From a virus, in the IMG/VR virus record IMGVR_UViG_3300045012_000235, positions 1 to 64,000 of that record: a stretch of 64,000 nt of DNA; one strand, 5' to 3'. The position numbers and the translations under genes are program-made. Positions 1 through 64,000 of the stretch are shown one piece after another. The notes beneath the pieces are model-generated. The model was not told the origin of the DNA, did no database searches, and worked only from the letters and a program-made list of their open reading frames with translations. Numbering within the stretch: position 1 is the stretch's first letter; each line of letters opens with the position of its first letter.

Positions 1-165
1 GGGCGGCGGAGGTGTCGGCGGCGGGCGGTAGCTCGGGATGATCGTGCCGATACGGACTTCGCGGCGAGGCAGGGGCCTGCGTCCGTGCGGACGCGCCGGA
101 GTACGCCGTCCAGTGCGTTCGCGCGCGCGAGAGAGTTCGGCGAGACGGTTGGCATAAACGCCCAT
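1..165 (-). CDS. Partial CDS running off the left edge, unknown function
   Basis: An open frame starts at ATG 163-165 (minus strand) and continues without a stop to base 1, giving 55 codons. The visible protein starts MGVYANRLAELSRARERTG and becomes Arg/Pro-rich, ending in a Pro run. The same frame stays open upstream of this ATG to a stop near base 333 but offers no other ATG or GTG, so the ATG was chosen. The upstream ribosome site is weak. I do not recognise the family. The reading is moderately uncertain because the frame is short and incomplete. Confidence 0.4.
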   Translation of the reverse strand, partial: MGVYANRLAELSRARERTGRRTPARPHGRRPLPRREVRIGTIIPSYRPPPTPPPP

Positions 166-544
166 GTCTTCAACGTGAGAACAAAGTTCCCAATGCGCTC
201 TTCGAGCGTCAACAAACGATTTTTGTGGCGCCCGATCCGACTTCGAATCGGCGTGTGCGCCGTACGCTACGAGAAGAGGTTTTTGACGATCCGCTCTGTC
301 GAGATAAAGAATAACAGAATCAATAACTTACATGCACATCATGCGTTTACTCAACGAGGTGGCAGAGAGGCGGTGAATGCACTCATCGCGGCTCATCCGA
401 TTTCGGGCGCAAGCCTTACCCACGACTTGCAAACGACATACTCGTGTATGCCTCGAGTATTCTCTATTGAATTTGAAGCAACCGATCGATGCAACTGGAT
501 GCAACCGGCGATGCAACCGGATGCTTCTGTTGCATCCGGTTGCA
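166..544. other. AT-richer intergenic region with repeats, no supported gene
   Basis: About 380 bases lie between the partial gene at the left edge and the end of the glycosyltransferase gene. It is visibly richer in A and T (for example 295-335) than the rest of the window. It holds one copy of the dispersed palindromic motif (437-465) and a cluster of GATGCAACCGG repeats that forms a hairpin. Open frames across it overlap the repeats and look non-coding. Confidence 0.5.
437..465 (+). repeat. Dispersed near-palindromic motif, copy 1
   Basis: The element reads CATACTCGTGTATG followed by CCTCGAGTATTCTC. It matches copies at 12038, 26890, 29472 and 35739, all in the same orientation: ATACYCRNGTA, a short spacer, then YYGRGTAYTCYC. 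Unlike those copies, no plus-strand gene follows within 500 bases. It may be an operator whose target gene was lost, or a site with another role. Confidence 0.55.
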
Positions 545-546
545 TC
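510..546. terminator. Strong hairpin at the end of the minus-strand glycosyltransferase operon
   Basis: GATGCAACCGGATGC (510-524) and its exact reverse complement GCATCCGGTTGCATC (532-546) flank a 7-base loop, giving a perfect 15-bp stem. It overlaps the stop codon of the gene ending at 545. There is no T tract on either strand, so intrinsic termination is not certain; it may protect the 3' end. Further copies of GATGCAAC lie at 488-512 just beside it. Confidence 0.5.
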
Positions 547-1360
547 ACGGAAACAGGGCTGCCTTCAGGTACTCGCTCTCGCTTCGGTTGGACATCACAT
601 CGAACCCGCGCTGACCAAGTTCTCTGCGCGCCTCGTCATCACGCGCGAGCTCCGCGCACTTGTCCGCGAGTTCGTCGTACTCGGCGAATGCAACTCCGCC
701 CGCGAAGTCTTCGTGCCCGTCCCCGCGCTCGGATACGACAACTTTCTTGTTCGCGAGCAGGTAAAAAACGCGGACGGATTCGAAGACGGAGTTTTCTTCG
801 CGGCCGCGGATGTTGACCACAATCTTCGCGCGGGCGATGAGCGCGTCGCGCGCGGCGCCGTACACGCCACCGATCACGGTGACGCGCAGCCCGCGTGCGG
901 TGAGAGCGTCGAGAACCGTTCGTCGCCTGTCGGTCATGGTGCCGTAGAAGAGGACGTCGATATCTTCCTCAGACGCGGGCGGGATGCGCGTCAGCTCGGA
1001 GACGTACCCGATCGGCAGCCATCGCGCACGGATCCCCATTGCGGCGAATCGATCGATGTTTTGCTTGCTGAAATCCACCACCGGGTACTGCCGAAAGATG
1101 GCGATCGTGGTGGGCGTGATGAACGCCGAACCGTGGTGCACGTGCTCGAGGTGGTAGAGGACGGTCCCGGACGGTGGCATCCCACCGAGCATCGGAATCG
1201 ACGGCGTGCCGAGCAGGATGAGTCGGCGGTCGGATGGCCACTTTCTCGTCAGCACGCAATCGTGACCCAAGGAGAGGAGACCGTAACGAAGGGTCTCGGC
1301 CAGCTCCTGAAATGCGCCGCGCTCACCCGCGCTGCCCAGCGTGATGACGCCGAACTTCAC
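545..1360 (-). CDS. Glycosyltransferase-like protein (GT-B type, group 1-like)
   Basis: 271 aa from GTG 1358-1360, which overlaps the preceding stop as GTGA. The start gives a clean N-terminus MKFGVITLGSAGERGAFQEL, typical of the first beta strand of a GT-B fold. The C-terminal half has the segment around VIGGVYGAARDALI, then KIVVNIRGREENSVFESVR and a Leu/Lys region, which resembles the donor-binding half of group 1 glycosyltransferases (CgeB-like). The protein is shorter than classical two-domain enzymes. It is coupled to a second glycosyltransferase-like gene, so the two probably act on the same glycan. The family is assigned from general resemblance, and substrate specificity cannot be read. 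Confidence 0.65.
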   Translation of the reverse strand: MKFGVITLGSAGERGAFQELAETLRYGLLSLGHDCVLTRKWPSDRRLILLGTPSIPMLGGMPPSGTVLYHLEHVHHGSAFITPTTIAIFRQYPVVDFSKQNIDRFAAMGIRARWLPIGYVSELTRIPPASEEDIDVLFYGTMTDRRRTVLDALTARGLRVTVIGGVYGAARDALIARAKIVVNIRGREENSVFESVRVFYLLANKKVVVSERGDGHEDFAGGVAFAEYDELADKCAELARDDEARRELGQRGFDVMSNRSESEYLKAALFP

Positions 1361-2037
1361 TCCTCGATCTCGGCCGGCATGTCCTGGATGGCGAATCGAA
1401 AACTGCTCGCGAACGTCGTCTTGCCGATGTGCGCCACGATCGCGTCCCGGTGGCAGTAGACCTTGCCCCCGATCGCGCGCCACTGTTGGCAGAAGTAGAC
1501 GTCCTCGCCGGTCTCGTCGGGCATCATGAAGAGCTTCGGCTGGCCCCGCTTATTGCGAGCGGCAGACGCGGACAATTGCTCGAGGCATCGCCTGGATGCC
1601 ACAAGGATACCGGCGCCGACTGCCGAGACCTCGATGTAGACGACGCCGTCAAGCTGGAACCCGCGCAGCGACTTTTCCTTGAACAGTTTGGGGGACACGA
1701 ACGGATCGCCACCCAGTGTGTCGTCGGACCGCGTGACGTGCGCGTAGCCGATGACGTCCGCGCGGCCTGATCCGACGCATTCGATGGCTTCGACGAGATT
1801 GCTGGACTTCCACTGGTGGTCGGTGTCGATCTGCACCATGACGTCCGCCTCTTCGCTCATCGCCTCGGCTGCCAGGGCGTTACGCGCGAAGTGTGGGAGC
1901 GTGCCCTTGACGTACCCCCAGTCGCAGAGCTCGTGCCCGCGCTCGCGCAGCATGTCCATCGACGCGATGAGTGAGCCGACGAACTCTGGTTCCATCGAGT
2001 CGTAGCAGGGGGAGCCGAGGAAGATCTTCAATCCCAT
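1357..2037 (-). CDS. GT-A/GT2-like glycosyltransferase
   Basis: 226 aa. The start is ATG 2035-2037, preceded by a GAGAGG ribosome site; a longer frame upstream runs antisense through low-quality sequence and overlaps the next gene. The N-terminus MGLKIFLGSPCYDSMEPEF and the acidic metal-site-like segment VMVQIDTDHQW (Asp-x-Asp) fit a GT-A fold. A long middle region with GYAHVTRSD and a late DETGEDVYFC segment recall the catalytic base region (ED motif) of family 2 enzymes. It overlaps the next gene by 3-4 bases. The reaction is probably sugar transfer to a phage or host glycan; donor and acceptor are unknown. Confidence 0.65.
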   Translation of the reverse strand: MGLKIFLGSPCYDSMEPEFVGSLIASMDMLRERGHELCDWGYVKGTLPHFARNALAAEAMSEEADVMVQIDTDHQWKSSNLVEAIECVGSGRADVIGYAHVTRSDDTLGGDPFVSPKLFKEKSLRGFQLDGVVYIEVSAVGAGILVASRRCLEQLSASAARNKRGQPKLFMMPDETGEDVYFCQQWRAIGGKVYCHRDAIVAHIGKTTFASSFRFAIQDMPAEIEE

Positions 2038-2048
2038 GTTTTGACCTC

Positions 2049-2603
2049 TCAAGGGGAAAAGCACACACCGCCAGCGCTGGTGTTCTGGCAACCGCACGTA
2101 CTCGAACTGGTGCAGCATGGAGCTGCCGGGAGACAGGTTGTCTTGCAGGCTTGAAGGTCGCACGCGCAGGCTCCATTCACGCAGGCGTACGGGCACGTCG
2201 TCGCGGCTTCCCACTGCCCGTTTGGGTTGCACGTCTGCACCTGCGTGTCGCTCGCGCACTGCACCACGCCCGGCGTGCATGCCTCTAACGAGCCGCTTGA
2301 AGAGCCGGACGACGAGCCGGACGACGAGCCGGACGAACTGCCGCTCGATGACGGCCCCCCGTCGGGCACCACGCCGCTGTCCTCCGTTTTTGAGGCCTCT
2401 ACTTCTCGGGCGCTGGCTTCCTCCGTCGCGGCATCGGCTGCCACGACGTCGACCACGATCGTTACGACGTCCTCGGCCTCGCCTGCGTCGGTACCCGGCG
2501 GCGCCTCTGGCGTCATCAGAGCGTCCGTGGCGGTGAATGGAGCACCACCGCAGCCGAGGAAAATCGAGACAGCAAACGCGAGCAGCAGGGTCGAAGTTTT
2601 CAT
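2049..2603 (-). CDS. Lipoprotein with Ser/Gly linker and Cys-rich C-terminus
   Basis: 184 aa from ATG 2601-2603. The signal peptide MKTSTLLLAFAVSIFLGC ends in a lipobox (L-G-C), so the mature protein should be lipid-anchored. An Ala/Asp/Glu-rich linker leads to a run of about five SSSG repeats and then a compact domain with about 14 cysteines (around CTPGVVQCASDTQVQTC, CPYACVNGACAC). This layout is common in surface lipoproteins of Polyangiales-type Myxococcota, which hints at the host. It shares a divergent intergenic region with the RHH gene at 2720. Possible roles are receptor masking/superinfection exclusion or host lysogenic conversion; both are inference. Confidence 0.8.
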   Translation of the reverse strand: MKTSTLLLAFAVSIFLGCGGAPFTATDALMTPEAPPGTDAGEAEDVVTIVVDVVAADAATEEASAREVEASKTEDSGVVPDGGPSSSGSSSGSSSGSSSGSSSGSLEACTPGVVQCASDTQVQTCNPNGQWEAATTCPYACVNGACACDLQACKTTCLPAAPCCTSSSTCGCQNTSAGGVCFSP

Positions 2604-2658
2604 TGGGTCGTGTCCTTGGGGTTTCATTACGTGTACCATAGAAACTCCGTGGACGCCA

Positions 2659-2684
2659 ACTGTTTTGTAGACCATCAAAACAGT
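2659..2684. promoter_or_regulatory. Operator-like inverted repeat between divergent genes
   Basis: ACTGTTTTG, an 8-base spacer and CAAAACAGT form a perfect 9-bp inverted repeat in the 116-base region between the minus-strand lipoprotein gene and the plus-strand RHH gene. A related half site, CACTGTTT, occurs at 2709-2716 across the -10 region. The position suggests binding by the RHH protein encoded next to it (autoregulation), an inference. Confidence 0.55.
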
Positions 2685-2706
2685 GGCAAACTCACCCGGG
2701 CGACCG

Positions 2707-2720
2707 TACACTGTTTCTCG
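2707..2720 (+). promoter_or_regulatory. Leaderless-type -10 element of the RHH gene
   Basis: TACACT at 2707-2712 is followed by exactly 7 bases and then the GTG start at 2720. This matches the spacing at 11273, 21317, 22587, 29535 and 32206. No ribosome site precedes the GTG. There is no good -35; the operator overlaps its place. Confidence 0.45.
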
Positions 2721-2890
2721 TGGCTCGCCCGCGCAAATCCGTCTCTGAGAAGCAGTCCATCAAGGTCGTGCTCCACTTGACGCTGCGCGAAAAGAAGCAA
2801 CTCGATGCTGCGGCAACGAAAGCAAAACTGCCGGTGGCTACGCTGGCCCGCCTGCGGGCAGTAGGGGCACGAGACGTCGATGAAACATAA
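2720..2890 (+). CDS. Small ribbon-helix-helix-like DNA-binding protein
   Basis: 56 aa from GTG 2720. A basic N-terminus (MARPRKSVSEKQSIK) is followed by a strand-like segment KVVLHLTLREKK and a helix LDAAATKAKLPVATLARLRA, a pattern typical of CopG/Arc-type ribbon-helix-helix repressors. It overlaps the next gene by 11 bases (ATGAAACATAA), indicating translational coupling. It sits next to a perfect inverted repeat (2659-2684), its likely operator. The assignment rests on size, charge and helix pattern. Confidence 0.65.
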   Translation: MARPRKSVSEKQSIKVVLHLTLREKKQLDAAATKAKLPVATLARLRAVGARDVDET

Positions 2891-3221
2891 GCAGACCGTG
2901 GTGGGCGAACCGTGCCGGCGGTGCGGCATCCCTTGTTCCAAAAAGACAATTGATGTGCCGTGCTTCGAAGAGGGTGACACCTTCGAGACCTGGAAGGCGA
3001 GGCAGCCGGCGGAACTGTTCAAGGAGCTGTTCATGCCTCCGGTCGAAGAGGCCAACGACATCGACAGCGCGAAGGCGGCGGTCTCTCAGATCTTGCTGAA
3101 CTTACTCGCCAAGCTCGGTCCTCATTCGACGGTGGTGGACGTCGTCGTCAGCAAGTTGTCCGATCTCGTCGTCGCACACATTCAAGAGGCGAAGCGCTTA
3201 TCGGATGTACGGGTAGAGTAG
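2880..3221 (+). CDS. Hypothetical protein with N-terminal Cys cluster
   Basis: 113 aa, coupled to the RHH gene by an 11-base overlap. The N-terminus contains CRRCGIPC and a further Cys at about residue 28, a plausible metal site. The rest is helical, with an amphipathic C-terminal half (around AAVSQILLNLLAKLG and VVVSKLSDLVVAHIQEAKRL). The end overlaps the convergent transglutaminase-like gene by 24 bases. I do not recognise the family. Confidence 0.7.
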   Translation: MKHKQTVVGEPCRRCGIPCSKKTIDVPCFEEGDTFETWKARQPAELFKELFMPPVEEANDIDSAKAAVSQILLNLLAKLGPHSTVVDVVVSKLSDLVVAHIQEAKRLSDVRVE

Positions 3222-3866
3222 ATCGATCGCGCTCACCTGCACGCGAACACCGCTGACGCCGACCTCGCTGCCGCCCGCCATCCCGACGAAGTCCCCCTCG
3301 CCGCGATTCTTCGCTTCCTCGCCGGGCTCGACCCACCACTCGCGCTGGTGATGGGCGACCTTGCCGACCGGGTGCTTCGTCGTACCGTCCATGCGAACCC
3401 AGTCGCTCTGCTCATCCTGGAACGCGAGAAAGACGTGCGTCGGAACCTCGTATGGATGCTTGTGCGAGCTGCCGATGATCATCGCGGGAATGCCGATCGA
3501 CATCATCGCCGCCGCGAGCGTGACCGACGCATCATCGCAGTCGCCACCGACGATGCAGAGGCCCCCGTTGTCGAGACAAAGCGTCTGTTCGGGGTGCGCG
3601 ATGAACTCGCCCATCACCGGGTCAGCCACGTACGGCACCTTCTTTCGGTACGCGTCCAAGACCGCTTGAGCCTTTTGCCGGCGCGATCCGCTGGACACGC
3701 CGACCGCGTCAAGCTTCTGCGTCGTCCACGCACGGAGGCGCGGCGACATCCGCGATTTCCAGGCGCGCTCGGCGACTTCCTTGAGCGAGAGGAGTGACCC
3801 TTCGCGACCGGCCGGATGCGAACGCACGTCCGTCTTCACGCCGGCAACGGGCTTGTCGAAGATCAT
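3198..3866 (-). CDS. Transglutaminase-like cysteine protease-fold protein
   Basis: 222 aa from ATG 3864-3866 (ATGA overlap with the upstream gene). The order Cys-His-Asp of the transglutaminase-like fold is visible: GDCDDASVTLAAAM (Cys), then PTHVFLAF (His), then WVRMDGT (Asp). The N-terminal segment LSLKEVAERAWKSRMSP is also found in the paralogue at 54963-55583. In phages such proteins are thought to act as peptidases or amidases on peptides or peptidoglycan cross-links; here it follows a LysM-like gene, which supports a cell-wall role. It is cytoplasmic or virion-borne, as no signal peptide is present. Catalysis is likely but unproven. Confidence 0.75.
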   Translation of the reverse strand: MIFDKPVAGVKTDVRSHPAGREGSLLSLKEVAERAWKSRMSPRLRAWTTQKLDAVGVSSGSRRQKAQAVLDAYRKKVPYVADPVMGEFIAHPEQTLCLDNGGLCIVGGDCDDASVTLAAAMMSIGIPAMIIGSSHKHPYEVPTHVFLAFQDEQSDWVRMDGTTKHPVGKVAHHQREWWVEPGEEAKNRGEGDFVGMAGGSEVGVSGVRVQVSAIDLLYPYIR

Positions 3867-4924
3867 GTGGCGTACTCCCGGCGCGCAGCGGACGTACGCG
3901 TGGGCTTGCGGGTCGCTGCGTATGCGATTCCGCCCGCGGCCGCCACCCCGAGTACCGTGACCACGGTCCACCCCCAGGGGAATCCGTCATCGTCGCTGGC
4001 TGCGCTCGAGGGCACAATCTGCTTCGAGGCCGGAGGAGGCTTCGGTGTAGGCACCGGGCGCTGCCCCGCGCCGCACGCCGAGGGCGCGCTCCCCGCGATC
4101 TGCGCAAGAGCGACAACCGTGGCGACCTCGTAGGTGCCGGTGCCGACAGGGACCTTCGGGGATTGCGACGCGTTCCAGGCTGTCTTGAAACGGTGGACCG
4201 CGGCATTGACCGGCGTTCCGGGGTGAGTGACCGACGTGCAGTAATTGGGGTCGGCTGAGAGGGCAGCCACAGCGGCTTTTGCAGCGGTTTGCAGGCCGGA
4301 CGACGCGGAGTGCGTCTGGATCGCCAGATGCGCGTTGCCGAGCGCCGTGGAGAGCGCGTTCTGGATGTCGAGGCGTGCGCGGGTAACAGCGGCCCGGTCG
4401 TTTGCAGCGACAGCGGTGGCGAGGTCGCGGTTACGCACCCAAGCCCAGTGCGTTGCGTCTCTCACGAGTTTGGCTTTGGCGGCGTCGGCTCCGCTCACCG
4501 CCGCATCCACCTTCTTGCCCGCGTCGCCCACGGCCTTGATGAACGAGGTGTCGTCGAGCGCCGCGAGCTGGGCGACCGCAGTGACGGCCGGGTCGAGCTC
4601 GGGCGAGTCGCCGAGCGTGCCGCGCGTCACGCCATTGTGATGAGGCAGGATCTTGTAGTACGTCGCCGGCAGCTTCTCGCGCGCGGGGTGAAACCACTCG
4701 TCGGGCAAATTGAGCGTCTCGCCGACGCGTAGCTCGCGAAAGGTAACGAACCCGTTCGGTCGCGTGATCGCCTTTTTGTGCAAATTCACGCGAGGTAGCT
4801 CGCAGGCGCATTTCGGACAGGAAGCATGGGAACCTTGCGCCGCGATGCTCCCTGGCGAGTCGCCGACCTGAACGACGTACGTCCTCACGCCTCCTAGACT
4901 ACGCGCGTACGGTCCCGCTGTCAC
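3863..4924 (-). CDS. LysM-like domain protein with C-terminal membrane helix
   Basis: 353 aa from GTG 4922-4924 (GTGA overlap with the upstream gene); a second GTG 13 codons in is possible but sits only one base after a GGAGG. Residues about 14-75 resemble a LysM domain (TYVVQVGDSPGSIAA ... LRVGETLNLPDEW), carrying an extra Cys pair (CPKC). A long Ala-rich helical region follows, then a Pro-rich segment and one transmembrane helix (WTVVTVLGVAAAGGIAYAA) with a basic tail. It could anchor to peptidoglycan from the membrane or virion. It is translationally coupled to the transglutaminase-like gene. Confidence 0.7.
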   Translation of the reverse strand: MTAGPYARSLGGVRTYVVQVGDSPGSIAAQGSHASCPKCACELPRVNLHKKAITRPNGFVTFRELRVGETLNLPDEWFHPAREKLPATYYKILPHHNGVTRGTLGDSPELDPAVTAVAQLAALDDTSFIKAVGDAGKKVDAAVSGADAAKAKLVRDATHWAWVRNRDLATAVAANDRAAVTRARLDIQNALSTALGNAHLAIQTHSASSGLQTAAKAAVAALSADPNYCTSVTHPGTPVNAAVHRFKTAWNASQSPKVPVGTGTYEVATVVALAQIAGSAPSACGAGQRPVPTPKPPPASKQIVPSSAASDDDGFPWGWTVVTVLGVAAAGGIAYAATRKPTRTSAARREYAT

Positions 4925-5097
4925 TCCGGCTTCGGTTGCAGCGCCATCGGCTCGCCGACCATCCGGATTCCCTCGGCCTCGATGGCCATCGTCGCCATCG
5001 GATTTTTGAGGAGCTTCTCGAACTTCTTTGCCCAGTCGACCGCCTGCTCCGGCGAGCGCGCATCGACCGTGACCTGCATGAAGATCCGGTATCGCAT
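4921..5097 (-). CDS. Small hypothetical protein, ferredoxin-like size
   Basis: 58 aa from ATG 5095-5097 to a stop sharing bases with the next GTG. The sequence begins MRYRIFMQVTVDARSPEQA and contains DWAKKFEKLLKNP, a beta-alpha pattern that often occurs in small phage proteins. It is linked on both sides by short spacing, so it belongs to the 3.2-9.1 kb operon. Function unknown. Confidence 0.7.
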   Translation of the reverse strand: MRYRIFMQVTVDARSPEQAVDWAKKFEKLLKNPMATMAIEAEGIRMVGEPMALQPKPE

Positions 5098-5101
5098 TGG
5101 G

Positions 5102-6934
5102 TCATCCTCGCGACGGCATGCCCCACGCCTTCTTCGGCGGCGCGGGCGCGGGCTCTGAAATCGGCGGCGGCATCTCGGCCGGTGGTTCGGGCAGCGAATC
5201 CTGCGTCTGCGGCGGGATCTGGTCGACCGGGACCGCGACAAACCCTTCCGGCGGTTGGTAGTCCGGTCCAGCCATCACGTAACCAGGCGGCAACTGCTGC
5301 TGTTGCCTTTTTCTGTCCTCGTCCTTTGCCTTGCGGAGCTCCACGCGCTGATCCCCGATCCACTTGAGGATGTCGGGCAAGTTGGCCATCGCGGTCTCGA
5401 AACCGCGCAGGCTTCCATCGCTCCGGTTGATGACGCCCTTGGCCGGCCCCATGTCGATGACACGAACGGGGCTGTCGTCGTCTTCGGGTGGCGGTTGTTC
5501 GGCCGCTTGCCCGCCGAACCCGAGTTCGTCTGCCACCCGCCGGAAATCGCGAAAAACAGAAGCCGCTTCGCGGAGCTGCTCGGACGGCGACTGCGGCCTT
5601 TGAGACTGCTGCGGCGGGTAAGGTGCTCTCGGATCGTACGGCGCTTGCGGCGCGTTCGGGTCGTGCGCGGGGGCGCCGTAGCGCGGCCGGTAGTACGGAC
5701 CGCCGGGGGGCGGAGGTCCTCCCGCGGGAGGGGCGCCGCGCTGAACCGTCTGCATCATCGTCAGCATCATGTCGAACATCTGCTTCTGCATCGCCATCAT
5801 CGCAGCCGTGGAATCCGTTGGCGCTGCGGGTGCTGCGGGCTGAGGCGCCGGAGGCGCGTGTCCGGCCGCCGTCGCCTGCATCGCCTGCATCATCTCGAAC
5901 ATCTGCTTCTGCATGGCGAGCAGGGCCGCCGCGGGGTCGTGCGGGACTTGAGGAGGAGAAGGGGCTGCTGCTGCTGCTGCTGCCGGGGGCGCCGCCGGTT
6001 GCGGCGGCTGCCCGGCAACCATTCCTTGCATTTGTTGCATCATCTCGAACATCTGCTTCTGCATGGCGAGCAGAGCGTTGACGTCGGGTGCGGGCGCGGG
6101 CGTAACGATCGGAGCCACCGGTGCGGCCACAGGGGTCGGAGCGGCCGATTTTGGCTGAAGCATTTCGAACATCTGCTTCTGCATCGCAAGCATGGCCTCG
6201 AACGGCGTGCCGGAGTGTGCAGGAGGCGCAGCTGGATACGGCGCAGGCGGCGGCCCGTACACTGGGTTCGCGGCAGGCGTTCCGGGAGGGAGCGGTTCGT
6301 CGAGCGTACTCGGCATCGAGATCTGCCCACCGTTGCCATGCCCTGCACCGTCCTGGAAGGTGATCTTGTACGTGGTCTCTCCGTTGCGACCGTGCAGGCG
6401 TTTGAGCACGGCGTACAGCTCGTTGGCCGTGCGCGGCCGCTCACTGAGCATCCAGTGCGCCGGGGCTCCTGTCAGCCGCTCGACGGCGATCGTCTGCGAG
6501 GCGGCGGGGAACACCTTGAGCGTTTCCTCGAACGCGAGCAGGATGTTTCCGTCGGCGTGCGACGCGGGGACCGGTTGAGGGACCGGCGCGGTGTGGTTCA
6601 TGGGCGGGATCTCTGCAGGTTCGGGATCAGGATTTGATGGAGGCACTGGACGACGGGGACGGCGCGCCGTTGCGGGAGGACCGTTCGGAGATGGATCCGA
6701 GCGCCGACGTGGGCGCCGGTCGGGCGGCGCAGGGGGCCTGTTGGCGCGCTCGCCGAAACGGTTCGTGGGCGGCGGGGGCGGTGGATCGGGTTTGCGGCGA
6801 GGAAGCCGAACGAGTTTCTGTTCGCCCGTCGTGACGACGGCGTCATCGTTCGCAATGACCTCGGGCTCGTCCTCATCCTCGGTCTCGTCGAGATCGTCGT
6901 CCTCGCGATCGTCCGTCGGCGGCATCTCAGACAC
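5102..6934 (-). CDS. Pro/Ala-rich protein with four AMQKQMF repeats
   Basis: 610 aa from GTG 6932-6934, which has GGGG upstream; ATG 6925 is an alternative. The N-terminus is acidic, then Pro/Arg-rich (about residues 45-110). A small globular part (GNILLAFEETLKVFP ... TYKITFQDGAG) follows. Next come four copies of a 13-residue amphipathic helix, M-L-A-M-Q-K-Q-M-F-E-M (about residues 245-385), separated by Pro/Ala linkers. The last 180 residues include an acidic patch and LPDILKWIGDQRVELRKAKD. Low-complexity linkers with repeated hydrophobic helices suggest a scaffold or multivalent peptide display. I know no family with this repeat. Confidence 0.75.
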   Translation of the reverse strand: MSEMPPTDDREDDDLDETEDEDEPEVIANDDAVVTTGEQKLVRLPRRKPDPPPPPPTNRFGERANRPPAPPDRRPRRRSDPSPNGPPATARRPRRPVPPSNPDPEPAEIPPMNHTAPVPQPVPASHADGNILLAFEETLKVFPAASQTIAVERLTGAPAHWMLSERPRTANELYAVLKRLHGRNGETTYKITFQDGAGHGNGGQISMPSTLDEPLPPGTPAANPVYGPPPAPYPAAPPAHSGTPFEAMLAMQKQMFEMLQPKSAAPTPVAAPVAPIVTPAPAPDVNALLAMQKQMFEMMQQMQGMVAGQPPQPAAPPAAAAAAAPSPPQVPHDPAAALLAMQKQMFEMMQAMQATAAGHAPPAPQPAAPAAPTDSTAAMMAMQKQMFDMMLTMMQTVQRGAPPAGGPPPPGGPYYRPRYGAPAHDPNAPQAPYDPRAPYPPQQSQRPQSPSEQLREAASVFRDFRRVADELGFGGQAAEQPPPEDDDSPVRVIDMGPAKGVINRSDGSLRGFETAMANLPDILKWIGDQRVELRKAKDEDRKRQQQQLPPGYVMAGPDYQPPEGFVAVPVDQIPPQTQDSLPEPPAEMPPPISEPAPAPPKKAWGMPSRG

Positions 6935-6944
6935 GCGCCGACCC

Positions 6945-7400
6945 CTACGACGCCGCGCTCGGCCCGTTCGCGGCACCCGCCGGAGCCGGAGCCGGCTCCG
7001 GAAGCTCAGGCTCCTCGGGTTCTTCCGGCTCTTCGTCTTCTTCGTCCTCTTCGGCGATCTCGATGAACTCGACGAAGGTGTCCTCGCTCATGGCCTCGTC
7101 GCAGAACCGGATGACGCGCTCCGGGACGAACGTCCTCACGAACATCTTGCCGTCGCTCGAGTACACCTCGACTCCGCCGTCGTCGCGGTACATCCGCACG
7201 ATCTTCGCTTCGGGCGCGAGCGGGTGAGGGCGATTCAGGAGCCACGACGTAGGCTCCTCCTCGGTTTTGCCCTTCTCGTCGAGGGTGAGCGGATCGGTGA
7301 CCAGCCTGACCAGCGCCGTCGCATCCGCGTCAGGCTGAGGGAGTCGGCGTTCGACCGGAAGGATGTACGGACCGGCGTTGGCCGGGAAGTTGTTGCTCAT
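6945..7400 (-). CDS. Hypothetical protein with acidic and Pro/Ala tail
   Basis: 151 aa from ATG 7398-7400, preceded by AAGGAAG; a longer frame upstream overlaps the RadC-like gene and was rejected. Residues 1-115 look globular (PYILPVERRLPQPDADAT, KIVRMYRDDGGVEVYSSDGK). The C-terminal third is a Glu/Asp run followed by a Pro/Ala tail, like its downstream neighbour. It ends 11 bases before that gene. Function unknown. Confidence 0.75.
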   Translation of the reverse strand: MSNNFPANAGPYILPVERRLPQPDADATALVRLVTDPLTLDEKGKTEEEPTSWLLNRPHPLAPEAKIVRMYRDDGGVEVYSSDGKMFVRTFVPERVIRFCDEAMSEDTFVEFIEIAEEDEEDEEPEEPEEPELPEPAPAPAGAANGPSAAS

Positions 7401-7410
7401 GGGCTTCCTT

Positions 7411-8088
7411 TTAGAGATCCGGCAGCGGAGGCAGGAGACCCGCCTCCAGGAATGAAAAGTACGATTTGTGGCCGCATATGATGTGGTCGAGCAGACCGAC
7501 GCCGACAACCTCGAACGCGTCCGCAAATGCCTCTGTCGTCTCCTTGTCCGCATCGCTCGGTTCGGCTTTTACACCCGAGGGATGGACATGGAACAAGATG
7601 ACGGCATGCGCGCCGTCGATGAGCGCGGCTTGAAGCGTCGGCACGAGCGGCGCCATCACGGCCGCCGGCTCTCCGCGACCTGTCTCGGCGACGCTCTTCA
7701 TCCGAAGGTGGATGTCGAGCGTAACGACTCCGAAGACCTCGTTGACCTCGTCGCCGATGGCTTCACCGATGAGTTGAAACGCCCGCTTCGGCGTGTCGAG
7801 CGGACCGATTGAATCGGCGAGCGCGTTGCACGCGGCGAACCGCTCTTGGTCCTTCTGCACGGTCAGGAACGGACGGCACTTCGAACCGTTGCCGGCGCCG
7901 AGCACGACGGGGTCCGCACCGGCGTCCGCGAGCGCCACTTCGTGCGCGTCGTCCTTTACGCGAAGGCGGCCGGGCGTGCGGCTGCGCACGCGAAGCACCG
8001 CGCGCTCTGCGAGCGTCCGCGCCTGCGCCGGCTCGTGGCAGCCGCACCCCTCCTGCTGAGTGCCAAATTTAGGATCGTAGACCTTCAC
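7411..8088 (-). CDS. RadC-like JAB/JAMM-domain protein
   Basis: 225 aa from GTG 8086-8088, overlapping the upstream gene by 20 bases; a longer frame would lie entirely antisense. The C-terminal half carries the JAMM signature of the RadC family: a Glu in NEVFGVVTLD, then FHVHPSG, then an Asp at SDADKETTEAF, followed by LLDHIICG. The metal ligands appear complete. The N-terminal half has CGCHEP and a helical region without the usual RadC helix-hairpin-helix. RadC-like proteins are common on mobile elements; their role is unsettled (metal-dependent hydrolase or nuclease regulator). Confidence 0.85.
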   Translation of the reverse strand: MKVYDPKFGTQQEGCGCHEPAQARTLAERAVLRVRSRTPGRLRVKDDAHEVALADAGADPVVLGAGNGSKCRPFLTVQKDQERFAACNALADSIGPLDTPKRAFQLIGEAIGDEVNEVFGVVTLDIHLRMKSVAETGRGEPAAVMAPLVPTLQAALIDGAHAVILFHVHPSGVKAEPSDADKETTEAFADAFEVVGVGLLDHIICGHKSYFSFLEAGLLPPLPDL

Positions 8089-8470
8089 GGGCCCCGTTCT
8101 CCTGCACCGTCTTCGGTGCGTGCACACCAAGCGACTTTGCTGCGCGCGGGTCGCCGAACGGCACATATTCCGAGCCGCTCTCGTTCTGCACCCGGAACTC
8201 GTCGAGGCTTTTCCAGTCCCGCACGATGAGCTTGATGTTCTTGTTCTCGGCCATCGGCCGAAACGAGGCGCCCCCTTCCAGCGAGATGCCATTGATGGTT
8301 GTTGGCAGCACGATGTCCCCCACCTTCAGGTCCTTGATGTCGGGACCGACGGCGTCGATGAGCAGGAGCTTCGTCGTGTTCTTCGTCTCGTCCGGTCGCA
8401 CGATGGTCGAGTCCGTGAGCCGGACAACGACGCGACCGACAACCTCGTCGAGCCTGGGCTGAAAGTTCAT
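8069..8470 (-). CDS. GroES-like co-chaperonin
   Basis: 133 aa. The arrangement matches chaperonin-10: an N-terminal strand VVGRVVVRLTDSTIVRP, a region like the mobile loop (DETKNTTKL), then LLIDAVGPDIKDLKVGDIVLP, which corresponds to the GroES 'VGPG...VKVGDVVLF' core, and a closing NIKLIVRDW. A C-terminal extension of about 40 residues is unlike cellular GroES. No GroEL is visible. Phage GroES homologues (T4 gp31 type) replace host GroES for folding of capsid proteins, so this may serve the same purpose here. Overlaps its neighbours by short stretches. Confidence 0.65.
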   Translation of the reverse strand: MNFQPRLDEVVGRVVVRLTDSTIVRPDETKNTTKLLLIDAVGPDIKDLKVGDIVLPTTINGISLEGGASFRPMAENKNIKLIVRDWKSLDEFRVQNESGSEYVPFGDPRAAKSLGVHAPKTVQENGAREGLRS

Positions 8471-8916
8471 TTTTTCTCCTCAAGTTGGGATGGGTCGCTG
8501 GGAGGTGGCATCGTCATGGCGGTGCCGCGCAAGGTCTCGAGCTCCGCCTGGCACGCCGCGAGCTCCGCGACGACGGCTGAGAAGTATTCCCGCGACGGCA
8601 TCGTGTAGAGCTGCCCGGAGATCTTGGAGGCGACGGGGGGAGCGAACTGCCTCGCGGCGTTCAGGACGACGAGCGCGGACATCCGGATCTCACGGTCCGG
8701 GCAGTCCCTCAGGCACAGTTCGGTCTCGACTTTTTCAGCCGGACAACCCGTCATGTGTGCGCAGCGTGCGACGATCTCGGCCGCTTGCTTGGTGGCGATC
8801 TCCCAGCCGACCTTGCTCTTCCAGAGCGCGAGCTTCTGCCCGAACCACACGCGGTTGTCCACCAGGGTGCGCGGCTCGGGGTCGAGCCCCAGCATGTGCT
8901 GCTGATTCTGGTTCAT
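8467..8916 (-). CDS. Hypothetical helical protein
   Basis: 149 aa from ATG 8914-8916 (ATGA overlap with the upstream small RHH-like gene). Mostly helical, with a Cys pair (TGCPAEKVETELCLRDCPD) and a C-terminal amphipathic helix (FSAVVAELAACQAELETLRG) suggesting a coiled coil. It overlaps the GroES-like gene by 4 bases. I do not recognise it. Confidence 0.75.
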   Translation of the reverse strand: MNQNQQHMLGLDPEPRTLVDNRVWFGQKLALWKSKVGWEIATKQAAEIVARCAHMTGCPAEKVETELCLRDCPDREIRMSALVVLNAARQFAPPVASKISGQLYTMPSREYFSAVVAELAACQAELETLRGTAMTMPPPSDPSQLEEKK

Positions 8917-9119
8917 GTGGTCACCCCGTCGGGCTCGCGAATCCGGATATAACCATCGCTTCGATTGTCGGCCGCGGATTGCGCCACCCGCATGAGCACA
9001 GTCCTCATCCAAACGCTCGGGCGAACCCCGCAGTGCTTGGCGCGCTGGTTGATGAGTCGCATCTGTTCGGCGCTCATCTTGATGGAAGCAACAGCCGGGT
9101 AGAGGGTCGCTCGAGGCAT
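8913..9119 (-). CDS. RHH/MobC-like small DNA-binding protein
   Basis: 68 aa. The core MSAEQMRLINQRAKHCG followed by VRPSVWMRTVLMRVAQSA matches the helix pattern of plasmid-mobilisation and CopG-type ribbon-helix-helix proteins (helix, turn, 'S-W-M-R'). It is the first gene of the 9.1-to-0.5-kb leftward operon. A palindromic sequence lies immediately upstream and overlaps the start (9117-9148), a plausible autoregulatory operator. Confidence 0.65.
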   Translation of the reverse strand: MPRATLYPAVASIKMSAEQMRLINQRAKHCGVRPSVWMRTVLMRVAQSAADNRSDGYIRIREPDGVTT

Positions 9120-9148
9120 ACTCCAGTCCTACTCGGGGGATACTGAGG
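9117..9148. promoter_or_regulatory. Degenerate copy of the dispersed motif over a start codon
   Basis: CATACTCCAGTCC and ACTCGGGGGATACTGAGG span the start of the gene on the minus strand. The half-sites ATACTC and CGGGGGATAC resemble the motif copies at 437, 12038, 26890, 29472 and 35739 but the spacing differs. It lies between divergent genes, so a regulatory role is likely. Confidence 0.4.
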
Positions 9149-9244
9149 TCTTACGCAGAGACCGGTCAATCGATCGGTGCGTGTCGTTGCGCGATTCTTT
9201 GCAGGATGCTCGACATCTTGATCGCATCATGAAAGCATTGCTCC

Positions 9245-9463
9245 ATGAGCCGCACGAAGCCGGTCCTGGCCGCATCGATCTTGCGCGCGATGTGCGTACG
9301 CGCGAGTTGCGATCCGAGAACGCTCCAAAAGTACCTCGCGGGCAAACCGATCATGCCGATGACCCTCGCCCGTATCGAGGAGGCTTTACGCGCAGGCGGC
9401 TACAGTCGTCTGGTGCGGCCCTCCAGCACAGATCTCCAGTCGTCAGCCAACGAATCTCCGTGA
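9245..9463 (+). CDS. Small helix-turn-helix protein
   Basis: 72 aa from ATG 9245; no ribosome site is seen. The segment SCDPRTLQKYLAGKPIMP followed by LARIEEALRAGGY has the look of a LacI/Cro-type helix-turn-helix, where 'D-P-R-T-x-x-K-Y' forms the recognition region. A related protein is encoded at 47519-47686. It lies just left of the membrane protein cluster and divergent from the leftward operon, so it could regulate either. Confidence 0.6.
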   Translation: MSRTKPVLAASILRAMCVRASCDPRTLQKYLAGKPIMPMTLARIEEALRAGGYSRLVRPSSTDLQSSANESP

Positions 9464-9476
9464 TACCTTGAACGGC

Positions 9477-10070
9477 GTGGAGCACGTCGTTCGCAACGGC
9501 CGATCGGTCGCGGGCTTCGGTGTCGGCGCACCCTCGGAGGCCGAAGCCGCCCTTCACTCGATCAAGGTTCGACTGGACCGGCCGCCCTGGCTCCGCGCAA
9601 TCAGCATCACGTCCTCGAAGATCGGCGACGTCATCCTCATCGAGGTCCAGCGACCCGAACACGTACCGATTGCTCAAATGATCGTGGGCGACCGCGTCAA
9701 CATGGTGCCCGTCCACTACGAGGCGGGGAGTAACGCCGGAGTCGGGATCGGCGCGCTCTGGTCACCCGACTGGCGCAACACCTCCACGAAGCTCGCTGCA
9801 ATGGAACGACTAATTGCCGAGGGTCGCGGAGACACACTCGTGGAGGGCGGCGGGTGCACCGAACCGGGTGGGGGGATCGTACCCACGCAGCGCACCGCGC
9901 TTGAGATGGCAAAACTGCTGCGCAAACGCGAACACGGGCTCGGCGACAAAACATCCGAGACCGAGCACCACTGGCCGTGGAAGGACGCCGTCGTCATGAG
10001 CGTCGCGGGCGCGCTAACCGGCTGGGTGCTCGAGGAGATCGCGCGGCGAACGTTCCGGAGGAAGCGATGA
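9477..10070 (+). CDS. R-x-G-R...G-F family protein 1, C-terminal membrane helix
   Basis: 197 aa from GTG 9477, which lies exactly 7 bases after a TACCTT element; a TTG nine bases upstream is an alternative. The N-terminus MEHVVRNGRSVAGFGVG shares the motif R-x-G-R-x-x-x-G-F-x-[VL]-G with the next three genes. The middle domain (IKVRLDRPPWLRAISI ... GDVILIEVQRPEHVPIAQM) looks globular, with alternating strands. The C-terminus has one membrane helix (AVVMSVAGALTGWVLEEI) and the basic tail ARRTFRRKR. Overlaps the next gene by 4 bases. Function unknown; probably membrane or virion-membrane associated. Confidence 0.75.
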   Translation: MEHVVRNGRSVAGFGVGAPSEAEAALHSIKVRLDRPPWLRAISITSSKIGDVILIEVQRPEHVPIAQMIVGDRVNMVPVHYEAGSNAGVGIGALWSPDWRNTSTKLAAMERLIAEGRGDTLVEGGGCTEPGGGIVPTQRTALEMAKLLRKREHGLGDKTSETEHHWPWKDAVVMSVAGALTGWVLEEIARRTFRRKR

Positions 10071-10612
10071 TGATGCGCGGCGGACGACAGGTTGCAGGGT
10101 TCGCGCTCGGTTTTGGTTCACCTAGCGACTGGTACTACACCCGCTTTATCTATGCCGGGGATGTCAAAGAGGCGAAGAACCGCGTTGACGCGAAATACCA
10201 GAGCCTCAACCGCGATGTGCAGGCGTGCGCCAAACTGTCCCCCGGCGACAAAACTGCTTGGACCGACGCTTTCACGGCCTGGCGCAAGCTGTATTGCAGC
10301 AACGACAGCGGAACGTGCACCGAGCCGGATGCCTCGATCTTTGGCGCTGGTGGTGCGATGGACGACGTCGAACGGGCCGAGAAGTCCGCGTTTGCATGGC
10401 AGACCAAAATCAAAGCAACGTGCCAAGTAAGCGGTCCGATGGAGAAACCTGACGCTGCGAAACGCGATGAAGGCGGTCCCAGCCAGTGGTTCGCGGAGCA
10501 CAAGACGGCACTCATCGTGGGCGGAGTCGTCGTCGGAGGGGTCGTCGTGCTGGGGGTACTCGCGCCATACGCCAAAATAGCTGCCGCCGCGTTACCTCGC
10601 AGAACCGGGTGA
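10067..10612 (+). CDS. R-x-G-R...G-F family protein 2, C-terminal membrane helix
   Basis: 181 aa from ATG 10067 with a strong GGAGGAAG ribosome site and an ATGA overlap. N-terminal motif MMMRGGRQVAGFALGFG. The central part is helical with two Cys (KLYCSNDSGTC) and a third (ATCQVSG). A Gly/Val-rich membrane helix (ALIVGGVVVGGVVVLGVLA) is near the end. Belongs to the four-member set at 9.5-11.6 kb. Confidence 0.75.
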   Translation: MMMRGGRQVAGFALGFGSPSDWYYTRFIYAGDVKEAKNRVDAKYQSLNRDVQACAKLSPGDKTAWTDAFTAWRKLYCSNDSGTCTEPDASIFGAGGAMDDVERAEKSAFAWQTKIKATCQVSGPMEKPDAAKRDEGGPSQWFAEHKTALIVGGVVVGGVVVLGVLAPYAKIAAAALPRRTG

Positions 10613-10640
10613 TCGAATGGTTCCGGAAACGAGGTTCCCG

Positions 10641-11252
10641 ATGAAAATAATGCGCGGCGGACGACCGGTTCAAGGATTCGCGCTGGGAGGCAGCTTCTTC
10701 GGAACCAAGATCGACGACCTCGACAGGCTGATCAAGAACAAGGATGTCGAGATGTCGGCGATGGGCGTCGAAGTCGCCAAGTCCTCCGACTCGAGCATCC
10801 AGCAGGATTGGACGGCGCTCAACCAGGCGTACCAGGCCGCGCGCGCTGTGGGGCTCAAGATGATCACGGACAGCCGAGGTTCTTCCGTGCCCGAGATCTT
10901 GCAACCGGTGGATCCTGACGTGCCCCTCAAGGCGATCGTCGCAGTGCTGCAACCGAGTGAGCACCAAGTCACTCGAGGGAGCAAGCAGGACATCGCCAAC
11001 CGACTCATGGCGTCGGGCTGGAAGCCATCATACCAGTTGGACAACAGGCCAAAAGGATCGGCAGCACCCTTACCGCCGCCCCCATCCACAGATCCACCAA
11101 CACCGGCTGCAGCGTCTTCGTCCGCTCCCGCAGCACCGCCCGCAACGCCGCCCAACGCGGATTCTCCCTGGCTCGTGCCCGCGATCGTCGCCGGAGGCGT
11201 TGTCCTTCTCGGCGGCGTTCTCGTGGTGGTCGCCCGTCAAAGAGCTGCGTAG
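10641..11252 (+). CDS. R-x-G-R...G-F family protein 3, Pro linker and membrane helix
   Basis: 203 aa from ATG 10641, which has GAGG six bases upstream. N-terminal motif MKIMRGGRPVQGFALGG. A helical domain with 'DDLDRLIKNKDVEMSAMG' follows. The segment around VTRGSKQDIANRLMASGW resembles peptidoglycan-binding or SAP-like short motifs. A Pro/Ala/Ser linker of about 45 residues leads to one membrane helix (LVPAIVAGGVVLLGGVLVVVA). Likely membrane-anchored with the N-terminal part exposed on one side. Confidence 0.75.
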   Translation: MKIMRGGRPVQGFALGGSFFGTKIDDLDRLIKNKDVEMSAMGVEVAKSSDSSIQQDWTALNQAYQAARAVGLKMITDSRGSSVPEILQPVDPDVPLKAIVAVLQPSEHQVTRGSKQDIANRLMASGWKPSYQLDNRPKGSAAPLPPPPSTDPPTPAAASSSAPAAPPATPPNADSPWLVPAIVAGGVVLLGGVLVVVARQRAA

Positions 11253-11286
11253 ACGGACCGCCTGAAGCGTCGTACGCTCGAACGCA
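11249..11286 (+). promoter_or_regulatory. Leaderless promoter of family protein 4
   Basis: GTAGAC at 11249-11254, an 18-base spacer, TACGCT at 11273-11278 and 7 bases to the ATG at 11286. The geometry equals that at 21293, 22563 and 32182. The -35 lies across the end of the upstream coding sequence. Confidence 0.5.
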
Positions 11287-11576
11287 TGGAACATCTTCGG
11301 TTCGGCGGTCGACCCGCCCCTGGATTCGGCGTGGGCGCAGGCTCTTTCGTCAAATCGAGCACGGAGCATGTCTTCACCAAGCCCGGGGGCACGTTGGGCG
11401 CCTTCCTCGGCGGCGCTGCGATGAGCGCCATCGCGGGCGTCGCCGCCGTCACCTTCTTCGGCGAGGGGACCAACATCGGCGGCATCGGCGCCGTTGCCTC
11501 GCGCCTGCAACGCAACTGGAAAGTGCTCGCAGCCACCGCGGTCGCGGGCGGCGTCGTCGGCGCCATCGCGAAGTAG
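11286..11576 (+). CDS. R-x-G-R...G-F family protein 4, small membrane protein
   Basis: 96 aa with the N-terminal motif MEHLRFGGRPAPGFGVGAG. Gly/Ala-rich hydrophobic segments follow at about residues 35-60 and 76-95 (LAATAVAGGVVGAIA), probably two membrane helices. It has its own leaderless-type promoter. It ends directly against the convergent gene at 11577. Confidence 0.75.
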   Translation: MEHLRFGGRPAPGFGVGAGSFVKSSTEHVFTKPGGTLGAFLGGAAMSAIAGVAAVTFFGEGTNIGGIGAVASRLQRNWKVLAATAVAGGVVGAIAK

Positions 11577-11996
11577 CTAGCCCAGGATCAGCGGCTCGCG
11601 CGCGTCACTGTCGGTCGCGTACGGCGCCGCAAAAAGAACAACCATCACCGGCAGCGCGTCCTGGCGGTTGATGATGAGCCAGAAAGCGTCCGACTCCCAC
11701 GGTAGGCTCGCGACCTTGTGCGCGGATTGGTGCGCGACACCGAGGACCTCGAGCATCTTGGCGCCGCCGCGCCCGAGCCCTTGCCGCAAGCGCGAGACGT
11801 AGTGCGTGCGAGGCGTTGCCTCGAACCCGGAGGGATCGGCTTCCGCGGTGACGAGAACGATGTCGCCCGTACGGAACCGCTGACGTGCCATCCGGTACGC
11901 GCCGAGCACCACGCCGGGATCTTGGAAGAGTCGCGCCACGAGGCGTTTGCAGTCGTCCGTCGTACCGGGAGCAAATTCGAGAGCGGTTCCGAGCAT
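11577..11996 (-). CDS. Hypothetical protein
   Basis: 139 aa, convergent with the preceding gene and sharing no bases with it. The sequence is globular (RFRTGDIVLVTAEADPSGF, DAFWLIINRQDALPVMVVLF), with alternating strands in the C-terminal half. No family recognised. Its promoter would lie in 11997-12040, next to a copy of the dispersed motif. Confidence 0.7.
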   Translation of the reverse strand: MLGTALEFAPGTTDDCKRLVARLFQDPGVVLGAYRMARQRFRTGDIVLVTAEADPSGFEATPRTHYVSRLRQGLGRGGAKMLEVLGVAHQSAHKVASLPWESDAFWLIINRQDALPVMVVLFAAPYATDSDAREPLILG

Positions 11997-12037
11997 GACG
12001 AGGACGGTAGCGCGGGACTTGTTCGATCGTCAACAGG

Positions 12038-12067
12038 CATACCCAAGTATGTCCCGAGTATTCCCCG
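12038..12067 (+). repeat. Dispersed near-palindromic motif, copy 2
   Basis: CATACCCAAGTATG followed by TCCCGAGTATTCCCC. It is followed at 12099-12106 by an extended -10-like TGATACCGT, as in copies 3 and 4. It precedes the small operon 12123-13194 and could be its activator or repressor site. Confidence 0.6.
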
Positions 12068-12122
12068 ATTCGGTAATTGTGACTCGGTTGAGCCGCGTGA
12101 TACCGTGGAGGCGGACAAGAAG

Positions 12123-12233
12123 ATGGAATCGGCGATGCTCATCGGCCTCGTACGCAGCGTGTGCCGTTTCCTCTTTCACGCCCCCGCGCGGGGCTATTTC
12201 ATTGTCGGAGGCCTGCACCATGCAATCGAATAA
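12123..12233 (+). CDS. Small hydrophobic ORF, 36 aa
   Basis: A 36-codon frame starts at ATG 12123, with GGAGG 12 bases upstream, and ends by overlapping the next gene by 14 bases. The peptide has hydrophobic stretches (MLIGLVRSVCRFLFHAPA and YFIVGGLHHAIE). It is the first frame after the motif-linked promoter, which supports it. It may be a leader peptide that couples translation of the next gene. Confidence 0.4.
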   Translation: MESAMLIGLVRSVCRFLFHAPARGYFIVGGLHHAIE

Positions 12234-12411
12234 GGTCCACGAAGAAGTTCTGTCCTGCGGCTACGGTCGCTGCTGCCCGACCGTCCGGATCTTCGACGAC
12301 GGTTCCGTCGAGCTGATGGACAACGACGTCGAAAGCGGATCGACGGGCACGATCAAGCTCCGTCCGGAAGTCGCCGCGCGTCTCGCTGAGCTCTTGACCG
12401 CAAAGCGATGA
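12220..12411 (+). CDS. Small protein with Cys motif
   Basis: 63 aa from ATG 12220, preceded by GGAGG. Contains SCGYGRCCPTVRIFDDGSV, a pattern seen in small phage proteins with a possible metal-binding CxxxxCC. The end overlaps the next start as ATGA. Function unknown. Confidence 0.7.
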   Translation: MQSNKVHEEVLSCGYGRCCPTVRIFDDGSVELMDNDVESGSTGTIKLRPEVAARLAELLTAKR

Positions 12412-12668
12412 TTTACGTCGCGCTCGTTGGCCTGACCCTCATCCTCGTGCGCGGGACGATCTTTCGCCCGTTGCAGCGGCTGTACCCGCCGCTTTTTCGA
12501 TGCTCTCAGTGCGTCGGGATGTGGGTTGGGCTCGCAGCGGGCATAACCGGGATCGCGTCAATGGATCGAGGACGGATCGTGGATGCCATCCTTTGCGGGA
12601 CGGCGACGAGCGTTCTGTCCCTGTTCACAGATGCCGTCCTACTAAAGCTGCTCGGCGACCCGAGCTGA
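12408..12668 (+). CDS. DUF1360-like membrane protein
   Basis: 86 aa with three hydrophobic stretches: IYVALVGLTLILVRGTIF, the central VGMWVGLAAGITGIA and the C-terminal TSVLSLFTDAVLLKLL. The central LFRCSQCVGMWVG fits the C-x-x-C-x-G-x-W-x-G signature of DUF1360-type membrane proteins found in phages and spore formers. Translationally coupled to the upstream gene. Possibly involved in lysis or membrane remodelling; this is inference. Confidence 0.65.
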   Translation: MIYVALVGLTLILVRGTIFRPLQRLYPPLFRCSQCVGMWVGLAAGITGIASMDRGRIVDAILCGTATSVLSLFTDAVLLKLLGDPS

Positions 12669-12696
12669 AGAAAAAACACGAACGAAGGAGAAGTCC

Positions 12697-12939
12697 ATGC
12701 GCAGAAACATGACGACCTTGAAGTGCAGATCCGGCGGTGTGCAAAACGGCAACGGCGCTGGCCATCCGCGTTCGCTCATCGATGAGGCGGCGTATCGAGA
12801 ACACCGAAACAACGCCAACGTCCACGCCAACAACGGGACATCCCCTCACTACGACCCGCAGTACAGCGGGTGGTCCAATGCGTCGCGACCTCGCGACCAA
12901 GCCATCTCGCTGCGGTCCGTCACGCCGAGATCCAGCTGA
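12697..12939 (+). CDS. Tandem paralogue A, hypothetical
   Basis: 80 aa, preceded by AAGGAGA. Aligns along its length with the next protein: the start MRR, SLIDEAAYREHRNNANV and the block QYSGWSNASRPRD are shared. It is therefore one of a duplicated pair. Polar and without Cys clusters. Function unknown. Confidence 0.7.
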   Translation: MRRNMTTLKCRSGGVQNGNGAGHPRSLIDEAAYREHRNNANVHANNGTSPHYDPQYSGWSNASRPRDQAISLRSVTPRSS

Positions 12940-12963
12940 CCTGAGCCAGAAAAGGAAAATCCG

Positions 12964-13194
12964 ATGCGACGCAAGCTGAAAAATTTGAAGAACAAGGGCG
13001 GCCACAGTGAAAACGGTGCACCCCGGCAACTCATCGACGAGTCGGTGTACCGGGAACACAAGAACGCCATCAACGTCGTCGCTCTTGAATCTCACCAAGC
13101 GATCCATTGGAGCCCGCAGTTTAGCGGATGGAGCAACGCATCACGGCCCCGCGACTGCCCTATTTTTCTCCGACACGTCGTCCTCCTGGACTAG
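12964..13194 (+). CDS. Tandem paralogue B, hypothetical
   Basis: 76 aa, preceded by AAAAGGA. It matches paralogue A at QLIDESVYREHKNAINV and QFSGWSNASRPRD; only the C-terminal tail differs. The duplication is clearly old because codons and spacers have diverged. It lies just upstream of the fibre array. Confidence 0.7.
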   Translation: MRRKLKNLKNKGGHSENGAPRQLIDESVYREHKNAINVVALESHQAIHWSPQFSGWSNASRPRDCPIFLRHVVLLD

Positions 13195-13258
13195 GAAAAC
13201 GTCCACGAAAGCAATCGTTTTGCTCCTGATTTGAAAGTTTTTACGTCACGGAGATCCC

Positions 13259-15115
13259 ATGAGTCTCATCATCGGTCGAGGACGGTACGCACGTGAGGCG
13301 TATCCCACTGCACCCGGAGCCGGAGGTGGCAGCGGAAGTCTCACGGGACCGACCGGTCCGAGCGGGGGTCCGGTCGGACCGACAGGTGCCCCTGGACCGA
13401 CAGGTCCGAGCGGAGCAACCGGCGCCACAGGAGTGGGCGCGAGCGGACCGACGGGGGCAGCGTCCACCGTCACCGGACCCACGGGTGCAACCGGTTCAGC
13501 GTCCACGGGCAGTACGGGACCGACGGGCGCTCCATCCGTCGTCACGGGACCCACGGGGACCTCTGGACCGACAGGCAACACGGGACCCCAAGGCACCGCA
13601 GCAAACACCGGCGCTACAGGATCAACGGGGAGTGCGGGACCAACGGGCAGCACAGGACCTCAAGGCACCGCAGCAAACACCGGCGCCACCGGACCGACGG
13701 GCGCAACGGGCGCCGGAGCGACTGGGCCAACAGGGGCAGCCTCAACGGTAACAGGCCCCACGGGGGCTTCGGGACCCACCGGAGCCGCGTCCACAGTCAC
13801 TGGCCCGACGGGAGAGACCGGGGCAGGTGTCACGGGGCCTACTGGAGCAACGGGTCACACCGGGAGCACAGGATCGACTGGGGCAGTAGGAACAGGTCCG
13901 ACAGGCCCCACGGGATCGGCGTCGACCGGAAGCACGGGGCCGACCGGTGCGGCATCGGCGGTCACCGGACCAACCGGTGCGGATGCAACGGGACCCACCG
14001 GCCCAACTGGAGCCGCATCAACAGTCACCGGACCAACCGGTGCGGGTGCGACAGGACCCACGGGTCCGACCGGCGCAACCGGGCACACGGGAGGGGCGGG
14101 GTCGACGGGACCCACCGGCGCGGCTTCCGTCGTGACCGGCCCCACCGGCGCCGCGGGATCAACGGGTCTGACCGGAGCCACCGGATCTACCGGAGCAAGC
14201 TCGGGGCTCGCAGAACATTCGCTCTACGTCACCTCCTTCCGCACCTTCACCGTGCCTTTCGGCGTCACCACCATGCGCGCCACGCTCGCGGGCGGTGGAG
14301 GTGGTGGAGGCGGCGGGGCCACCGGGTACACCACGGCAAGCGGGCTCTCTGGGCTGTTTAGTAACGGCGGTGGCGGCGGAGGCGGATCCACGCCCGTCAC
14401 TGTCATCCTTACAGGTCTATCCAGTGGAGATACTCTCGATCTCCTCCCAGGTGCCGGCGGTGCAGGGGCTGCGGCTGGAGGTAACCTGCCTGGATCACCG
14501 GGCGGAATAACCACAATTGGTGATTCAACATCCTCTGTCACATATGCCCAAGCTCCCGGAGGTAGCGGTGGCGGGAGTTCCACTGTATTTGGGCAAGTGG
14601 CGGGCGGCGGCGCTCCAACAACCGCCGCCGGCGGGAACAACATTCCAAACGTTCTCGCCCCTCAATCGGTCCTCTCCAGTGTGCCAGGTCAGGGCGGATG
14701 CGGTGGAGGCAACTACACGTCCGTGACGTACGCAGGAGTTACACCTTCACTGGTCAATGTCACCGCCCCATCCAGCCCAGGAAACGACAACACGGTAGGT
14801 CTCTTTCCTGGAGGACCACTGGGTAGTGCGGGACTCCCTTCAACGTTTGCCGCTGGCAACGGTGGTGGCGGCGGTGGTGGTGGTCCCGGAATCGTCTTTA
14901 CGAACCAAAGCGCCGGTGCGGGCGGGCAAGGCGGCAACGGGGCCTCCGGTTCCACCGCAGCCACGGCGGGCTCCCCCGGTGGAGCTGCCCCTGCCAATTC
15001 CGGCGCTGGAGGCGGCGGAGGCGGGGGCGGCGGGTGCGCAAACACGGCTCCAGCAGCCGGCGGCGCAGGCGGCAACGGCGGCAGCGGATTCATTCTGCTC
15101 GAGTGGCTCGCGTAA
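13259..15115 (+). CDS. Collagen-shaft fibre protein 1 with Gly-rich head
   Basis: 618 aa, GGAG upstream. Three parts are visible. Residues 1-25 form the shared anchor [20 protein letters not shown]. Residues about 26-318 are collagen-like G-x-y repeats, mostly GPT/GAT/GST, interrupted at intervals by AASTVT-type breaks. Residues about 320-618 are a Gly/Ser/Thr-rich head with poly-Gly runs and strands such as [20 protein letters not shown], similar to Gly-rich phage fibre tips. The protein should trimerise through the shaft. Threonines in GPT are potential O-glycosylation sites. Probable role: virion fibre or adhesin. Confidence 0.8.
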
Positions 15116-15156
15116 TTCAAAACAACGCGGTTCAGCGGACCTGACAAGGAACAATC

Positions 15157-17673
15157 ATGACTCTCCCCATCAACAATCAGGTTTACACCGCCGCGTACGC
15201 GGGCGCGCTTGCCGGCATGGGCGTTGGGTCGCGCATGCTTTCAGCGAATACGAGCATCGCGTCGCTCGCGGGAGCGTGGGCGTCCTCGTTCGACGCCGTG
15301 TGGAACTCGGCGACGCAGATCGACCAGCTCCAGCACGACGCCATCCAGAACGCCAGCACCGCTGCATGGTTGAGCCTGAGCAACATCCTCGTCGACTCCA
15401 CCACGCTCGCCCCCGCGACGTACACCAACCAGATCCAGCAAATCGTCGCCCAGATCGCGGCCGGTGAAAGCTACTTCACGAGCCAGGGCAACACGCCCCC
15501 GCCCTACGGCGGAGGGGGCGGCAGCATCAACCCGCTCATGGCGGCGCTCGTCTTCGTCGCCACGCTGGCCACTCCAGGCATCAGTCAAACGGCGCCCGCC
15601 GGAACCGGCAACCAGACGGGTTACACCACGACCTTGTCCGCCCAAAATGGGCAGACCAACAACCCAGGCCAGGGCGGGCAGGGCGGCAACTACGTTATCC
15701 AAGGTGGGGCCGGCGGAGGCAGTTCGACCGCAGTCGCCAACACCAACGGCGGCAACGTCATCGCCGAGCCGGGCGCTGCAGGCACCGGCGGTTCTGGGGC
15801 AGCAGGGCACTCCGGGTATTTTATCGTCTCCCCAGCCGGCGTTCCCGCCATCCAGATGGGGTTCGTCTCTGGCTCCGTGCCGGCTCTCTGGAATGGAGGT
15901 GTTTCGCCCTCGACGTCCAACTACGGACTGACGCTCGCATCGACACAAACCACGCTCAACTCGCCGTCGCTGCCGCTGTCTCTCTCGATTGCCAACATCT
16001 CGATCTGGGAAATCGCCGCTGTCGGTGGTGCGTCGACTCTTGCTCTCGGCACACCGAGCAGCACCAACTTTGCGCTGTCGACCGACGGACTCACCGAGAC
16101 CACCGTCAACGCCCCAGCAAATGGCGTGCTCGAGTTTCAAATTGGCGGAGACCTGGCGTGGCAAATGGGATTCGTGGGCAGCACCACGTTGCTCTGGAGC
16201 AACGCGGGCGGTTCGCCTGGAATCTCCAATTACATCCTTGCCGTCAACGACAGCACGGACAATGTTGCGCTCAACGCGCCCAGCACGGGGCTCGTTCAAT
16301 TTTCTCAAGCAGGCACCAACATCTGGGAGATGGGACTGATTGGGGGTACCACCTCCGCGCTCTACAGCAACATCGCCACCCCCAACTCGAGCAACTACAC
16401 GCTGTCCGAGAACTCGAGCGAGACCATCATCAACGGTCCAACCAGTGGGTACGTGTTCTCGAGCGTCAACGGCGTACCGTTTCTCAAGTTCGGCGCTCTC
16501 GTAGGGCTCTCGACCGGAAGCGCCATCTACGGCAGTGCGGCCACGCCCACCGCCAACAATTTCATGATCGCGACGGACAACGTGTCCGTCACGCAAGTCA
16601 ATGCACCCACCACGACGGGTTACGTCGACTTGTCCAACGGTGGCACGGTCAACTGGCAATTCGGTGTCATTGCCGGAGGATCTTCTCCGGCCATCTACAG
16701 CGCCGGATCCACCACCTCCACCGGGTTTACTCTTCTCAGCACCAACGCCATCACGATACTCAATGTCCCATCTTCGTCGGGACTCATTGGACTTTCCGCC
16801 CAAGCTGGGGTGATGTGGCAATTCAGCAACGTCCCGAGCACAAGCCTGAACGGCATTTACGGCGGTTCGGTATCCATTTCTTCGACCAACTACGCGTTTG
16901 CGTGGGAGTCCAGCACCACCATCGTCAACGGTCCGGGTAGCATCATCTTCGCCAACAACGGTGTGTCCGAATGGCAGATGCAGCCGCTTTCAGGCGCCGC
17001 TGCACTCTACGCCAACGCCGTCTCTCCCGGCTCAAGCAATTTTACATTGCTCGTGACTCCGGCCGGAGGAACGGTCCTCAACGCGCAGGCCGGTTCGCCC
17101 AGCACAGGTGCGGTCAGTTTTGCCGTGGACGGAACTGTCTGCTTCGGCATGTCCAACAGTGGCAGCGGGATCAATCAGCTCATTGCAGGCAACTTCCAGA
17201 GCACTCCATGTTTCGAAGTGGACAGCACCGGCAATGTTGAAATTATCGCACCCAACACAGGCGGTGACGTTGCCATTACAGCCGGCGGGAGTGCAGGGGG
17301 AGAGCTTGTTTTCTCCGTAGCCAGTGGAGAAGTGCTGGTGCTTGGCGGCACAGGGCTCGAGTTTGGAAGCGTCTCGTTCACTCTCACCACAGCCAACGCC
17401 ACGCTCACCGCAGCGGAAGCTGCCACAGCCATCAAAATCATTTTGACGGGCAGCATCACGGCATCCAGCCTCACGTTTACTTTCCCGGCCTCCAACGGCA
17501 TTTACTTTGTCGACATGTCCGGCCTCGGCATCGGCGCTGGCAATCAGCTCTTTTTCCGCAATGCCAACGGCGACACCGCCACCTTCCCCATCACCTCCAC
17601 TTCGCTCGCCAATTCCACGTTGGCTGTCGTGAGTGTCACCTCGACGACCGTTGCCGTTTCCTACATGTCCTAA
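15157..17673 (+). CDS. Large beta-repeat fibre/tailspike-like protein
   Basis: 838 aa with AAGGA upstream. The N-terminal ~110 residues (VYTAAYAGALAGMGVGSRM ... FDAVWNSATQ ... ATYTNQIQQI) are homologous to the N-terminus of the protein at 18120-18815, so this is probably an assembly or anchor domain. After a Gly-rich linker, residues about 210-690 consist of degenerate repeats of about 45 residues with the pattern N-x-P-x-S-G-x-[VL]-x-[FL]-x...W-x-[MF]-G...S-N-Y/F, suggesting a beta-helix or beta-prism trimer. The C-terminus ends in short strands (TLAVVSVTSTTVAVSYMS). Likely receptor-binding. Confidence 0.75.
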   Translation: MTLPINNQVYTAAYAGALAGMGVGSRMLSANTSIASLAGAWASSFDAVWNSATQIDQLQHDAIQNASTAAWLSLSNILVDSTTLAPATYTNQIQQIVAQIAAGESYFTSQGNTPPPYGGGGGSINPLMAALVFVATLATPGISQTAPAGTGNQTGYTTTLSAQNGQTNNPGQGGQGGNYVIQGGAGGGSSTAVANTNGGNVIAEPGAAGTGGSGAAGHSGYFIVSPAGVPAIQMGFVSGSVPALWNGGVSPSTSNYGLTLASTQTTLNSPSLPLSLSIANISIWEIAAVGGASTLALGTPSSTNFALSTDGLTETTVNAPANGVLEFQIGGDLAWQMGFVGSTTLLWSNAGGSPGISNYILAVNDSTDNVALNAPSTGLVQFSQAGTNIWEMGLIGGTTSALYSNIATPNSSNYTLSENSSETIINGPTSGYVFSSVNGVPFLKFGALVGLSTGSAIYGSAATPTANNFMIATDNVSVTQVNAPTTTGYVDLSNGGTVNWQFGVIAGGSSPAIYSAGSTTSTGFTLLSTNAITILNVPSSSGLIGLSAQAGVMWQFSNVPSTSLNGIYGGSVSISSTNYAFAWESSTTIVNGPGSIIFANNGVSEWQMQPLSGAAALYANAVSPGSSNFTLLVTPAGGTVLNAQAGSPSTGAVSFAVDGTVCFGMSNSGSGINQLIAGNFQSTPCFEVDSTGNVEIIAPNTGGDVAITAGGSAGGELVFSVASGEVLVLGGTGLEFGSVSFTLTTANATLTAAEAATAIKIILTGSITASSLTFTFPASNGIYFVDMSGLGIGAGNQLFFRNANGDTATFPITSTSLANSTLAVVSVTSTTVAVSYMS

Positions 17674-17694
17674 ACACTTTCCGGAGTTTTACTC

Positions 17695-18114
17695 ATGAAA
17701 CACTTCCAGGTCCCGTACCCCGTCAAGGGTAGACCACTCAAAGCATCAACCGATCCCAACCTTCCGTCTCCCCCTGCTGTCGAGTGGGTGTTCATTCGAG
17801 TCGCCACGCTCTTGTGGCTCGAGGACACACGCCCGACGCAAACACCGGACGGCAAGGGATTCTCGATCGTCAAGCAGCGCCGATGGATCCGGGTCATCGA
17901 CAAGTTCGAGGCGGCCGAGGCGGGCGACTGGATCAGCCTCGACGACGAGGACTACGCCGCGCTCAAGCAAGTGGTGGAGGCCCCATCGCGCGCCTTCGCC
18001 GCCGCCGACATGCGCGCGTGCATCTCCTTTTCCGACGCCGTCCTCGCCGCAGTCGACGAGCTCCCGACCACCCACGTCAACGGGTCCAAAGAGAAGGCGA
18101 AGACAGCTTCTTAG
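17695..18114 (+). CDS. Hypothetical protein between fibre genes
   Basis: 139 aa, CCGGAG upstream. Contains EWVFIRVATLLWLEDTR and RRWIRVIDKFEAAEAGDW, a compact alpha/beta pattern with conserved-looking Trp residues. Its position between two fibre genes suggests a fibre assembly factor (chaperone-like), by analogy with phage tail-fibre loci; no sequence motif proves this. Confidence 0.65.
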   Translation: MKHFQVPYPVKGRPLKASTDPNLPSPPAVEWVFIRVATLLWLEDTRPTQTPDGKGFSIVKQRRWIRVIDKFEAAEAGDWISLDDEDYAALKQVVEAPSRAFAAADMRACISFSDAVLAAVDELPTTHVNGSKEKAKTAS

Positions 18115-18119
18115 TTCCA

Positions 18120-18815
18120 ATGAGCTACGTGCCCAAAAACGCGGTTGTGTACGGAGCTGCGATGGCCGGGGCGCTGGCGGCCTTGAGCCCTGGCGTCAAC
18201 GCCTTCTCCGCCACCACGTTCGCCAACGTCGCGCAGGCGTACGCGCAAGAGTTCGACACGCTCTGGGGCACGACGAAAGCGAGTCAAGTCGATACGCAAT
18301 CGATCTACGGGTCTAGCTTCCTCTTCTTTCTCGGCAAGCAAAACGGTCCGAACGGCAACATCCGCGTCACCGCGAACACCACCAACCCAGCGACGTACGC
18401 GGCCACCTGCCGAGCTCTGATTACGGTCGTGCAGCTCGGTCAAGGGGTCGTCACCGGCTTCTCGCCGCCGTATCTATTTTTGCCACCCTCCATCCTGGCC
18501 AATCCGGGATCGACCACCAATCTTCCGCAGGGGCCCGTCAACAACGTCCTCGCCACATCCACGGGCAGCGCAGCCAAGATCATCCTGCCCGCGGCTCCGG
18601 TCGACGGGGACGCGGTGATCGTCCACAACCTCGGCGCGTCCGTCTCGTCCCCCACGCTCGTCACGGCCACGGGCGGCAGCGCGCTCGAGAACCCTGGCGA
18701 CCCCGGGAACTTCAGCGCGGTCAACGGCACGATCGCCCTGACCGGTCAAGGGCAGTGCGTCTGGTGGCAATACCAGCTCAGTCGAGTGCAGTGGACGCTG
18801 CTCGTCAACTCCTAG
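18120..18815 (+). CDS. Fibre-head protein with shared N-terminal domain
   Basis: 231 aa from ATG 18120, five bases after the preceding stop. The N-terminal half is homologous to that of the 838-aa protein ([17 protein letters not shown] ... [12 protein letters not shown] ... [12 protein letters not shown]). The C-terminal ~95 residues ([18 protein letters not shown] ... [18 protein letters not shown]) are homologous to the head of the collagen fibre at 26980-27675. The gene is therefore a mosaic that joins one anchor domain to a head used elsewhere. Confidence 0.75.
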
Positions 18816-18825
18816 GATCGCTTCG

Positions 18826-20091
18826 ATGCCCAATCCGCGCGAAACGTGTCCGACCGGTCCGACCGGCAGTGGCGGCCCTGGACCGACCGGACCGACCGGG
18901 CCTGCCGGTTCTGGCTCCGGTGCGGGCGGAACAGGTCCGACAGGCGCTGCATCGACGGTGACAGGACCGACCGGCGCGACGGGTCCATCGGGGACAGGAG
19001 CAACCGGACCCGCCTCCGCGGTGACCGGACCTACGGGCGCAACCGGTCCTACCGGCGCAGCCTCCACGGTGACCGGACCTACGGGCGCGACCGGTCATAC
19101 CGGTGGGACGGGGCCCACAGGCGCTTCGGTGACCGGACCCACGGGCCCTGGAGGAGGGGGCGGAGGTCCACTGGTTGCGGTTGTTTTCAATCCAACTCCA
19201 ACGGTGGCCTCGACGTCGATCGTCTCCGCACGTTCTGCCAACCAATCCCCCATTACTTCAGGTCCGCTCAACGGCGGTACCAATCTCGGAAGCGACACAT
19301 CGGGGGGCACAACAGGCGTCTCGGCCGATTACGCCACCGTCAGCGGCGGCGATCAAAATGTGGCCAGCGCACAGTACGCCACCGTCCCCGGCGGTATGGG
19401 AAACACAGCATCGCAGCTCTACGCGTACGCGGAAGGTGTAGGGTCTACGTCGAGCGGTGTCGCTTCTCACGCGGAAGGGGCCAGCACGGCCTCTGGCACT
19501 TTCGCTCATACGGAGGGAACGGGAACGGCCTCTGGTGAGGGATCCCATGCCGAGGGAATACTCACCACGGCGCTCGGTCTCGGAGCGCACGCCGAAGGCT
19601 ATTGCTCGTGGGCCGGTCGCGATGGCCAACACGCGCAAGCGTCCGGCGCATTCAACCCATCCACACCGACCGCAGTCAGTGTCGCCCAAACAAGCGTCCT
19701 GGTCATGAGGGGGCAGACACAAGGACTGGTCGCGAACGAGACGGTCGCGCTTGGCTATGGAGGCGCCGTCGCGCCACCGACCGACACGTTTGAGCTCGAC
19801 AACGGCAAGGCGTACATCGTCAGCGTCGAGCTGGTCGTTCGCGCCGTCATCGGCGGCACCCCCACAACGCGATCCATGACACTCAAAGCCTCCGCTCGAT
19901 GCGACAGCGGAACCGCGACCATTGCAGGGACAAATACGGGCGAGTCGTTCGGCGACGCTGGTTTCGCCACCGCCACGCTGACGATTACCGCGTCCACCAA
20001 CACGCTCGTCATCACCTTCGGAACGGGATCGGGTGTCACCGCCGAGGCAAATGTTGTTGCACGTGTCCAGTTCACGGAAGTTACCAACTGA
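18826..20091 (+). CDS. Collagen-shaft fibre with YadA-head-like repeats
   Basis: 421 aa. It lacks the usual anchor peptide and begins [19 protein letters not shown]. Collagen-like repeats extend to about residue 112. Residues about 145-280 are left-handed-beta-roll-type repeats of the YadA/trimeric-autotransporter head kind: [31 protein letters not shown] and several SHAEGxxTxAxG units. The C-terminal ~130 residues form a beta-rich domain ([19 protein letters not shown] ... [19 protein letters not shown]). All three parts favour trimers. Likely an adhesin/receptor-binding fibre. Confidence 0.8.
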
Positions 20092-20103
20092 AGTGATGCG
20101 GGA

Positions 20104-21153
20104 ATGTCCTTCGTCATCGGTCGCGGACGTTACAGAGGAGAGGCGTACCCCACGGCGCCGGGCATCGGTGGCGGTGGCAGCGGTACGGGAGCGACCGGAC
20201 CGAGAGGTCAAACGGGTCCAAGCGGTGCAACGGGACCCGCGGGCAGCGCATCGCTCACCGGCGCCACGGGCGCGATCGGACCGACCGGATCAACTGGAGG
20301 AACTGGCGCAACCGGACCTACGGGCGCTGCATCCACGGTCACGGGACCGACGGGCGCGAGCGGGCCGACGGGTACGACAGGCCCCGCGGGCGCTGCATCC
20401 AACACAGGATCGACCGGCGCCACGGGACCTACAGGCGCGGTAGGGACGGGACCGACAGGTTCCACTGGCGCCGCATCGACGATCACAGGATCGACGGGCC
20501 CGACCGGCGCAGGCACCACAGGCCCCACCGGAGCCGCATCCGTCGTCACCGGACCGACCGGGCCGACTGGAACAACAGGGCCGTCCTCGACTGTCACCGG
20601 GCCCACAGGACCCTCGGGTCCGACGGGGGCGGCATCCACGGTCACGGGACCCACGGGCAACACAGGCAACACAGGACCCACCGGTGCAGCGTCCACTGTC
20701 ACCGGCCCCACGGGTCCGACTGGAGCCGCGTCAACTGTTACAGGACCGACAGGCGCAACGGGACCCACCGGCGCAACCGGAGCGACGGGTCCAGCCGCCA
20801 CGGTCACACAGGCGTACGTGCTCGAGTCCGCAAGCCCCTACACCGCTCTGGCAACCGATCAGCTGATTCTCGTCGACAACGCGCTCGGGAGCACCGTCGT
20901 CACCGTCAACATGCCAGCCGCGCCAGTCGCCGGGCAACGGCACACCGTCAAGTGGTGGAAATCGAATGCGACGCCAGCCGGTCCGCCCATCATCAGCGGC
21001 AACGGCAACAACATCGAATCCTGGACGGCGGCTACTGGAAGTAGCGGTACTGCGGCCACCACCACCATCAATCAAATCGGCGGAGAAGGAACATGGGAAT
21101 GGGCACCGACCGTGAGCGGAACCGCTGTCAATCGATGGGTTTTGGTGGCGTGA
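20104..21153 (+). CDS. Collagen-shaft fibre protein 2
   Basis: 349 aa. Shared anchor [20 protein letters not shown] and [13 protein letters not shown], then G-x-y repeats to about residue 235. The ~115-residue head begins [17 protein letters not shown] and contains [20 protein letters not shown] and [19 protein letters not shown], a compact beta-sandwich-like fold. It overlaps the small lipoprotein-like frame by one base. No dispersed motif precedes it; it follows the YadA-like gene in an operon. Confidence 0.8.
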
Positions 21154-21296
21154 TGAGACACATTTCGTTCGCAGCTGCTCTCGCCCTCTGCGCGCTCGTC
21201 GCCGGCGTCTGCAACTAGAGTGGCGGTTCTGGATCGGGCACCGGAGCGGCTGGAACGAACGGAAGCGGCGTGACCTTGGTAACAATCACGAGTTGA
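21153..21296 (+). pseudogene. Small secreted/lipoprotein-like frame broken by an amber codon
   Basis: ATG 21153 opens a signal-peptide-like sequence [20 protein letters not shown] followed by Asn and a TAG at 21216-21218. The same frame continues after the TAG for 25 Ser/Gly/Thr-rich codons (SGGSGSGTGAAGTNGSG...) to a TGA at 21294-21296. This looks like a lipoprotein gene interrupted by a nonsense mutation, or a case of stop-codon readthrough. The lipobox is not canonical (AGVC). Confidence 0.45.
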
Positions 21297-21331
21297 CGGT
21301 GAGTGACGACGTAGCCTACCGTCGTCCTCTA
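21293..21331 (+). promoter_or_regulatory. Leaderless promoter of the glycan operon
   Basis: TTGACG (21293-21298), 18 bases, TACCGT (21317-21322), 8 bases, ATG. It is almost identical over about 30 bases to the promoter at 22563. No ribosome site is present, so transcription probably starts at or just before the ATG. Confidence 0.65.
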
Positions 21332-22557
21332 TGTTTCATGCCATCCACCGGTGCCGGGTTTGTGGATCGACGAACCTCGAACCCGTGGTGGGCCTCGGCA
21401 CCCAGGCGCTGACGGGAGTCTTTCCGAGAGCGGCCGGTGCGAAAATTACACGCGGGCCGCTCGAGGTCGTTCGGTGCGCAGGCGACTGCGGTCTCGTCCA
21501 GCTCCGCCACAGCTACGATCCCGACGAACTGTACGGTGGCGATTACGGCTACCGGTCGTCTCTAAACCGTTCGATGGTCGATCACCTGCGCGAGACGGTG
21601 GAAAGCCTAGCGGCGCGCGTGCCCGTCGGCCCAGGCGACGTCGTTCTCGACATCGGAAGCAACGACGGCACGACGCTTTCGTTTTATCCGGAAGCTGCCA
21701 CGCTCATCGGGATCGACCCCACCGCCGCAAAGTTCGCAAAGTACTACAGGCCTCACATCACGGTCGTTCCCGAGTTCTTCACGGCCGGCGCATTCCTCGT
21801 CGCGAGCGGCGGCAAGAAGGCCAAGATCATCACATCGATCGCGATGTTTTACGATCTCGAAAGTCCACTGGACTTCATGAAGCACGTCCACGCTGTTCTC
21901 GCCGAGGGTGGCGTCTGGCACGCGGAAATGAGCTACCTGCCGTCGATGCTCGCGGCAACCGCCTACGACACCATCTGCCACGAGCACGCCGAGTACTACT
22001 CACTCGCGACGATCGTCTGGATGGCCGACCGTGTGGGCTTCTCGATCGTCGATGCGTCACTCAACGACACCAACGGGGGAAGCTTTGCGCTCACGTTCTC
22101 CTTAGCCCAACCTGGCGAAACGACGCACGCACCCGTCGTCCTTCAAATGCTCGAAGCCGAACGGCTCGCCGGACTCTCACCGTTCACTCGGTTCGCGGAT
22201 CGTGTCGCCGCGCACAAGCGCGACCTTCGCGGTCTCCTCGAAGACCTGTCCTCGCGGGGCGCGCGTGTGCTCGGGATGGGTGCGTCAACCAAAGGCAACG
22301 TCGTCCTGCAGTACTGCGGGATCGGACGGGATTTGCTGCCATTCATTGCCGAGGTGAACCAGGACAAGATCGGAGGCGTCACCCCCGGGACGGAGATCCC
22401 GATCGTGTCCGAAGAGGCGGCTCTCGCCATGAAGCCTGACGTCTTCCTGGTGCTGCCGTGGCATTTTCGGGAGAGCATGATTCGCCGAATGGGGCCGGCT
22501 CTTGATGAGGGGGTCAAACTCCTCTTCCCGCTGCCGACGATCTCGTTCTTCCCCTGA
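21331..22557 (+). CDS. Sugar C-methyltransferase-like protein (Methyltransf_13/14 architecture)
   Basis: 408 aa. The N-terminal zinc-binding part has CRVCGSTNLEPVVGLG and a later CAGDCGLVQL, as in deoxysugar C-methyltransferases. The central SAM-binding domain shows VVLDIGSNDGTTL (motif I) and LIGIDP. A typical ICHEHAEYYSLATI segment and DTNGGSF follow, which are characteristic of NDP-hexose C-3 methyltransferases (TylC3/CloU type). The C-terminal domain has RVLGMGASTKGNVVLQYCG. The length fits the family. Product: probably a C-methylated nucleotide-deoxysugar for the glycosyltransferases downstream. Confidence 0.85.
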   Translation: MFHAIHRCRVCGSTNLEPVVGLGTQALTGVFPRAAGAKITRGPLEVVRCAGDCGLVQLRHSYDPDELYGGDYGYRSSLNRSMVDHLRETVESLAARVPVGPGDVVLDIGSNDGTTLSFYPEAATLIGIDPTAAKFAKYYRPHITVVPEFFTAGAFLVASGGKKAKIITSIAMFYDLESPLDFMKHVHAVLAEGGVWHAEMSYLPSMLAATAYDTICHEHAEYYSLATIVWMADRVGFSIVDASLNDTNGGSFALTFSLAQPGETTHAPVVLQMLEAERLAGLSPFTRFADRVAAHKRDLRGLLEDLSSRGARVLGMGASTKGNVVLQYCGIGRDLLPFIAEVNQDKIGGVTPGTEIPIVSEEAALAMKPDVFLVLPWHFRESMIRRMGPALDEGVKLLFPLPTISFFP

Positions 22558-22562
22558 ACCGA

Positions 22563-22600
22563 TTGACGTTGAGTGACAACGTAGCTTACCGTTACCGGCA
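22563..22600 (+). promoter_or_regulatory. Second leaderless promoter in the glycan operon
   Basis: TTGACG (22563-22568), 18 bases, TACCGT (22587-22592), 7 bases, ATG at 22600. About 27 of 30 bases match the promoter at 21293, so the two units are co-regulated. Confidence 0.65.
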
Positions 22601-23244
22601 TGCTTCTGCGCCGATCGAATGGCGAACCAGTTGAACTGAACCCTCGCGGTCAAGCCGGCCAGGACCGCTTCGCATTCGCCGTGACGGGTAGGCCAGAGAC
22701 GGGGGCATTTCTCGACATTGGTTCCGGTGATCCGATCATCTACAACAACAGCTGCATGCTCGAGGAGTACGGTTGGCGTGGCCTTTTGGTCGACCGGTGC
22801 GATTGCAAGGACGTGGGACTCTTCCGGAGGACCCCCTTCTTACAAGCCGACGCCATGTCGATCGACTGGGTCACCACACTCATCGCGAACGAGCTCGGTC
22901 CGCGCATTGACTACCTTTCATTCGACCTCGACAACGACGGCGAATCCGCGCTCACACGACTGCCGTGGCAGAGTGTGCGATTCTCCTGCATGACCGTCGA
23001 GCATGACGGCTACCGGTTCGGCGACGGGCCACGCGCGGCGATGCGACAGCTTCTGCTCGGTCACGGCTACCGGCTGCTGTGTCCCGACGTCGTGCTCGAC
23101 GGGTTCGGCGCCTTCGAAGACTGGTGGGTCGATCCGAGCAGCGTCGCTACGTCCGTAGCGGACTCCTTCGCGACCACCGGTCCAACGAACTGGCAAGAAA
23201 TCATCACGAAAGGCGAGCAATGGCCGAAACGCTCGGTAGCCTGA
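22600..23244 (+). CDS. FkbM-like methyltransferase
   Basis: 214 aa. GAFLDIGSGDPIIYNNSCML is a SAM-binding motif I in the form used by FkbM-family enzymes; YGWRGLLVDRCDCKDV, then FLQADAMSIDW, IDYLSFDLDNDGE and FSCMTVEHDGY follow in the expected order. FkbM enzymes O-methylate sugars or other hydroxyls. Its end overlaps the DUF4254-like gene by 25 bases. Likely caps or decorates the same glycan made by this operon. Confidence 0.75.
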   Translation: MLLRRSNGEPVELNPRGQAGQDRFAFAVTGRPETGAFLDIGSGDPIIYNNSCMLEEYGWRGLLVDRCDCKDVGLFRRTPFLQADAMSIDWVTTLIANELGPRIDYLSFDLDNDGESALTRLPWQSVRFSCMTVEHDGYRFGDGPRAAMRQLLLGHGYRLLCPDVVLDGFGAFEDWWVDPSSVATSVADSFATTGPTNWQEIITKGEQWPKRSVA

Positions 23245-23459
23245 TCGACAAGTTGACGATATGCAACGTACGTATCTGGCATCTCATTGAGAAGCAGCGC
23301 GACCGGAGTCTACCCGACAGCGAGCGTCTCTCGGCGGCCGATGCTGCCGATCGCGTCAACGGGCAGCGCAGCAAACTCATTGACGAGATTGATCGTTTCG
23401 TCGCAGACACCGTGACCGGCAAGGTAAAAATACTCACCGATCCGAAAGAGAAGATGTGA
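23220..23459 (+). CDS. DUF4254-like small protein
   Basis: 79 aa from ATG 23220. LGSLIDKLTICNVRIWHL resembles the LxDLIDKLTIxxLRxWH core of DUF4254 proteins, which often neighbour glycosyltransferases in bacterial polysaccharide loci. The rest is helical and charged. It overlaps the FkbM-like gene and ends two bases before the next gene. Its biochemical role is unknown. Confidence 0.65.
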   Translation: MAETLGSLIDKLTICNVRIWHLIEKQRDRSLPDSERLSAADAADRVNGQRSKLIDEIDRFVADTVTGKVKILTDPKEKM

Positions 23460-23460
23460 C

Positions 23461-24186
23461 GTGACCGACCCGATCACATACCTGGGTGGCGGCTCGCTCG
23501 GTGATTTCTTCCACCAACTTAGTGTGGTGAAAGAAACGTTTCTGAACACCGGTCGTCAAGGACGCGTTTACATCTCGGACCGCGGCTACCCGTTCGGGCT
23601 CGGACTCGATCGCGCGTACGCGGACCTGACGACGATCGTGTCAAGCCAGGACTACGTGGAGAGCTTTCATATTCACGGCGACGAACATATCGACGTCGAC
23701 CTCTCCTCCTGGAGGCAGTCCCCGCTACTCTACCGGGAAAACTGGCACGCTATCTTCGAGAGCACCTTCCATGTGCCCTGGGGCTTGCACAAGTGGCTAA
23801 CACTGCCAGCGAGCGGGTACAAGGACACAATCCTGATCGGGCTGTCGACAAGGCGACTGCCGACTGTGGACTGGAGTTTCTTGCAACGTCTGCCGGGCCA
23901 CGCCCTGTTCGTGACGGATAGACAGGACGAACTGGATAACTGGCGAACCATGACGTCGTCCGATCTGCCGACCAAGATCTTTCCCAGTTTGTTCGATCTC
24001 CACTGCGCAATTCACGCCTGCCGGCTCTTCATCGGAAACTTGTCGAGCCCACTCGCGGTGGCTATGTCAGCACACCGCCCGTGCATTGGCTTGCGCTGTC
24101 ACGAAATCGACGACGTGCACGTCACAGGACTCACGCCGCATCTACCACATTTTCAACTTGCCGATCGAGATCCGATATTCCCATGA
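23461..24186 (+). CDS. Glycosyltransferase-like protein (GT9/GT-B-like)
   Basis: 241 aa from GTG 23461. YLGGGSLGDFFHQLSVVKE resembles the acceptor-side GGxxGD loop, and CRLFIGNLSSPLAVAMSAHRP followed by CIGL resembles the donor-binding 'GxxSGxxHLAxAxxxPxIxL' segment of GT9-type heptosyltransferases, though it is shorter than those enzymes. It is fused by ATGA overlap to the large trimodular glycosyltransferase. Probable role: adding one sugar in the glycan assembled by this operon. Confidence 0.6.
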   Translation: MTDPITYLGGGSLGDFFHQLSVVKETFLNTGRQGRVYISDRGYPFGLGLDRAYADLTTIVSSQDYVESFHIHGDEHIDVDLSSWRQSPLLYRENWHAIFESTFHVPWGLHKWLTLPASGYKDTILIGLSTRRLPTVDWSFLQRLPGHALFVTDRQDELDNWRTMTSSDLPTKIFPSLFDLHCAIHACRLFIGNLSSPLAVAMSAHRPCIGLRCHEIDDVHVTGLTPHLPHFQLADRDPIFP

Positions 24187-26903
24187 TCCTCGGCGTCCCT
24201 ACCCTCAACAGGTACGACCTTCTCGCCCGGCTCATCGCATCCGCCGAGGCGGGAACTCTTCAACCGACCGCGTACCTTATCGTCGACAACGGCGGAAAAT
24301 TCGAGATTCTGGTCCATACAATGCCTGGCGTTACTGCGGCACTCGCGCGGGGCGCCACCGTCGAGGTACTCACACCTGACGCAAACATCGGTGTGGCTGC
24401 AAGCTGGAACGCGATGCTTGACCGGGCCGGCACGACTCCGATGGCCATCGCCAACGACGACGTCGAACTCGGCGCGGACGCGCTCGAGGCGCTCGCTCGC
24501 GCAATCGAGACCCACGACTTCGTCATCGCCGAAGGACCTCCGGGCGCAAACGGTTGGTGCCTCTTCGCGCAAACGCCCCAATGCACGGCAACCGTAGGTC
24601 TGTACGACGAGAACTTCTTCCCCGCGTACTACGAGGACTCGGATTACGACCAGCGACTCACGCGAGCCGGCATCATCAAGCACCGCGAGCCCGCTACACT
24701 CACGCACGAAGGATGGGCAACGATGCGGGCCGATCCTGCGGTCGCAGACGGACAGCAGCGGAGCGCGGAGTATTTTCGGAAAAAATGGGGCGGATTGCCG
24801 CACGAAACAGAAAAACTCTTTCAGGAGCCTTTGTCCGCAGCTCTCAAAACGCCCGCGGTACACGTGTGGAAACAGTACAACGGAGAAGAGATGAATCGAC
24901 TCGAACGTCGCGCGAGCACCTCCCGAAGCCGCAAGCAAGAAACGAAATCCACGGTGCCCAGGATCTGCCTCAACATGATCGTGAAGAACGAGCGAGCGAT
25001 CGTCGGGCGATGCCTCACCGCCGCGCTGCCGTTCATCGACAAGTGGGTGATCGTCGACACGGGATCGACGGACGGAACCCCCGAGGCAATCGAGCAGTTC
25101 TTCATCATGCGGAAGATTCCTGGCAAGCTTGTTCGAGGAACGTTCCGGAACTTCGAACAAGCTCGCAACGAAGCACTCGACGCCGCGCGCGCATTCGGCG
25201 CGTGGGACTACGCGCTCCTGCTCGACGCCGACATGGTGATCCGTGGCTCGATTGACAAGGCCGCGCTCACCGAACCCGCGTACCGCCTGGAGCAGATGAC
25301 CAACAACCTCGGCTATTGGAACACGCGCCTCGTCCGGCGGGACGTGGCCGCACGGTACGTGGGGGTCACCCACGAGTTTCTATCCGTGCCGGGAGACGCA
25401 CCACCCAGCCTCGGCTCGTGCTCCATCGACGACCTGAACGACGGCGGCTCGAAGGGGGACAAGGGCGAGCGGGACATCCGGCTCTTGAACGAGGGCTTGG
25501 CCAAGGAGCCTGGCAACGAGCGGTACATGTTCTACCTCGCCAACACCTACCGCGAGATGGGCCGGCACGCCGAGGCTCTCCAGTGGTACACGCGCCGGAT
25601 CGCGGCCGGCGGCTGGGATGAGGAAGTCTGGTCGTCCTACTACGGGATCGCACGGTCGTACGCCACCTTGAACGACGAACCGAATCTCGTCGTCGCCTGC
25701 TTCGACGCCTACAACTACAGGCCTTTCCGCGCCGAGCCGTTGTCGCTCCTGGCGCACTGGTGGAGGGAGCACGGCAAGAACGATGCGGCACTGCTCCTCG
25801 CCGAGCAGGTGACGCGCATGCCGTGCCCGAACGAAGTGCTCTTCGTCGAAAGGGACATCTACGAACGGCAAAACGAGAACGACGTCGCCATCAGCGGGTT
25901 CTACAGCAAGCTTCCCGAACGCCGAAAGGCTGGGTACGACGCGTGCGCGAAGCTGACGATCGACCGCAACCAGTTCTTTCGAAATGAAGCTCGCGGCAAC
26001 TTCGTCCACTACGCCAAGAGCGCGAAGGAGATCTTCGGCGCAGAGGTGCGCGAGATCGACTGGCGCCCCAACGATGGGTACGCGCCGATGAACCCGTCTG
26101 TGCTCGTCGTTGGAGACCGTCGCCTCGTCCTCGTCCGCACGGTGAACTACAAGATCGCCGACGGGCAGTACCCGACGATCGACGGGAGCGGCATCATCAA
26201 GACGAAGAACTGGATCGTCGACATGGACGAGTCGTGGCGACCTACGAGCCGTGTGCTCATCACGGACGGGACAATGCTCCCCCGAACAAAATTCCCGGTC
26301 GAAGGATTCGAGGACTGCCGACTCTACACGAGCGGCGACGATTTCCACGCATCGGCCACCGTCCGAGACCTCGGCGACGGACGCTGCGAACAATCGATCC
26401 TGCGGTTCGATCGAGAGTGGGAAATCAAGAACGTCCACGTCGTCCGCGACTACGAGCACGACAAGACACAAAAAAACTGGATGCCGGTCCTCGGGCAACC
26501 TGGGGCCTTCCTCTACCTATGCGACCCGACAACCGTGATCGATGTCGCGCCCGAGAAAACCACCGAACGTTTTCGAATCTCCGATCTCGATGAAAACCTG
26601 ACCGAGCTGCGCGGTGGCTCGCAGGTCATCCCGCATGGAGACGGCTTCCTCTGCCTCGTGCACGAGGTTGTCCACACCCCCGGGCGCGTGTACCTGCACA
26701 GGTTCGTGCGCCTCGACGCAGAGTTCGTGATCCGGTCGGTCACCGAACCGTGGTTCTTCGTACAGAAGGGCATCGAGTTCTGCGCCGGCCTCGCCCGCGA
26801 CGGGGACCGTCTGGTTGCGAGCTTTGGCGTAGACGACGCCTCAGCGCATCTCGCGTTCTTCGACGCAGCAGTCATCGACCGAGCTCTGGGAATACCCAAG
26901 TAG
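24183..26903 (+). CDS. Trimodular GT2-GT2/TPR-propeller glycan enzyme
   Basis: 906 aa from ATG 24183. Module 1 (residues 1-230): a GT2-like domain with LIVDNGG, NIGVAASWNAML and IANDDVELG (D-D-x-E in the DXD position), like rhamnosyltransferases. Module 2 (about 255-610): a second GT2 domain with CLNMIVKNERAIVGRCL, VDTGSTDGTPEAIEQF and LLLDADMV, followed by TPR-like helices (GNERYMFYLANTYREMGRHA), the layout of TPR-linked protein glycosyltransferases. Module 3 (about 625-906): a beta-propeller resembling GH130/GH43-type folds (NPSVLVVGDRRLVLVR, FPVEGFEDCRLY). The stop codon lies inside dispersed motif copy 3. Confidence 0.8.
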   Translation: MILGVPTLNRYDLLARLIASAEAGTLQPTAYLIVDNGGKFEILVHTMPGVTAALARGATVEVLTPDANIGVAASWNAMLDRAGTTPMAIANDDVELGADALEALARAIETHDFVIAEGPPGANGWCLFAQTPQCTATVGLYDENFFPAYYEDSDYDQRLTRAGIIKHREPATLTHEGWATMRADPAVADGQQRSAEYFRKKWGGLPHETEKLFQEPLSAALKTPAVHVWKQYNGEEMNRLERRASTSRSRKQETKSTVPRICLNMIVKNERAIVGRCLTAALPFIDKWVIVDTGSTDGTPEAIEQFFIMRKIPGKLVRGTFRNFEQARNEALDAARAFGAWDYALLLDADMVIRGSIDKAALTEPAYRLEQMTNNLGYWNTRLVRRDVAARYVGVTHEFLSVPGDAPPSLGSCSIDDLNDGGSKGDKGERDIRLLNEGLAKEPGNERYMFYLANTYREMGRHAEALQWYTRRIAAGGWDEEVWSSYYGIARSYATLNDEPNLVVACFDAYNYRPFRAEPLSLLAHWWREHGKNDAALLLAEQVTRMPCPNEVLFVERDIYERQNENDVAISGFYSKLPERRKAGYDACAKLTIDRNQFFRNEARGNFVHYAKSAKEIFGAEVREIDWRPNDGYAPMNPSVLVVGDRRLVLVRTVNYKIADGQYPTIDGSGIIKTKNWIVDMDESWRPTSRVLITDGTMLPRTKFPVEGFEDCRLYTSGDDFHASATVRDLGDGRCEQSILRFDREWEIKNVHVVRDYEHDKTQKNWMPVLGQPGAFLYLCDPTTVIDVAPEKTTERFRISDLDENLTELRGGSQVIPHGDGFLCLVHEVVHTPGRVYLHRFVRLDAEFVIRSVTEPWFFVQKGIEFCAGLARDGDRLVASFGVDDASAHLAFFDAAVIDRALGIPK

Positions 26904-26918
26904 TCCTCGGGTATTCCC
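26890..26918 (+). repeat. Dispersed near-palindromic motif, copy 3
   Basis: GAATACCCAAGTAG then TCCTCGGGTATTCCC, with a perfect AATACCC/GGGTATT pair. It includes the stop codon of the upstream gene. A TGGTACCCT -10-like element follows at 26951-26959, upstream of the collagen fibre gene. Confidence 0.6.
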
Positions 26919-26963
26919 CGATTCGGCACATGTCACGTAGGGGAACCGCGTGGTACCCTCCCG

Positions 26964-26979
26964 AAGGAGGTAGACCTCC
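26964..26979 (+). promoter_or_regulatory. Near-perfect Shine-Dalgarno in a possible hairpin
   Basis: AAGGAGGT is a full match to the anti-Shine-Dalgarno core, 8 bases before the ATG. It overlaps the self-complementary GGAGGTAGACCTCC (26967-26980), so folding could hide the ribosome site. The loop is tight, so the regulatory effect is uncertain. Confidence 0.4.
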
Positions 26980-27675
26980 ATGAGCTTTGTCATCGGCCGC
27001 GGACGGTATGCGCGAGAGACGTACCCAACGGCTCCGCTCCCGGGTCCTACCGGAGCGTCTGGTTCACACGGTGGGCCAACAGGTCCTGCAGGCAACACGG
27101 GAACAACTGGCCCAACGGGCGCGACTGGCGCGGGACCGACGGGAAGCACCGGCCCGACCGGAACAGCGTCCTTCGTCACGGGTCCGACCGGCCCCACCGG
27201 CACCCCTGGGATGGCTGGACCAACCGGGGGAGGACCGACAGGGCCTACAGGGGCCGCATCGACCGTCACCGGGCCGACAGGGAGCACCGGGGCGACTGGA
27301 AGCACCGGTCCGACCGGCGCAACGGGTGCGACCGGCGCCATCGGCCCCACCGTTACCAACGCCATCGCCGGCAGCACCACCACGCTCGGCGCTGCACGAT
27401 GGAACGTCGTCATCGTCGCCGTCCCGGGCGCTCAAGCCACCGTGAACATGCCGTCGGGCGCGGGGGTACAGGTGGGGGACCAAGTGACCGTCAGCCTCCT
27501 CGGACCCAGCACGTCGAACCCCGTCCTCGTCAACGCCACGGGCGGGTTTACGATCGAAGAGCCTGGAAATCCTGGAAACTTCACGGCGGCCAACGGGCAG
27601 GTCGGTCTGCCAGGGCAAGCGCAGACGGTCACATGGATGAACATCGGCGGAAGTGTGTGGAAGGAGATCGTTTGA
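26980..27675 (+). CDS. Collagen-shaft fibre protein 3
   Basis: 231 aa. Anchor [20 protein letters not shown], then a short shaft of G-x-y repeats to about residue 125, then a ~105-residue head ([19 protein letters not shown] ... [18 protein letters not shown]). The head is homologous to the C-terminus of the 18120-18815 protein, but here on a collagen shaft with the anchor peptide. It shares one base with the lipoprotein gene that follows. Preceded by motif copy 3. Confidence 0.8.
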
Positions 27676-29330
27676 TGAAACGTTCGTGGATATCTCTTGT
27701 TTTGGTGACGATCTTCAGCTGCTCAACACCACCTCCTCCGGAGGAGGACGCTGCGCCGATCGTGAAATCTCATGCGATACCGTCGTCGGCAGCGACGTCC
27801 CGCGAATTACGGTTCTTGCCTAAGAGGCGTCCCGCAACGTCAACGTACGTTCCCTCAACAAACGATGCAAGAAGTCAGGCGCAAATCGATGTGGCTGCTT
27901 GCACAGCGGCAGACAAGAGCTGGCGGTGCTCAAGAATCCAAAAACCAAAAACATTCGCGGCAACCGGATCATCGTCACCAATCATTCCGGCGTCATGGAC
28001 AGTACCAAACTGGTACGTCAATAAAAGTTCTGGAAGCGATCAAAATTCTTGCACATCGAGCGGGAATCCGTGCGCCACGAAGCAAGAGATATGGGTACAT
28101 CGACTCGGGTGCGGGCCCGGCTCCTACAAGAACTGCCCGCGCTTTCGACAGACGACAACCCTTGAACAGGATGCCTCGGATACGGACAACACCGACCCGC
28201 TCTATGCTCACGTGGCGCTCGAGAACGGCGCCTCGTTCATCGTGAAGGGTGGCGCCGGAACATCCACATCGGCCGTGTTCACCCGCAGCGCAGCCAAAAA
28301 CACCGCAGCCGGATCGAACAGTCTACTGGCCGGTAGCTTCTCTGCCGGGGCGCCGGCCGTAGGGATGCTCGTCACGAATACGACGGCGGCGAAGGCAAGC
28401 AAAGCTTGGATCTACACGACCGCGGGCGGGTCCAATTGGAATATCACCCAGCCGCTCGTGCCCAATGTCCCTGTAACAGGCCTTACAGGTGTCGAAGTCG
28501 ACACGTGGGCCAGCACCGACACCGTGACACTGACAACACCCATCGCGATCAACGTCGTGGATGTGGATGCGACCTCGGTGGACGACAACGGCTCGTTCAC
28601 CAATGGCCTGTATCTCTACAACATGATCGCGTACGATCCTGAGGCGCAGGGGGACACGATCGCCATCGGCAATGGCGTATTCATACAAGAAGTTGTAGCG
28701 CAGCGATTCGTAAGTTACTACGCCGGGACGCAAACGGCGCCTGGTGCACGAATCGCTGCCAACCTGTTTTCTACAGAGTCGATGCAGTCAAACGGTAGCG
28801 CGACAATCGATCCCATATTTCTAGGCGGCGCACTGTCAGGCTCTCTTGGAAGCGCCTTCATCGGTGACCCTCTTTTCTCGAGTGACCCCATTCTCGGTGG
28901 CGGTGGCGGATTCACGGAACTCTTTATTGGCGGCGACACGCACAATGCCGGAATAGGCGGCAGCAACAACGGAAACATTTATCTCGACGGCCCGCTCACT
29001 TTGATATCCGGACGATTCCAGGTAGGCTCGGCAGGGTCCGTGGTGTACGGCAATTCTACGACCGGCACTATCGAACTGTTTGGGTCGGCGCACCTAGAGA
29101 ACGAAGCGGGTTCGACTTTCGTGCCACACTTCACGGCCCCTCTTTTGATTTCCCCCGGCTTTCTGATCAACGGACTTGTCGGAACATCGACCGCGTGCTC
29201 GGCGACGTCAGCGGGGGCTATCAACTGCGGCATCACCACAACACCAGCTCATCTCGATGCAGCAGCAGGCGCCGCGGGGTTCGGCGGCGCGGCATTTGTG
29301 TTCGGCGGTCCTAGCGTAGCGAATTTTTAG
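27675..29330 (+). CDS. Lipoprotein with beta-rich, spike-like domain
   Basis: 551 aa from ATG 27675 (TGATG coupling); an upstream extension is antisense-like. [16 protein letters not shown] is a lipoprotein signal peptide. About 90 linker-like residues follow, then PNWYVNKSSGSDQNSCTS and a Cys-containing segment. The rest is rich in short strands with Gly/Ser/Thr/Asn (FIVKGGAGTSTSAVFTR, GGSNNGNIYLDGPLTLISG), suggesting a beta-helix. A lipoprotein directly coupled to a phage-like fibre is reminiscent of phage receptor-blocking lipoproteins, but its size is larger. Role inferred only. Confidence 0.65.
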   Translation: MKRSWISLVLVTIFSCSTPPPPEEDAAPIVKSHAIPSSAATSRELRFLPKRRPATSTYVPSTNDARSQAQIDVAACTAADKSWRCSRIQKPKTFAATGSSSPIIPASWTVPNWYVNKSSGSDQNSCTSSGNPCATKQEIWVHRLGCGPGSYKNCPRFRQTTTLEQDASDTDNTDPLYAHVALENGASFIVKGGAGTSTSAVFTRSAAKNTAAGSNSLLAGSFSAGAPAVGMLVTNTTAAKASKAWIYTTAGGSNWNITQPLVPNVPVTGLTGVEVDTWASTDTVTLTTPIAINVVDVDATSVDDNGSFTNGLYLYNMIAYDPEAQGDTIAIGNGVFIQEVVAQRFVSYYAGTQTAPGARIAANLFSTESMQSNGSATIDPIFLGGALSGSLGSAFIGDPLFSSDPILGGGGGFTELFIGGDTHNAGIGGSNNGNIYLDGPLTLISGRFQVGSAGSVVYGNSTTGTIELFGSAHLENEAGSTFVPHFTAPLLISPGFLINGLVGTSTACSATSAGAINCGITTTPAHLDAAAGAAGFGGAAFVFGGPSVANF

Positions 29331-29337
29331 TCAAGTC

Positions 29338-29445
29338 ATGCCCTCCATCATCGAACCGGTCCCCGATGCCATGCTCTTCGACACGGACGTTCCGTGCTCG
29401 CTCGCCCAGCTCCAGGCGCTCTTCGTCGGGAGGTTCGTTGCCTAG
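29338..29445 (+). pseudogene. Truncated copy of the DUF1906 lysin gene
   Basis: A 35-codon frame reads MPSIIEPVPDAMLFDTD, then VPCSLAQLQALF, then diverges and stops at TAG 29443-29445. It matches the start of the gene at 30718 (M-T-P-T-I-E-P-V-P-D-A-L-L-F-D-T-D ... C-S-L-T-Q-L-Q-A-L-Y). The remainder of that gene is missing here. It is therefore a remnant of a duplicated fibre-lysin cassette, 1.4 kb upstream of the intact copy. Confidence 0.75.
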
Positions 29446-29471
29446 GCCGTCGACCGATTGCTTTGATTCCG

Positions 29472-29500
29472 CATACTCGAGTAGTTCTCGAGTACTCCCT
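29472..29500 (+). repeat. Dispersed near-palindromic motif, copy 4
   Basis: CATACTCGAGTAG then TTCTCGAGTACTCCCTG. The half-sites TACTCGAGTA and CTCGAGTA are strongly self-complementary. It is 35 bases upstream of the -10 element of the collagen fibre gene and occupies the place where a -35 would be expected. Confidence 0.6.
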
Positions 29501-29534
29501 GTTTCAGTCATGGAGCGCGGTGGAAGCTACATGA

Positions 29535-29548
29535 TACCGTAACACTCG
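29535..29548 (+). promoter_or_regulatory. Leaderless-type -10 element
   Basis: TGATACCGT with TACCGT at 29535-29540, then 7 bases, then GTG at 29548. No -35 resembling TTGAC is present; motif copy 4 lies upstream and may bind an activator. Confidence 0.5.
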
Positions 29549-30705
29549 TGTCCTTCATCATCGGTCGCGGACGGTACAGAAGTGAAGCGTACCCCACCGC
29601 GCCTGGAATAGGCGGTGGAGGCAGCGGCACGGGGGCGACCGGCCCCACCGGGCCGTTCGGCGGTCCGCCGGGACCGACGGGTCCAACCGGCTCGACTGGG
29701 TCGAAGGGTGCGACCGGAACCACCGGGGCCACCGGGGCGGCGTCGACGACGACCGGCCCCACTGGGGTGACCGGGGCCGCCTCGCTCGTTACCGGTCCAA
29801 CTGGCGCGACCGGCGCGCCGTCTGCGGTCACGGGGCCGACGGGTGCGGGCGGGACCGGCAACACGGGGCCCACCGGTGCCGCCTCGACGGTGACCGGACC
29901 CACCGGGCCGACCGGTTCAATCGGCGTGACCGGTCCTGCGGGCGGCGCGTCGAACACCGGTTCCACCGGCGCGACGGGGCCGACGGGAGCGACCGGCGCC
30001 GGAGCGACGGGACCCACGGGTGCCGCGTCGACCGTTACCGGCCCTACGGGCGCGACGGGTGCGACTGGAGCCGCGTCTACGGTGACCGGACCGACGGGCG
30101 CAACGGGTAGCACGGGACCGACGGGAGCCGCGTCGGTTGTGACGGGACCCACCGGACCAACCGGGTCGACGGGTGCTGCATCGACCGTCACGGGACCCAC
30201 GGGCCCAACGGGATTCACCGGGCCGACCGGGGCATCATCCACCGTCACGGGGCCCACGGGCCCCACGGGAGCGACCGGCGCCTCGTCCACGGTGACCGGT
30301 CCGACGGGCCCTCTCGGGACAGGACCGACGGGTGCGGCGTCGACGGTGACCGGTCCCACGGGAACGACTGGGCCGACGGGAGCAGGCAGTGCCGGACCGA
30401 CGGGTCCGACGGGCCCCGCGGGAGGGACTGTTTTGGCGCGCGGCACCAACGTTTCTCTCCCGCCCGGGGATCTTATCGTAGGACCGTTCACTGTAACAGC
30501 AGGTCAGGTTCTTGACGCGGCCGTCTTCGTTCGTGATTTGACGTCTACCCAAACCGCATCTTGGGCGCCCGAAGCTTCGGGAGCCAGTCAAGTCGAATGG
30601 AAATGGATCAACAACAGCGATCCAGCTAATTCACGATCGTTTGATATTTTCAACTCCACCGGGGGTACTACTTACCATATCGATTACGTCATAATTGTTT
30701 GGTGA
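29548..30705 (+). CDS. Collagen-shaft fibre protein 4
   Basis: 385 aa from GTG 29548. Anchor [20 protein letters not shown], then G-x-y repeats with frequent AASTVT-type interruptions to about residue 295. A ~90-residue head begins [20 protein letters not shown] and ends with [17 protein letters not shown]. The first 82 bases after the start base are identical to those of the gene at 35844. Followed after 12 bases by the DUF1906 lysin gene. Confidence 0.8.
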
Positions 30706-30717
30706 TAAGGCAGGAAA

Positions 30718-31356
30718 ATGACCCCCACTATTGAGCCCGTCCCCGACGCTCTCCTTTTCGATACCGATCAGGTCTGTTCCCTCACCCAACTTCAGGCGCT
30801 CTACGCCGTGGGCTTCCGCGGAGGCATCCGCACCGTCACGTTCAACCAGGCGCCCGACCCGAGCGACGTCACGGCCGAGGAGGTCCAGAACTTCATGACG
30901 GCGGGGCTCGGCCTCATGCTCTACCAGCGCGTCCGAAACCCAGGCTGGCTCCCCTCCGCGACGATGGGTCAGGCCGACGCCAAGGTCTTTCTCGCCAAGG
31001 CTGCAGCGGCCGGCTACCTAGCGGGCGGCAGCGCCTGGGACGACCTCGAAGGGATCGGGGGCAACTTCATGTCCACCATCGCCTACGAGCAGGCGAAGTC
31101 GGCCACCCTACTGACCGTCTACCCACCCGGCGACTACATCGGCTACGACGTACCGCTCAACAGCGACGAACTCTTCCACGACCTGCTTGCGAAGTGCTTC
31201 TGGAAAAGCATCTCGAACGTGCCCGACGTCGCAACGCGCGGCTACGCGCTCTCGCAGGTCGCCGAGAACGTGACCATCGCGGGGGTCGAGGTCGACATCA
31301 GCGTCGCGCGCGCGGACAGGCTCGGGGGGCGCGCGTTTTGGATGCGGAACGCTTAG
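30718..31356 (+). CDS. DUF1906 glycoside-hydrolase-like protein, probable lysin
   Basis: 212 aa, preceded by GGCAGGA. The sequence follows the Rv2525c/DUF1906 pattern: FDTDQVCSLTQLQALYAVG at the first strand, then a GLGLMLYQRVRNPGW segment, GYLAGGSAWDDLEGIGG with the acidic pair typical of this TIM-barrel, and ends VEVDISVARADRLGGRAFWM. DUF1906 domains occur in secreted or phage cell-wall hydrolases. No signal peptide is present, so export would need a holin, or the protein could be virion-borne next to its fibre. Confidence 0.75.
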   Translation: MTPTIEPVPDALLFDTDQVCSLTQLQALYAVGFRGGIRTVTFNQAPDPSDVTAEEVQNFMTAGLGLMLYQRVRNPGWLPSATMGQADAKVFLAKAAAAGYLAGGSAWDDLEGIGGNFMSTIAYEQAKSATLLTVYPPGDYIGYDVPLNSDELFHDLLAKCFWKSISNVPDVATRGYALSQVAENVTIAGVEVDISVARADRLGGRAFWMRNA

Positions 31357-31855
31357 AGCAATGGCCGTAGTGGTAACGGCCCCTCGCGAGGACCTCCTAC
31401 GGGTGACAATCGCCCTTTCTTGATCGCGCTCTGCCTTGGTGGAGATGCGGGCATCCGAGAGCCAGGTCCGAAAAAGCGTTGCAACCATCTTCTTCACGTG
31501 CGTGGTCGGTCTGAGGCTCCCGACGGCCTTTGCGGTGTTTCGCGTGCGAGCATTCCGCCGCTCGGCCACCCTGAAGTCCTCAGCAACCCGATGGCTGGGC
31601 GCTGTCTGCCTCGTGTACTTACGCCTCCCGAGGTACTCGAGATCCTCCCCCGAGAGACGGACTACGCAGCGACCTTCGCCGTGTGGTCGGTGTTGCCATT
31701 GTCGTTGGCAATCGAACGTTGCTCGCTTGATCAAGAGCGGATCGAGCGCCGCTCGCACGCAGACAGTCGTTCTTCTCCTCCGTCGAATCCTTTCATCCCC
31801 GTATTGATTGTAGCCTACCACAATCAATATTCTTCCGTACTTCGAGCGAACCGCG
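31357..31855. other. 499-base region without a supported gene
   Basis: No plus-strand frame here looks coding. One minus-strand frame stays open across most of it but would end deep inside the lysin gene on the opposite strand, and its protein is Arg-rich without a recognisable domain. The region contains a palindrome (31802-31829). It may hold a decayed gene or a non-coding RNA. Confidence 0.4.
31802..31829. promoter_or_regulatory. Perfect 9-bp inverted repeat
   Basis: TATTGATTG, the 10-base centre TAGCCTACCA, then CAATCAATA. The centre contains TAGCCTACC, also seen in the promoter at 21313. It lies 27 bases past the end of the minus-strand gene. No T tract follows, so an operator is as likely as a terminator. 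Confidence 0.45.
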
Positions 31856-32158
31856 CTACTCCTTGCGCTTCTTCCTCGGCATCGGCGTCTTTTTCGCGTT
31901 CGGCGTACCGGGGCTCGTTGTCCGCTCGTCGGTCTCAAGCGGGATCGAACGAGGAATGTCGCCGGCGCGATCGAGGGGAATCTGCCAGTGCGTCTCGAAG
32001 ATCGCCCGCATCGACCCGCATTTTCGGCACCAGAGAAACCGCGATGCTTCAAGGTTGCCGATGGATCCCGTCCGCGTGGCCGCTTCCACACTGCCCGCGG
32101 GACGATGCCAACTCGTGACCCCGCACAAGCATGTGTCGGCAAGAGGGACATCGGGCAT
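31856..32158 (-). CDS. Zinc-ribbon-like hypothetical protein
   Basis: 100 aa. CLCG near residue 12 and LWCRKCGSMRAIFETHW form a four-Cys set suitable for one zinc. The C-terminus is basic (KKTPMPRKKRKE), which suggests nucleic-acid binding. A leftward single gene set between two rightward ones. Function unknown. Confidence 0.6.
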   Translation of the reverse strand: MPDVPLADTCLCGVTSWHRPAGSVEAATRTGSIGNLEASRFLWCRKCGSMRAIFETHWQIPLDRAGDIPRSIPLETDERTTSPGTPNAKKTPMPRKKRKE

Positions 32159-32181
32159 GGCGATCCCAACCTTAGAACCTC

Positions 32182-32219
32182 TTGACCTCCCGGGCGAGCA
32201 CGGGGCACCCTCGCCGGCA
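32182..32219 (+). promoter_or_regulatory. Leaderless promoter of the lysozyme-like gene
   Basis: TTGACC (32182-32187), 18 bases, CACCCT (32206-32211), 7 bases, ATG 32219. Same geometry as the glycan-operon promoters. Confidence 0.5.
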
Positions 32220-32932
32220 TGATAAAAACCGCCCTGCTACTCACACTCACAATTTGCCTCGCGGGTCTCATCGTGATGCCAAAAGTTCACGCCGACTCGC
32301 CCAAGCCTGTCGTCCTGCCCGACATGACGATGGCCTCGACATTGCCCGAACCGGTTGCCCCCGCGCAAGAAGACGCACCCGCGTTCAACCAGGCGACCGT
32401 GGACTATCTGCTCGGCGTGATGAGTGACTGGCCGCCGGCGCTGCAGACGCTGCCCTCGGTCCCGTACCGCGACGTCGCCGAGAGCATCGCGAGCGTGACG
32501 AGCGACCCGAGCGACGCCGTGCTTCTTGCGGCTCTCGGGTACTTCGAAGGAGCTCGCTACGCCCAGTACGTCGATGACGGATCCTGCAACGACGCAAAGT
32601 GGGTGAAGTCATCCGAGGGCGCGAGACTGACGCACTGGGGTACGTGCGACCATCGGGTTGCTCGCTCGATCTGGCAGATTCACCCACAAGACGATCGCGC
32701 CTCGCTGACACACGGGCTCTGCTCGACCGAAGCCATCTCCACGCGCGTCGGTGCGGCTCGCTGCGCGCTCGACATCGCTCATCGCAGCCTCGCGGCGACC
32801 GGCACCCTCTCGTACTACACGGGTGAGTGGGATGGACCGCACCCCAAGGCGGACGAGCGACTCTCGTTCGCAAAACGTGCGCTGAAAAAGCACCCCCCGC
32901 CGAAGGTTGCGCCCGGCACGAACACGCCGTAA
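32219..32932 (+). CDS. Secreted lysozyme/transglycosylase-like protein
   Basis: 237 aa. The signal peptide (MIKTALLLTLTICLAGLIV ... HADS) directs export. The central part VLLAALGYFEGARYAQYVD has a Glu placed as in the lysozyme-like fold, followed by DHRVARSIWQIHPQD, which resembles the 'GxxQIxP' part of lytic transglycosylases, and four Cys residues. The Glu of YFEGA is the candidate catalytic acid. Followed by a strong terminator, so it is a single-gene transcript. Likely an endolysin or wall remodelling enzyme; moderate certainty. Confidence 0.6.
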   Translation: MIKTALLLTLTICLAGLIVMPKVHADSPKPVVLPDMTMASTLPEPVAPAQEDAPAFNQATVDYLLGVMSDWPPALQTLPSVPYRDVAESIASVTSDPSDAVLLAALGYFEGARYAQYVDDGSCNDAKWVKSSEGARLTHWGTCDHRVARSIWQIHPQDDRASLTHGLCSTEAISTRVGAARCALDIAHRSLAATGTLSYYTGEWDGPHPKADERLSFAKRALKKHPPPKVAPGTNTP

Positions 32933-32956
32933 ATTTCAAATCTTCGCGTCATGGTG

Positions 32957-32989
32957 CCCGCCCAGACAATGGTGTCTGGGCGGGTTTTT
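32957..32989 (+). terminator. Rho-independent terminator
   Basis: CCCGCCCAGACA, loop ATGG, TGTCTGGGCGGG and then TTTTT: a perfect 12-bp GC-rich stem with a T tract, 24 bases after the lysozyme-like gene. The clearest terminator in the window. Confidence 0.9.
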
Positions 32990-33000
32990 CAGAAGAGCCG

Positions 33001-33096
33001 ATGAAACGCTTCCTCGTCAGCCTCCTCATTTTCGCCCTCGCTCCGCTCGTCGGGGCCGGTGTGGCGGTCTTGGTTATCTGGCTCGGGATCCGTTGA
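33001..33096 (+). CDS. Small single-helix membrane protein, 31 aa
   Basis: MKRFLVSLLIFALAPLVGAG followed by VAVLVIWLGIR: a basic N-terminus and one long hydrophobic helix. It sits 11 bases after the terminator and next to the lysozyme-like gene, so a holin or spanin-like role is conceivable but unsupported. A weak GAAGAG precedes the ATG. Confidence 0.5.
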   Translation: MKRFLVSLLIFALAPLVGAGVAVLVIWLGIR

Positions 33097-33109
33097 CGGA
33101 CAGAAGATT

Positions 33110-33150
33110 CCTTCCGATCTCGTAAAGAGTCTTCTCCTTCCGAGCTCGTA
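33110..33150. repeat. Two direct repeats with 26-base period
   Basis: CCTTCCGATCTCGTA (33110-33124) and CCTTCCGAGCTCGTA (33136-33150) differ at one base. They lie in the 112-base gap before the gene at 33209 and could be tandem binding sites. Confidence 0.4.
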
Positions 33151-33208
33151 CCTACGCGACTTCTCACGGACCGTCCGCTGGCCTCGCTCTTGCGATGTTC
33201 GAGCGAAC

Positions 33209-33508
33209 ATGAAGCGACTGATCGACGATCATCCGTGGGCCTTCGAGGAGGCAGTTCGCCTCGCCGGCCGCAAAGGTGACGAGGCGGCGTTCGCGCGCGA
33301 GCTCGAAGACGCCATGTGGGCCGGAGATTGCGACCGGCTCCACGAGTTGGCTGGCTGCCGATGCTGCTGCTGGGAACACACGTTCGAGGGTTGCCCGGCC
33401 CGCGTGTGGGACGGATGCCGCGGATCGGGGATGACGACGCGCGCGGATCTGGAATCGTGGATGGCGCACTACGAACGGTTCCACGGCTTGCCGCGCGACC
33501 AGTTCTAG
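33209..33508 (+). CDS. Cys-rich hypothetical protein
   Basis: 99 aa from ATG 33209. A cluster GCRCCCWEHTFEGCPARVW, with a further Cys in DGCRGSG, suggests metal binding. The flanks are helical and charged (EEAVRLAGRKGDEAAFAREL). No family recognised. Its upstream gap holds two direct repeats. Confidence 0.65.
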   Translation: MKRLIDDHPWAFEEAVRLAGRKGDEAAFARELEDAMWAGDCDRLHELAGCRCCCWEHTFEGCPARVWDGCRGSGMTTRADLESWMAHYERFHGLPRDQF

Positions 33509-33521
33509 GTGGTAGGCTAAC

Positions 33522-33543
33522 AGCACTCCACCCGATGAGTGCT
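33522..33543. promoter_or_regulatory. Hairpin around a start codon
   Basis: AGCACTC and GAGTGCT form a 7-bp stem with an 8-base loop that includes part of the ATG at 33535. It may control translation of the small-ORF chain or mark the end of the upstream transcript. A TAGGCTA element lies just before it. Confidence 0.4.
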
Positions 33544-33636
33544 CGGCCCATCTTGTCGCGCCAACCGTCGTTTCCCTCCCCGCCGGTGAAGCAACCATCG
33601 AGCTTCGGGGCGCTTTCGGGTGGAGTTCTCCGGTGA
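33535..33636 (+). CDS. Small ORF, 33 aa, head of a coupled chain
   Basis: MSARPILSRQPSFPSPPVKQ then PSSFGALSGGVLR. Pro/Ser-rich. Its stop overlaps the next GTG (GTGA), and that frame in turn overlaps the phosphatase gene (ATGA). Such a chain of 4-base overlaps is unlikely by chance and argues that the small frames are translated. No ribosome site is seen. Confidence 0.4.
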   Translation: MSARPILSRQPSFPSPPVKQPSSFGALSGGVLR

Positions 33637-33692
33637 ATCCGATCCGGCTGTTCGTGTGGCTCTTCGTGGCCGTCATGGAGCACGGACGATGA
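33633..33692 (+). CDS. Very small membrane peptide, 19 aa
   Basis: From GTG 33633: MNPIRLFVWLFVAVMEHGR, one short hydrophobic helix. GGAG lies 9 bases upstream. It links the 33-aa frame and the phosphatase gene by 4-base overlaps on both sides. May only serve translational coupling. Confidence 0.35.
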   Translation: MNPIRLFVWLFVAVMEHGR

Positions 33693-34096
33693 GCGACTAC
33701 GCGTACCTCCTTCGCGGTGGCCGACTCGCGCAAGGGAGCGCACCGTCACCCGATGCGCGCCTTCCATTCGACGTCATCGTGCTCGCAGCGCAGGAGTACC
33801 AGCCCAACCTGCCTGGCTACATCGTGCTGCACGTGCCGCTCGACGACGGACCGCCTCCCGACAAGGTAACGCGCTTTCGCATCCGGAACGCCGCCCAGAA
33901 GGTGGCGGACCACGTTCGACTCCAGAACCGAGTTCTCGTCACCTGCTGGCACGGCCGCAACCGTTCCGGCGTCATCGCGGGCCTGGCGCTCGTCAAGCTA
34001 GGAATACCGAGAGAACTCGCGGTGAGCCGCATCCAGCGGCTCAGAAACGGCCTGAGCAACCCCTACTTTTGCGCGATGGTTCAAGGTACGCTCTAG
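33689..34096 (+). CDS. Dual-specificity/tyrosine phosphatase-like protein
   Basis: 135 aa from ATG 33689. VTCWHGRNRSGVIAGLAL is the CX5R(S) active-site loop of Cys-based phosphatases; YIVLHVPLDDGPPPD supplies the general-acid Asp region. The N-terminus YAYLLRGGRLAQGSAPSP partly matches the R-G-G-R motif of the family at 9.5-11.6 kb; in true phosphatases this part also forms the first strands (LYLGRL-like), so the similarity may be coincidental. Possible roles: dephosphorylating host proteins, RNA 5' ends or glycans. Confidence 0.75.
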   Translation: MSDYAYLLRGGRLAQGSAPSPDARLPFDVIVLAAQEYQPNLPGYIVLHVPLDDGPPPDKVTRFRIRNAAQKVADHVRLQNRVLVTCWHGRNRSGVIAGLALVKLGIPRELAVSRIQRLRNGLSNPYFCAMVQGTL

Positions 34097-34157
34097 AAAC
34101 CGTGAGACCTGCACCGGAGAGGGGGTGGTGTCCTGTCGTCGGTGGAACCACCGTAAC

Positions 34158-35690
34158 ATGAAAAAGATCGCTCTACTCGTACTCACCCTGATCCTCTCCA
34201 CAGCCTGTAGGGGCGGAGCGGGACCAAACTTCCAACCAAGAGCCAGCCCGCCCGTGCCGCTTGGTGGCAACCTCTCGAACACATCGCAGACCGCATACGT
34301 CACCAAGCTCGGAAACCCACCAACTTCGAGCCCGGCCCTCTCAGGGCTCGTGTATCAGCAGATCACGATTACCGCCTCCACGTACACGGTCGATGCTGGG
34401 TCCAACTTTGATTACTTGATATTTACAGACTCCACGAACAACACCATCACGATCACGTTGCCGGCACCAACCGCTGGACGGTTTTTGCAGTTCAAAGACA
34501 AAACGGGACAAGCCGGTACAAACAACGTCACCATCCAACAGCACGCGTCCGAAACCATCGATGGGGCTACGAGCGTCGTCATCGCTCAGGCATACGGTTA
34601 CCTCTCGCTTTATTCGGACGGGACCAATTGGAGCGTCTCGGAGCGCTTCGCGGCATGCCCCGCAGGCAACTCTCCGATTGGAACATGGGTCAACATCACG
34701 CCGCCTTACGTGATCATTCACCCTACGTTCACCGGAGTACTGATCCCTCTCGTCAATCCCCAGAACCCCTCCGAAATTTACGTGACCACCGACAGCGATG
34801 GGGTCTTTCGATCGGAGGATTGCGGCAACACATGGGTTCAAGCCAATACCGGGGTCAACGCGGCTAGCCTCAACTCAGGACGGATCTGGAGCGCCGTCAT
34901 CGATCCGATCAACCCGCAAACAATCTACGCCCTGACCGGCTACGGGGATGGAGGTGTTTGGAAGACGACCAACAGCGGCACCGATTGGGCACAGACGTTT
35001 CCTCCTGGGAGCGACATCGCCGCACAAGCCGGCGGCTTCGTCCACGTCATTCGTATGGACCCAACCAACCATCTTCACATATTGGTCAACTTCCACGGAG
35101 ACTGCAGTCCGCCCTACACGCCTGTCTGTTTTGGAGAAAGCATGGACGGCGGCATCACTTGGAACGTGCTTGATTACCCAACGTCCATAGCCACTGATTG
35201 GTGCGAAGCGTGCAGCATTGATTTCTTGCACAGCAGCGTGTGGCTCAGTGCAGAAGGTATCGGCGGAATCTTCCTAACGACGGACAGCAGCAGTACGTGG
35301 TCCAACGTCACTCCTTCTGGAACGCAAAATTGGAATGTCGCGCTGCCCGTTTTCAAATTGCCCAGCGGCACGTTCTACGTCGGATCGCAGGTGGGCGTCC
35401 TCAGCGGAACCAACAACGGTGAAACGTGGACGCTTCTCCCCAATACGTACAGCTACATCAACCCGGTCATGGGCGACGGGGTTACGCTCTACGGAGCGTC
35501 CTACACCAACACAACCCTTTTTCTCACAGCCGCTTCGTACAGCACACCCACGGTGTGGAACACCATCGCTGCGCCCGGTCTGCCGACCAGTCCTGCGGTT
35601 GGACCCGTTGCGTTTGCCAACGATTTCGCGCACCATCGACTCTACCTGACGCTTCAGACCTCCGGCCTGTGGCAGACGACGACGCGGTAG
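34158..35690 (+). CDS. Asp-box (BNR-repeat) lipoprotein with fibre-like N-domain
   Basis: 510 aa from ATG 34158; MKKIALLVLTLILSTAC is a lipoprotein signal. Residues about 60-170 (FDYLIFTDSTNNTITITLPA ... QAYGYLSLYSDGTNWSV) look like the small beta-sandwich heads of phage fibres. From about 190 on, five Asp-box-type motifs occur: GVFRSEDCGNTW, GVWKTTNSGTDW, ESMDGGITW, FLTTDSSSTW and LSGTNNGETW, indicating a beta-propeller of the BNR/sortilin type. Sialidase catalytic residues cannot be identified. Surface binding of glycans is the likeliest role. Confidence 0.75.
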   Translation: MKKIALLVLTLILSTACRGGAGPNFQPRASPPVPLGGNLSNTSQTAYVTKLGNPPTSSPALSGLVYQQITITASTYTVDAGSNFDYLIFTDSTNNTITITLPAPTAGRFLQFKDKTGQAGTNNVTIQQHASETIDGATSVVIAQAYGYLSLYSDGTNWSVSERFAACPAGNSPIGTWVNITPPYVIIHPTFTGVLIPLVNPQNPSEIYVTTDSDGVFRSEDCGNTWVQANTGVNAASLNSGRIWSAVIDPINPQTIYALTGYGDGGVWKTTNSGTDWAQTFPPGSDIAAQAGGFVHVIRMDPTNHLHILVNFHGDCSPPYTPVCFGESMDGGITWNVLDYPTSIATDWCEACSIDFLHSSVWLSAEGIGGIFLTTDSSSTWSNVTPSGTQNWNVALPVFKLPSGTFYVGSQVGVLSGTNNGETWTLLPNTYSYINPVMGDGVTLYGASYTNTTLFLTAASYSTPTVWNTIAAPGLPTSPAVGPVAFANDFAHHRLYLTLQTSGLWQTTTR

Positions 35691-35738
35691 GGACGGGTCT
35701 TTCATGCGATGGTGCGCGGCACACCCTGACCGCGCGGA

Positions 35739-37226
<1,488 letters not shown>

Positions 37227-37231
37227 CCTGC

Positions 37232-37984
37232 ATGACGCCCGAACTTTGGACGCCCCCGCGCAAACTCTGGACGCCTTCTCGGTCCAAACGACGGATCATC
37301 CGAGCCGGGTTCGTCCAAGGCGCTGTCGGTACCGGCTCCGCAGCACCCTCTTCTGTCTCCACCGCCAACTTCGCTGGAGCCAACACTCTCGGAAATTTTA
37401 TCGGCGTCGGCATCTGCTCCACCAACAACAGCGACACCGTCAATTCTGTATCTGACACCGCTGGCAACACCACCTGGACCTTGGCCGGGCATGTTGCCAT
37501 TGGGGGAAACCCAATTTGGCTCTACTACGCGTGGAACATCAAAGCTGCGGGCGCCAACACCAACAAGGTCACAGCCAACGTCACTGCGGGTGGTTTCAGC
37601 AGCTGGGGGATCTTTGCCATCGAAGAAAGTGGTGTGCAGAACACGAGTGACCCGAAGCGCGTGGCCAACACCGCCGGAAATAATTTCGGCTCTTCGACGG
37701 ACCCTACGTGCTCTCTTGCAGGAACCTCCGCAAGCGACACCATCATCGCCGTCGTGTACAACACGAGCACACCCACCGCGGGAAGCCCCCTTGTGCTTCG
37801 CGAACAGGTCGGCACCGTCGCGAGCTTGCCGGTTACCGCAATGATCGAGGACGGCACCCTTGCGGGCGGAACAGTCAACCCGTTCGCCGGACCCGCCACG
37901 ACCATCTGGAACATCGTGGCAGCAGCGTTCATCGCCGCGCCGGCGGCCCCCTCCGGCAACGCCATTTTCTACAATTCCGACTAG
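37232..37984 (+). CDS. Beta-sandwich fibre-associated protein
   Basis: 250 aa. N-terminus basic with a repeated T-P-x-[RK] element (TPELWTPPRKLWTPSRSKR). The remainder is strand-rich (CSTNNSDTVNSVSDTAGNT, WLYYAWNIKAAGANTNKVT), resembling small jelly-roll proteins found beside phage fibres. Most residues are Ala/Ser/Thr/Asn. Probably a further fibre component or decoration protein. The family is not identified. Confidence 0.65.
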   Translation: MTPELWTPPRKLWTPSRSKRRIIRAGFVQGAVGTGSAAPSSVSTANFAGANTLGNFIGVGICSTNNSDTVNSVSDTAGNTTWTLAGHVAIGGNPIWLYYAWNIKAAGANTNKVTANVTAGGFSSWGIFAIEESGVQNTSDPKRVANTAGNNFGSSTDPTCSLAGTSASDTIIAVVYNTSTPTAGSPLVLREQVGTVASLPVTAMIEDGTLAGGTVNPFAGPATTIWNIVAAAFIAAPAAPSGNAIFYNSD

Positions 37985-38058
37985 AGGAGATCGCGAACGA
38001 GCCAGTCGGCGAGCACCCCGCACAGCACGCCGAGCAAGAGAAAATCCCCGAAGCTCAT

Positions 38059-38409
38059 ATGCACGCCCTCATCATCGACGACAACCCGGACGACCGGGAC
38101 ATGCTTCAGCGAGCGCTCGAAATGCGCGGCCACACGTCGTGCTGGGCGTCCAACGGGCGCGCGGGCCTGGACATGATGCGTCTCGAGCCGGTGGACATCG
38201 TCCTACTCGACCTCGACCTCGGGCCGGGTCTCAGCGGCTTCGATCTGCTCCACCGTCGAGGCGCCGATCCCTTGCTCCGGCGTATCCCCGTCGTCGTGAT
38301 GACCGGCATGCCCAGGGACCGCGTGCTCTCGCTCGTTCTCGAGGACGTCACCTTCATGACCAAGCCCGTTGACCTCGACACGCTGATGGAGAAGATCCAG
38401 AGGCGCTGA
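38059..38409 (+). CDS. Stand-alone CheY-like receiver domain
   Basis: 116 aa. All receiver landmarks are present: the acidic pair in IIDDNPDDRDML, the phospho-acceptor Asp in IVLLDLDLGPG, the Thr in VVVMTGMPRD and the Lys in TFMTKPVDL. No output domain. Such single receivers are abundant in Myxococcota chromosomes but unusual in phage-like DNA, and could rewire host phosphorelays or act as phosphate sinks. No histidine kinase is nearby. Confidence 0.85.
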   Translation: MHALIIDDNPDDRDMLQRALEMRGHTSCWASNGRAGLDMMRLEPVDIVLLDLDLGPGLSGFDLLHRRGADPLLRRIPVVVMTGMPRDRVLSLVLEDVTFMTKPVDLDTLMEKIQRR

Positions 38410-38523
38410 CTGCGGCCGGCGTTTCTCGTCCGCACGAAGCTGCTGTTCGCACCCCACGCAAGCGCGCGTCCCGTTGACGGGTCGAAGCCGATGGCACCGG
38501 CGGCAGATCGAGCGGGCTTTCAT
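38203..38523 (-). CDS. Possible zinc-ribbon protein, antisense to the receiver gene
   Basis: The first ~40 residues (MKARSICRRCHRLRPVNG, ACVGCEQQLRADEKRR) form a convincing C-x2-C ... C-x2-C ribbon, with AGGA eight bases before the ATG and only nine bases after the DUF6527-like gene. The remaining frame runs antisense to the receiver gene for about 200 bases and looks like shadow. Either the gene truly overlaps or a nearby stop has been lost. Confidence 0.35.
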   Translation of the reverse strand: MKARSICRRCHRLRPVNGTRACVGCEQQLRADEKRRPQSAPLDLLHQRVEVNGLGHEGDVLENEREHAVPGHAGHHDDGDTPEQGIGASTVEQIEAAETRPEVEVE

Positions 38524-38532
38524 GGGCGCATC

Positions 38533-38862
38533 CTACACCACTTCCGGCACCACGCCGTCCGACCGCATCCGCGCCCAGCGGGTCGACGCCCAATCGGGCG
38601 CCGGAATCGACTGGCCGGCCTTGTCGTGCGTGCAGTCGGCGCAATAGTTCCAGACACCCTCGGTCAAGATGGAATGGCAGCGCGGGCTGCCCGGCGACTC
38701 GTGCGCGAGCATGCTGCCGTCGAACGACGGCGCTTCATGCGTGCCGCTCATCGTCCAGCGGCTATCAAACGTGTGCGGCTCGTCGCAGACAGGACACCAG
38801 ACGAGCCACGCGTAGTGACCCTTCTCGTCGAAAGTCAGGAGCTCAAACGTCTTGATACCCAT
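38533..38862 (-). CDS. DUF6527-like protein
   Basis: 109 aa. Begins MGIKTFELLTFDEKGHYAW, then CPVCDEPHTF, EAPSFDGSM and the end WNYCADCTHDKAGQSIPAPDW, which match the DUF6527 layout (zinc pair, P-S-F, then D-C-x-H-x-x-A-G-x-x-x-x-x-P). These small metal-binding proteins are common in phages; their role is unknown. Preceded by a GACAGG site directly before the ATG. Confidence 0.7.
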   Translation of the reverse strand: MGIKTFELLTFDEKGHYAWLVWCPVCDEPHTFDSRWTMSGTHEAPSFDGSMLAHESPGSPRCHSILTEGVWNYCADCTHDKAGQSIPAPDWASTRWARMRSDGVVPEVV

Positions 38863-38918
38863 CCTGTCAGATTAGCGAGTCGCCAAGACCTCCGCGAGAA
38901 CCCCGTTTTCGGTCCCAG

Positions 38919-39263
38919 TCAAGGTGCCTCCGTAGTCCACCGCTCCCCCTCCGGCACCCCGACGATCACGGGCGTCTCGTGCCAGAGACCCGGCCCGACG
39001 TCGATCGACGGCGAGATGTGCCAGTCGGTCGCCGAGGCGCGGGTGAGCCCCCACGTGCGCCGGCCGCTCGGACCTGTTTCCAAAAAAGGGCCGTTGGGGT
39101 TGACCGGCACGCCCACGTAGAACGTTTCGCCGATCGCTTGACGGACGAGGGCCCATAGCTGCCACCACCGCGCGCCCTCGGGAGCGCGTGCGCTGCGGAT
39201 CGTGCACTCGTTGAGCGCGAGGTCGCCGATACATAAGACGGCGCGGTAGACAAGGATGCTCAC
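38919..39263 (-). CDS. Hypothetical protein
   Basis: 114 aa if started at GTG 39261-39263; no ribosome site is clear, and a longer start at ATG 39330 would overlap the divergent gene. Contains ARWWQLWALVRQAIGE and TWGLTRASATDWHISPS, with several Trp. Strand-rich C-terminus. Not recognised. Confidence 0.55.
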   Translation of the reverse strand: MSILVYRAVLCIGDLALNECTIRSARAPEGARWWQLWALVRQAIGETFYVGVPVNPNGPFLETGPSGRRTWGLTRASATDWHISPSIDVGPGLWHETPVIVGVPEGERWTTEAP

Positions 39264-39327
39264 GGGATAAGCTTGCCAGGCAGAGGTGAGCCGTGCGAGG
39301 ATGCTCCTCGACAAGATAGGAGTGTCC

Positions 39328-39723
39328 ATGACCGCTCGGAAACGAGTTGTCGAAGCCACGCGCAGGCGAACCGCACCGACGGTGCAGGAGATTCGTGTGC
39401 GCGTCATGCACGACGAAGAACCGGACACCTCGTACCTGGATCAGGACGAGTTCGCGGACCGGCGCGCAGAGTACGAGAACGGCGACTTCACGTTCGTCGG
39501 CGTGCGCGCGGAAGCGGAAGTCGTCATCGAAGGTGTTGTTCAAACGCTCACGAGCGGCGGCATGTGGGGCGTAGAGAGCGACTCGAAGGAGTACATCGAA
39601 GAAGTCGCAGTCGAGGAATACGCCGCTCTCAGGGAAATTCTGACGTCGATTGGGGTGTCGACGTCGCAGGTGCCGGTCGGCGACAAGAAAATGATTCAAC
39701 CGCTCATTTCATGGGAGGCGTGA
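39328..39723 (+). CDS. Acidic-operon protein 1
   Basis: 131 aa from ATG 39328 with AGGAG six bases upstream; a GTG at 39286 is less likely. The N-terminus is basic (MTARKRVVEATRRRTAP). The rest is acidic alpha/beta (DFTFVGVRAEAEVVIEG, YIEEVAVEEYAALREIL) and looks like a small phage protein with a ferredoxin-like pattern. First gene of an 11-gene rightward operon in which each stop touches the next start. Confidence 0.75.
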   Translation: MTARKRVVEATRRRTAPTVQEIRVRVMHDEEPDTSYLDQDEFADRRAEYENGDFTFVGVRAEAEVVIEGVVQTLTSGGMWGVESDSKEYIEEVAVEEYAALREILTSIGVSTSQVPVGDKKMIQPLISWEA

Positions 39724-40142
39724 TGGGATTCTCAGCAGCAGAGGACGGGATTCGATCGTACGGGCCGGGCAAGTTCTACACGGTGCTCGACAGCTACACC
39801 TACGAGATGACGGGCAACGGCGGCGCCGACGAGGAAGCGACCTACGGCGAGGGCAATGGCTGGTACGGCCTCGTGTGGATCGACAAGGGCACGCAGGACG
39901 CCATCCGTGAGGTCGCAAAAGAGAACGAGGACGAACTCACCGAAGAGGAAGAGGATCTCCTCAAGAGCAGCAAGGCCGTCATCCTCTTCGAACGATCGGA
40001 CGGTATCGTCGAAGCCGACTGGTTCGACACCAAGAAGGAAGCCGAGAAAGCGTGGGCAAACGTCCTCGTCGATACCGAAGAGGGCGAAGAGGAAGAAGAC
40101 GAGGACGAGGACGAAGACGAGGAAGAAGAAGAGGCTGACTGA
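39723..40142 (+). CDS. Acidic-operon protein 2, poly-Glu/Asp tail
   Basis: 139 aa, TGATG coupling at both ends. Globular to about residue 118 (YGPGKFYTVLDSYTYEMTG, GWYGLVWIDKGTQDAI), then an acidic tail of about 20 Glu/Asp residues. Such tails occur in DNA-mimic or nucleic-acid-competing proteins, but also as disordered solubility tags. Function unknown. Confidence 0.75.
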   Translation: MGFSAAEDGIRSYGPGKFYTVLDSYTYEMTGNGGADEEATYGEGNGWYGLVWIDKGTQDAIREVAKENEDELTEEEEDLLKSSKAVILFERSDGIVEADWFDTKKEAEKAWANVLVDTEEGEEEEDEDEDEDEEEEEAD

Positions 40143-40849
40143 TGGCTCGACGACAAATGCGTGAGGCGGTCGACTTCGACGACGAGGACGCCGTGCTCGC
40201 CGACATGGGCGAAGCCCTCGACATCGACCCCGACGAGCTCAAAATCGAAGAAAGCCGTCTAAGCGACTTCGGCGGCGCCGGTACGGTCTACCGCATCTAC
40301 TTCAAAGGAAGCCGCACCGGCAGCAAGGAGTGGCACGTCGTCGCCGATGAAGACGCGGAGCGCGAACTGGCTCTCGCAATCGTCAAGCAAGACCTCGACG
40401 ACCAGCCCGAGATTTTCAACCAGGACTTCATCGAGTCGCACATCGATCTGGACCGCCTGCGCCGCGATCTCGAGAGCGACGTGCAGAACAGCAACGAGGA
40501 GCGGTTGCGTGACGAGCGGCCGAGCGACTTCTGGAAGGAGTACGAGCGTGCGGGGTTCGACGCGCCCGAAGAGGACGAGGACGGAGAACGTGAGGACCCG
40601 GACGACTCGCACATCGAGGAGCTCGCCCAGAGCCTGACCGAAGACGAACTCAAGGACCCCATGAGCTATCTCGAAGACATCTACGGCAAGGAAGACGCCG
40701 TCAAGCAGGCCATCGAGATCGCCGGGCTCGACATCGACGCCGCCGCGGAGGACGCCGTCGACACCGACGGTCCGGCGCACTTCCTGTCGTCGTACGACGG
40801 CAATTCGTACACGACCAAGAGTGGGTTGGTTTATTGGAGGACAAACTGA
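40142..40849 (+). CDS. Acidic-operon protein 3
   Basis: 235 aa, strongly acidic. GTVYRIYFKGSRTGSKEWHV and VVADEDAERELALAIVKQDL suggest one small alpha/beta domain; helical, charged segments follow (FIESHIDLDRLRRDLESD). Shares its first base with the previous stop codon. Not recognised. Confidence 0.75.
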   Translation: MARRQMREAVDFDDEDAVLADMGEALDIDPDELKIEESRLSDFGGAGTVYRIYFKGSRTGSKEWHVVADEDAERELALAIVKQDLDDQPEIFNQDFIESHIDLDRLRRDLESDVQNSNEERLRDERPSDFWKEYERAGFDAPEEDEDGEREDPDDSHIEELAQSLTEDELKDPMSYLEDIYGKEDAVKQAIEIAGLDIDAAAEDAVDTDGPAHFLSSYDGNSYTTKSGLVYWRTN

Positions 40850-41115
40850 TGGCTCGGCACAAGGACGTCGAGTTCGCGGTCGACGACGCCAGCGGTGACG
40901 AGTGCGTCTTCAAGAGCTGGGACGAGGCCGCCGGGTTCGCGCTCAGCATCGCGGCATCCGGTCATGAGGCGCACATCGACGTCCTCATCTGGAGCAAGGC
41001 CGGCGCCCGAGCGTGGGGCGGAGACGACGCCGTCGAGCAGTACAACGAGGACCCCGAGGCGAGCGTATTTGAACGCTTCGAGGTCAATGTCAATGCGGTG
41101 GGAAGGATACCCTAA
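40849..41115 (+). CDS. Acidic-operon protein 4
   Basis: 88 aa. EFAVDDASGDECVFKSWDEA and EAHIDVLIWSKAGARAWGGD show a compact alpha/beta fold with a short conserved-looking WxxAxxFA helix. Coupled on both sides. Not recognised. Confidence 0.75.
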   Translation: MARHKDVEFAVDDASGDECVFKSWDEAAGFALSIAASGHEAHIDVLIWSKAGARAWGGDDAVEQYNEDPEASVFERFEVNVNAVGRIP

Positions 41116-42110
41116 TGCCTCGACGACAGCAGCATCTTCCCGGCATCAAGCCGGGGATCGGGCACATCGAAATCGCCATCCCCGTGATTCCCATGTGGGA
41201 GCAGGTTGGCGGGGACATGAGCCCCGGCGCGTACGGCGCCATTCTCGCAAAGAGCGACGGCAACGCCATCGAGCTCCTGGAGATTCAACCGGTGCGCGAG
41301 CACGTCGGAGATGAGGAAGCGAAGGAAATCGGCTTCCCCTTCTGGTCGAAGGAGGCGTACTTCGACCTCGACGACCTCGACCCAAAGAAGGACGACGTCC
41401 AGAGCGCCCTCAACAGCATCAGTATGTCGTTCGAAACGCTCGAGGACGACTACACGCCGGAGCAGCGAGCAATGGTCATCGCGGAGGCCTTGCTCGGCTG
41501 GGGGCGCGGCGACGAGGGGACCTCGGGCTGGTCCAAGGACGTCGTGCCGGATCAGGTGAAGTGGTGGGGCGGTGATGTCGCGGGGCCGGAGTACCTCGCG
41601 GACGAGGACGAGACGTTCAAGGACAACGTGCTCGGCTACAGCGAGATCCGCACATCAATCGAGGAGGTCGTCCAGCGGATGGCCGACGAGAGCAACGCGA
41701 TGGCGTGGAGTACGTTAGGCGACCAGGTACTCATTGACCTGGAGGACGCCGGATACGACCCGAACACCGTCGTCAACATCGCCGACTTCGGCGATTCGGT
41801 AGCCGTCAACGGCGACCTGACCGACGAGACGGTCGTCGCGATCATGGAGAAACTCGAAGCGAAGGGATACGAGGAGACCGACCAGGGCGGCCGAATCCCC
41901 TCCGAAGAGGCGGAGGTGTCCGCTGAGCACGTCGTGAGCGCGGTCGCCGAAGAGTTGGATCGCTCCGAAGAGGACGTCGAGAAGGCGGCCGAGTCGCTCG
42001 ACTGGTGGCAGGAGAACATCCCGTGGTCGTCGTCCGGCGATGGGTCGATATGGGCGAAACGAACGGGGACCGAGACCAAGGAAGCGCGCCGACGCGCGAG
42101 GAGACGCTGA
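41115..42110 (+). CDS. Acidic-operon protein 5
   Basis: 331 aa. Starts basic (MPRRQQHLPGIKPGIG), then a beta segment HIEIAIPVIPMWEQVGGDM with the residues PGAYGAIL. Several acidic helices follow (TIEEVVQRMADESN-like), and EKLEAKGYEETDQGG. The C-terminus is Arg-rich, partly because the next gene's Shine-Dalgarno is encoded there. Not recognised. Confidence 0.75.
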   Translation: MPRRQQHLPGIKPGIGHIEIAIPVIPMWEQVGGDMSPGAYGAILAKSDGNAIELLEIQPVREHVGDEEAKEIGFPFWSKEAYFDLDDLDPKKDDVQSALNSISMSFETLEDDYTPEQRAMVIAEALLGWGRGDEGTSGWSKDVVPDQVKWWGGDVAGPEYLADEDETFKDNVLGYSEIRTSIEEVVQRMADESNAMAWSTLGDQVLIDLEDAGYDPNTVVNIADFGDSVAVNGDLTDETVVAIMEKLEAKGYEETDQGGRIPSEEAEVSAEHVVSAVAEELDRSEEDVEKAAESLDWWQENIPWSSSGDGSIWAKRTGTETKEARRRARRR

Positions 42111-42502
42111 TGCCGAACAAACCGCGAAAACCCATCGCCAAACTCATTGGCGAGCTGCAGTCCTGGCTCCCCAATTATGACCACGGTCCCAAGGACTACC
42201 CCACCCTCTTGTGGCGCATTCTAGCCTCCTTGCATGGCGGTGATCAGGCCGAGGACATGGGGTACGAACCGTTCAGCCTGGGGTGGCAGGAAATCGACCA
42301 ACTCGGGCGCGTGCTCATGGCCATCGAGAACCAGCGCGACGTCGAGGATCTCATCCAGGGGCTCCTCGGCGACGAGGAGGAAGAGGTCGAGGAGGCGCGT
42401 CGGCGCCCGCGCGTACGGCAGCCGGTGGGCCTGTCGTCGAGCGCTCATAAGGCGCCGCAGCGCGTCCAGCAATCGCGCCGACGTCCGGCAAGGAGACGAT
42501 GA
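42110..42502 (+). CDS. Acidic-operon protein 6
   Basis: 130 aa. Helical core IAKLIGELQSWLPNYDHGPK and FSLGWQEIDQLGRVLMAIEN, a Glu run, then a basic Arg/Pro tail of about 40 residues. The charge asymmetry could allow nucleic-acid binding by the tail. Coupled by TGATG and ATGA. Confidence 0.75.
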   Translation: MPNKPRKPIAKLIGELQSWLPNYDHGPKDYPTLLWRILASLHGGDQAEDMGYEPFSLGWQEIDQLGRVLMAIENQRDVEDLIQGLLGDEEEEVEEARRRPRVRQPVGLSSSAHKAPQRVQQSRRRPARRR

Positions 42503-43278
42503 TGGCCAAGCTCGACGCATTCACCCGCCAGTACATCGAGACCGCTCTCTGGAGCACGACCGACAACAGCGACGACAGCGGCGGCGAACCGCTCGACAAG
42601 AACTACTCAGCCAGCGACATCGCGCCCGAGACGATGGAGCTCATGATCGAGGACTGCGCCGACTTCCAGGAACGCTACATCGAGCTGCTCTCCAACAGCG
42701 GGATCGACGACGGACAGGCCGGCCATGATTTTTGGTTGAGCAGAGAAGGCCACGGAACAGGATTTTTCGACGAGAGCACCATCGACGAAGAGTTCCAAGA
42801 TCCGTTGCAGGAGGCAGCCGAGTCCTACGGCGGGTTCGATCTGTACCTCGGCGACCCTGATGCCGACGGGGAGGTTCTCATCTACGGACCCTCACCGGAC
42901 TACTACCGCAGCCACCGCAACAAGCTCCACCCATCGGCCAACGAAGCGCGTCGACCAATCCTCCGCCCACGACCCACCGTGCGCTCCGCACACCGAGCCG
43001 TTCGTCACCCGCCCCGCCCGCACTACGCCGGTGAGGTTCGCGACATGCCGAACATCTTCTGGCGCGACATCCCGCGCGGGTCGACAGTCAAACTTGTCGG
43101 CCACTCGTACATCGTGACGAAGCCCGACGGCACCCAGGCGAGCGCGTACTGGTCCGGTCAGGACGCGACCGTGGCGCAGCACACGCTCGACAGCATGGCG
43201 AAGGCCAGTGCCAAAGGGCAGCGATTGCCGCTGCCCAAACCGCGCGGGTTCAACGGCGCGCTGCGAAGGAAACGCTGA
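42499..43278 (+). CDS. Phage-type protein with GHDFWLSREGHG motif
   Basis: 259 aa. ATG 42499 overlaps the previous stop; ATG 42502 is equally possible. GHDFWLSREGHGTGFFD is a motif I associate with many unnamed phage proteins. Residues about 1-145 form that domain, followed by a basic, His/Arg/Pro-rich linker and a C-terminal domain (IFWRDIPRGSTVKLVGHSYI) resembling a small beta-barrel. The fusion of both parts may be specific to this element. Confidence 0.75.
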   Translation: MMAKLDAFTRQYIETALWSTTDNSDDSGGEPLDKNYSASDIAPETMELMIEDCADFQERYIELLSNSGIDDGQAGHDFWLSREGHGTGFFDESTIDEEFQDPLQEAAESYGGFDLYLGDPDADGEVLIYGPSPDYYRSHRNKLHPSANEARRPILRPRPTVRSAHRAVRHPPRPHYAGEVRDMPNIFWRDIPRGSTVKLVGHSYIVTKPDGTQASAYWSGQDATVAQHTLDSMAKASAKGQRLPLPKPRGFNGALRRKR

Positions 43279-44906
43279 TGCCCCGATCCACGCGCAAGGG
43301 ACTGTACCGGGTCATCTACCTCGTCGGGGGACGACGCGCGACCGTCCCTGCAACACTCCAGTTCGACGCCGCGATGCGCGAGTTTGCGGCGCTCAAACGT
43401 CGCGGCTTCACAACGTGGATCGAAAGCGATTCAGGGGAGTTCGTTCCTGTGGAGGGAGCCATGCGCAAACCGAAGGAGATTGTCGACGAGCATCGCGTCG
43501 CCGACTTCAACTCGATCCCCGAGCTCATCGAGCACGCCAAGGGCGAAGGGGCCAGCGCCATTCTTGTCGCCGGACAGCAGGTCACCCTCTACTTCCCGCG
43601 CCGCGATGGTCGGTACGACGCAGCCACCATCTGGAATCAGAACGGGTACTGGCACGCGCCGTCCAAGTCCGCTCGCACGATCGTGACCCGCCTGCCCGCC
43701 GGCGCCGAATCCATCGGGTCGCACACCCAGCGGGTCGGGCGGCGGGCGAGCGAGGCCCCGCGACGACGACTCTCCAGACCCAACCTGAAGATGACCCCGG
43801 AATCCGCCCTGCAGCTCGCCGGCGAGCTCTCGCAGGCGGTTGGTGGATCCAAGCCGAGGACACTCCCCGGCGGCTACCGCTTCAGCGACAAGAACGAAGC
43901 CGCGCAGTTCACGACGTACAGCCCCGAGTACAGCCAGAAAGTCGTCTGCGTCGTCAGCGTCTTCGAGGACGGATCAACAGCCATCGGAATCTTCTCCGAC
44001 GAGGGGCTTTCGGGCACAGCCACGTACGAGAACATCACGCACTTCACCTACGACGGTGCCGACATCCCCGTGATGAAGAAGGATATCGAGTGGGTCTGGG
44101 AGACAGTCGACGGGTACGCGGCGAGCTGGCAGGAGGACGAAGACGGCGAGGTGGACGAGGCGTCTCGGCGGAACGTCCACGAAGCCAAGACCGCCACCAT
44201 GTACCAGGAGGCGCAAATCTTCATCAACGGGCAATTCCAGGTCGGCTTCACATTCACGCCGACTCGCGGACCGGCAGACGCCGCACGCGCCGTTCTTTCG
44301 CTCGCTCGCAACGGTGACGTCATTGAGGTCAAGCAGGACCGTGAGGTCTGGACCTACGACGTGACCCGCAAACCCGGACAGCCTGCAACGATCGTGGAAC
44401 GGCTCATCGGCCTCTACGGCGACAGCGAGATGCGAGAATCCGCCCTCACCACGAAGGAGAAAGTAGTCCTCCTGGCGATTGCCACTTCGGAGTACCGCAT
44501 GGGTCCGATCGAGGACAACGAGGCTGTCTGGTCGGGCGACCTCCAAGCAGCCGGCATCTCGCCGCGCTCGATGGGCGGCGTACTCGCTTCGCTCCAGAAG
44601 AAGGGGCTCATCGGCCTCTACGGCGACGGCAAAGAGGCAACCGTCGACTTCACGCCCGAAGGGATTGCGGCGGTGCAGGCGCTGCGTGGAGGCAGTACGG
44701 GACATCATGTCTCGGAACGGGAACCGTCGTTCAAACGCCCTGGCGCACGCGTCAAGTACAACTACACGGACGGCCCAATCCCTCCGGGCACAATGGGGAC
44801 GATCATCGGGTTCCTGCCTAAGAGCTACCAGGCCCAGATCCGGTGGGACAACGACAGCGTCAGCAACCACACGCCGGACGAGTACGATGTGATTCGGAGG
44901 AAATGA
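43278..44906 (+). CDS. Large multidomain protein of the acidic operon
   Basis: 542 aa. The N-terminal ~60 residues form a short beta domain (YRVIYLVGGRRATVPATLQF). Middle parts include YDAATIWNQNGYWHAPS, and YRFSDKNEAAQFTTYSPEY with GIFSDEGLSGTATYEN. Residues about 390-475 resemble a winged helix (TTKEKVVLLAIATSEY ... VLASLQKKGLIGLYGDG). The C-terminal ~55 residues form a KOW/SH3-like barrel (PGARVKYNYTDGPIPPGTMG). The modules suggest interaction with nucleic acids. Function unknown. Confidence 0.7.
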   Translation: MPRSTRKGLYRVIYLVGGRRATVPATLQFDAAMREFAALKRRGFTTWIESDSGEFVPVEGAMRKPKEIVDEHRVADFNSIPELIEHAKGEGASAILVAGQQVTLYFPRRDGRYDAATIWNQNGYWHAPSKSARTIVTRLPAGAESIGSHTQRVGRRASEAPRRRLSRPNLKMTPESALQLAGELSQAVGGSKPRTLPGGYRFSDKNEAAQFTTYSPEYSQKVVCVVSVFEDGSTAIGIFSDEGLSGTATYENITHFTYDGADIPVMKKDIEWVWETVDGYAASWQEDEDGEVDEASRRNVHEAKTATMYQEAQIFINGQFQVGFTFTPTRGPADAARAVLSLARNGDVIEVKQDREVWTYDVTRKPGQPATIVERLIGLYGDSEMRESALTTKEKVVLLAIATSEYRMGPIEDNEAVWSGDLQAAGISPRSMGGVLASLQKKGLIGLYGDGKEATVDFTPEGIAAVQALRGGSTGHHVSEREPSFKRPGARVKYNYTDGPIPPGTMGTIIGFLPKSYQAQIRWDNDSVSNHTPDEYDVIRRK

Positions 44907-45949
44907 TGCCCCGCAAGAAAGCCACGCGCCGCGAACCCACCCCCAAAGAAGAGGGTCAAGAGATCCTCGAAGCCGCTTCGAAGGCCGGCGCCGACTACGC
45001 CAGCGATCAAATCAACGGCTCCTACTTCCGCGACTGGGTTTGGGAACAGATGGTCGAGGCCGAGGAGATGCGCAAATGCGACCCGTCAAGCGTCCTCCCG
45101 CTCGAGACGCCGAGCGACGCGAAGAAGCTCGCCCGCAACATGCTTCAGCAGCTCGAGTGGGACACGAAGCGCGACATGGAGCAGCCCACCGTCCTCGAGC
45201 TCTCCGGCGCGAAGGGCGTCTTCAACATCGGCAGCGCGGACTGGGTACGAGATCATTACGGCATCACCTACGAGGAGGTCAGCGACGCGTTCTTCAGCGC
45301 CTTCGACGAAGAGCTGAAGAGCCCGAGCATCCGGCAGTGGCTGAGCGACATGATCCTCGAGATGGACGAGGAGGTGCGCGGCGTCAGGAAGAGCAAGCTG
45401 GTCGAAGAAACGCGCGCAAATCGACGGAAGTCTACCGGCGAGACCTGGGCCGAAGCACCAAAAGGAGACCCGCCGTACTTCGGTGAGATGGGGCACTGGG
45501 GATACGCCATAAAGATCGACGGGATCGAGAACGACTTCCCACAGCTTCCGCCCGGGCGCCAAATAGACGCCCTCGCAGCGGTCAAGCAATTCAAGACGAC
45601 AGCCAAGAGCGAGTGGCTCAGCACGAAGCATCGAAAAGGTCAGCGACCACTTACGGAAATCAAACGGTGGATCAAAGCGGTCCAGCCGAGTCAGTTCTAC
45701 GCACGCTGGCCAACGGACGTCGACGACGACTCCGTGCAGATTTGGTACACGGGGGCAGAAACACATTTGCCCGTGAGTCCAGGCAGGATCGAGGAACGCC
45801 GCCCCGTCGTCCGCGACTACATCGCCGTCGACCCGAAAGGCCGCACCATCGCGGGTCCCTTCACCAGCTACAGCGACGCAAAGCGGGAGGCCACCCGCGC
45901 GCACGGGTACGTGCGGTTCGCTTCCGGCGCTCGAGACCGACGACGGTGA
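44903..45949 (+). CDS. Acidic-operon protein 9
   Basis: 348 aa, coupled by ATGA. Charged and helical to about residue 190 (EMRKCDPSSVLPLETPSDAK, DAFFSAFDEELKSPSI), then a part with Trp/Tyr (MGHWGYAIKIDGIENDFPQL). The last ~60 residues are strand-rich (YIAVDPKGRTIAGPFTSYSD). Not recognised. Confidence 0.75.
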   Translation: MMPRKKATRREPTPKEEGQEILEAASKAGADYASDQINGSYFRDWVWEQMVEAEEMRKCDPSSVLPLETPSDAKKLARNMLQQLEWDTKRDMEQPTVLELSGAKGVFNIGSADWVRDHYGITYEEVSDAFFSAFDEELKSPSIRQWLSDMILEMDEEVRGVRKSKLVEETRANRRKSTGETWAEAPKGDPPYFGEMGHWGYAIKIDGIENDFPQLPPGRQIDALAAVKQFKTTAKSEWLSTKHRKGQRPLTEIKRWIKAVQPSQFYARWPTDVDDDSVQIWYTGAETHLPVSPGRIEERRPVVRDYIAVDPKGRTIAGPFTSYSDAKREATRAHGYVRFASGARDRRR

Positions 45950-46131
45950 AGAAGGGCGATCGGGTTCGGGTGACACGGCACATCACGGCCGGAGTTGGCG
46001 AGCCGCCAAAGCCTGGGGCGCTTGGCACAATCGACACGATCCTGGAAAACGGGACCGTCATCGTGAACCTCGATGATGGTCGGCGAGCTCAGCTCGCCTC
46101 CTGGGAAGTCGAACCCGCAAGCGAGAACTGA
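45946..46131 (+). CDS. Small KOW/SH3-like barrel protein
   Basis: 61 aa from GTG 45946 (GTGA overlap). MKKGDRVRVTRHITAGVG, then GALGTIDTILENGTVIVNLD and DGRRAQLASWEVEP give the 'GDxVxV...GxxGxV...V.LDxG' pattern of a small SH3-like or KOW barrel. A related barrel ends the 542-aa protein two genes upstream. Confidence 0.75.
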   Translation: MKKGDRVRVTRHITAGVGEPPKPGALGTIDTILENGTVIVNLDDGRRAQLASWEVEPASEN

Positions 46132-46353
46132 ATGAGACGTCTCACCGAAGAAGAACGAACGGCGCTCGTTGAGGTCGGCGAACCCGGAGAGGGGCCGATC
46201 TCCGACGCGACGTTCGCGGAGCTCGCGGCGCTCGGCTGGGGCTATTGGGCCGTCGGTCCGACGCTGTGGGACAAGCTCACCCGGCAGCGGTACTGGCACG
46301 TCACCGCCGCAGGCCGGGCCGCCCTCGCGTACGACACCATCGCTCGCCGCTAG
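46132..46353 (+). CDS. Small protein at the end of the acidic operon
   Basis: 73 aa, starting directly after the preceding stop. The sequence LTEEERTALVEVGEPGEGPI, with WHVTAAGRAALAY at the end, resembles the wing region of small winged-helix proteins (VTxxGRxAL). It ends convergently with the next minus-strand gene, overlapping it by 4 bases. Confidence 0.7.
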   Translation: MRRLTEEERTALVEVGEPGEGPISDATFAELAALGWGYWAVGPTLWDKLTRQRYWHVTAAGRAALAYDTIARR

Positions 46354-46847
46354 TCGCCCGTCCGCACGGCCGTCGTCTGAACGGGCCGCTTTGCGGCCGC
46401 TGTCGTCGCGACCGGCGCCGCCGGCGCAGCGGCTGCCGGCGCCCCCGCGAGCTCCCCCATCGGGGGCAGGATCATGGTCGCCCTGGGCTTGGGGCGAGGC
46501 GCAGTGAGCTTCGGGACCTCGGCAGGCACGGGAGCCAGGGCCACCGCTTCCGCTTCCGGAGGAACCCATGCCGCCGGTGCGCTGCTCTGGGCGTCCCGAT
46601 CGGCAAGATCGACGACGTACACTGCCTGCGCGGCCGCAGACTCCGCCGGAGCGTTCTTGGCTTCGATGGTAATAGGTTCGCCGGTCCACTTGTGCACGAC
46701 GAGACCGATGCCCACGGCCGTGGTGACGGCGGCCGCATGCGTCAGAATCTCCTTGAACGGGGACTTCGCGTACCAAGGCTTGCCCTCGCCGCGCAGCTCC
46801 TTCCGAAGGTTCTGGATCTCTCGTTGCAGCTCGTCGACTTCGGGCAT
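46350..46847 (-). CDS. Membrane protein with coiled coil and Pro/Ala tail
   Basis: 165 aa. N-terminal coiled-coil (VDELQREIQNLRKELRG), then one membrane helix (ILTHAAAVTTAVGIGLVV) and a long Pro/Ala-rich tail containing TMILPPMGELAG. Such anchors may belong to spanin-like or inner-membrane proteins. Last gene of the long leftward operon. Not recognised. Confidence 0.65.
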   Translation of the reverse strand: MPEVDELQREIQNLRKELRGEGKPWYAKSPFKEILTHAAAVTTAVGIGLVVHKWTGEPITIEAKNAPAESAAAQAVYVVDLADRDAQSSAPAAWVPPEAEAVALAPVPAEVPKLTAPRPKPRATMILPPMGELAGAPAAAAPAAPVATTAAAKRPVQTTAVRTGD

Positions 46848-46862
46848 GGTGCCGTCAGGGTA

Positions 46863-47027
46863 TCACAGCGGAGTCAGCCGGTGGACCCGGAGATGTGCCC
46901 GCTCCTCGTCACTCGCGGCGTCGTAGTCGGCGAGCGCCTTGAACACGAGGGCGTGACTCTCAAGCACGCGAGCAAACGCGCGTTCAAACTCCTCGCGCGT
47001 CATCTCACGGTCGTGCTCGCGATTCAT
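46863..47027 (-). CDS. Small helical protein, 54 aa
   Basis: From ATG 47025-47027 (ATGA overlap). Highly charged helices: MNREHDREMTREEFERAF and VFKALADYDAASDEERAHL. Downstream partner of the DUF2442-like gene. Function unknown. Confidence 0.65.
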   Translation of the reverse strand: MNREHDREMTREEFERAFARVLESHALVFKALADYDAASDEERAHLRVHRLTPL

Positions 47028-47260
47028 CCGCACTCCATACTGTAAACGCGACGACCCTTGCACGGAAGACGGAGCATACGTGCGCTCATGTCGCCCTTAC
47101 CATCGCCCGGGTCGATCCCGAGCCCGTCGTCAACGACGCGCGGCTTGGCGACCTTTACGCCAGGAAGCGCCCTCTCGATGACAGTCCCGTCGGAGAAAAA
47201 AAGGCGTACGTCGGGACCACCGAGAGGTTCGACCATTTGCACGAAGGCCATCTTCTTCAT
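47024..47260 (-). CDS. DUF2442-like protein
   Basis: 78 aa. The core VRLFFSDGTVIERALPG matches the 'v.v.FsDG....dl' strand of DUF2442, though the rest is shorter than usual and has a Gly/Asp loop. It overlaps the DUF4160 gene by 4 bases; in bacteria these two families are often adjacent, forming a toxin-antitoxin-like unit of unknown mechanism. Confidence 0.6.
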   Translation of the reverse strand: MKKMAFVQMVEPLGGPDVRLFFSDGTVIERALPGVKVAKPRVVDDGLGIDPGDGKGDMSARMLRLPCKGRRVYSMECG

Positions 47261-47526
47261 GTGAGGGGCTCAATCTTCTTGGGTGTCCTACCCGCTCGCG
47301 CATCGTTCCACGCCGCCTGTATCTCGTCATGGTGCAGACGCATCCAGCGCCGGACCATCCAGCGAGCGGTCGGTGGGAGCTTTCCTTCGAGGATGTCTCC
47401 GTCCAGGTCGACGGACGCCCACTCCCCCTGGCAGCGCACGTGAATGTGCGCCTGACGGTGCCGGCCAAACTCACCGCGAAAGAAGATGGCGATGACGACG
47501 CCGTAGAAGCGGGAAAGTTCAGCCAC
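47257..47526 (-). CDS. DUF4160 protein
   Basis: 89 aa from GTG 47524-47526. FYGVVIAIFFRGEFGRHRQA then HIHVRCQGEWASVDLDGDIL and EGKLPPTARWMVRRWMRLHH reproduce the DUF4160 pattern (xGIxIxMYxxDHxPPHxHVxY ... GxLPxxxxxxVxxWxxxHxxEL). Overlaps the HTH gene by 8 bases and the DUF2442-like gene by 4, so the three form one unit. Confidence 0.85.
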   Translation of the reverse strand: MAELSRFYGVVIAIFFRGEFGRHRQAHIHVRCQGEWASVDLDGDILEGKLPPTARWMVRRWMRLHHDEIQAAWNDARAGRTPKKIEPLT

Positions 47527-47686
47527 GAGCGCGACCCCTTCTGGCCTTCTGCATGTCGGCCAGGGCGCGCTCGATACGCGCCTTTACCCTTGGGCGCATC
47601 TGATCTCGACGCGAACTGTAGTAAGTGGCTGCGGTTCGGATGTCGCAGTCCGCGAGGCGAGCCAGTTTGTCGAGGTCCACGTCCAT
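47519..47686 (-). CDS. Small helix-turn-helix protein
   Basis: 55 aa. MDVDLDKLARLADCDIRTAA, then TYYSSRRDQMRPRVKARIER: the L-A-x-x-[AG]-x-C-D-x-R-T-A-x-x-Y pattern resembles LacI-like HTHs and the protein at 9245-9463. Encoded directly before DUF4160. An AATTGCAATT palindrome upstream (47715-47724) is a candidate operator. Likely the regulator of the unit. Confidence 0.65.
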   Translation of the reverse strand: MDVDLDKLARLADCDIRTAATYYSSRRDQMRPRVKARIERALADMQKARRGRARG

Positions 47687-47714
47687 GACGAGAAAACTTA
47701 CCTACATTTTGACA

Positions 47715-47724
47715 AATTGCAATT
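47715..47724. promoter_or_regulatory. Palindrome upstream of the HTH-DUF4160-DUF2442 unit
   Basis: AATTGCAATT, a perfect 10-base palindrome in an AT-rich patch about 30 bases before the HTH start. It could be the operator for the HTH protein; TTGCAA inside it may also act as a -35 on the minus strand. Confidence 0.35.
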
Positions 47725-47732
47725 CAGAGTTT

Positions 47733-48140
47733 TCACGAGCAACACCCGCACGTGCAATCTCCATTGACGAACGCGTAGCACCCCTCGTCCTCGCGCCCGC
47801 AGTGCTTCCGGCTGGTGCGCACCGGCCCTGCAATCGGCCTGGGCATCGGCGGAGGCTTCTTCGGGAGGACCCGAAGGACCGGCGGGGTCGGGACCTCGCG
47901 CCCGCGCGGCACGAGCCCCCGGCTGAAAAGGTTGGCGTACTGCGGCACGATGCGCTCGCGGACCCCGATGGCCCACGAGCGCTGCTTCTCGGTGAGCTCT
48001 TGGTACTTAGATCCTTGGAATCCCGCCGTCAGGTCGAACCGCATGCCGGCGAACGCTTCGGTCTCGACGTTGGAGAGCTCGTCCGGGTGCTCCTTGAGCA
48101 GTTCATTCAAGAGCTGGAGGTCGTCGTCGCGCTGGGTCAT
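47733..48140 (-). CDS. Hypothetical protein with Cys-rich C-terminus
   Basis: 135 aa from ATG 48138-48140 (ATGA). N-terminal helices (LQLLNELLKEHPDELSN, KYQELTEKQRSWAIGVRERI), a Pro-rich linker, then CGREDEGCYAFVNGDCTCGC at the end, a possible metal site with five Cys. Similar helix-then-zinc layouts occur in phage accessory proteins. Confidence 0.7.
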   Translation of the reverse strand: MTQRDDDLQLLNELLKEHPDELSNVETEAFAGMRFDLTAGFQGSKYQELTEKQRSWAIGVRERIVPQYANLFSRGLVPRGREVPTPPVLRVLPKKPPPMPRPIAGPVRTSRKHCGREDEGCYAFVNGDCTCGCCS

Positions 48141-48439
48141 TGGACAGGCTCCGCTTGAACAATCGGCGGATGTTCCTGGCATCTCACGCACCACGCTCGG
48201 TGAGCAGGAGCCAGCGAGCAGCCGTCACGATGATGACCACCAGCCTCCTCTACTTCGCCGCACTCAAGGCACGCCGTCCAATCCGCGACGTAACCGTGTC
48301 TCGGTGTCCAGTGAGCGATCTCGACGACTGGGTATCCGGGCGGATCGTAACGATGGAGCACGTACTGCTGACGCGATCCGTCCGGATAGAATCGTTTCCA
48401 TCGAACAGGTACCGGTTGCTGACGCCGCGCGCAGTTCAT
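48137..48439 (-). CDS. Zinc-site hypothetical protein
   Basis: 100 aa. WKRFYPDGSRQQYVLHRYDP then WTACLECGEVEEAGGHHRDG, with a last CVRC, form a plausible Cys4 site. Coupled on both sides by 4-base overlaps. Function unknown. Confidence 0.7.
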   Translation of the reverse strand: MNCARRQQPVPVRWKRFYPDGSRQQYVLHRYDPPGYPVVEIAHWTPRHGYVADWTACLECGEVEEAGGHHRDGCSLAPAHRAWCVRCQEHPPIVQAEPVQ

Positions 48440-48654
48440 CGGGGCTCCAGTTCCCAACAGCAACGCCCAGCGACCAGCGCGCTCAGCGCCGCGCCAATCG
48501 ATCGGTGCACTGGCCGTACATACCGAGCGAGCGGGATTCGATCGTCGGTCATGCAGTCGACGCAGCAAGGTAAGTGCACCCGCCAGCTCCGCAACACCAG
48601 GAGCGGCGCGTAGAGCGTGAACTTCCTGCATTCGACGCAGCGATAAATACTCAT
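48436..48654 (-). CDS. Zinc-site hypothetical protein
   Basis: 72 aa. MSIYRCVECRKFTLYAPLLV and LPCCVDCMTDDRIPLARY give C-x2-C and C-C-x2-C pairs around a hydrophobic core. Short membrane-like stretch is possible at AALSALVAGRCCW. Function unknown. Confidence 0.7.
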   Translation of the reverse strand: MSIYRCVECRKFTLYAPLLVLRSWRVHLPCCVDCMTDDRIPLARYVRPVHRSIGAALSALVAGRCCWELEPR

Positions 48655-48699
48655 CGGTCCTCTAGCTTCCTCGCTGCACGAAATCCGACTCCACTCTTT

Positions 48700-48834
48700 T
48701 CATTTGTCCCGGTAGACGTAGTTGATGGTCTCAATGGCTACATACGCCGAAAACGCCGAAAGGCACCCGAACAGGACGATCATCACGAGACCGCTCCACG
48801 GCGGACCGAGGGTCTCGTCCAGCCAGACGATCAC
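48700..48834 (-). CDS. Small membrane protein, 44 aa
   Basis: From GTG 48832-48834 (GTGA overlap). MIVWLDETLGPPWSGLVMIV continues FGCLSAFSAYVAIETI, one or two membrane segments. Part of the coupled leftward operon. Function unknown. Confidence 0.6.
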   Translation of the reverse strand: MIVWLDETLGPPWSGLVMIVLFGCLSAFSAYVAIETINYVYRDK

Positions 48835-48968
48835 GACTTGATCTCGTGCACGGTGAACGTCTTCCCCGGCCAGTAGCCCCTCGCATCCTTCTCGGCGTCT
48901 TCCTTGCTCCTCGCGAGCAGTCGCCCCAGCTCGGAACCGTCGGGTGCGACCACGCGGTAGGGTTTCAT
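48831..48968 (-). CDS. Small hypothetical protein, 45 aa
   Basis: From ATG 48966-48968. MKPYRVVAPDGSELGRLLAR and SKEDAEKDARGYWPGKTFTV: a short strand-helix-strand pattern found in many phage proteins of about this size. Coupled by 4-base overlaps. Confidence 0.65.
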   Translation of the reverse strand: MKPYRVVAPDGSELGRLLARSKEDAEKDARGYWPGKTFTVHEIKS

Positions 48969-49150
48969 GGTTTCTCCTCCACGGGCCGGTTCAACCGTTC
49001 GATCCGATGATCCTCCTTGCGAAGGAGCATCCGGAGCATCGCAGAAACATCGATGCCGTGATACTCGGCGAGCTTGTGCATCCGAGCGCGTTCCTCCTCA
49101 CTGAGGCGGATGTTGACGAGCCACGGCCGCTTGACCTTGATCTCGCTCAC
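48965..49150 (-). CDS. CopG-like ribbon-helix-helix protein
   Basis: 61 aa from GTG 49148-49150. KRPWLVNIRLSEEERARMHK then LAEYHGIDVSAMLRMLLRKE is a standard RHH layout (strand, helix, G-x-x-x-S, helix). Tail is charged. Possible regulator of the leftward operon or accessory mobilisation protein. Confidence 0.75.
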   Translation of the reverse strand: MSEIKVKRPWLVNIRLSEEERARMHKLAEYHGIDVSAMLRMLLRKEDHRIERLNRPVEEKP

Positions 49151-49314
49151 GACGGCTCCTGAGGCGCCGTCCACAGCACCAACCCCATCGTCGTATGACA
49201 CTCCGTGCACGTCCGGAGCTCGATGTGCTCCACCTCGTCGTCCTGCCGACCGACGTAGGGGAGATCCTTCCACTCGGCGGCGGTGTAGCGCCGGCCACAA
49301 CTGCACGTCTTCAT
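49147..49314 (-). CDS. Zinc-ribbon protein, 55 aa
   Basis: From ATG 49312-49314 with GAGAGGAA upstream. MKTCSCGRRYTAAEWKDLPY and HIELRTCTECHTTMGLVLW: C-x-C ... C-x2-C ribbon, as in many phage zinc proteins. Coupled to the CopG-like gene. Confidence 0.7.
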   Translation of the reverse strand: MKTCSCGRRYTAAEWKDLPYVGRQDDEVEHIELRTCTECHTTMGLVLWTAPQEPS

Positions 49315-49370
49315 GGGTTCCTCTCTGTCCAGCTTGAGGATACGGCACGACGTGGCGTCCGGATAAGCCC

Positions 49371-49667
49371 TCACGCCCTTGCCTTGTTCGGGCCGCGACC
49401 GCGTGGCTTTGGGTCGGCGTATATCTCGTTCCAGATTGCCTCTTCCTCTTTGATCGTCCTGTCACGAATGGTTGTCGCCGCCTTCAGTTTGGAGGCCAGC
49501 GCAACCTTCACCGCCGGCGGCAACATCGACAGCGCCTCCTCAACAGCCTCTCGGGCGTCCGCCACGAACCGACGCTCGGCGTCGAAGGCGTACGGAGCGT
49601 GGCTGCCGATGATCTCGTCGGCGCCGCCGAAGATCTCGTCCAACGTTTTACTGATCGCGTTGCTCAT
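49371..49667 (-). CDS. Helical hypothetical protein, 98 aa
   Basis: From ATG 49665-49667. TLDEIFGGADEIIGSHAPYA, then VEEALSMLPPAVKVALASKL and TIRDRTIKEEEAIWNEIYAD. Entirely helical, ending in a basic tail. Overlaps the next upstream gene by 20 bases. Not recognised. Confidence 0.7.
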   Translation of the reverse strand: MSNAISKTLDEIFGGADEIIGSHAPYAFDAERRFVADAREAVEEALSMLPPAVKVALASKLKAATTIRDRTIKEEEAIWNEIYADPKPRGRGPNKARA

Positions 49668-49812
49668 GTCTCTCCTTCGCCGCCAGGTTGCGACGGGCGT
49701 AATGCGTGTACCTGACGTGACTGCCGCTCGCACCGAAGCACTTGATGCCCTCCTTTGCGCCACACTGCGGACACTTCACCGCGCGGGCCAGGCGGTTGTA
49801 GTCGCGCTTCAT
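49648..49812 (-). CDS. Zinc-finger protein, 54 aa
   Basis: From ATG 49810-49812. VKCPQCGAKEGIKCFGASGS followed by HVRYTHYARRNLA: a C-P-x-C-G-A ... C ... H finger typical of small phage proteins resembling the zinc-binding N-terminus of primases. Coupled to the metallophosphoesterase gene by a 4-base overlap. Confidence 0.75.
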   Translation of the reverse strand: MKRDYNRLARAVKCPQCGAKEGIKCFGASGSHVRYTHYARRNLAAKERHEQRDQ

Positions 49813-50345
49813 CGGAGCTCGTCCAGGATCTCGTCGAGCGACACGGGCGCGTAGCCGCGCACGTCGACCCCCACGTTGACCATCCGCCCGCGCGTCTTCC
49901 ACTGCGTGTGGATGTGCCCGTGCAGGAGCACGAGTCCCTCATCGACCGGCCGGTATGCGTGGTACTTCTCCCGGTCGTCGCCAGAGTACGGCATGTGGTG
50001 CACAAGCATCCCGTCGAGGATCAAGCACCTGACGACCTCCACAAATCCTGCGGCGAGGTAGCGCCCGAGCGCTGCCTTGTTGTCCTTCCGACACGGGTGG
50101 CAACAGTCGTGATTGCCGACGACGAGCGTATGCCGACCGTGGAGCTCGGGGAGTACCGCGGACAGAAGCAGCTCGTTCATGACGAAGTCGCCCACGTGAA
50201 TAACGTGATCGTTCGGACCGACGACGGCGTTGTGCCGCTCGATCAATCCGCGCGTCATGTGGTCGACGTCCGTGAACGGGCGCGAGCAGTAACGGATGAT
50301 GTTCGCGTGACCGTAGTGTTCGTCCGCGGTGAGGAAGGTGGTCAT
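49809..50345 (-). CDS. Metallophosphoesterase
   Basis: 178 aa from ATG 50343-50345. Calcineurin-like metal motifs are complete: LTADEHYGHANII (D-x-H), VIHVGDFV (G-D), VVGNHD (G-N-H-D), LVHHMPY and LLHGHIHTQ (G-H-x-H). This is the compact phage/bacterial type that opens with 'F.saDeHfGH.niI'. It probably hydrolyses phosphodiesters (cyclic nucleotides, nucleic acids); substrate unknown. If it degrades signalling nucleotides it would act as an anti-defence enzyme, which is speculation. Confidence 0.9.
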   Translation of the reverse strand: MTTFLTADEHYGHANIIRYCSRPFTDVDHMTRGLIERHNAVVGPNDHVIHVGDFVMNELLLSAVLPELHGRHTLVVGNHDCCHPCRKDNKAALGRYLAAGFVEVVRCLILDGMLVHHMPYSGDDREKYHAYRPVDEGLVLLHGHIHTQWKTRGRMVNVGVDVRGYAPVSLDEILDELR

Positions 50346-50806
50346 GTCTCTTTCACCCACAGGGCGATCGGCTCCCCCGACTGGACCGGGAAGCCAAGCG
50401 CGTGCAGCTCGACTCGGACGCACTCGAACGGTTCGTCGTCGATGACGACGAGACCGAGCAATCCGGAGAAGGCCCGATCGCGCTCCCGATCGCACTCGAC
50501 GACTGCGCAGAACCCGCGGCCCCGAATCCGGTACCACCGGAGAGCGCTGAATCGCGGCGTCTCGGCGGTCGGCGTCCTCGCCGCGCGCATCCTCCTAGCA
50601 ATTTCGCGGCACCGAGCGGCATCCGCCAGCCAGCCGTCGCGGTTGACGGTGCGCTCCTCCGACCGAGACCGGGTCCACATCGTTATTTTCTCCCGCATGC
50701 ACTCTCGAGCCATGCGGACGTGGCTGCGAGCGAGCGCGTAGAAGTGCGCTTCCGTCTCGGGCTTGATGCAGATACGATCGTGATCTCTCACCAAAGAGGA
50801 GCTCAT
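50342..50806 (-). CDS. Hypothetical protein, 154 aa
   Basis: From ATG 50804-50806. The N-terminus IKPETEAHFYALARSHVRMA is helical; the C-terminal half has strands (WYRIRGRGFCAVVECD, GLLGLVVIDDEPFECVRVEL), resembling a small beta-barrel. Coupled on both sides. Not recognised. Confidence 0.7.
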   Translation of the reverse strand: MSSSLVRDHDRICIKPETEAHFYALARSHVRMARECMREKITMWTRSRSEERTVNRDGWLADAARCREIARRMRAARTPTAETPRFSALRWYRIRGRGFCAVVECDRERDRAFSGLLGLVVIDDEPFECVRVELHALGFPVQSGEPIALWVKET

Positions 50807-51300
50807 GTCAGGACCCTGTACTCGACCGGCCGCCCCCGTGACCTCGCGTCGTCGATCCCGCGCTGCATGCCGCCGCTGATCCCGTGATCCGTGTAGACCA
50901 CGGTGGCGTCGGCGAGCGCGCCCCAGGCAAACCCGCACGAGAGACCCGCCTCCCGTTCCCAGAGAATGTCGTCGTCCAAAAACTGCACGTAGAGGAGGTG
51001 CGAAGCGAACGGCGCTTCGCCGCGCATGACCGAGTCGCGCATGCAGCGGAGCAGGTACTCCCTGTTCAGGCGGAGCCCTTCGGGCGTGTCCGCGCGGAAC
51101 GGCGTCTCAACGTACACCCGTCGGCGAGTGGACCGTTTAGGGATTTGCAGCAGCTTGTAGACCGATACCGCGAACGTGAGGGTCGACACGACGATGACGT
51201 CCGGGTGCCACACGCCGTAGCGACTGAACGCCCACCCGTTGACCCCGTACAAGAGGATCGACATGTGCAAGAGAGCCCACCATAGCCAGCGGGGGATCAC
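50803..51300 (-). CDS. DUF7768/nucleoside deoxyribosyltransferase-like protein with N-terminal membrane segments
   Basis: 165 aa. Residues 1-55 hold two hydrophobic helices (WLWWALLHMSILLYGV, VIVVSTLTFAVSVYKLL). From residue 60: VYVETPFRADTPEGLRLNRE, then PFASHLLYVQFLDDDI and ADATVVYTDHGISGGMQRGI, the pattern of the DUF4406/DUF7768 group within the nucleoside 2-deoxyribosyltransferase superfamily. The membrane fusion is unusual. Possible role in nucleotide salvage or NAD/nucleotide sensing at the membrane. Confidence 0.75.
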   Translation of the reverse strand: MIPRWLWWALLHMSILLYGVNGWAFSRYGVWHPDVIVVSTLTFAVSVYKLLQIPKRSTRRRVYVETPFRADTPEGLRLNREYLLRCMRDSVMRGEAPFASHLLYVQFLDDDILWEREAGLSCGFAWGALADATVVYTDHGISGGMQRGIDDARSRGRPVEYRVLT

Positions 51301-52019
51301 TTGATCCTCTTTTTTCCTGCCGGAGGCAAGAGCTTGAACACATCACCGGTACCAAGCCGCGCCAGCGAAGTGGGCGTCGCGGTGCGTACAAGCGTGTTGA
51401 GCCTGGCCTGTGTCTCGCGGAGCGCCTGCGAGATACGCTGAACGCCAGCCCATACTTCGGGCGAATAGGGCAGCTCGTGTTCCACGCTGTTGTTGTTCCA
51501 GTGCGAAAAATACGGCTCCTCGGTCCTCGACAAAGCAGCTCTGTCGTCGCGAAGCTTCTTCTCCGTCTCATCCGCCCGAATCTTCTTCGCAACTCCGAAC
51601 TCATAAGAGGCGACGCGTTTTCGTTCCTTAGCAACGCGCTCCTCAAACTCGTCGATGTGTTCGCGTTCGATCAGTTCTTTCGGCTTCAACGGGTGAACGG
51701 CGCGCTCACGACGTAGGTACGTGAAGCTGCACGAAGCAGTGAAGACACGCTTGTCGTTCTCACGGCCGACATCGTCTTCGTCTCTCTCCGACTCGTCTAT
51801 TCGAAGCAGAATGACGGGACGCCATTCGACGACAGTTATCTTTGCGAGCAAAGCGCGTACCTTCTCAATGGCGCCGCTCTTCGTCACGTCACTGACGCGC
51901 TCCCCACCTACATCAGCAAAGAACTTTCCGTCTCGCTTATCGAGAAACAGATCGACGCCGAGTTTATGATTCTTAGGCGAGACCACTCGCTCGATCTTGG
52001 ATAGGTCGGCTCGGCTCAT
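51297..52019 (-). CDS. Hypothetical protein, 240 aa
   Basis: N-terminal strands (HKLGVDLFLDKRDGKFFADV) and a long Lys/Arg/Glu-rich helix (EREHIDEFEERVAKERKRVA) suggest a globular head with a coiled coil. Base composition here is less GC-rich than in neighbouring genes. Overlaps neighbours by 4 bases on each side. Not recognised. Confidence 0.7.
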   Translation of the reverse strand: MSRADLSKIERVVSPKNHKLGVDLFLDKRDGKFFADVGGERVSDVTKSGAIEKVRALLAKITVVEWRPVILLRIDESERDEDDVGRENDKRVFTASCSFTYLRRERAVHPLKPKELIEREHIDEFEERVAKERKRVASYEFGVAKKIRADETEKKLRDDRAALSRTEEPYFSHWNNNSVEHELPYSPEVWAGVQRISQALRETQARLNTLVRTATPTSLARLGTGDVFKLLPPAGKKRIK

Positions 52020-52462
52020 GCACCGCTCCCAAGACTGTCCCCGTAGAACTCGTCGAGCCCCTTCACGTCGCTCGTTGGATCGGTCAACTCGTCCGTTGCC
52101 TCAACGGGAAGGTGGGCCCGAAGCAGCATCACCACCCGAGAGAGCCGATCCGGATGACTCACAATGCGGCGAGTGTGATCGTCGCCTTCTCGCCCCGCGT
52201 TCTGGAGGATCATGACCGGCGCGCCTTCGAAATAAAGAGAGTACAGCCACCAAACGCGGCGCTCGTCGATACTGCGGCGAGCGTAGAACCGAATCTCGAA
52301 GATACCCTTCAACGAACCCTTGAGGATTGGCTCCACCCAGGTCATGTCCGCCGTATTCACCTCGGGGAGGTGATCGTATACGCCCGCATAGCCCTTGAGC
52401 GGACCCAGGTCGTCCCGCAGGATCTCCACTGGCTGGCGCAAATACAGTTCGTTGGGGGTCAC
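52016..52462 (-). CDS. Hypothetical protein, 148 aa
   Basis: MTPNELYLRQPVEILRDDLG, then IFEIRFYARRSIDERRVWWL and YSLYFEGAPVMILQNAGREG. Alternating strands and several aromatic residues point to a compact alpha/beta fold. Coupled by ATGA. Not recognised. Confidence 0.7.
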   Translation of the reverse strand: MTPNELYLRQPVEILRDDLGPLKGYAGVYDHLPEVNTADMTWVEPILKGSLKGIFEIRFYARRSIDERRVWWLYSLYFEGAPVMILQNAGREGDDHTRRIVSHPDRLSRVVMLLRAHLPVEATDELTDPTSDVKGLDEFYGDSLGSGA

Positions 52463-52962
52463 GAATCGTCTCCTCCGTAGTTGTATTCCCAGTCGCGGCG
52501 CTCCTGGTAAAATCGTTCCGCCACATCCGGCTCCAGTCCGTGCTTGACCGCAATGGCTGCGCGCTCGCGCGTCAAGGTTTCCTCCAGTTCTGCCCTCTCG
52601 GTCTCGATTCGCTTGTACCCAGCCTTGGCGATGAGCGCGGCTTCATCCGCTGCTGGCACCAAAAATTCTGGCAGACAGACCCCTCCGCTTCGATAGGACC
52701 CGCTACCGTAAACGACCCAGATAGCCAGGCGTCCCTCTTGACCTGGGTGGATGCTCAAAACATCGTTACGTACGATGGCGAGCTTTCCTCGCCAGCTCTG
52801 CGCCCACACGTCCGTGCAGTTGTCCGCGATCCGCACGACGTCGCCGATCCGAAACTGCGGACAGGTGCACCCGACCATCGCGCTACCGAACGACGGTTTG
52901 CCTTCGGCGTGCCACTTCATGATCTGGCAGTCCGGGTGCCTGTAGTGCACGCCGCTGGTCAC
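52459..52962 (-). CDS. Hypothetical protein with SH3-like region, 167 aa
   Basis: C-x-C pair near residue 32 (GCTCPQFRIGDVVRIADN), a 'GDVVRI' strand and GKLAIVRNDVLSIHPGQEGR resembling an SH3-like barrel, then a long charged helix (RIETERAELEETLTRERAAI). Coupled by 4-base overlaps. Not recognised. Confidence 0.7.
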   Translation of the reverse strand: MTSGVHYRHPDCQIMKWHAEGKPSFGSAMVGCTCPQFRIGDVVRIADNCTDVWAQSWRGKLAIVRNDVLSIHPGQEGRLAIWVVYGSGSYRSGGVCLPEFLVPAADEAALIAKAGYKRIETERAELEETLTRERAAIAVKHGLEPDVAERFYQERRDWEYNYGGDDS

Positions 52963-53174
52963 GACAGGCTCCTCGCCGACTCAGCTACGCTGATCGTGTG
53001 GAGAATGGCGTAGCTCAGGTAATCCGGGTCGTTCTCCTGACCGAGCTTGCGGTTGATCTCCGCCATGTTGGGCGCAATAACCTCGTCGCGGATTCGTGCG
53101 CGGTTGGGGTAGAGCGCGAAGCAGCGGTCGATCTGCTCGCCCGTGAGAAACTCGCCTATCGTGACAGTCTTCAT
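52959..53174 (-). CDS. Hypothetical helical protein, 71 aa
   Basis: MKTVTIGEFLTGEQIDRCFA, then NRARIRDEVIAPNMAEINRK and DYLSYAILHTISVAES. Common small phage-protein type with 'DYLSYAIxH' ending; no named family that I can assign. Coupled on both sides. Confidence 0.7.
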   Translation of the reverse strand: MKTVTIGEFLTGEQIDRCFALYPNRARIRDEVIAPNMAEINRKLGQENDPDYLSYAILHTISVAESARSLS

Positions 53175-53272
53175 GGTCCCAACCTTTCCGCGTAATCCAG
53201 CGCAGCCACCCCGATGAGGTAGATCGCCAGCGTGGCGAGAATGAACCAGAGAGCCGCCTCGGACATCTTCAC
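53171..53272 (-). CDS. Small membrane protein, 33 aa
   Basis: From GTG 53270-53272 (GTGA overlap). MKMSEAALWFILATLAIYLI continuing GVAALDYAERLGP: a single membrane helix with a short tail. Overlaps the next gene as ATGA. Function unknown. Confidence 0.6.
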   Translation of the reverse strand: MKMSEAALWFILATLAIYLIGVAALDYAERLGP

Positions 53273-53454
53273 TTGAAGAGTCCCCCGACGCCGTCGAGGT
53301 AGTCCTTGACCGCCTCGAGATACATCTCCGTCACGTTGTCGCCCTGCACGTGCCGGAGCATGGCGGGCATGTGCCGGAGGAGCTCCGCCCGCGCGAGCTC
53401 TTCGTCCGTGGGCGGCCGTTCGTCGGTTGGGCGCACGAGACGCAAACGGCTCAT
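53269..53454 (-). CDS. Helical protein, 61 aa
   Basis: From ATG 53452-53454. RPTDERPPTDEELARAELLR then EMYLEAVKDYLDGVGGLFK. The VKDYLDG segment also occurs in the 82-aa protein at 53872-54120, suggesting a shared helix motif. Coupled to membrane peptides on both sides. Confidence 0.65.
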   Translation of the reverse strand: MSRLRLVRPTDERPPTDEELARAELLRHMPAMLRHVQGDNVTEMYLEAVKDYLDGVGGLFK

Positions 53455-53522
53455 CTCCGACCCAGCCAAAGAATGGTGGAGACGATGGCCATGACTCCGA
53501 CAATGAAGAAAAACGCATCCAT
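53451..53522 (-). CDS. Very small membrane protein, 23 aa
   Basis: MDAFFFIVGVMAIVSTILWL with the tail GRR. One hydrophobic helix; its stop overlaps the next start as ATGA. The precise overlap in a chain of coupled genes argues that this tiny frame is translated. Confidence 0.5.
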   Translation of the reverse strand: MDAFFFIVGVMAIVSTILWLGRR

Positions 53523-53524
53523 GA

Positions 53525-53875
53525 TTACTCCTTGTACTTCGCCTTCAATCGGGCGAGCTCCGCGCGTTCCCGCTGCTCCTCGTCGACAGCCAGCTCCGCG
53601 ACCGCGTGCTCCTGCAGCTTCATCGCAACCACCACCGTGCGCAGGCGCTGCTCCAGTTCCGTCCTCTCTTCCTCCTCGACCATGATCGCGAACGTATCCA
53701 CCCGCTCCAGTGGACCTTCGAACCGCTCCTTGTAGAACCCGTTCAGATCGTAGTGCGCGATGAATCCGAACGTGTGACGGAGCGTTTGATACAGCTCCTT
53801 CGTGAAAAGGGATCTTGGGTACCCTGCCGCTGCGAACCGGCCGAACGCCTTCACGATGTCTGCATCGGACTTCAC
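53525..53875 (-). CDS. Helical protein, 116 aa
   Basis: From GTG 53873-53875 (GTGA overlap). ADIVKAFGRFAAAGYPRSLF, LYQTLRHTFGFIAHYDLNGF, then long charged helices (FAIMVEEEERTELEQRLRTV). The 'TFGFIAHYDLNGFY' part resembles a phage protein family of unknown role. Coupled on both sides. Confidence 0.7.
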   Translation of the reverse strand: MKSDADIVKAFGRFAAAGYPRSLFTKELYQTLRHTFGFIAHYDLNGFYKERFEGPLERVDTFAIMVEEEERTELEQRLRTVVVAMKLQEHAVAELAVDEEQRERAELARLKAKYKE

Positions 53876-54120
53876 GACGGCTCCGGCGGCTTCATGCCGA
53901 GCGTTCGCGACATGGCGTCGAAGTGCCGCAGTCCGTGCAAGCCGATGCGGGCCACCACCGATTTGCCGTCCAGGTAGTCCTTGACGACATCGGTCCATCC
54001 CGGAAAGCCATTGAGTCCCATAGCGGACGACAGAATGGTCAGCAGCGCTGCGAGGAGCTCTCGATCCCGAGAAGGTGGAAACCACGGCTCCTTCGGTCTC
54101 TGGATAGTAGAACGGCTCAT
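53872..54120 (-). CDS. Hypothetical protein, 82 aa
   Basis: DRELLAALLTILSSAMGLNG, then WTDVVKDYLDGKSVVARIGL. Helical, sharing VKDYLDG with the 61-aa protein at 53269-53454. Overlaps neighbours by 4 bases. Not recognised. Confidence 0.65.
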   Translation of the reverse strand: MSRSTIQRPKEPWFPPSRDRELLAALLTILSSAMGLNGFPGWTDVVKDYLDGKSVVARIGLHGLRHFDAMSRTLGMKPPEPS

Positions 54121-54515
54121 CGCTTCTTACCCTCCGCTTCGATCTGATCGAGCCCGCGATGAACCACCATTTGCAGCAGGTCCGCCCGCGTCAAGCGCAT
54201 CTTCTCCGCGAGCTTGTCCGTGCGCTCCAGCAGAGACTTTTCCAGACGAATGGGCGCCTGCACCGTCTCCGAGTCGGGTTTGTGTTCACGCACTTCACCC
54301 TGAATGAAAGCCAAAAGATCGCTCCCGGGCCTGAACCAGTCACCGCTCACCCGAAGGTGCGCGAACCGGGCATGAAGAGCCACCTCGGTCGAACAATCCC
54401 CGGCAACCACGCCAAGCATTTTCGCCTTTACGGATTGCGAACGATCCGGAACGCCGCGACTCCACCCGATCTTGATGAGACCTTGCTGCCGACGCTGGGC
54501 GAAGTAGACGCTCAT
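54117..54515 (-). CDS. T5orf172/GIY-YIG-like domain fused to an RHH tail
   Basis: 132 aa. SVYFAQRRQQGLIKIGWSRG, then GVVAGDCSTEVALHARFAHL and VSGDWFRPGSDLLAFI follow the T5orf172/Mug113 pattern (x-Y-x-x-x...x-I-K-I-G...E...H.rF...r..gEWF). The typical catalytic residues of GIY-YIG are only partly present. Residues about 84-132 (APIRLEKSLLERTDKLAEKM) form a ribbon-helix-helix tail nearly identical in plan to the neighbouring 61-aa protein. The fusion may target the nuclease-like domain to DNA. Confidence 0.75.
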   Translation of the reverse strand: MSVYFAQRRQQGLIKIGWSRGVPDRSQSVKAKMLGVVAGDCSTEVALHARFAHLRVSGDWFRPGSDLLAFIQGEVREHKPDSETVQAPIRLEKSLLERTDKLAEKMRLTRADLLQMVVHRGLDQIEAEGKKR

Positions 54516-54697
54516 CGCTTCTTGCTTTCCACTTCGAGCTGGTCGAGACCTTGGTGGACGGCCAGTCGCAAGAGGTCCGCCCGCGTCAAGCGCAACCCTG
54601 GTCGCGACATCTTCTCCGCGAGCTTGTCCGCACGCTCCAACACAGACTCGCCCAACCGAAGCGCCGTCTGAACCTGTTGCTCTTGCTTGTCTGTCAC
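54512..54697 (-). CDS. RHH protein, paralogue of the fused tail
   Basis: 61 aa from GTG 54695-54697 with a strong TGGAGGAA upstream. ALRLGESVLERADKLAEKMS, then RLTRADLLRLAVHQGLDQLE matches the C-terminal tail of the next protein residue by residue at most helix positions. It is the first gene after a near-consensus promoter, so it may act as repressor of the leftward operon. Confidence 0.8.
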   Translation of the reverse strand: MTDKQEQQVQTALRLGESVLERADKLAEKMSRPGLRLTRADLLRLAVHQGLDQLEVESKKR

Positions 54698-54716
54698 GGT
54701 TCCTCCAGTTCTACCT

Positions 54717-54744
54717 ATTGTACATCGTTGCATACCATTGTCAA
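54717..54744 (-). promoter_or_regulatory. Near-consensus sigma-70 promoter
   Basis: On the minus strand TTGACA (54739-54744), 16 bases and TACAAT (54717-54722), about 20 bases before the RHH gene. It probably drives the leftward operon down to 46350. It differs from the leaderless promoters of the fibre region, suggesting host-type early expression. Confidence 0.75.
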
Positions 54745-54966
54745 TCACGAGCCTCGCCACGCACCGCGTTTCCTCGTCTTCGACTTCGCCACGGAATGAG
54801 CGAGTGAATCCACGGTCCGGAGACAGGTGCCGCAGAGCCGCACCTCGCGAGCGTCGCGCCCGGTCGCGGCGGCGAACACCAGGCACGCGAGCGTGCTGTC
54901 GATCTTCCCCTGCACCGCGTTGCGCTTCGGGCAGCGCTGGCAGGGCATGCTGTACTCGCCGCTCAT
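54745..54966 (-). CDS. Zinc-site protein, 73 aa
   Basis: MSGEYSMPCQRCPKRNAVQG and VRLCGTCLRTVDSLAHSVAK give C-x2-C ... C-x2-C. Basic tail. Coupled upstream by ATGA; its stop lies beside the internal promoter at 54717. Function unknown. Confidence 0.7.
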   Translation of the reverse strand: MSGEYSMPCQRCPKRNAVQGKIDSTLACLVFAAATGRDAREVRLCGTCLRTVDSLAHSVAKSKTRKRGAWRGS

Positions 54967-55583
54967 CTCTTGCCTCCCTGCTCTTCAAACCGGATGACCA
55001 CGTCCTTGCCGTCCGCGAAGAGCACTGCGATGGCGTGTCCGTGCTTCGGGTTCGGCGGGCGCACGAGGTCGACGCCCAGCGCACCGTTCGGCGGCCGGTT
55101 GCTACTCAGCAGGTCGTAGACGCGCTTTGCGAGTCGGTCGGCGTTCGATTCAACTTCGACTTTGATCGCGACATTTGCAACCTCATCGCACTCAACGACA
55201 ATCTGTTCATCCGCACCAACCGGTACACCTCCAAGCACATCGACGGTGACCCACTGATCGCCATCCTGATACTCGAGCCAGCACGTCCAACTCTTCCCTT
55301 TCCGAGCACCCACAATCCGGCACCGGATACCAACGGCCAGACACATCGTCGCAGCAACAAGCACCGCGTCGTCCGCATCAAACTGCGGTCCGTGCGCCCG
55401 CGGGTCGTTATGCCCTTTGACGCTCCAGTCTACGATGTGGTCCACAATAGCCTTCACTTTGTCGATGATGATCGGTCGATCCTTGGTCAACCCCCTCGCC
55501 GTCTTATGTACGTCTGGCGTCAACCGCTCGCTCCAGGCGCGGCTGGCGATCTGTTTCAAGCTCATCTCAATACCGGTATTCAT
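54963..55583 (-). CDS. Transglutaminase-like protein lacking catalytic residues
   Basis: 206 aa from ATG 55581-55583. It aligns with the 222-aa protein at 3198-3866: SLKQIASRAWSERLTP versus SLKEVAERAWKSRMSP, FDADDAVLVAATMCLAVGI versus GDCDDASVTLAAAMMSIGI, and WVTVDV versus WVRMDG. The catalytic Cys is Ala here (F-D-A-D-D) and the His is replaced (SWTCWLEY), so it should be inactive. A further ~75 residues follow with AIAVLFADGKDVVIRFEEQ. It may regulate, sequester or mimic the active relative. Confidence 0.75.
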   Translation of the reverse strand: MNTGIEMSLKQIASRAWSERLTPDVHKTARGLTKDRPIIIDKVKAIVDHIVDWSVKGHNDPRAHGPQFDADDAVLVAATMCLAVGIRCRIVGARKGKSWTCWLEYQDGDQWVTVDVLGGVPVGADEQIVVECDEVANVAIKVEVESNADRLAKRVYDLLSSNRPPNGALGVDLVRPPNPKHGHAIAVLFADGKDVVIRFEEQGGKR

Positions 55584-55798
55584 AATCTCCTCCCCATCGC
55601 ATCGACGATGACCCGCAGGCACTCGACGACCGCAGCATCTTCGAGCACTCCGCCGTCGCCGTCGGTTCCGAGCTCGCCGATGTGGTCGGCAATGCGGCCG
55701 ACCGACTCGGCGTCGAAGTCGAGCATGAGCACCTCGACCGCCTGCACGAACTTGTCCTTTGCTTTCCGCTCTCCAGCGGTCAATTTCCTGTCACCCAT
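55580..55798 (-). CDS. Hypothetical helical protein, 72 aa
   Basis: From ATG 55796-55798. KLTAGERKAKDKFVQAVEVL, then SVGRIADHIGELGTDGDGGV. Helical and acidic; overlaps the upstream gene by 8 bases and the downstream by 4. Not recognised. Confidence 0.65.
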   Translation of the reverse strand: MGDRKLTAGERKAKDKFVQAVEVLMLDFDAESVGRIADHIGELGTDGDGGVLEDAAVVECLRVIVDAMGRRL

Positions 55799-56297
55799 AA
55801 CGAACCTCCCCAAGCAGCGCGAGCTGCACCACGACGTCCTCTCGAGTGGCGTCCGTATGCTCGTACCAATCGACGCCCCACCGCTTGACGCCCTCCTCCC
55901 AGGCGCGCAGCGCGGCCGCGCGGTCCAGACGGTACCAACCCTTGGGGAGCGGCTGCCCGAGCGCCCATGCCCGGATTGCCTCCTCGCGATCGGGCTCCTC
56001 GCCACGCCGGCACCGTCCACCATGAGGGCCTGCAAATTCCCAGCAAAGCCACCCGCGCTCGGGATGTCTGTCGACGCCGCACATCCAGTAGCCGACGTAC
56101 TGCGAACCGAAGATGTCCGTGTACCCAGTGAGGTAGTCAACCCAGAATGAATCGATCTCGACGGTGAGCGTGAATGTGTGTTTCAGCGGCGCCGGCCGCT
56201 CGGTCGCCGCGTTCATTCGAAACGCGTGATCGATGGCCGTATCTGCGTGTTCGGTTCGGTACAGCCCACAATCTGCGCACTTATCCATTGGACACAT
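55791..56297 (-). CDS. Hypothetical protein with N-terminal Cys motif, 168 aa
   Basis: MCPMDKCADCGLYRTEHADT (C-x2-C with a further Cys), then IDSFWVDYLTGYTDIFGSQY and WMCGVDRHPERGWLCWEFAG. The second half ends with repeated Trp. Several phage proteins with 'D-x-x-x-x-AG' layouts look alike, but I assign no family. ATG 56288 is an alternative start. Confidence 0.7.
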   Translation of the reverse strand: MCPMDKCADCGLYRTEHADTAIDHAFRMNAATERPAPLKHTFTLTVEIDSFWVDYLTGYTDIFGSQYVGYWMCGVDRHPERGWLCWEFAGPHGGRCRRGEEPDREEAIRAWALGQPLPKGWYRLDRAAALRAWEEGVKRWGVDWYEHTDATREDVVVQLALLGEVRYG

Positions 56298-56670
56298 TCC
56301 CTCCTCCGTTTCGATGACTGTTGCATGCGGCGTACGCCTCCCGCGCTCGCTCGATCATCCGGTCGAGCACGGCCTCGACGCTCCCGGTGCGGTGCACCCG
56401 CGTGGCCTTGAAGATGGGGATGACCTTCGCCGGGTAGTGAAATCGATTGTCCGTGAACAGCGCCACGACCCGGATTGCGTCCTCACCGCACTCGCGGACC
56501 TCACCGGCTCCGCGCGTGATCGAACTGTAGACCTTGACGACGTACCTGGGGTCGCGGTCGTGCACGCGCTGGTAGACCTCCTCGCCGTGCGAAGCAACGA
56601 TGAACAGGAACCCCGCCGCCGCCAACCGTTCTCGGATGGCGGAGGCGGGAACCGGAACGAAGCCCCTCAT
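56281..56670 (-). CDS. Conserved phage-type hypothetical protein, 129 aa
   Basis: From ATG 56668-56670 (ATGA overlap with the helicase). YVVKVYSSITRGAGEVRECG then EDAIRVVALFTDNRF: the 'V-K-V-Y-[TS]-[ST]-I ... R-x-x-G-x-D-A-I-R-V' signature is widespread among unnamed phage and bacterial proteins. C-terminus helical. Role unknown; its coupling to a helicase suggests DNA metabolism. Confidence 0.7.
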   Translation of the reverse strand: MRGFVPVPASAIRERLAAAGFLFIVASHGEEVYQRVHDRDPRYVVKVYSSITRGAGEVRECGEDAIRVVALFTDNRFHYPAKVIPIFKATRVHRTGSVEAVLDRMIERAREAYAACNSHRNGGGNVSNG

Positions 56671-59087
56671 CGGAGCCCCTCGACAAGGACGAGGGTCTTT
56701 CTGGCGCGTGTGACCGCTACGTAGTAGAGCGCGTCCTCTTCGATGCCGGGGCGTCGACGGTAGGTCGCGGCGAGCAGCCAGACACGGTCCCATTCAAGAC
56801 CCTTGGCTTTGTGCGTCGTCGAGAGCGTGATGCGGTTCTTGTCGGTGTTGTCCGCAAATAACGATTCAATCTCACTCACCACGTCGGCAACCGTCACCGC
56901 GTTCTCGCTAAGCGCCAGGATGCAGGCGACCCTATCTTCCACCGCCTGCGTGTCCCGGCGCTTCTTGGCAAGCCGATCACACTCCTTGGTTCCCCAGGCT
57001 TCGACGTACTCGCGGAGCTGGCTGACCGTCTTGGCCTTACTCTTCTTGACGAAGGCAGCGAGTTGCGCGCCGATATCGCGACCGGCGATGGCCGCACGCC
57101 GACCTTCCGACAGGAACCACATACAGAGCGAGATAAGCGGCGCGTTGGTGCGGCTGATGATGACGTCGCCGGACTGCGCGTCCCGCTTCATCTCCTTGAA
57201 CGTGGCGTCACCAACCTCGCCCTCCTCGGCGTCCGGCGCCCACTCGATTGCCGGGACGATAGTCTGCGCCTCGCGGATGACCGACTTCGGGCAGCGGTAG
57301 CAGACGGAGAGAGGTAGCTCGGTAGCAGACAGGTGCGTCTTGACGTTATTGAACGCATTCTCATCGGCTCCACGAAACCTGTAGATGCAGTTGTGCACCA
57401 CGACGCCGTTGACAACGAAGTTGCCGAGCCCGTCTACCTCCAGGTCGTAACAATCGTCGACCGGAACCTCTCGCCGACCGAGCACTGGGACCGACCGTAC
57501 TTTCCCGTCTTCGCCGACGATTGGTACCATCATACCGATGTTCACCGACGCCGCCGGAACCGCGAACGTGCGGCGGTTCGCGCTGGTGCAGGCCAGACTC
57601 TCAACAACGTACCCGCCGAATCGCTCGGCGAGCGCGTCGGCGGTGTTGCGAGCCTCCCGCAGCGATGGGAAGCACTTGCGAAATCGCATCGTACCGCGTT
57701 TGGTTGACGACATCCCGACACTCACCGCGTCGTTGCGATTGATGATCGAGCTCTCGATCTCAACCTTGTGACCATCCTTGGTCGCCAAAAGCAGATTCAC
57801 CGCGACCCGACCACGCGCCGTTGCCTTCGCCATGTAATTAGGCCGGTTGAAATCGAGACCAGCGACGTCGAGCAATTGCCGGCCGTTCTGACCGAACTTA
57901 CCGAACAGGCGAGCGGTCGCTGCACCGTCGCCCCAAGAGTCCGGGCGCGGCTTGAACGGCTCGCGGGGGATGCCAAAAGCGTACGCCCACTCGGCCTCCA
58001 ACTCGGCCGCTTCGTCGTAGGTCGCGAACCATCGCAGCACCCAGAGACGCTCCGCACATTCCTGCTGCGTCCGAACATGGAAGTTCTGTCCGCGCTTGCC
58101 GACCGTGCGCGACACTCCGATTCGGAACCCCAAGTCTGGCCGGTACATCAGGTACACGAACGACCCGCGCGGATCGTCGATCGCCGCGAACAGGACGTGC
58201 TCGGCGGTCGCCTGCATCGTCCCGTACTCGCCAAGGTCAAACTCAAACGCCTTTTGCTTCCGCGTGCACGTCTTCTTGACGATCCGGCGAGGCTCAACCT
58301 CACCTGCCTTGACGGCAAGCACCTCGTCGCCCTCGCGAAGATGCTCGATCGGGACGGGCCCGCGCGGCGTAGAAACCATCTGCCCGGCCGGAATGCACTG
58401 CATCGGATCGCCGACCGCCAGGATCCGACCGTCCGGCTTGACCGCGCGCAAGACCATTTGGATCTGCGCAGGGGTCAAGTCCTGAACCTCATCAACGCAC
58501 ACGCGGTCAAACTTGCGCTGCGGCAAGTCAAGCACGAGCGGTAGCCAGATCATGTCATCGAAGTCGATACGACCATCCTCGATGCTGGCGCACTGCTCCA
58601 GCAGCTTGAACACATTGGTGATGAAGGCGCCCCTGTTACCGTTCTCCGCGCTGTCGATCCCGAACGCGTCGATGAGCGAGTCGATCTGCTCCTCGGTACC
58701 TGCCAACGCACCCTTGGCGAGCGAGACGCACTTAGCGAGGTCGCGACGCAGCTCGAAGTTATTCTCCTCACCGACCAGTGCTCGAACGAAGTCATCAACG
58801 CGGTGCCCGTCAATCCGAAGCCGACCGAGCGACGCCGTAATACACTTCAAGCCGTAGGAGTGTAGCGTCGAGGTCTCAACCCCGCGCGGCGCTCGGCGTC
58901 CAAGTTCCTCAGCGATCGACTTATTGAAGGCGACGAACAAAGTTCTGCACCCGTCTGGTACGTGCTTGAGAGCCTCGACTGTCGAGGTCGTTTTTCCCGA
59001 TCCTGCAACTGCATTGACGACCGTGTGACCGGTTCCGGTGGCGACGTTGGCGAAGATGGCGAGTTGGTACGAGCTCCAGGTGCGCAT
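56667..59087 (-). CDS. UvrD/Rep-type superfamily 1 helicase split by an intein
   Basis: 806 aa precursor from ATG 59085-59087, with a strong AAAAGGAGAT site. Helicase motifs: Walker A NAVAGSGKTTST (res. 25-36), LFVAFNKSIAEEL (Ia), VCVDEVQDLTPAQ (II), GDPMQ|CIYRFRGAD (III, interrupted), ITLSTTHKAKGLEWDRVW (V) and LYYVAVTRARKTL (VI). Removing residues 231-566 leaves a 470-aa helicase, short for UvrD (about 720 aa) but typical of compact phage relatives. Role: DNA unwinding in repair or replication. First gene of the leftward operon, with its own promoter and a divergent operon opposite. Confidence 0.92.
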   Translation of the reverse strand: MRTWSSYQLAIFANVATGTGHTVVNAVAGSGKTTSTVEALKHVPDGCRTLFVAFNKSIAEELGRRAPRGVETSTLHSYGLKCITASLGRLRIDGHRVDDFVRALVGEENNFELRRDLAKCVSLAKGALAGTEEQIDSLIDAFGIDSAENGNRGAFITNVFKLLEQCASIEDGRIDFDDMIWLPLVLDLPQRKFDRVCVDEVQDLTPAQIQMVLRAVKPDGRILAVGDPMQCIPAGQMVSTPRGPVPIEHLREGDEVLAVKAGEVEPRRIVKKTCTRKQKAFEFDLGEYGTMQATAEHVLFAAIDDPRGSFVYLMYRPDLGFRIGVSRTVGKRGQNFHVRTQQECAERLWVLRWFATYDEAAELEAEWAYAFGIPREPFKPRPDSWGDGAATARLFGKFGQNGRQLLDVAGLDFNRPNYMAKATARGRVAVNLLLATKDGHKVEIESSIINRNDAVSVGMSSTKRGTMRFRKCFPSLREARNTADALAERFGGYVVESLACTSANRRTFAVPAASVNIGMMVPIVGEDGKVRSVPVLGRREVPVDDCYDLEVDGLGNFVVNGVVVHNCIYRFRGADENAFNNVKTHLSATELPLSVCYRCPKSVIREAQTIVPAIEWAPDAEEGEVGDATFKEMKRDAQSGDVIISRTNAPLISLCMWFLSEGRRAAIAGRDIGAQLAAFVKKSKAKTVSQLREYVEAWGTKECDRLAKKRRDTQAVEDRVACILALSENAVTVADVVSEIESLFADNTDKNRITLSTTHKAKGLEWDRVWLLAATYRRRPGIEEDALYYVAVTRARKTLVLVEGLR
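57390..58397 (-). other. Intein with GIY-YIG-like insertion (336 aa)
   Basis: Residues 231-566 of the helicase precursor. It starts with Cys (CIPAGQMVSTPRGPVPIEHL, block A), has block B TMQATAEHVLFAA (T-x-x-H), and ends CYDLEVDGLGNFVVNGVVVH-N followed by Cys (blocks F and G). Splice residues look complete. Between the blocks, FVYLMYRPDLGFRIGVSR and later ERLWVLRWFATYDEAAELEA resemble a GIY-YIG-type insertion rather than LAGLIDADG. Inserted in motif III right after GDPMQ, the most conserved site and a known intein hot spot in UvrD-like helicases. Confidence 0.85.
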
Positions 59088-59119
59088 GATTGGGATCTCC
59101 TTTTCCCGAGGTTGAGTAA

Positions 59120-59148
59120 ACAGTACCTCTTGGAGGATTCACTGTCAA
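59120..59148 (-). promoter_or_regulatory. Promoter of the helicase operon
   Basis: Minus strand TTGACA (59143-59148), 17 bases, TACTGT (59120-59125), then a 32-base leader with AAAAGGAG before the ATG. Confidence 0.7.
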
Positions 59149-59165
59149 CCAGAAAGATTTAGTAG

Positions 59166-59194
59166 TTGACACCGTGCACCGAAGCCACTACGTT
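59166..59194 (+). promoter_or_regulatory. Divergent promoter of the rightward operon
   Basis: TTGACA (59166-59171), 17 bases, TACGTT (59189-59194), then ATG 59204 after 9 bases; a leaderless or nearly leaderless start. Its -35 is only about 20 bases from the divergent -35, so the two promoters probably influence each other. Confidence 0.6.
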
Positions 59195-59203
59195 GAGTCC
59201 CAG

Positions 59204-59392
59204 ATGAACAAGGGATCGCGAACGATCAACGGCCGGGTGTACGACCTCGTATCCCGGTGGCCCGGCATCGATGCAGCTGAGAGAGCAGCCGAGCACGCCT
59301 CCAAAATTCGCGCGTCCGGGGGCATGGCCCGCTGCATCAAACACAACCGATTCGACGTCGCCGTCTACGCACTCGGCGGCGAAGGAAAGTAA
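59204..59392 (+). CDS. Small hypothetical protein, 62 aa
   Basis: From ATG 59204; an upstream GTG at 59174 lies inside the promoter and is rejected. TINGRVYDLVSRWPGIDAAE, then ASGGMARCIKHNRFDVAVYA: helix-strand pattern of small phage proteins. First gene of the rightward operon. Function unknown. Confidence 0.65.
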   Translation: MNKGSRTINGRVYDLVSRWPGIDAAERAAEHASKIRASGGMARCIKHNRFDVAVYALGGEGK

Positions 59393-59393
59393 A

Positions 59394-59891
59394 ATGAACC
59401 TCACCACACAGCAGCGAATTGACGTCGTCATTGGCCTGCACCGCGCCTTCACGAAGTTCCGCCACCATACGCAGTTCACCCGCCGCGTAGAGCCCTTCAT
59501 CAAGGCCGAGCTCCCCGGCTACACGGTCAGCGTGGACCCGGACCACTACGGCCTCCGGACCATCCGCGTCTGGGGCAACGGCCTGCCCTACGACAACGGC
59601 GTCTACCTCTGCTGGAACTCCAGCAAGCCGTGGGCGGAGGGCATGGCCGAGGCGCTCGAGATCGCCGACTCCAGCGACTACGCCGAGCGCAGCGAGGCCG
59701 AGGAGGACCTCAAGGGCAAGCTGGACACGCTGCACGCCGAGGTCGAGCGATGCCGTGCGGCGGCGAAGATCCTCATCGAGCAGCTTCCCATCCCTAAGTC
59801 GGCGACCATCCGGGCCGAGCGCCACTTCTGGGACGGTCCCAGCAGCGAGCTAGGCAAGGCGTACCCTCTGCTCTTCGGGAGCGTCCGATGA
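59394..59891 (+). CDS. Hypothetical protein, 165 aa
   Basis: From ATG 59394, one base after the previous stop. LTTQQRIDVVIGLHRAFTKF, GLRTIRVWGNGLPYDNGVYL, then a coiled-coil-like helix (EEDLKGKLDTLHAEVERCRA). Ends 4 bases into the next gene. Not recognised. Confidence 0.7.
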   Translation: MNLTTQQRIDVVIGLHRAFTKFRHHTQFTRRVEPFIKAELPGYTVSVDPDHYGLRTIRVWGNGLPYDNGVYLCWNSSKPWAEGMAEALEIADSSDYAERSEAEEDLKGKLDTLHAEVERCRAAAKILIEQLPIPKSATIRAERHFWDGPSSELGKAYPLLFGSVR

Positions 59892-60043
59892 AACCCAGAG
59901 CAACTCTCATCTGTCCGGAGTGCAGAGGGGCCGGGCGGGTTCTTGGTGGGACACGCCGCGGAACCCTTCAATGCCGAAGATGTCGCGGTATTGGGATCAT
60001 CTCAAACATCCGACGGAAGCACAAACCTGTGAGGATCTCATGA
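59888..60043 (+). CDS. DnaJ-type zinc-ribbon protein, 51 aa
   Basis: ATLICPECRGAGRVLGG and LQCRRCRGIGIISNI give two C-x2-C-x-G-x-G units, the DnaJ zinc-finger repeat, in a free-standing 51-aa protein with a basic tail. Coupled by ATGA on both sides. Could bind unfolded protein or nucleic acid. Confidence 0.75.
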   Translation: MKPRATLICPECRGAGRVLGGTRRGTLQCRRCRGIGIISNIRRKHKPVRIS

Positions 60044-60387
60044 AAACCGCCACCGTCCGTCTCTACGTCGCCCTGGTCTCTCTCCTCGCCGCCGTCCTCG
60101 AGCTAGGCGCCTCCCTGGTGCGTCTCGTGACGGCCCTGACCCAACGGGCCACCGTGGCCGTCCAGCCGCGCGCTGCGAGCCTCCCGGCCTCGCCGCAGGC
60201 CCGCCTGCGGATCGTCCCCCGGCCCATCGACACGGGGGAGAAACGCACGCGCCTCATCATCGCGCTGAACAGCCTGGGCTGGTCCATGCCGGCCGTCCGC
60301 CGGTTCGTCGACGGCCTCGGCGACCGCGTCGAGCGCGAACCGATCGAGGCGCTCATCAAGGAGGGGATCGCCAAGCTGGCGGCCTGA
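60040..60387 (+). CDS. Membrane protein with RuvA C-terminal-like helices
   Basis: 115 aa. N-terminal hydrophobic helix (LYVALVSLLAAVLELGASLV), a Pro/Arg linker, then LIIALNSLGWSMPAVRRFVD and EREPIEALIKEGIAKLAA, which resemble the three-helix C-terminal domain of RuvA that contacts RuvB (x-A-L-x-x-L-G-x-x-x-x-x-A). No RuvB is visible, so the similarity may be structural only. Confidence 0.55.
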   Translation: MKTATVRLYVALVSLLAAVLELGASLVRLVTALTQRATVAVQPRAASLPASPQARLRIVPRPIDTGEKRTRLIIALNSLGWSMPAVRRFVDGLGDRVEREPIEALIKEGIAKLAA

Positions 60388-60393
60388 ACACGC

Positions 60394-60573
60394 ATGAAAA
60401 CCGTCCTCCTCTTCGCCTACGACCCTCGAAATCACTGGATGATCCGTGAATGGGTCCCGGTCGAGGAGCTCCAGATCCGCGAATCTCAGCTCCGTTTCGA
60501 GGGCTGGGAAGTCAGCCACATGCCGCCCGAGCCCCCGTCGTCCGGCACCTCGCTCGGGGGACCTTCCACATGA
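60394..60573 (+). CDS. Small hypothetical protein, 59 aa
   Basis: MKTVLLFAYDPRNHWMIREW, VPVEELQIRESQLRFEGWEV and a Pro/Ser tail. No motif recognised. Ends by overlapping the metallopeptidase-like gene as ATGA. Confidence 0.6.
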   Translation: MKTVLLFAYDPRNHWMIREWVPVEELQIRESQLRFEGWEVSHMPPEPPSSGTSLGGPST

Positions 60574-61088
60574 CCATCCTCATCCTTCCCCGCTCCGCCT
60601 GGCCCGCCGACCTCCAGCATCCCGAGGTCAAGGGGATCGCCATCGGTGGTTGCCGCGTCTCCGGCAAACGGCTCGGCGGTCGCCTGCACGCGCACGCGCA
60701 CATCCGCGGCGAGTCGCGCGGCTGGATCTGCTTTCGCAGTCCCGCGACGTTCGAGGAGAAAACCACGCGCCTGCACGAACTCGCGCACGTCGTCACCCGC
60801 GAAGGACACACGAAGCGCTGGCGCGAGTTCCTGCTCCAGATCGGCGGGACGCTCGACGCCGTCGCCGGCTGCCGCGACCACCATCCGCGCAAGCGCCCGC
60901 GCGTTGTGTCCACTGTCGTCAAGCCGGACGGCAGCGTCTTCGTCACCTACGACAGCGGCAGCGTGACCGGCTACCCGCCGGGGAGCCCCGGAGCCCTCAA
61001 GCGAGGCGCCCCATCGGTGGGTCCTCCCACGACCGCCGAGTTCTTGGCGTGGAATGATCGTCTCAACAAGGCAGGTGGTTCCCAATGA
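60570..61088 (+). CDS. HExxH metallopeptidase-like protein
   Basis: 172 aa. TTRLHELAHVVTREGHTKRW contains H-E-L-A-H followed after six residues by a third His, the zinc-binding pattern of SprT/WLM-type and similar small metallopeptidases. Flanking strands (GWICFRSPATFEEK) fit a minimal gluzincin/metzincin-like fold. The C-terminal ~60 residues are Pro/Gly-rich. Substrate unknown; protein-DNA crosslink repair or protein maturation are possible. Confidence 0.65.
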   Translation: MTILILPRSAWPADLQHPEVKGIAIGGCRVSGKRLGGRLHAHAHIRGESRGWICFRSPATFEEKTTRLHELAHVVTREGHTKRWREFLLQIGGTLDAVAGCRDHHPRKRPRVVSTVVKPDGSVFVTYDSGSVTGYPPGSPGALKRGAPSVGPPTTAEFLAWNDRLNKAGGSQ

Positions 61089-61327
61089 AAACTTCAAAGT
61101 GCGCGGTGTTCACGGACAAAAACAAAAACGGCGTCTGCATCTGCGTCGTCAATTTCGAAGATCAAAAAGAGGTCAGCCAAGGATCCATCGTCCTCACGCC
61201 GGCGATTGCGCGGCAGATCGCACACGACATCCTCGTCGAGGCCGACAAGATCGACGCGCTCGGCGGTCCGACGGAAGCACTCAAAAACATCTGCGTCCCC
61301 GAGAACCGAAACGCGAGTGCGTCGTGA
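61085..61327 (+). CDS. Small hypothetical protein, 80 aa
   Basis: FTDKNKNGVCICVVNFEDQK, VSQGSIVLTPAIARQIAHDI. The pattern 'xVxLTPxxARxLAxxL' is common among short phage proteins (compare the 63-aa protein at 12220). Coupled on both sides. Function unknown. Confidence 0.65.
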   Translation: MKTSKCAVFTDKNKNGVCICVVNFEDQKEVSQGSIVLTPAIARQIAHDILVEADKIDALGGPTEALKNICVPENRNASAS

Positions 61328-61797
61328 TGCCGAACACCCTCCTCACCAAAACCCAGCTCCGGGCGCTCGTCGCGCTCGCCGACGGGAAAGAGCGATCGAT
61401 GCGCGCGTGCGGCGCCGTGAGCACGATGGAATCGCTGCGCGCTCGTGGGCTCATTGACTGCCGGCCCAATGAGAGTCTTGGTGACTCGCTCGCCGTGAAG
61501 ATCAACGACGCGGGGCGGGCGTACCTGCCTACGGCTCGCCCCATTACCGAGGTCGACCGGATGCTCGCCCACGGCGACCGCATCGCGGGCAAGCCGTCCG
61601 CTCGCCGCCGCACGCACCTTCGGTTCGGCAAGCTCGAGATCGTCCTCGTCGAGGAGACGGCCGAACCGACCCTCGTCTACTTGACCAACGGCGAGGGCGT
61701 CATCGTCGAGGCGACAGCGGGCGAAATGATTCGAGCAGCGTCTGCCGTTCAGGAGCTGCTGGCAAACCCACCTCCCATGAAAAGGAACCCTCGATGA
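61327..61797 (+). CDS. Winged-helix-like hypothetical protein
   Basis: 156 aa from ATG 61327 (GTG 61324 possible). LTKTQLRALVALADGKERSM, ESLRARGLIDCRPNESLGDS, then KINDAGRAYLPTARP fit a winged helix (helices, then 'L-x-x-R-G-L-I', then wing with 'x-x-x-G-R-A-Y'). The C-terminal 70 residues are strand-rich. Possible transcription regulator. Confidence 0.65.
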   Translation: MPNTLLTKTQLRALVALADGKERSMRACGAVSTMESLRARGLIDCRPNESLGDSLAVKINDAGRAYLPTARPITEVDRMLAHGDRIAGKPSARRRTHLRFGKLEIVLVEETAEPTLVYLTNGEGVIVEATAGEMIRAASAVQELLANPPPMKRNPR

Positions 61798-62183
61798 AAA
61801 CTACACTGCCTCTTCTCGCCGCCTTCGCGGCCGTCTTCTTCGCGCACCACGTGCAAGCCGACACGCCGGAGCTCCCGACGTACTCCTACGCCATCCAGAG
61901 CAAGGGTTACAAGGACGCGGGCCTGTTCATGTCGGCCATTCACCTCCGCGTGCCGTCCACGCTCTGGATCTGCGACGTCACCTACTCGGGCCGCGCCGGC
62001 ATGATGGTTCGGTGCTCGACCCCGCGACTGCCCGGCGGCGAGCTCCCCGAGGTCATCACGCACGTCAACTGCACGTCCGCCGACACGGACGCGGAAACCA
62101 TCCACTTGTCCACGCTGGATCAGGGGGTCTACGCTTCCATCTCGGTCATGTGCAAGCGCAACCTCTACGACGACGGGTTCTAG
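61794..62183 (+). CDS. Secreted small protein
   Basis: 129 aa. Signal peptide MKTTLPLLAAFAAVFFAHHV (cleavage near QADT). The mature part has four Cys (STLWICDVTYSGRAGMMVRC, VNCTSADTDAETIHLS, SVMCKRN), probably two disulfides. Exported from the host cell, so it may act at the envelope. Not recognised. Confidence 0.7.
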   Translation: MKTTLPLLAAFAAVFFAHHVQADTPELPTYSYAIQSKGYKDAGLFMSAIHLRVPSTLWICDVTYSGRAGMMVRCSTPRLPGGELPEVITHVNCTSADTDAETIHLSTLDQGVYASISVMCKRNLYDDGF

Positions 62184-62188
62184 GCAAA

Positions 62189-62269
62189 ATGAAAACCCTC
62201 CTCGCCTACGCGCTGCCTTTCGCGCTCTTCATGGCCTGGGTCTGGTACGGCACCCACGGCGGACAGTAA
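62189..62269 (+). CDS. Very small membrane protein, 26 aa
   Basis: MKTLLAYALPFALFMAWVWY with the tail GTHGGQ. One hydrophobic helix, five bases after the secreted protein gene. No clear ribosome site; coding is plausible from position. Confidence 0.45.
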   Translation: MKTLLAYALPFALFMAWVWYGTHGGQ

Positions 62270-62295
62270 ACCCACTCAATCTAGGGGAATTGAAA

Positions 62296-62481
62296 ATGAC
62301 AGTCGAACACCTTCAAATCATGGCCAGGCGCCTGCACGCGCGCGACATCCGGATCAGCTTTCGGCGCAACTGGTCCGTCGCTGTCGTGACCGAGGATGCC
62401 AACATCATCATTGGTCATTCGTCCGACGAGCTCGAGACCGCCGTTCGCAACACCCTTCAAGAGCTCGAAAGGATCTCTTGA
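62296..62481 (+). CDS. Small hypothetical protein, 61 aa
   Basis: From ATG 62296 with AGGGGA upstream; a TTG two codons earlier is an alternative. LQIMARRLHARDIRISFRRN, SVAVVTEDANIIIGHSSDEL: beta-alpha pattern. Its end overlaps the next start as TTGA. Confidence 0.65.
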   Translation: MTVEHLQIMARRLHARDIRISFRRNWSVAVVTEDANIIIGHSSDELETAVRNTLQELERIS

Positions 62482-62720
62482 GCACGGACCTCATAGCGGT
62501 ATGCGACGAGTGCCGAGAGGAGATCCACCTGGGGCAGAGGATGGGCTGTGAATTTTCATTCGGGTATGGGCGAAACGACGCCGTGGGACAGTCGCAGGTC
62601 GCAGAGTGGTGCCATGACCATTCAACCCACGGAAACGGCGTACGCGTCTTGATGGCCCAGAGCGAGCTGCACCAAAAGCTCGACGCAGAGAACTACACAA
62701 GACCCGCGTGGGACGAATGA
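62478..62720 (+). CDS. Zinc-site hypothetical protein, 80 aa
   Basis: TTG start at 62478 overlapping the previous stop, with AAGGATC upstream. LIAVCDECREEIHLGQRMGC and VAEWCHDHSTHGNGVRVLM supply C-x2-C, C and H-x-H-type ligands. Ends ATGA with the next gene. Function unknown. Confidence 0.6.
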   Translation: MSTDLIAVCDECREEIHLGQRMGCEFSFGYGRNDAVGQSQVAEWCHDHSTHGNGVRVLMAQSELHQKLDAENYTRPAWDE

Positions 62721-63280
62721 ACCCCCACATCCGCTCTGCCTACCGCGAATTTGACGTCGCCGTCGCGCGCCTCGTCCGGAAGGCACGCACCGAGGTCAGC
62801 GTCCCGTGCGCGCCCGGCTGCAGCCACTGCTGCTCCGATGTCGCCTGGGCGATCCAGCCCGAGGTCGACGAGCTGGCCGAGCGCGTCCGCAGCATGCCGA
62901 CCGCGAAGCGCAACCGAGTCCTCGCGCGCACACGCGCCTGGCTCACTGGCATGCGCACGGCAGGCCTGGACCCGGACCACGTCTTCCCGGATCTCCGCAC
63001 CTACCACCGCGCCCGCCTCGCCTGCCCGCTGCTCGAAGACGGTCAGTGCACGGCCTACGACCTGCGGCCGCTCTCATGCCGGGCGCACTACGTCGTCGCA
63101 CCGGACGCGCGAGGCTGCGCAAACCGCGCGGAGGAGCCGACCATCACGACGCTGGAGATGCCGGACCTGATTGCCGGGACGGTTGTGCGAATGCTCGACG
63201 GTAAGCCCACTGAGCTTCGGGATCACCTCTTGCCCAGGCTGCTCGGGGCTGTACTTGATGTCGAACCGCTACCGGACTGA
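62717..63280 (+). CDS. YkgJ-family Cys cluster (zinc/iron-chelating) protein
   Basis: 187 aa. VPCAPGCSHCCSDVAWAIQP with a later CPLLEDGQCTAYDLRPLSCR matches the YkgJ/Fe-S-type motif (C-x3-C-x2-C-C ... C-P-x-L-x-x-x-x-C-x-[AI]-Y-x-x-R-P-x-x-C-R). Cytoplasmic. Such proteins are common in bacteria; the role is unclear, possibly metal handling or RNA modification related. Last gene of the coupled rightward operon. Confidence 0.85.
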   Translation: MNPHIRSAYREFDVAVARLVRKARTEVSVPCAPGCSHCCSDVAWAIQPEVDELAERVRSMPTAKRNRVLARTRAWLTGMRTAGLDPDHVFPDLRTYHRARLACPLLEDGQCTAYDLRPLSCRAHYVVAPDARGCANRAEEPTITTLEMPDLIAGTVVRMLDGKPTELRDHLLPRLLGAVLDVEPLPD

Positions 63281-63328
63281 TGCGAATCAGGAGCCGCGCC
63301 TAGCACTCGGTCGGGTTACACTTTCCGC

Positions 63329-63556
63329 ATGGACCAAGTCGTCTGGCTGTTCATCTCCATCCTGGTCGCGTGCCTCGTCTTCGCGATCCTGTTTTGGCTG
63401 GCAGGACTTACCGCGTCACTGTTCCCTCCAGCTCTTCAGCCAAAGGTCCGGACGTTCCTCTACATCCTGCTCGGCCTATTCGCGATCCTCTTCTTGCTCG
63501 GCGACATCGGGGTGTGGGGCACGTGGGGGTGGGGCGGTCATCACTACCACCGATAG
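63329..63556 (+). CDS. Membrane protein with His-rich tail, 75 aa
   Basis: Two hydrophobic helices (LFISILVACLVFAILFWLAG and TFLYILLGLFAILFLLGDIG) and the tail WGWGGHHYHR. A TACACT element 6 bases before the ATG fits the leaderless pattern. Two-helix topology would suit a class II-like holin, but no lysin is adjacent. Confidence 0.6.
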   Translation: MDQVVWLFISILVACLVFAILFWLAGLTASLFPPALQPKVRTFLYILLGLFAILFLLGDIGVWGTWGWGGHHYHR

Positions 63557-63835
63557 CTAGCCCACCCGGATCGCGAACCCGATCGCGATCCCGCACCCGA
63601 CGGCCAACACCACAAAGAGCGCGATCCACTTCTGCCGGCTGGCCCGGCGGATGAGGCTCGGCGGCTCGCTCGCGAACCGTGAGGCTTCACGGAGCAGCTT
63701 GCGCCGATCGTCCGGGCCGAGTCGCTCGGTCCGCCTGGATTCTTCGCGGATGAAGATCTCCGCCACCGTTTCTGTGACCTGGCCCGACCCGCGGCAGAGA
63801 TCGCAGCCGCCTTTGCATTTTGGGCACGCCCTCAC
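63557..63835 (-). CDS. DnaJ-like Cys motif membrane protein, 92 aa
   Basis: From GTG 63833-63835. MRACPKCKGGCDLCRGSGQV holds C-x2-C-x3-C-x2-C-x-G-x-G, a compact DnaJ-type ribbon. After a charged helix, one C-terminal membrane helix (WIALFVVLAVGCGIAIGFAI). Convergent with, and directly adjacent to, the preceding gene. Confidence 0.65.
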   Translation of the reverse strand: MRACPKCKGGCDLCRGSGQVTETVAEIFIREESRRTERLGPDDRRKLLREASRFASEPPSLIRRASRQKWIALFVVLAVGCGIAIGFAIRVG

Positions 63836-63885
63836 AGAGACCTATCGTACCGTCAATTCTTGACTCCGCTACGTGGTCGTGGTCT

Positions 63886-64000
63886 CTAGGGGAGCGAGTC
63901 TGCACGGCGTAGCAACCGGGTAAACTCCGCCACCCTGCGAGGGGTCGCGCGATGGTGCTCGTCGGGCGGGACCTCCCACCCGCGATTGCTACCGCGCGGG
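63886..64000 (-). CDS. Partial CDS entering from the right edge
   Basis: A frame open to base 63999 ends at TAG 63886-63888 and reads ...GWEVPPDEHHRATPRRVAEF then TRLLRRADSLP. The composition looks coding (amphipathic Arg-rich helix). Only the C-terminal 37 residues are visible; function cannot be given. Confidence 0.45.
   Translation of the reverse strand, partial: PRGSNRGWEVPPDEHHRATPRRVAEFTRLLRRADSLP

Follow-up and report, generated by a model that had tools for sequence, protein, structure and literature searches.

A short peptide shared by unrelated proteins of an undescribed soil-virus lineage, and its possible role in virion incorporation

The internal proteins of phage T4 carry a capsid targeting sequence (CTS), a short and usually N-terminal peptide that stands on unrelated mature parts, doubles as targeting signal and site of cleavage, and is thought to let the phage family add varied proteins to the head (PMC9026906). 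Encapsulin targeting peptides are short, glycine-rich and hydrophobic, bind the inner face of the shell and are portable (PMC7925596). In PR772 and PRD1, P16 and P30 have been described as vertex or membrane linkers and P3 as having plastic N-termini; P16 of PR772 is a small membrane-anchored protein joining the capsid to the internal membrane, and the capsid N-terminus touches the membrane or its neighbours (PMC6750898).

The literature on a tag such as the one reported below yielded analogous systems only. The T4 CTS is, by analogy, the closest precedent for its logic, as here too a short conserved peptide is found on otherwise different proteins. The likeness drawn here is one of logic, and cleavage of the present tag is only a candidate. 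Unlike the CTS, the tag is not strictly N-terminal, given its internal copies in one core family (g178), and it is carried by membrane-anchored proteins in a lineage with no detectable terminase or portal. With the encapsulin peptides it shares a short, glycine-rich, hydrophobic and portable character, but those are C-terminal and belong to an HK97-fold shell, whereas the tag is N-terminal or internal. In contrast to PR772 and PRD1 as described, one tag is common to many proteins. The encapsulin peptides and P16/P30 of PR772 are analogies and not homologues.

The window analysed here is a stretch of 64,000 bases, namely bases 1-64000, or about half, of the virus record G000, which is 124,600 bases (124.6 kb) long. 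A 127-base direct repeat stands at the start (position 1) and at the end (position 124600) of this record, for which reason its map is probably circular; end repeats of 87-127 bases also occur in three of the seven relatives whose ends were compared. Such repeats are a pattern of assemblies from genomes that are circular or circularly permuted. A hexamer model of our own making served for gene calling, and gene starts are approximate. The replication genes resemble those of bacterial dsDNA phages (primase/helicase, a Sak4-like protein, helicases and exonucleases). PRD1-like tailless viruses with an internal membrane (Varidnaviria) are marked by a jelly-roll capsid protein and an FtsK/HerA-type packaging ATPase; a HerA-type ATPase, whose part here may be a different one, is present in G000 and about half of its relatives. 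The large terminase subunit (PF03237) and portal (PF04860), marks of tailed phages (Caudoviricetes), were absent from ten genomes of the group in a search for these two families, which divergent ones could escape. The virion-module proteins and tag carriers that were tried had no match in Pfam, PHROGs or NCBIfam, no relatives were found among 50,697 phage records, and a search for the host by way of proviruses in 84,980 prokaryotic genomes returned none. For comparison, ten relative contigs, whole or nearly whole, were chosen from 27 IMG/VR loci, which with G000 makes 11 genomes; 15 protein clusters are common to all of them. We conclude that the related contigs are an undescribed lineage of soil viruses with genomes of about 110-125 kb, roughly eight times the size of a PRD1-type genome. 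The lineage is known here from sequences alone, and we infer for it a virion module, a capsid and an internal membrane.

Four neighbouring genes of the window carry the tag.

9468-10070, + strand: tag carrier g15, starting at TTG 9468 or GTG 9477, with a weak C-terminal helix and a basic tail (RRTFRRKR)
9483-9527, + strand: tag copy HVVRNGRSVAGFGVG in g15, 39.8 bits
10067-10612, + strand: tag carrier g16, with one C-terminal helix
10067-10111, + strand: tag copy MMMRGGRQVAGFALG in g16, 40.7 bits
10641-11252, + strand: tag carrier g17, with a proline-rich linker and a C-terminal helix; homologues in G001, G004 and G018
10644-10688, + strand: tag copy KIMRGGRPVQGFALG in g17, 42.4 bits
11286-11576, + strand: tag carrier g18, a small hydrophobic protein; tag-bearing homologues in G004 and G020
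11292-11336, + strand: tag copy HLRFGGRPAPGFGVG in g18, 39.0 bits

All four are open frames with coding statistics on the + strand. Homologues of g15 occur in eight of the 11 genomes, and g16, with its own sequence as query, had no close relatives. The initial annotation described alike N-termini followed by unrelated domains and took this to suggest a sorting or processing tag. The remainders are indeed unalignable, as pairwise blastp of the four proteins without the tag gave no alignment better than E 0.3. Its further statement that at least three of them end in one membrane helix, the fourth being hydrophobic, held in part: by hydropathy g16 and g17 have a clear single C-terminal helix each, but the weak helix of g15 falls under the threshold used, and the hydrophobic g18 has one segment by threshold with a second, weaker one by eye.

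The window's four copies read E-[ST]-[IV]-S-x-G-G-R-x-V-x-G-F-[GA]-[LV]-G (16 residues), and the lineage consensus is E-[ST]-[IV]-[S]-x-[GN]-G-R-x-V-x-G-F-[GA]-[LV]-G, with the residues beyond the tag free. A hydrophobic/polar stretch thus leads over a GG or NG turn into R-x-V-x-G-F-[GA]-[LV]-G, within about 16 residues. The likeness of the four N-termini proved real and commoner than had been claimed: a 15-column profile built from these four copies only gave 34 matches of at least 14 bits in ten other genomes, none of which lacked a match, where shuffled proteomes gave 0.5, and a 16-copy profile gave 42 against 0.4 (shuffled) over the 11 genomes. Extending the motif search to the whole genome and its relatives, as had been proposed, also added two carriers in G000 outside the window, while a partial match (LLRGGRLAQG) that had been pointed out in a phosphatase reached a best tag score of 5.3 bits, in the noise range.

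G000 116030-116341, - strand: further carrier
G000 114876-116027, - strand: further carrier, with its tag copy at residue 152
33689-34096, + strand: phosphatase-like protein (CWHGRNRSG), not a tag carrier

Among 2.9 million viral contigs, a back-translated DNA pattern had no more than 19 matching stretches; 11 of these are carriers of this lineage, several being one gene in near-identical contigs, and the eight outside it look like chance. As judged by these matches, the tag is limited to this virus lineage among the 2.9 million viral contigs searched.

Carriers were scored by a lineage-seeded position matrix, the four-copy profile being an independent test. A cut-off of 11 bits, with five doubtful matches taken out by hand, left 44 carriers, which group into 19 clusters in the 11 genomes. 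On alignment evidence, the tag is carried by at least 19 unrelated (not alignable) protein families, so that the suggested sorting or processing tag is borne out as one module on 19 families, all near the capsid module. Neither of the refuting conditions named in the initial annotation applies, since homologues keep the tag residues and full-length paralogy does not hold for the carriers. None of the 44 carriers is more than 25 kb away from the capsid candidate, a range into which 47% of all genes fall. A simple hydropathy rule was the sole predictor of membrane helices; a C-terminal one is present in 29 of the 44 carriers and in 103 of the 1482 other proteins (7%; Fisher 6e-22, a p-value that overstates independence, related carriers having been counted one by one), and in carriers it is usually followed by a short basic tail. 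In the relatives, homologues of the window's 3.2-9.1 kb continue into homologues of 117.5-124.4 kb, and this gene order implies that the four motif genes (9.5-11.6 kb) come to adjoin the capsid module in the closed circle.

Three other genes of the virion module and its surroundings are of concern here.

7411-8088, - strand: RadC-like JAB-domain protein g10, a candidate peptidase (PF04002, E 7e-24; 11 of 11 genomes)
3198-3866, - strand: transglutaminase-like protein g5, a candidate peptidase or cross-linker (PF01841, E 2.4e-6; 11 of 11 genomes)
3863-4789, - strand: core virion-module membrane protein with a C-terminal helix and basic tail; its N-terminus is LysM-like in relatives by eye

HxHP...SxxD is retained in most homologues of g10 and Cys/His/Asp in g5, and the tag was looked for in the core membrane protein at 3863-4789 and not found. 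By eye, the lysozyme-like g177 and the LysM-like g6 have a peptidoglycan-active look. In one relative the transglutaminase-like core protein (G012:C1 14851-16503) has a long insertion at the active-site Cys that reads intein-like. A Subtilase-family peptidase (PF00082, E 3.5e-8) is encoded outside the window (G000 100280-101515, + strand); it is missing from the list of widely shared clusters.

A second N-terminal sequence, MS[FLR][IV]IG[RK]GRYAxE[TA]YP, is common to five collagen-like proteins of the window and to ten further proteins from six relatives. Some of these lack collagen repeats, and the sequence is probably a separate tag for fibre-like proteins.

13259-15115, 20104-21153, 26980-27675, 29548-30705 and 35844-37226, all + strand: collagen-like proteins with the second shared N-terminus

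That the tag is N-terminal, as originally annotated, is usually the case, but one core family has it between two domains.

G000 117525-118358: core family g178, alignment of 22 sequences

Its layout runs from an N-terminal part (TDVPVQGPTDEG...) through the tag, present in most members (for example GELISYGGHGALGFALG and GEHVSFGGRGALGFALN), to an ordered domain, which precedes a membrane helix and a basic tail, and many of these tag copies have no start codon immediately ahead. In G000's own g178 the tag is decayed. The AF2 model of one member has a domain at residues 83-183 with pLDDT about 90 and a tag region with pLDDT 34-40, which makes a flexible linker between domains the probable state of the latter as modelled. 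Another member, of 762 aa, has three tag copies by score. Because of these internal copies and that of the carrier at 114876-116027 of G000, we regard the tag as a portable linear motif for which a free N-terminus is not needed. A fold search with the g178 model gave no significant match, and nothing in BFVD; its top PDB match and one weak sequence match both belong to the Sen1395/TtsA muramidase group, a resemblance that hints at peptidoglycan binding and no more.

The most conserved protein of the module is labelled the capsid candidate on account of this conservation and its position.

G000 120050-121333: capsid candidate, 427 aa

Its homologues are found at 27 loci in IMG/VR (64-85% identity), and none in the phage records or the 84,980 prokaryotic genomes. 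Sequence searches for a jelly-roll capsid protein gave no match, and the AF2 model of the candidate has a pLDDT of 32, too low to be used for the fold. The first 40 residues are variable except for a block with R23, F26, G27 and G29; mean entropy falls from 1.71 bits ahead of residues 23-29 to 0.63 bits within them and is 1.50 bits behind them. This block reads R-V-P-F-G-L-G (core R-x-x-F-G-x-G), often after [KR]-[FYW]-G-[GQD], and can be aligned with the tag only with an insertion. Of 1701 proteins, seven contain [RK]xx[PQGA]F[GA][LVIY]G, namely five capsid candidates and two tag carriers. A capsid-type tail (RFGGESREKVQRV.F) also stands on a small, otherwise different protein in two relatives, one of which has a capsid-like stretch (PPTSPDVYTQNDIANG) as well.

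G001:C1 38338-38979: small capsid-tail protein with a coiled-coil-like remainder and the capsid-like stretch
G004:C1 106140-106562: small capsid-tail protein with a coiled-coil-like remainder

These patterns are suggestive of a single docking code that exists in two forms, the capsid tail and the tag. The core protein adjoining the capsid candidate (G000 121411-124422, - strand, outside the window) contains a long Lys/Arg-rich repeat region (KRRPRRVREA...) and is possibly a DNA-condensing virion protein; its relatives in other contigs are much shorter.

Our preferred reading, to which we assign a probability of about 0.5, is that the tag would be a modular peptide for virion incorporation by capsid docking, comparable in its working to the T4 CTS. 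It is favoured by the four-copy profile test, the 19 clusters, the excess of helices, the placement near the capsid candidate and the restriction to one lineage, by the internal copies in a low-confidence linker along with the conserved R..FG.G in the capsid candidate's tail, and by the reuse of the capsid-type tail on a small, otherwise different protein. Points that weigh on the other side are the decay of the tag in G000's own g178 and the insertion required to align the capsid tail with the tag. The tag, possibly folded as a beta-hairpin around the GG/NG turn, would dock on the inside of the capsid shell at a site repeated over its lattice, which may be the groove that the capsid protein's tail itself occupies. 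An internal membrane would hold the C-terminal helix, leaving the basic tail to face the DNA, and the tagged proteins would tie the shell to the membrane or travel as entry proteins; the peptidoglycan-active look of g177 and g6 and the weak muramidase-group resemblance of g178 would agree with a role in entry. A virus peptidase, with g10 and g5 as candidates, may remove the tag after targeting, which is conceivable since the T4 CTS combines both functions.

It can also be argued, though we consider it rather unlikely, that the tag would be mainly a site cleaved in maturation. The peptidase, be it g10, g5 or another one of the virus, would then cut inside or downstream of GF[GA][LV]G, and would do so in the N-terminal leaders, in the linker of g178 and in the capsid tail alike. 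Such a site would account for much of the same pattern: two peptidase-like genes belong to the core set, the residues past the tag are free, and copies occur at N-termini, in a flexible interdomain linker and in the capsid tail, with three in the 762-aa protein. On the other side, the conserved block, at about 16 residues, exceeds most protease sites in length, and its turn and its basic residue would lie a long way upstream of where a cut could fall. RadC-type proteins, moreover, are not known as virion peptidases. An address to the host membrane or an assembly site, read by a host or virus factor and not directed to the capsid, would suit the membrane helices of most carriers; it appears improbable in view of the related tails on the capsid candidate and on a small protein without an obvious helix, the internal copies, and the lack of a carrier-like tag in other viruses among the 2.9 million viral contigs.

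The tandem arrangement of the four carriers, in a region whose gene content differs between genomes, might point to recent paralogues or a duplicated gene start with a motif devoid of function. This is very improbable: the shared tag residues of g15-g18 are encoded by different synonymous codons, so that what they share is protein sequence and no recent duplication of DNA lies behind it, and the motif is kept across diverged contigs and families while the flanks change. Duplication at the DNA level was rejected on the codon differences, and simple paralogy of the carriers on the unalignable tag-stripped proteins. A prepilin-type (class III) signal peptide cut before F, with which the initial annotation had compared the basic residues and the G-F step, is hardly credible and was rejected, given that polar residues and no hydrophobic segment follow the tag, that the helix is C-terminal and that internal copies exist.

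If the tag is the docking code of our preferred reading, it would provide a sequence rule for predicting virion proteins of unknown function across a whole undescribed lineage and might serve as a loading peptide where proteins are to be packaged. It would also offer a case on which to test how shell and membrane are joined in large virions, and the virion proteome would evolve via a short shared peptide and not via domain homology. More tentatively, and with some doubt on our part, a large (about 110-125 kb) lineage of bacterial viruses, possibly tailless and membrane-containing, may build its particle by a portable address code, in which one tag for inner membrane proteins is echoed in the capsid tail, a second N-terminal tag serves fibre-like proteins, and new proteins would join the virion by gaining a tag.
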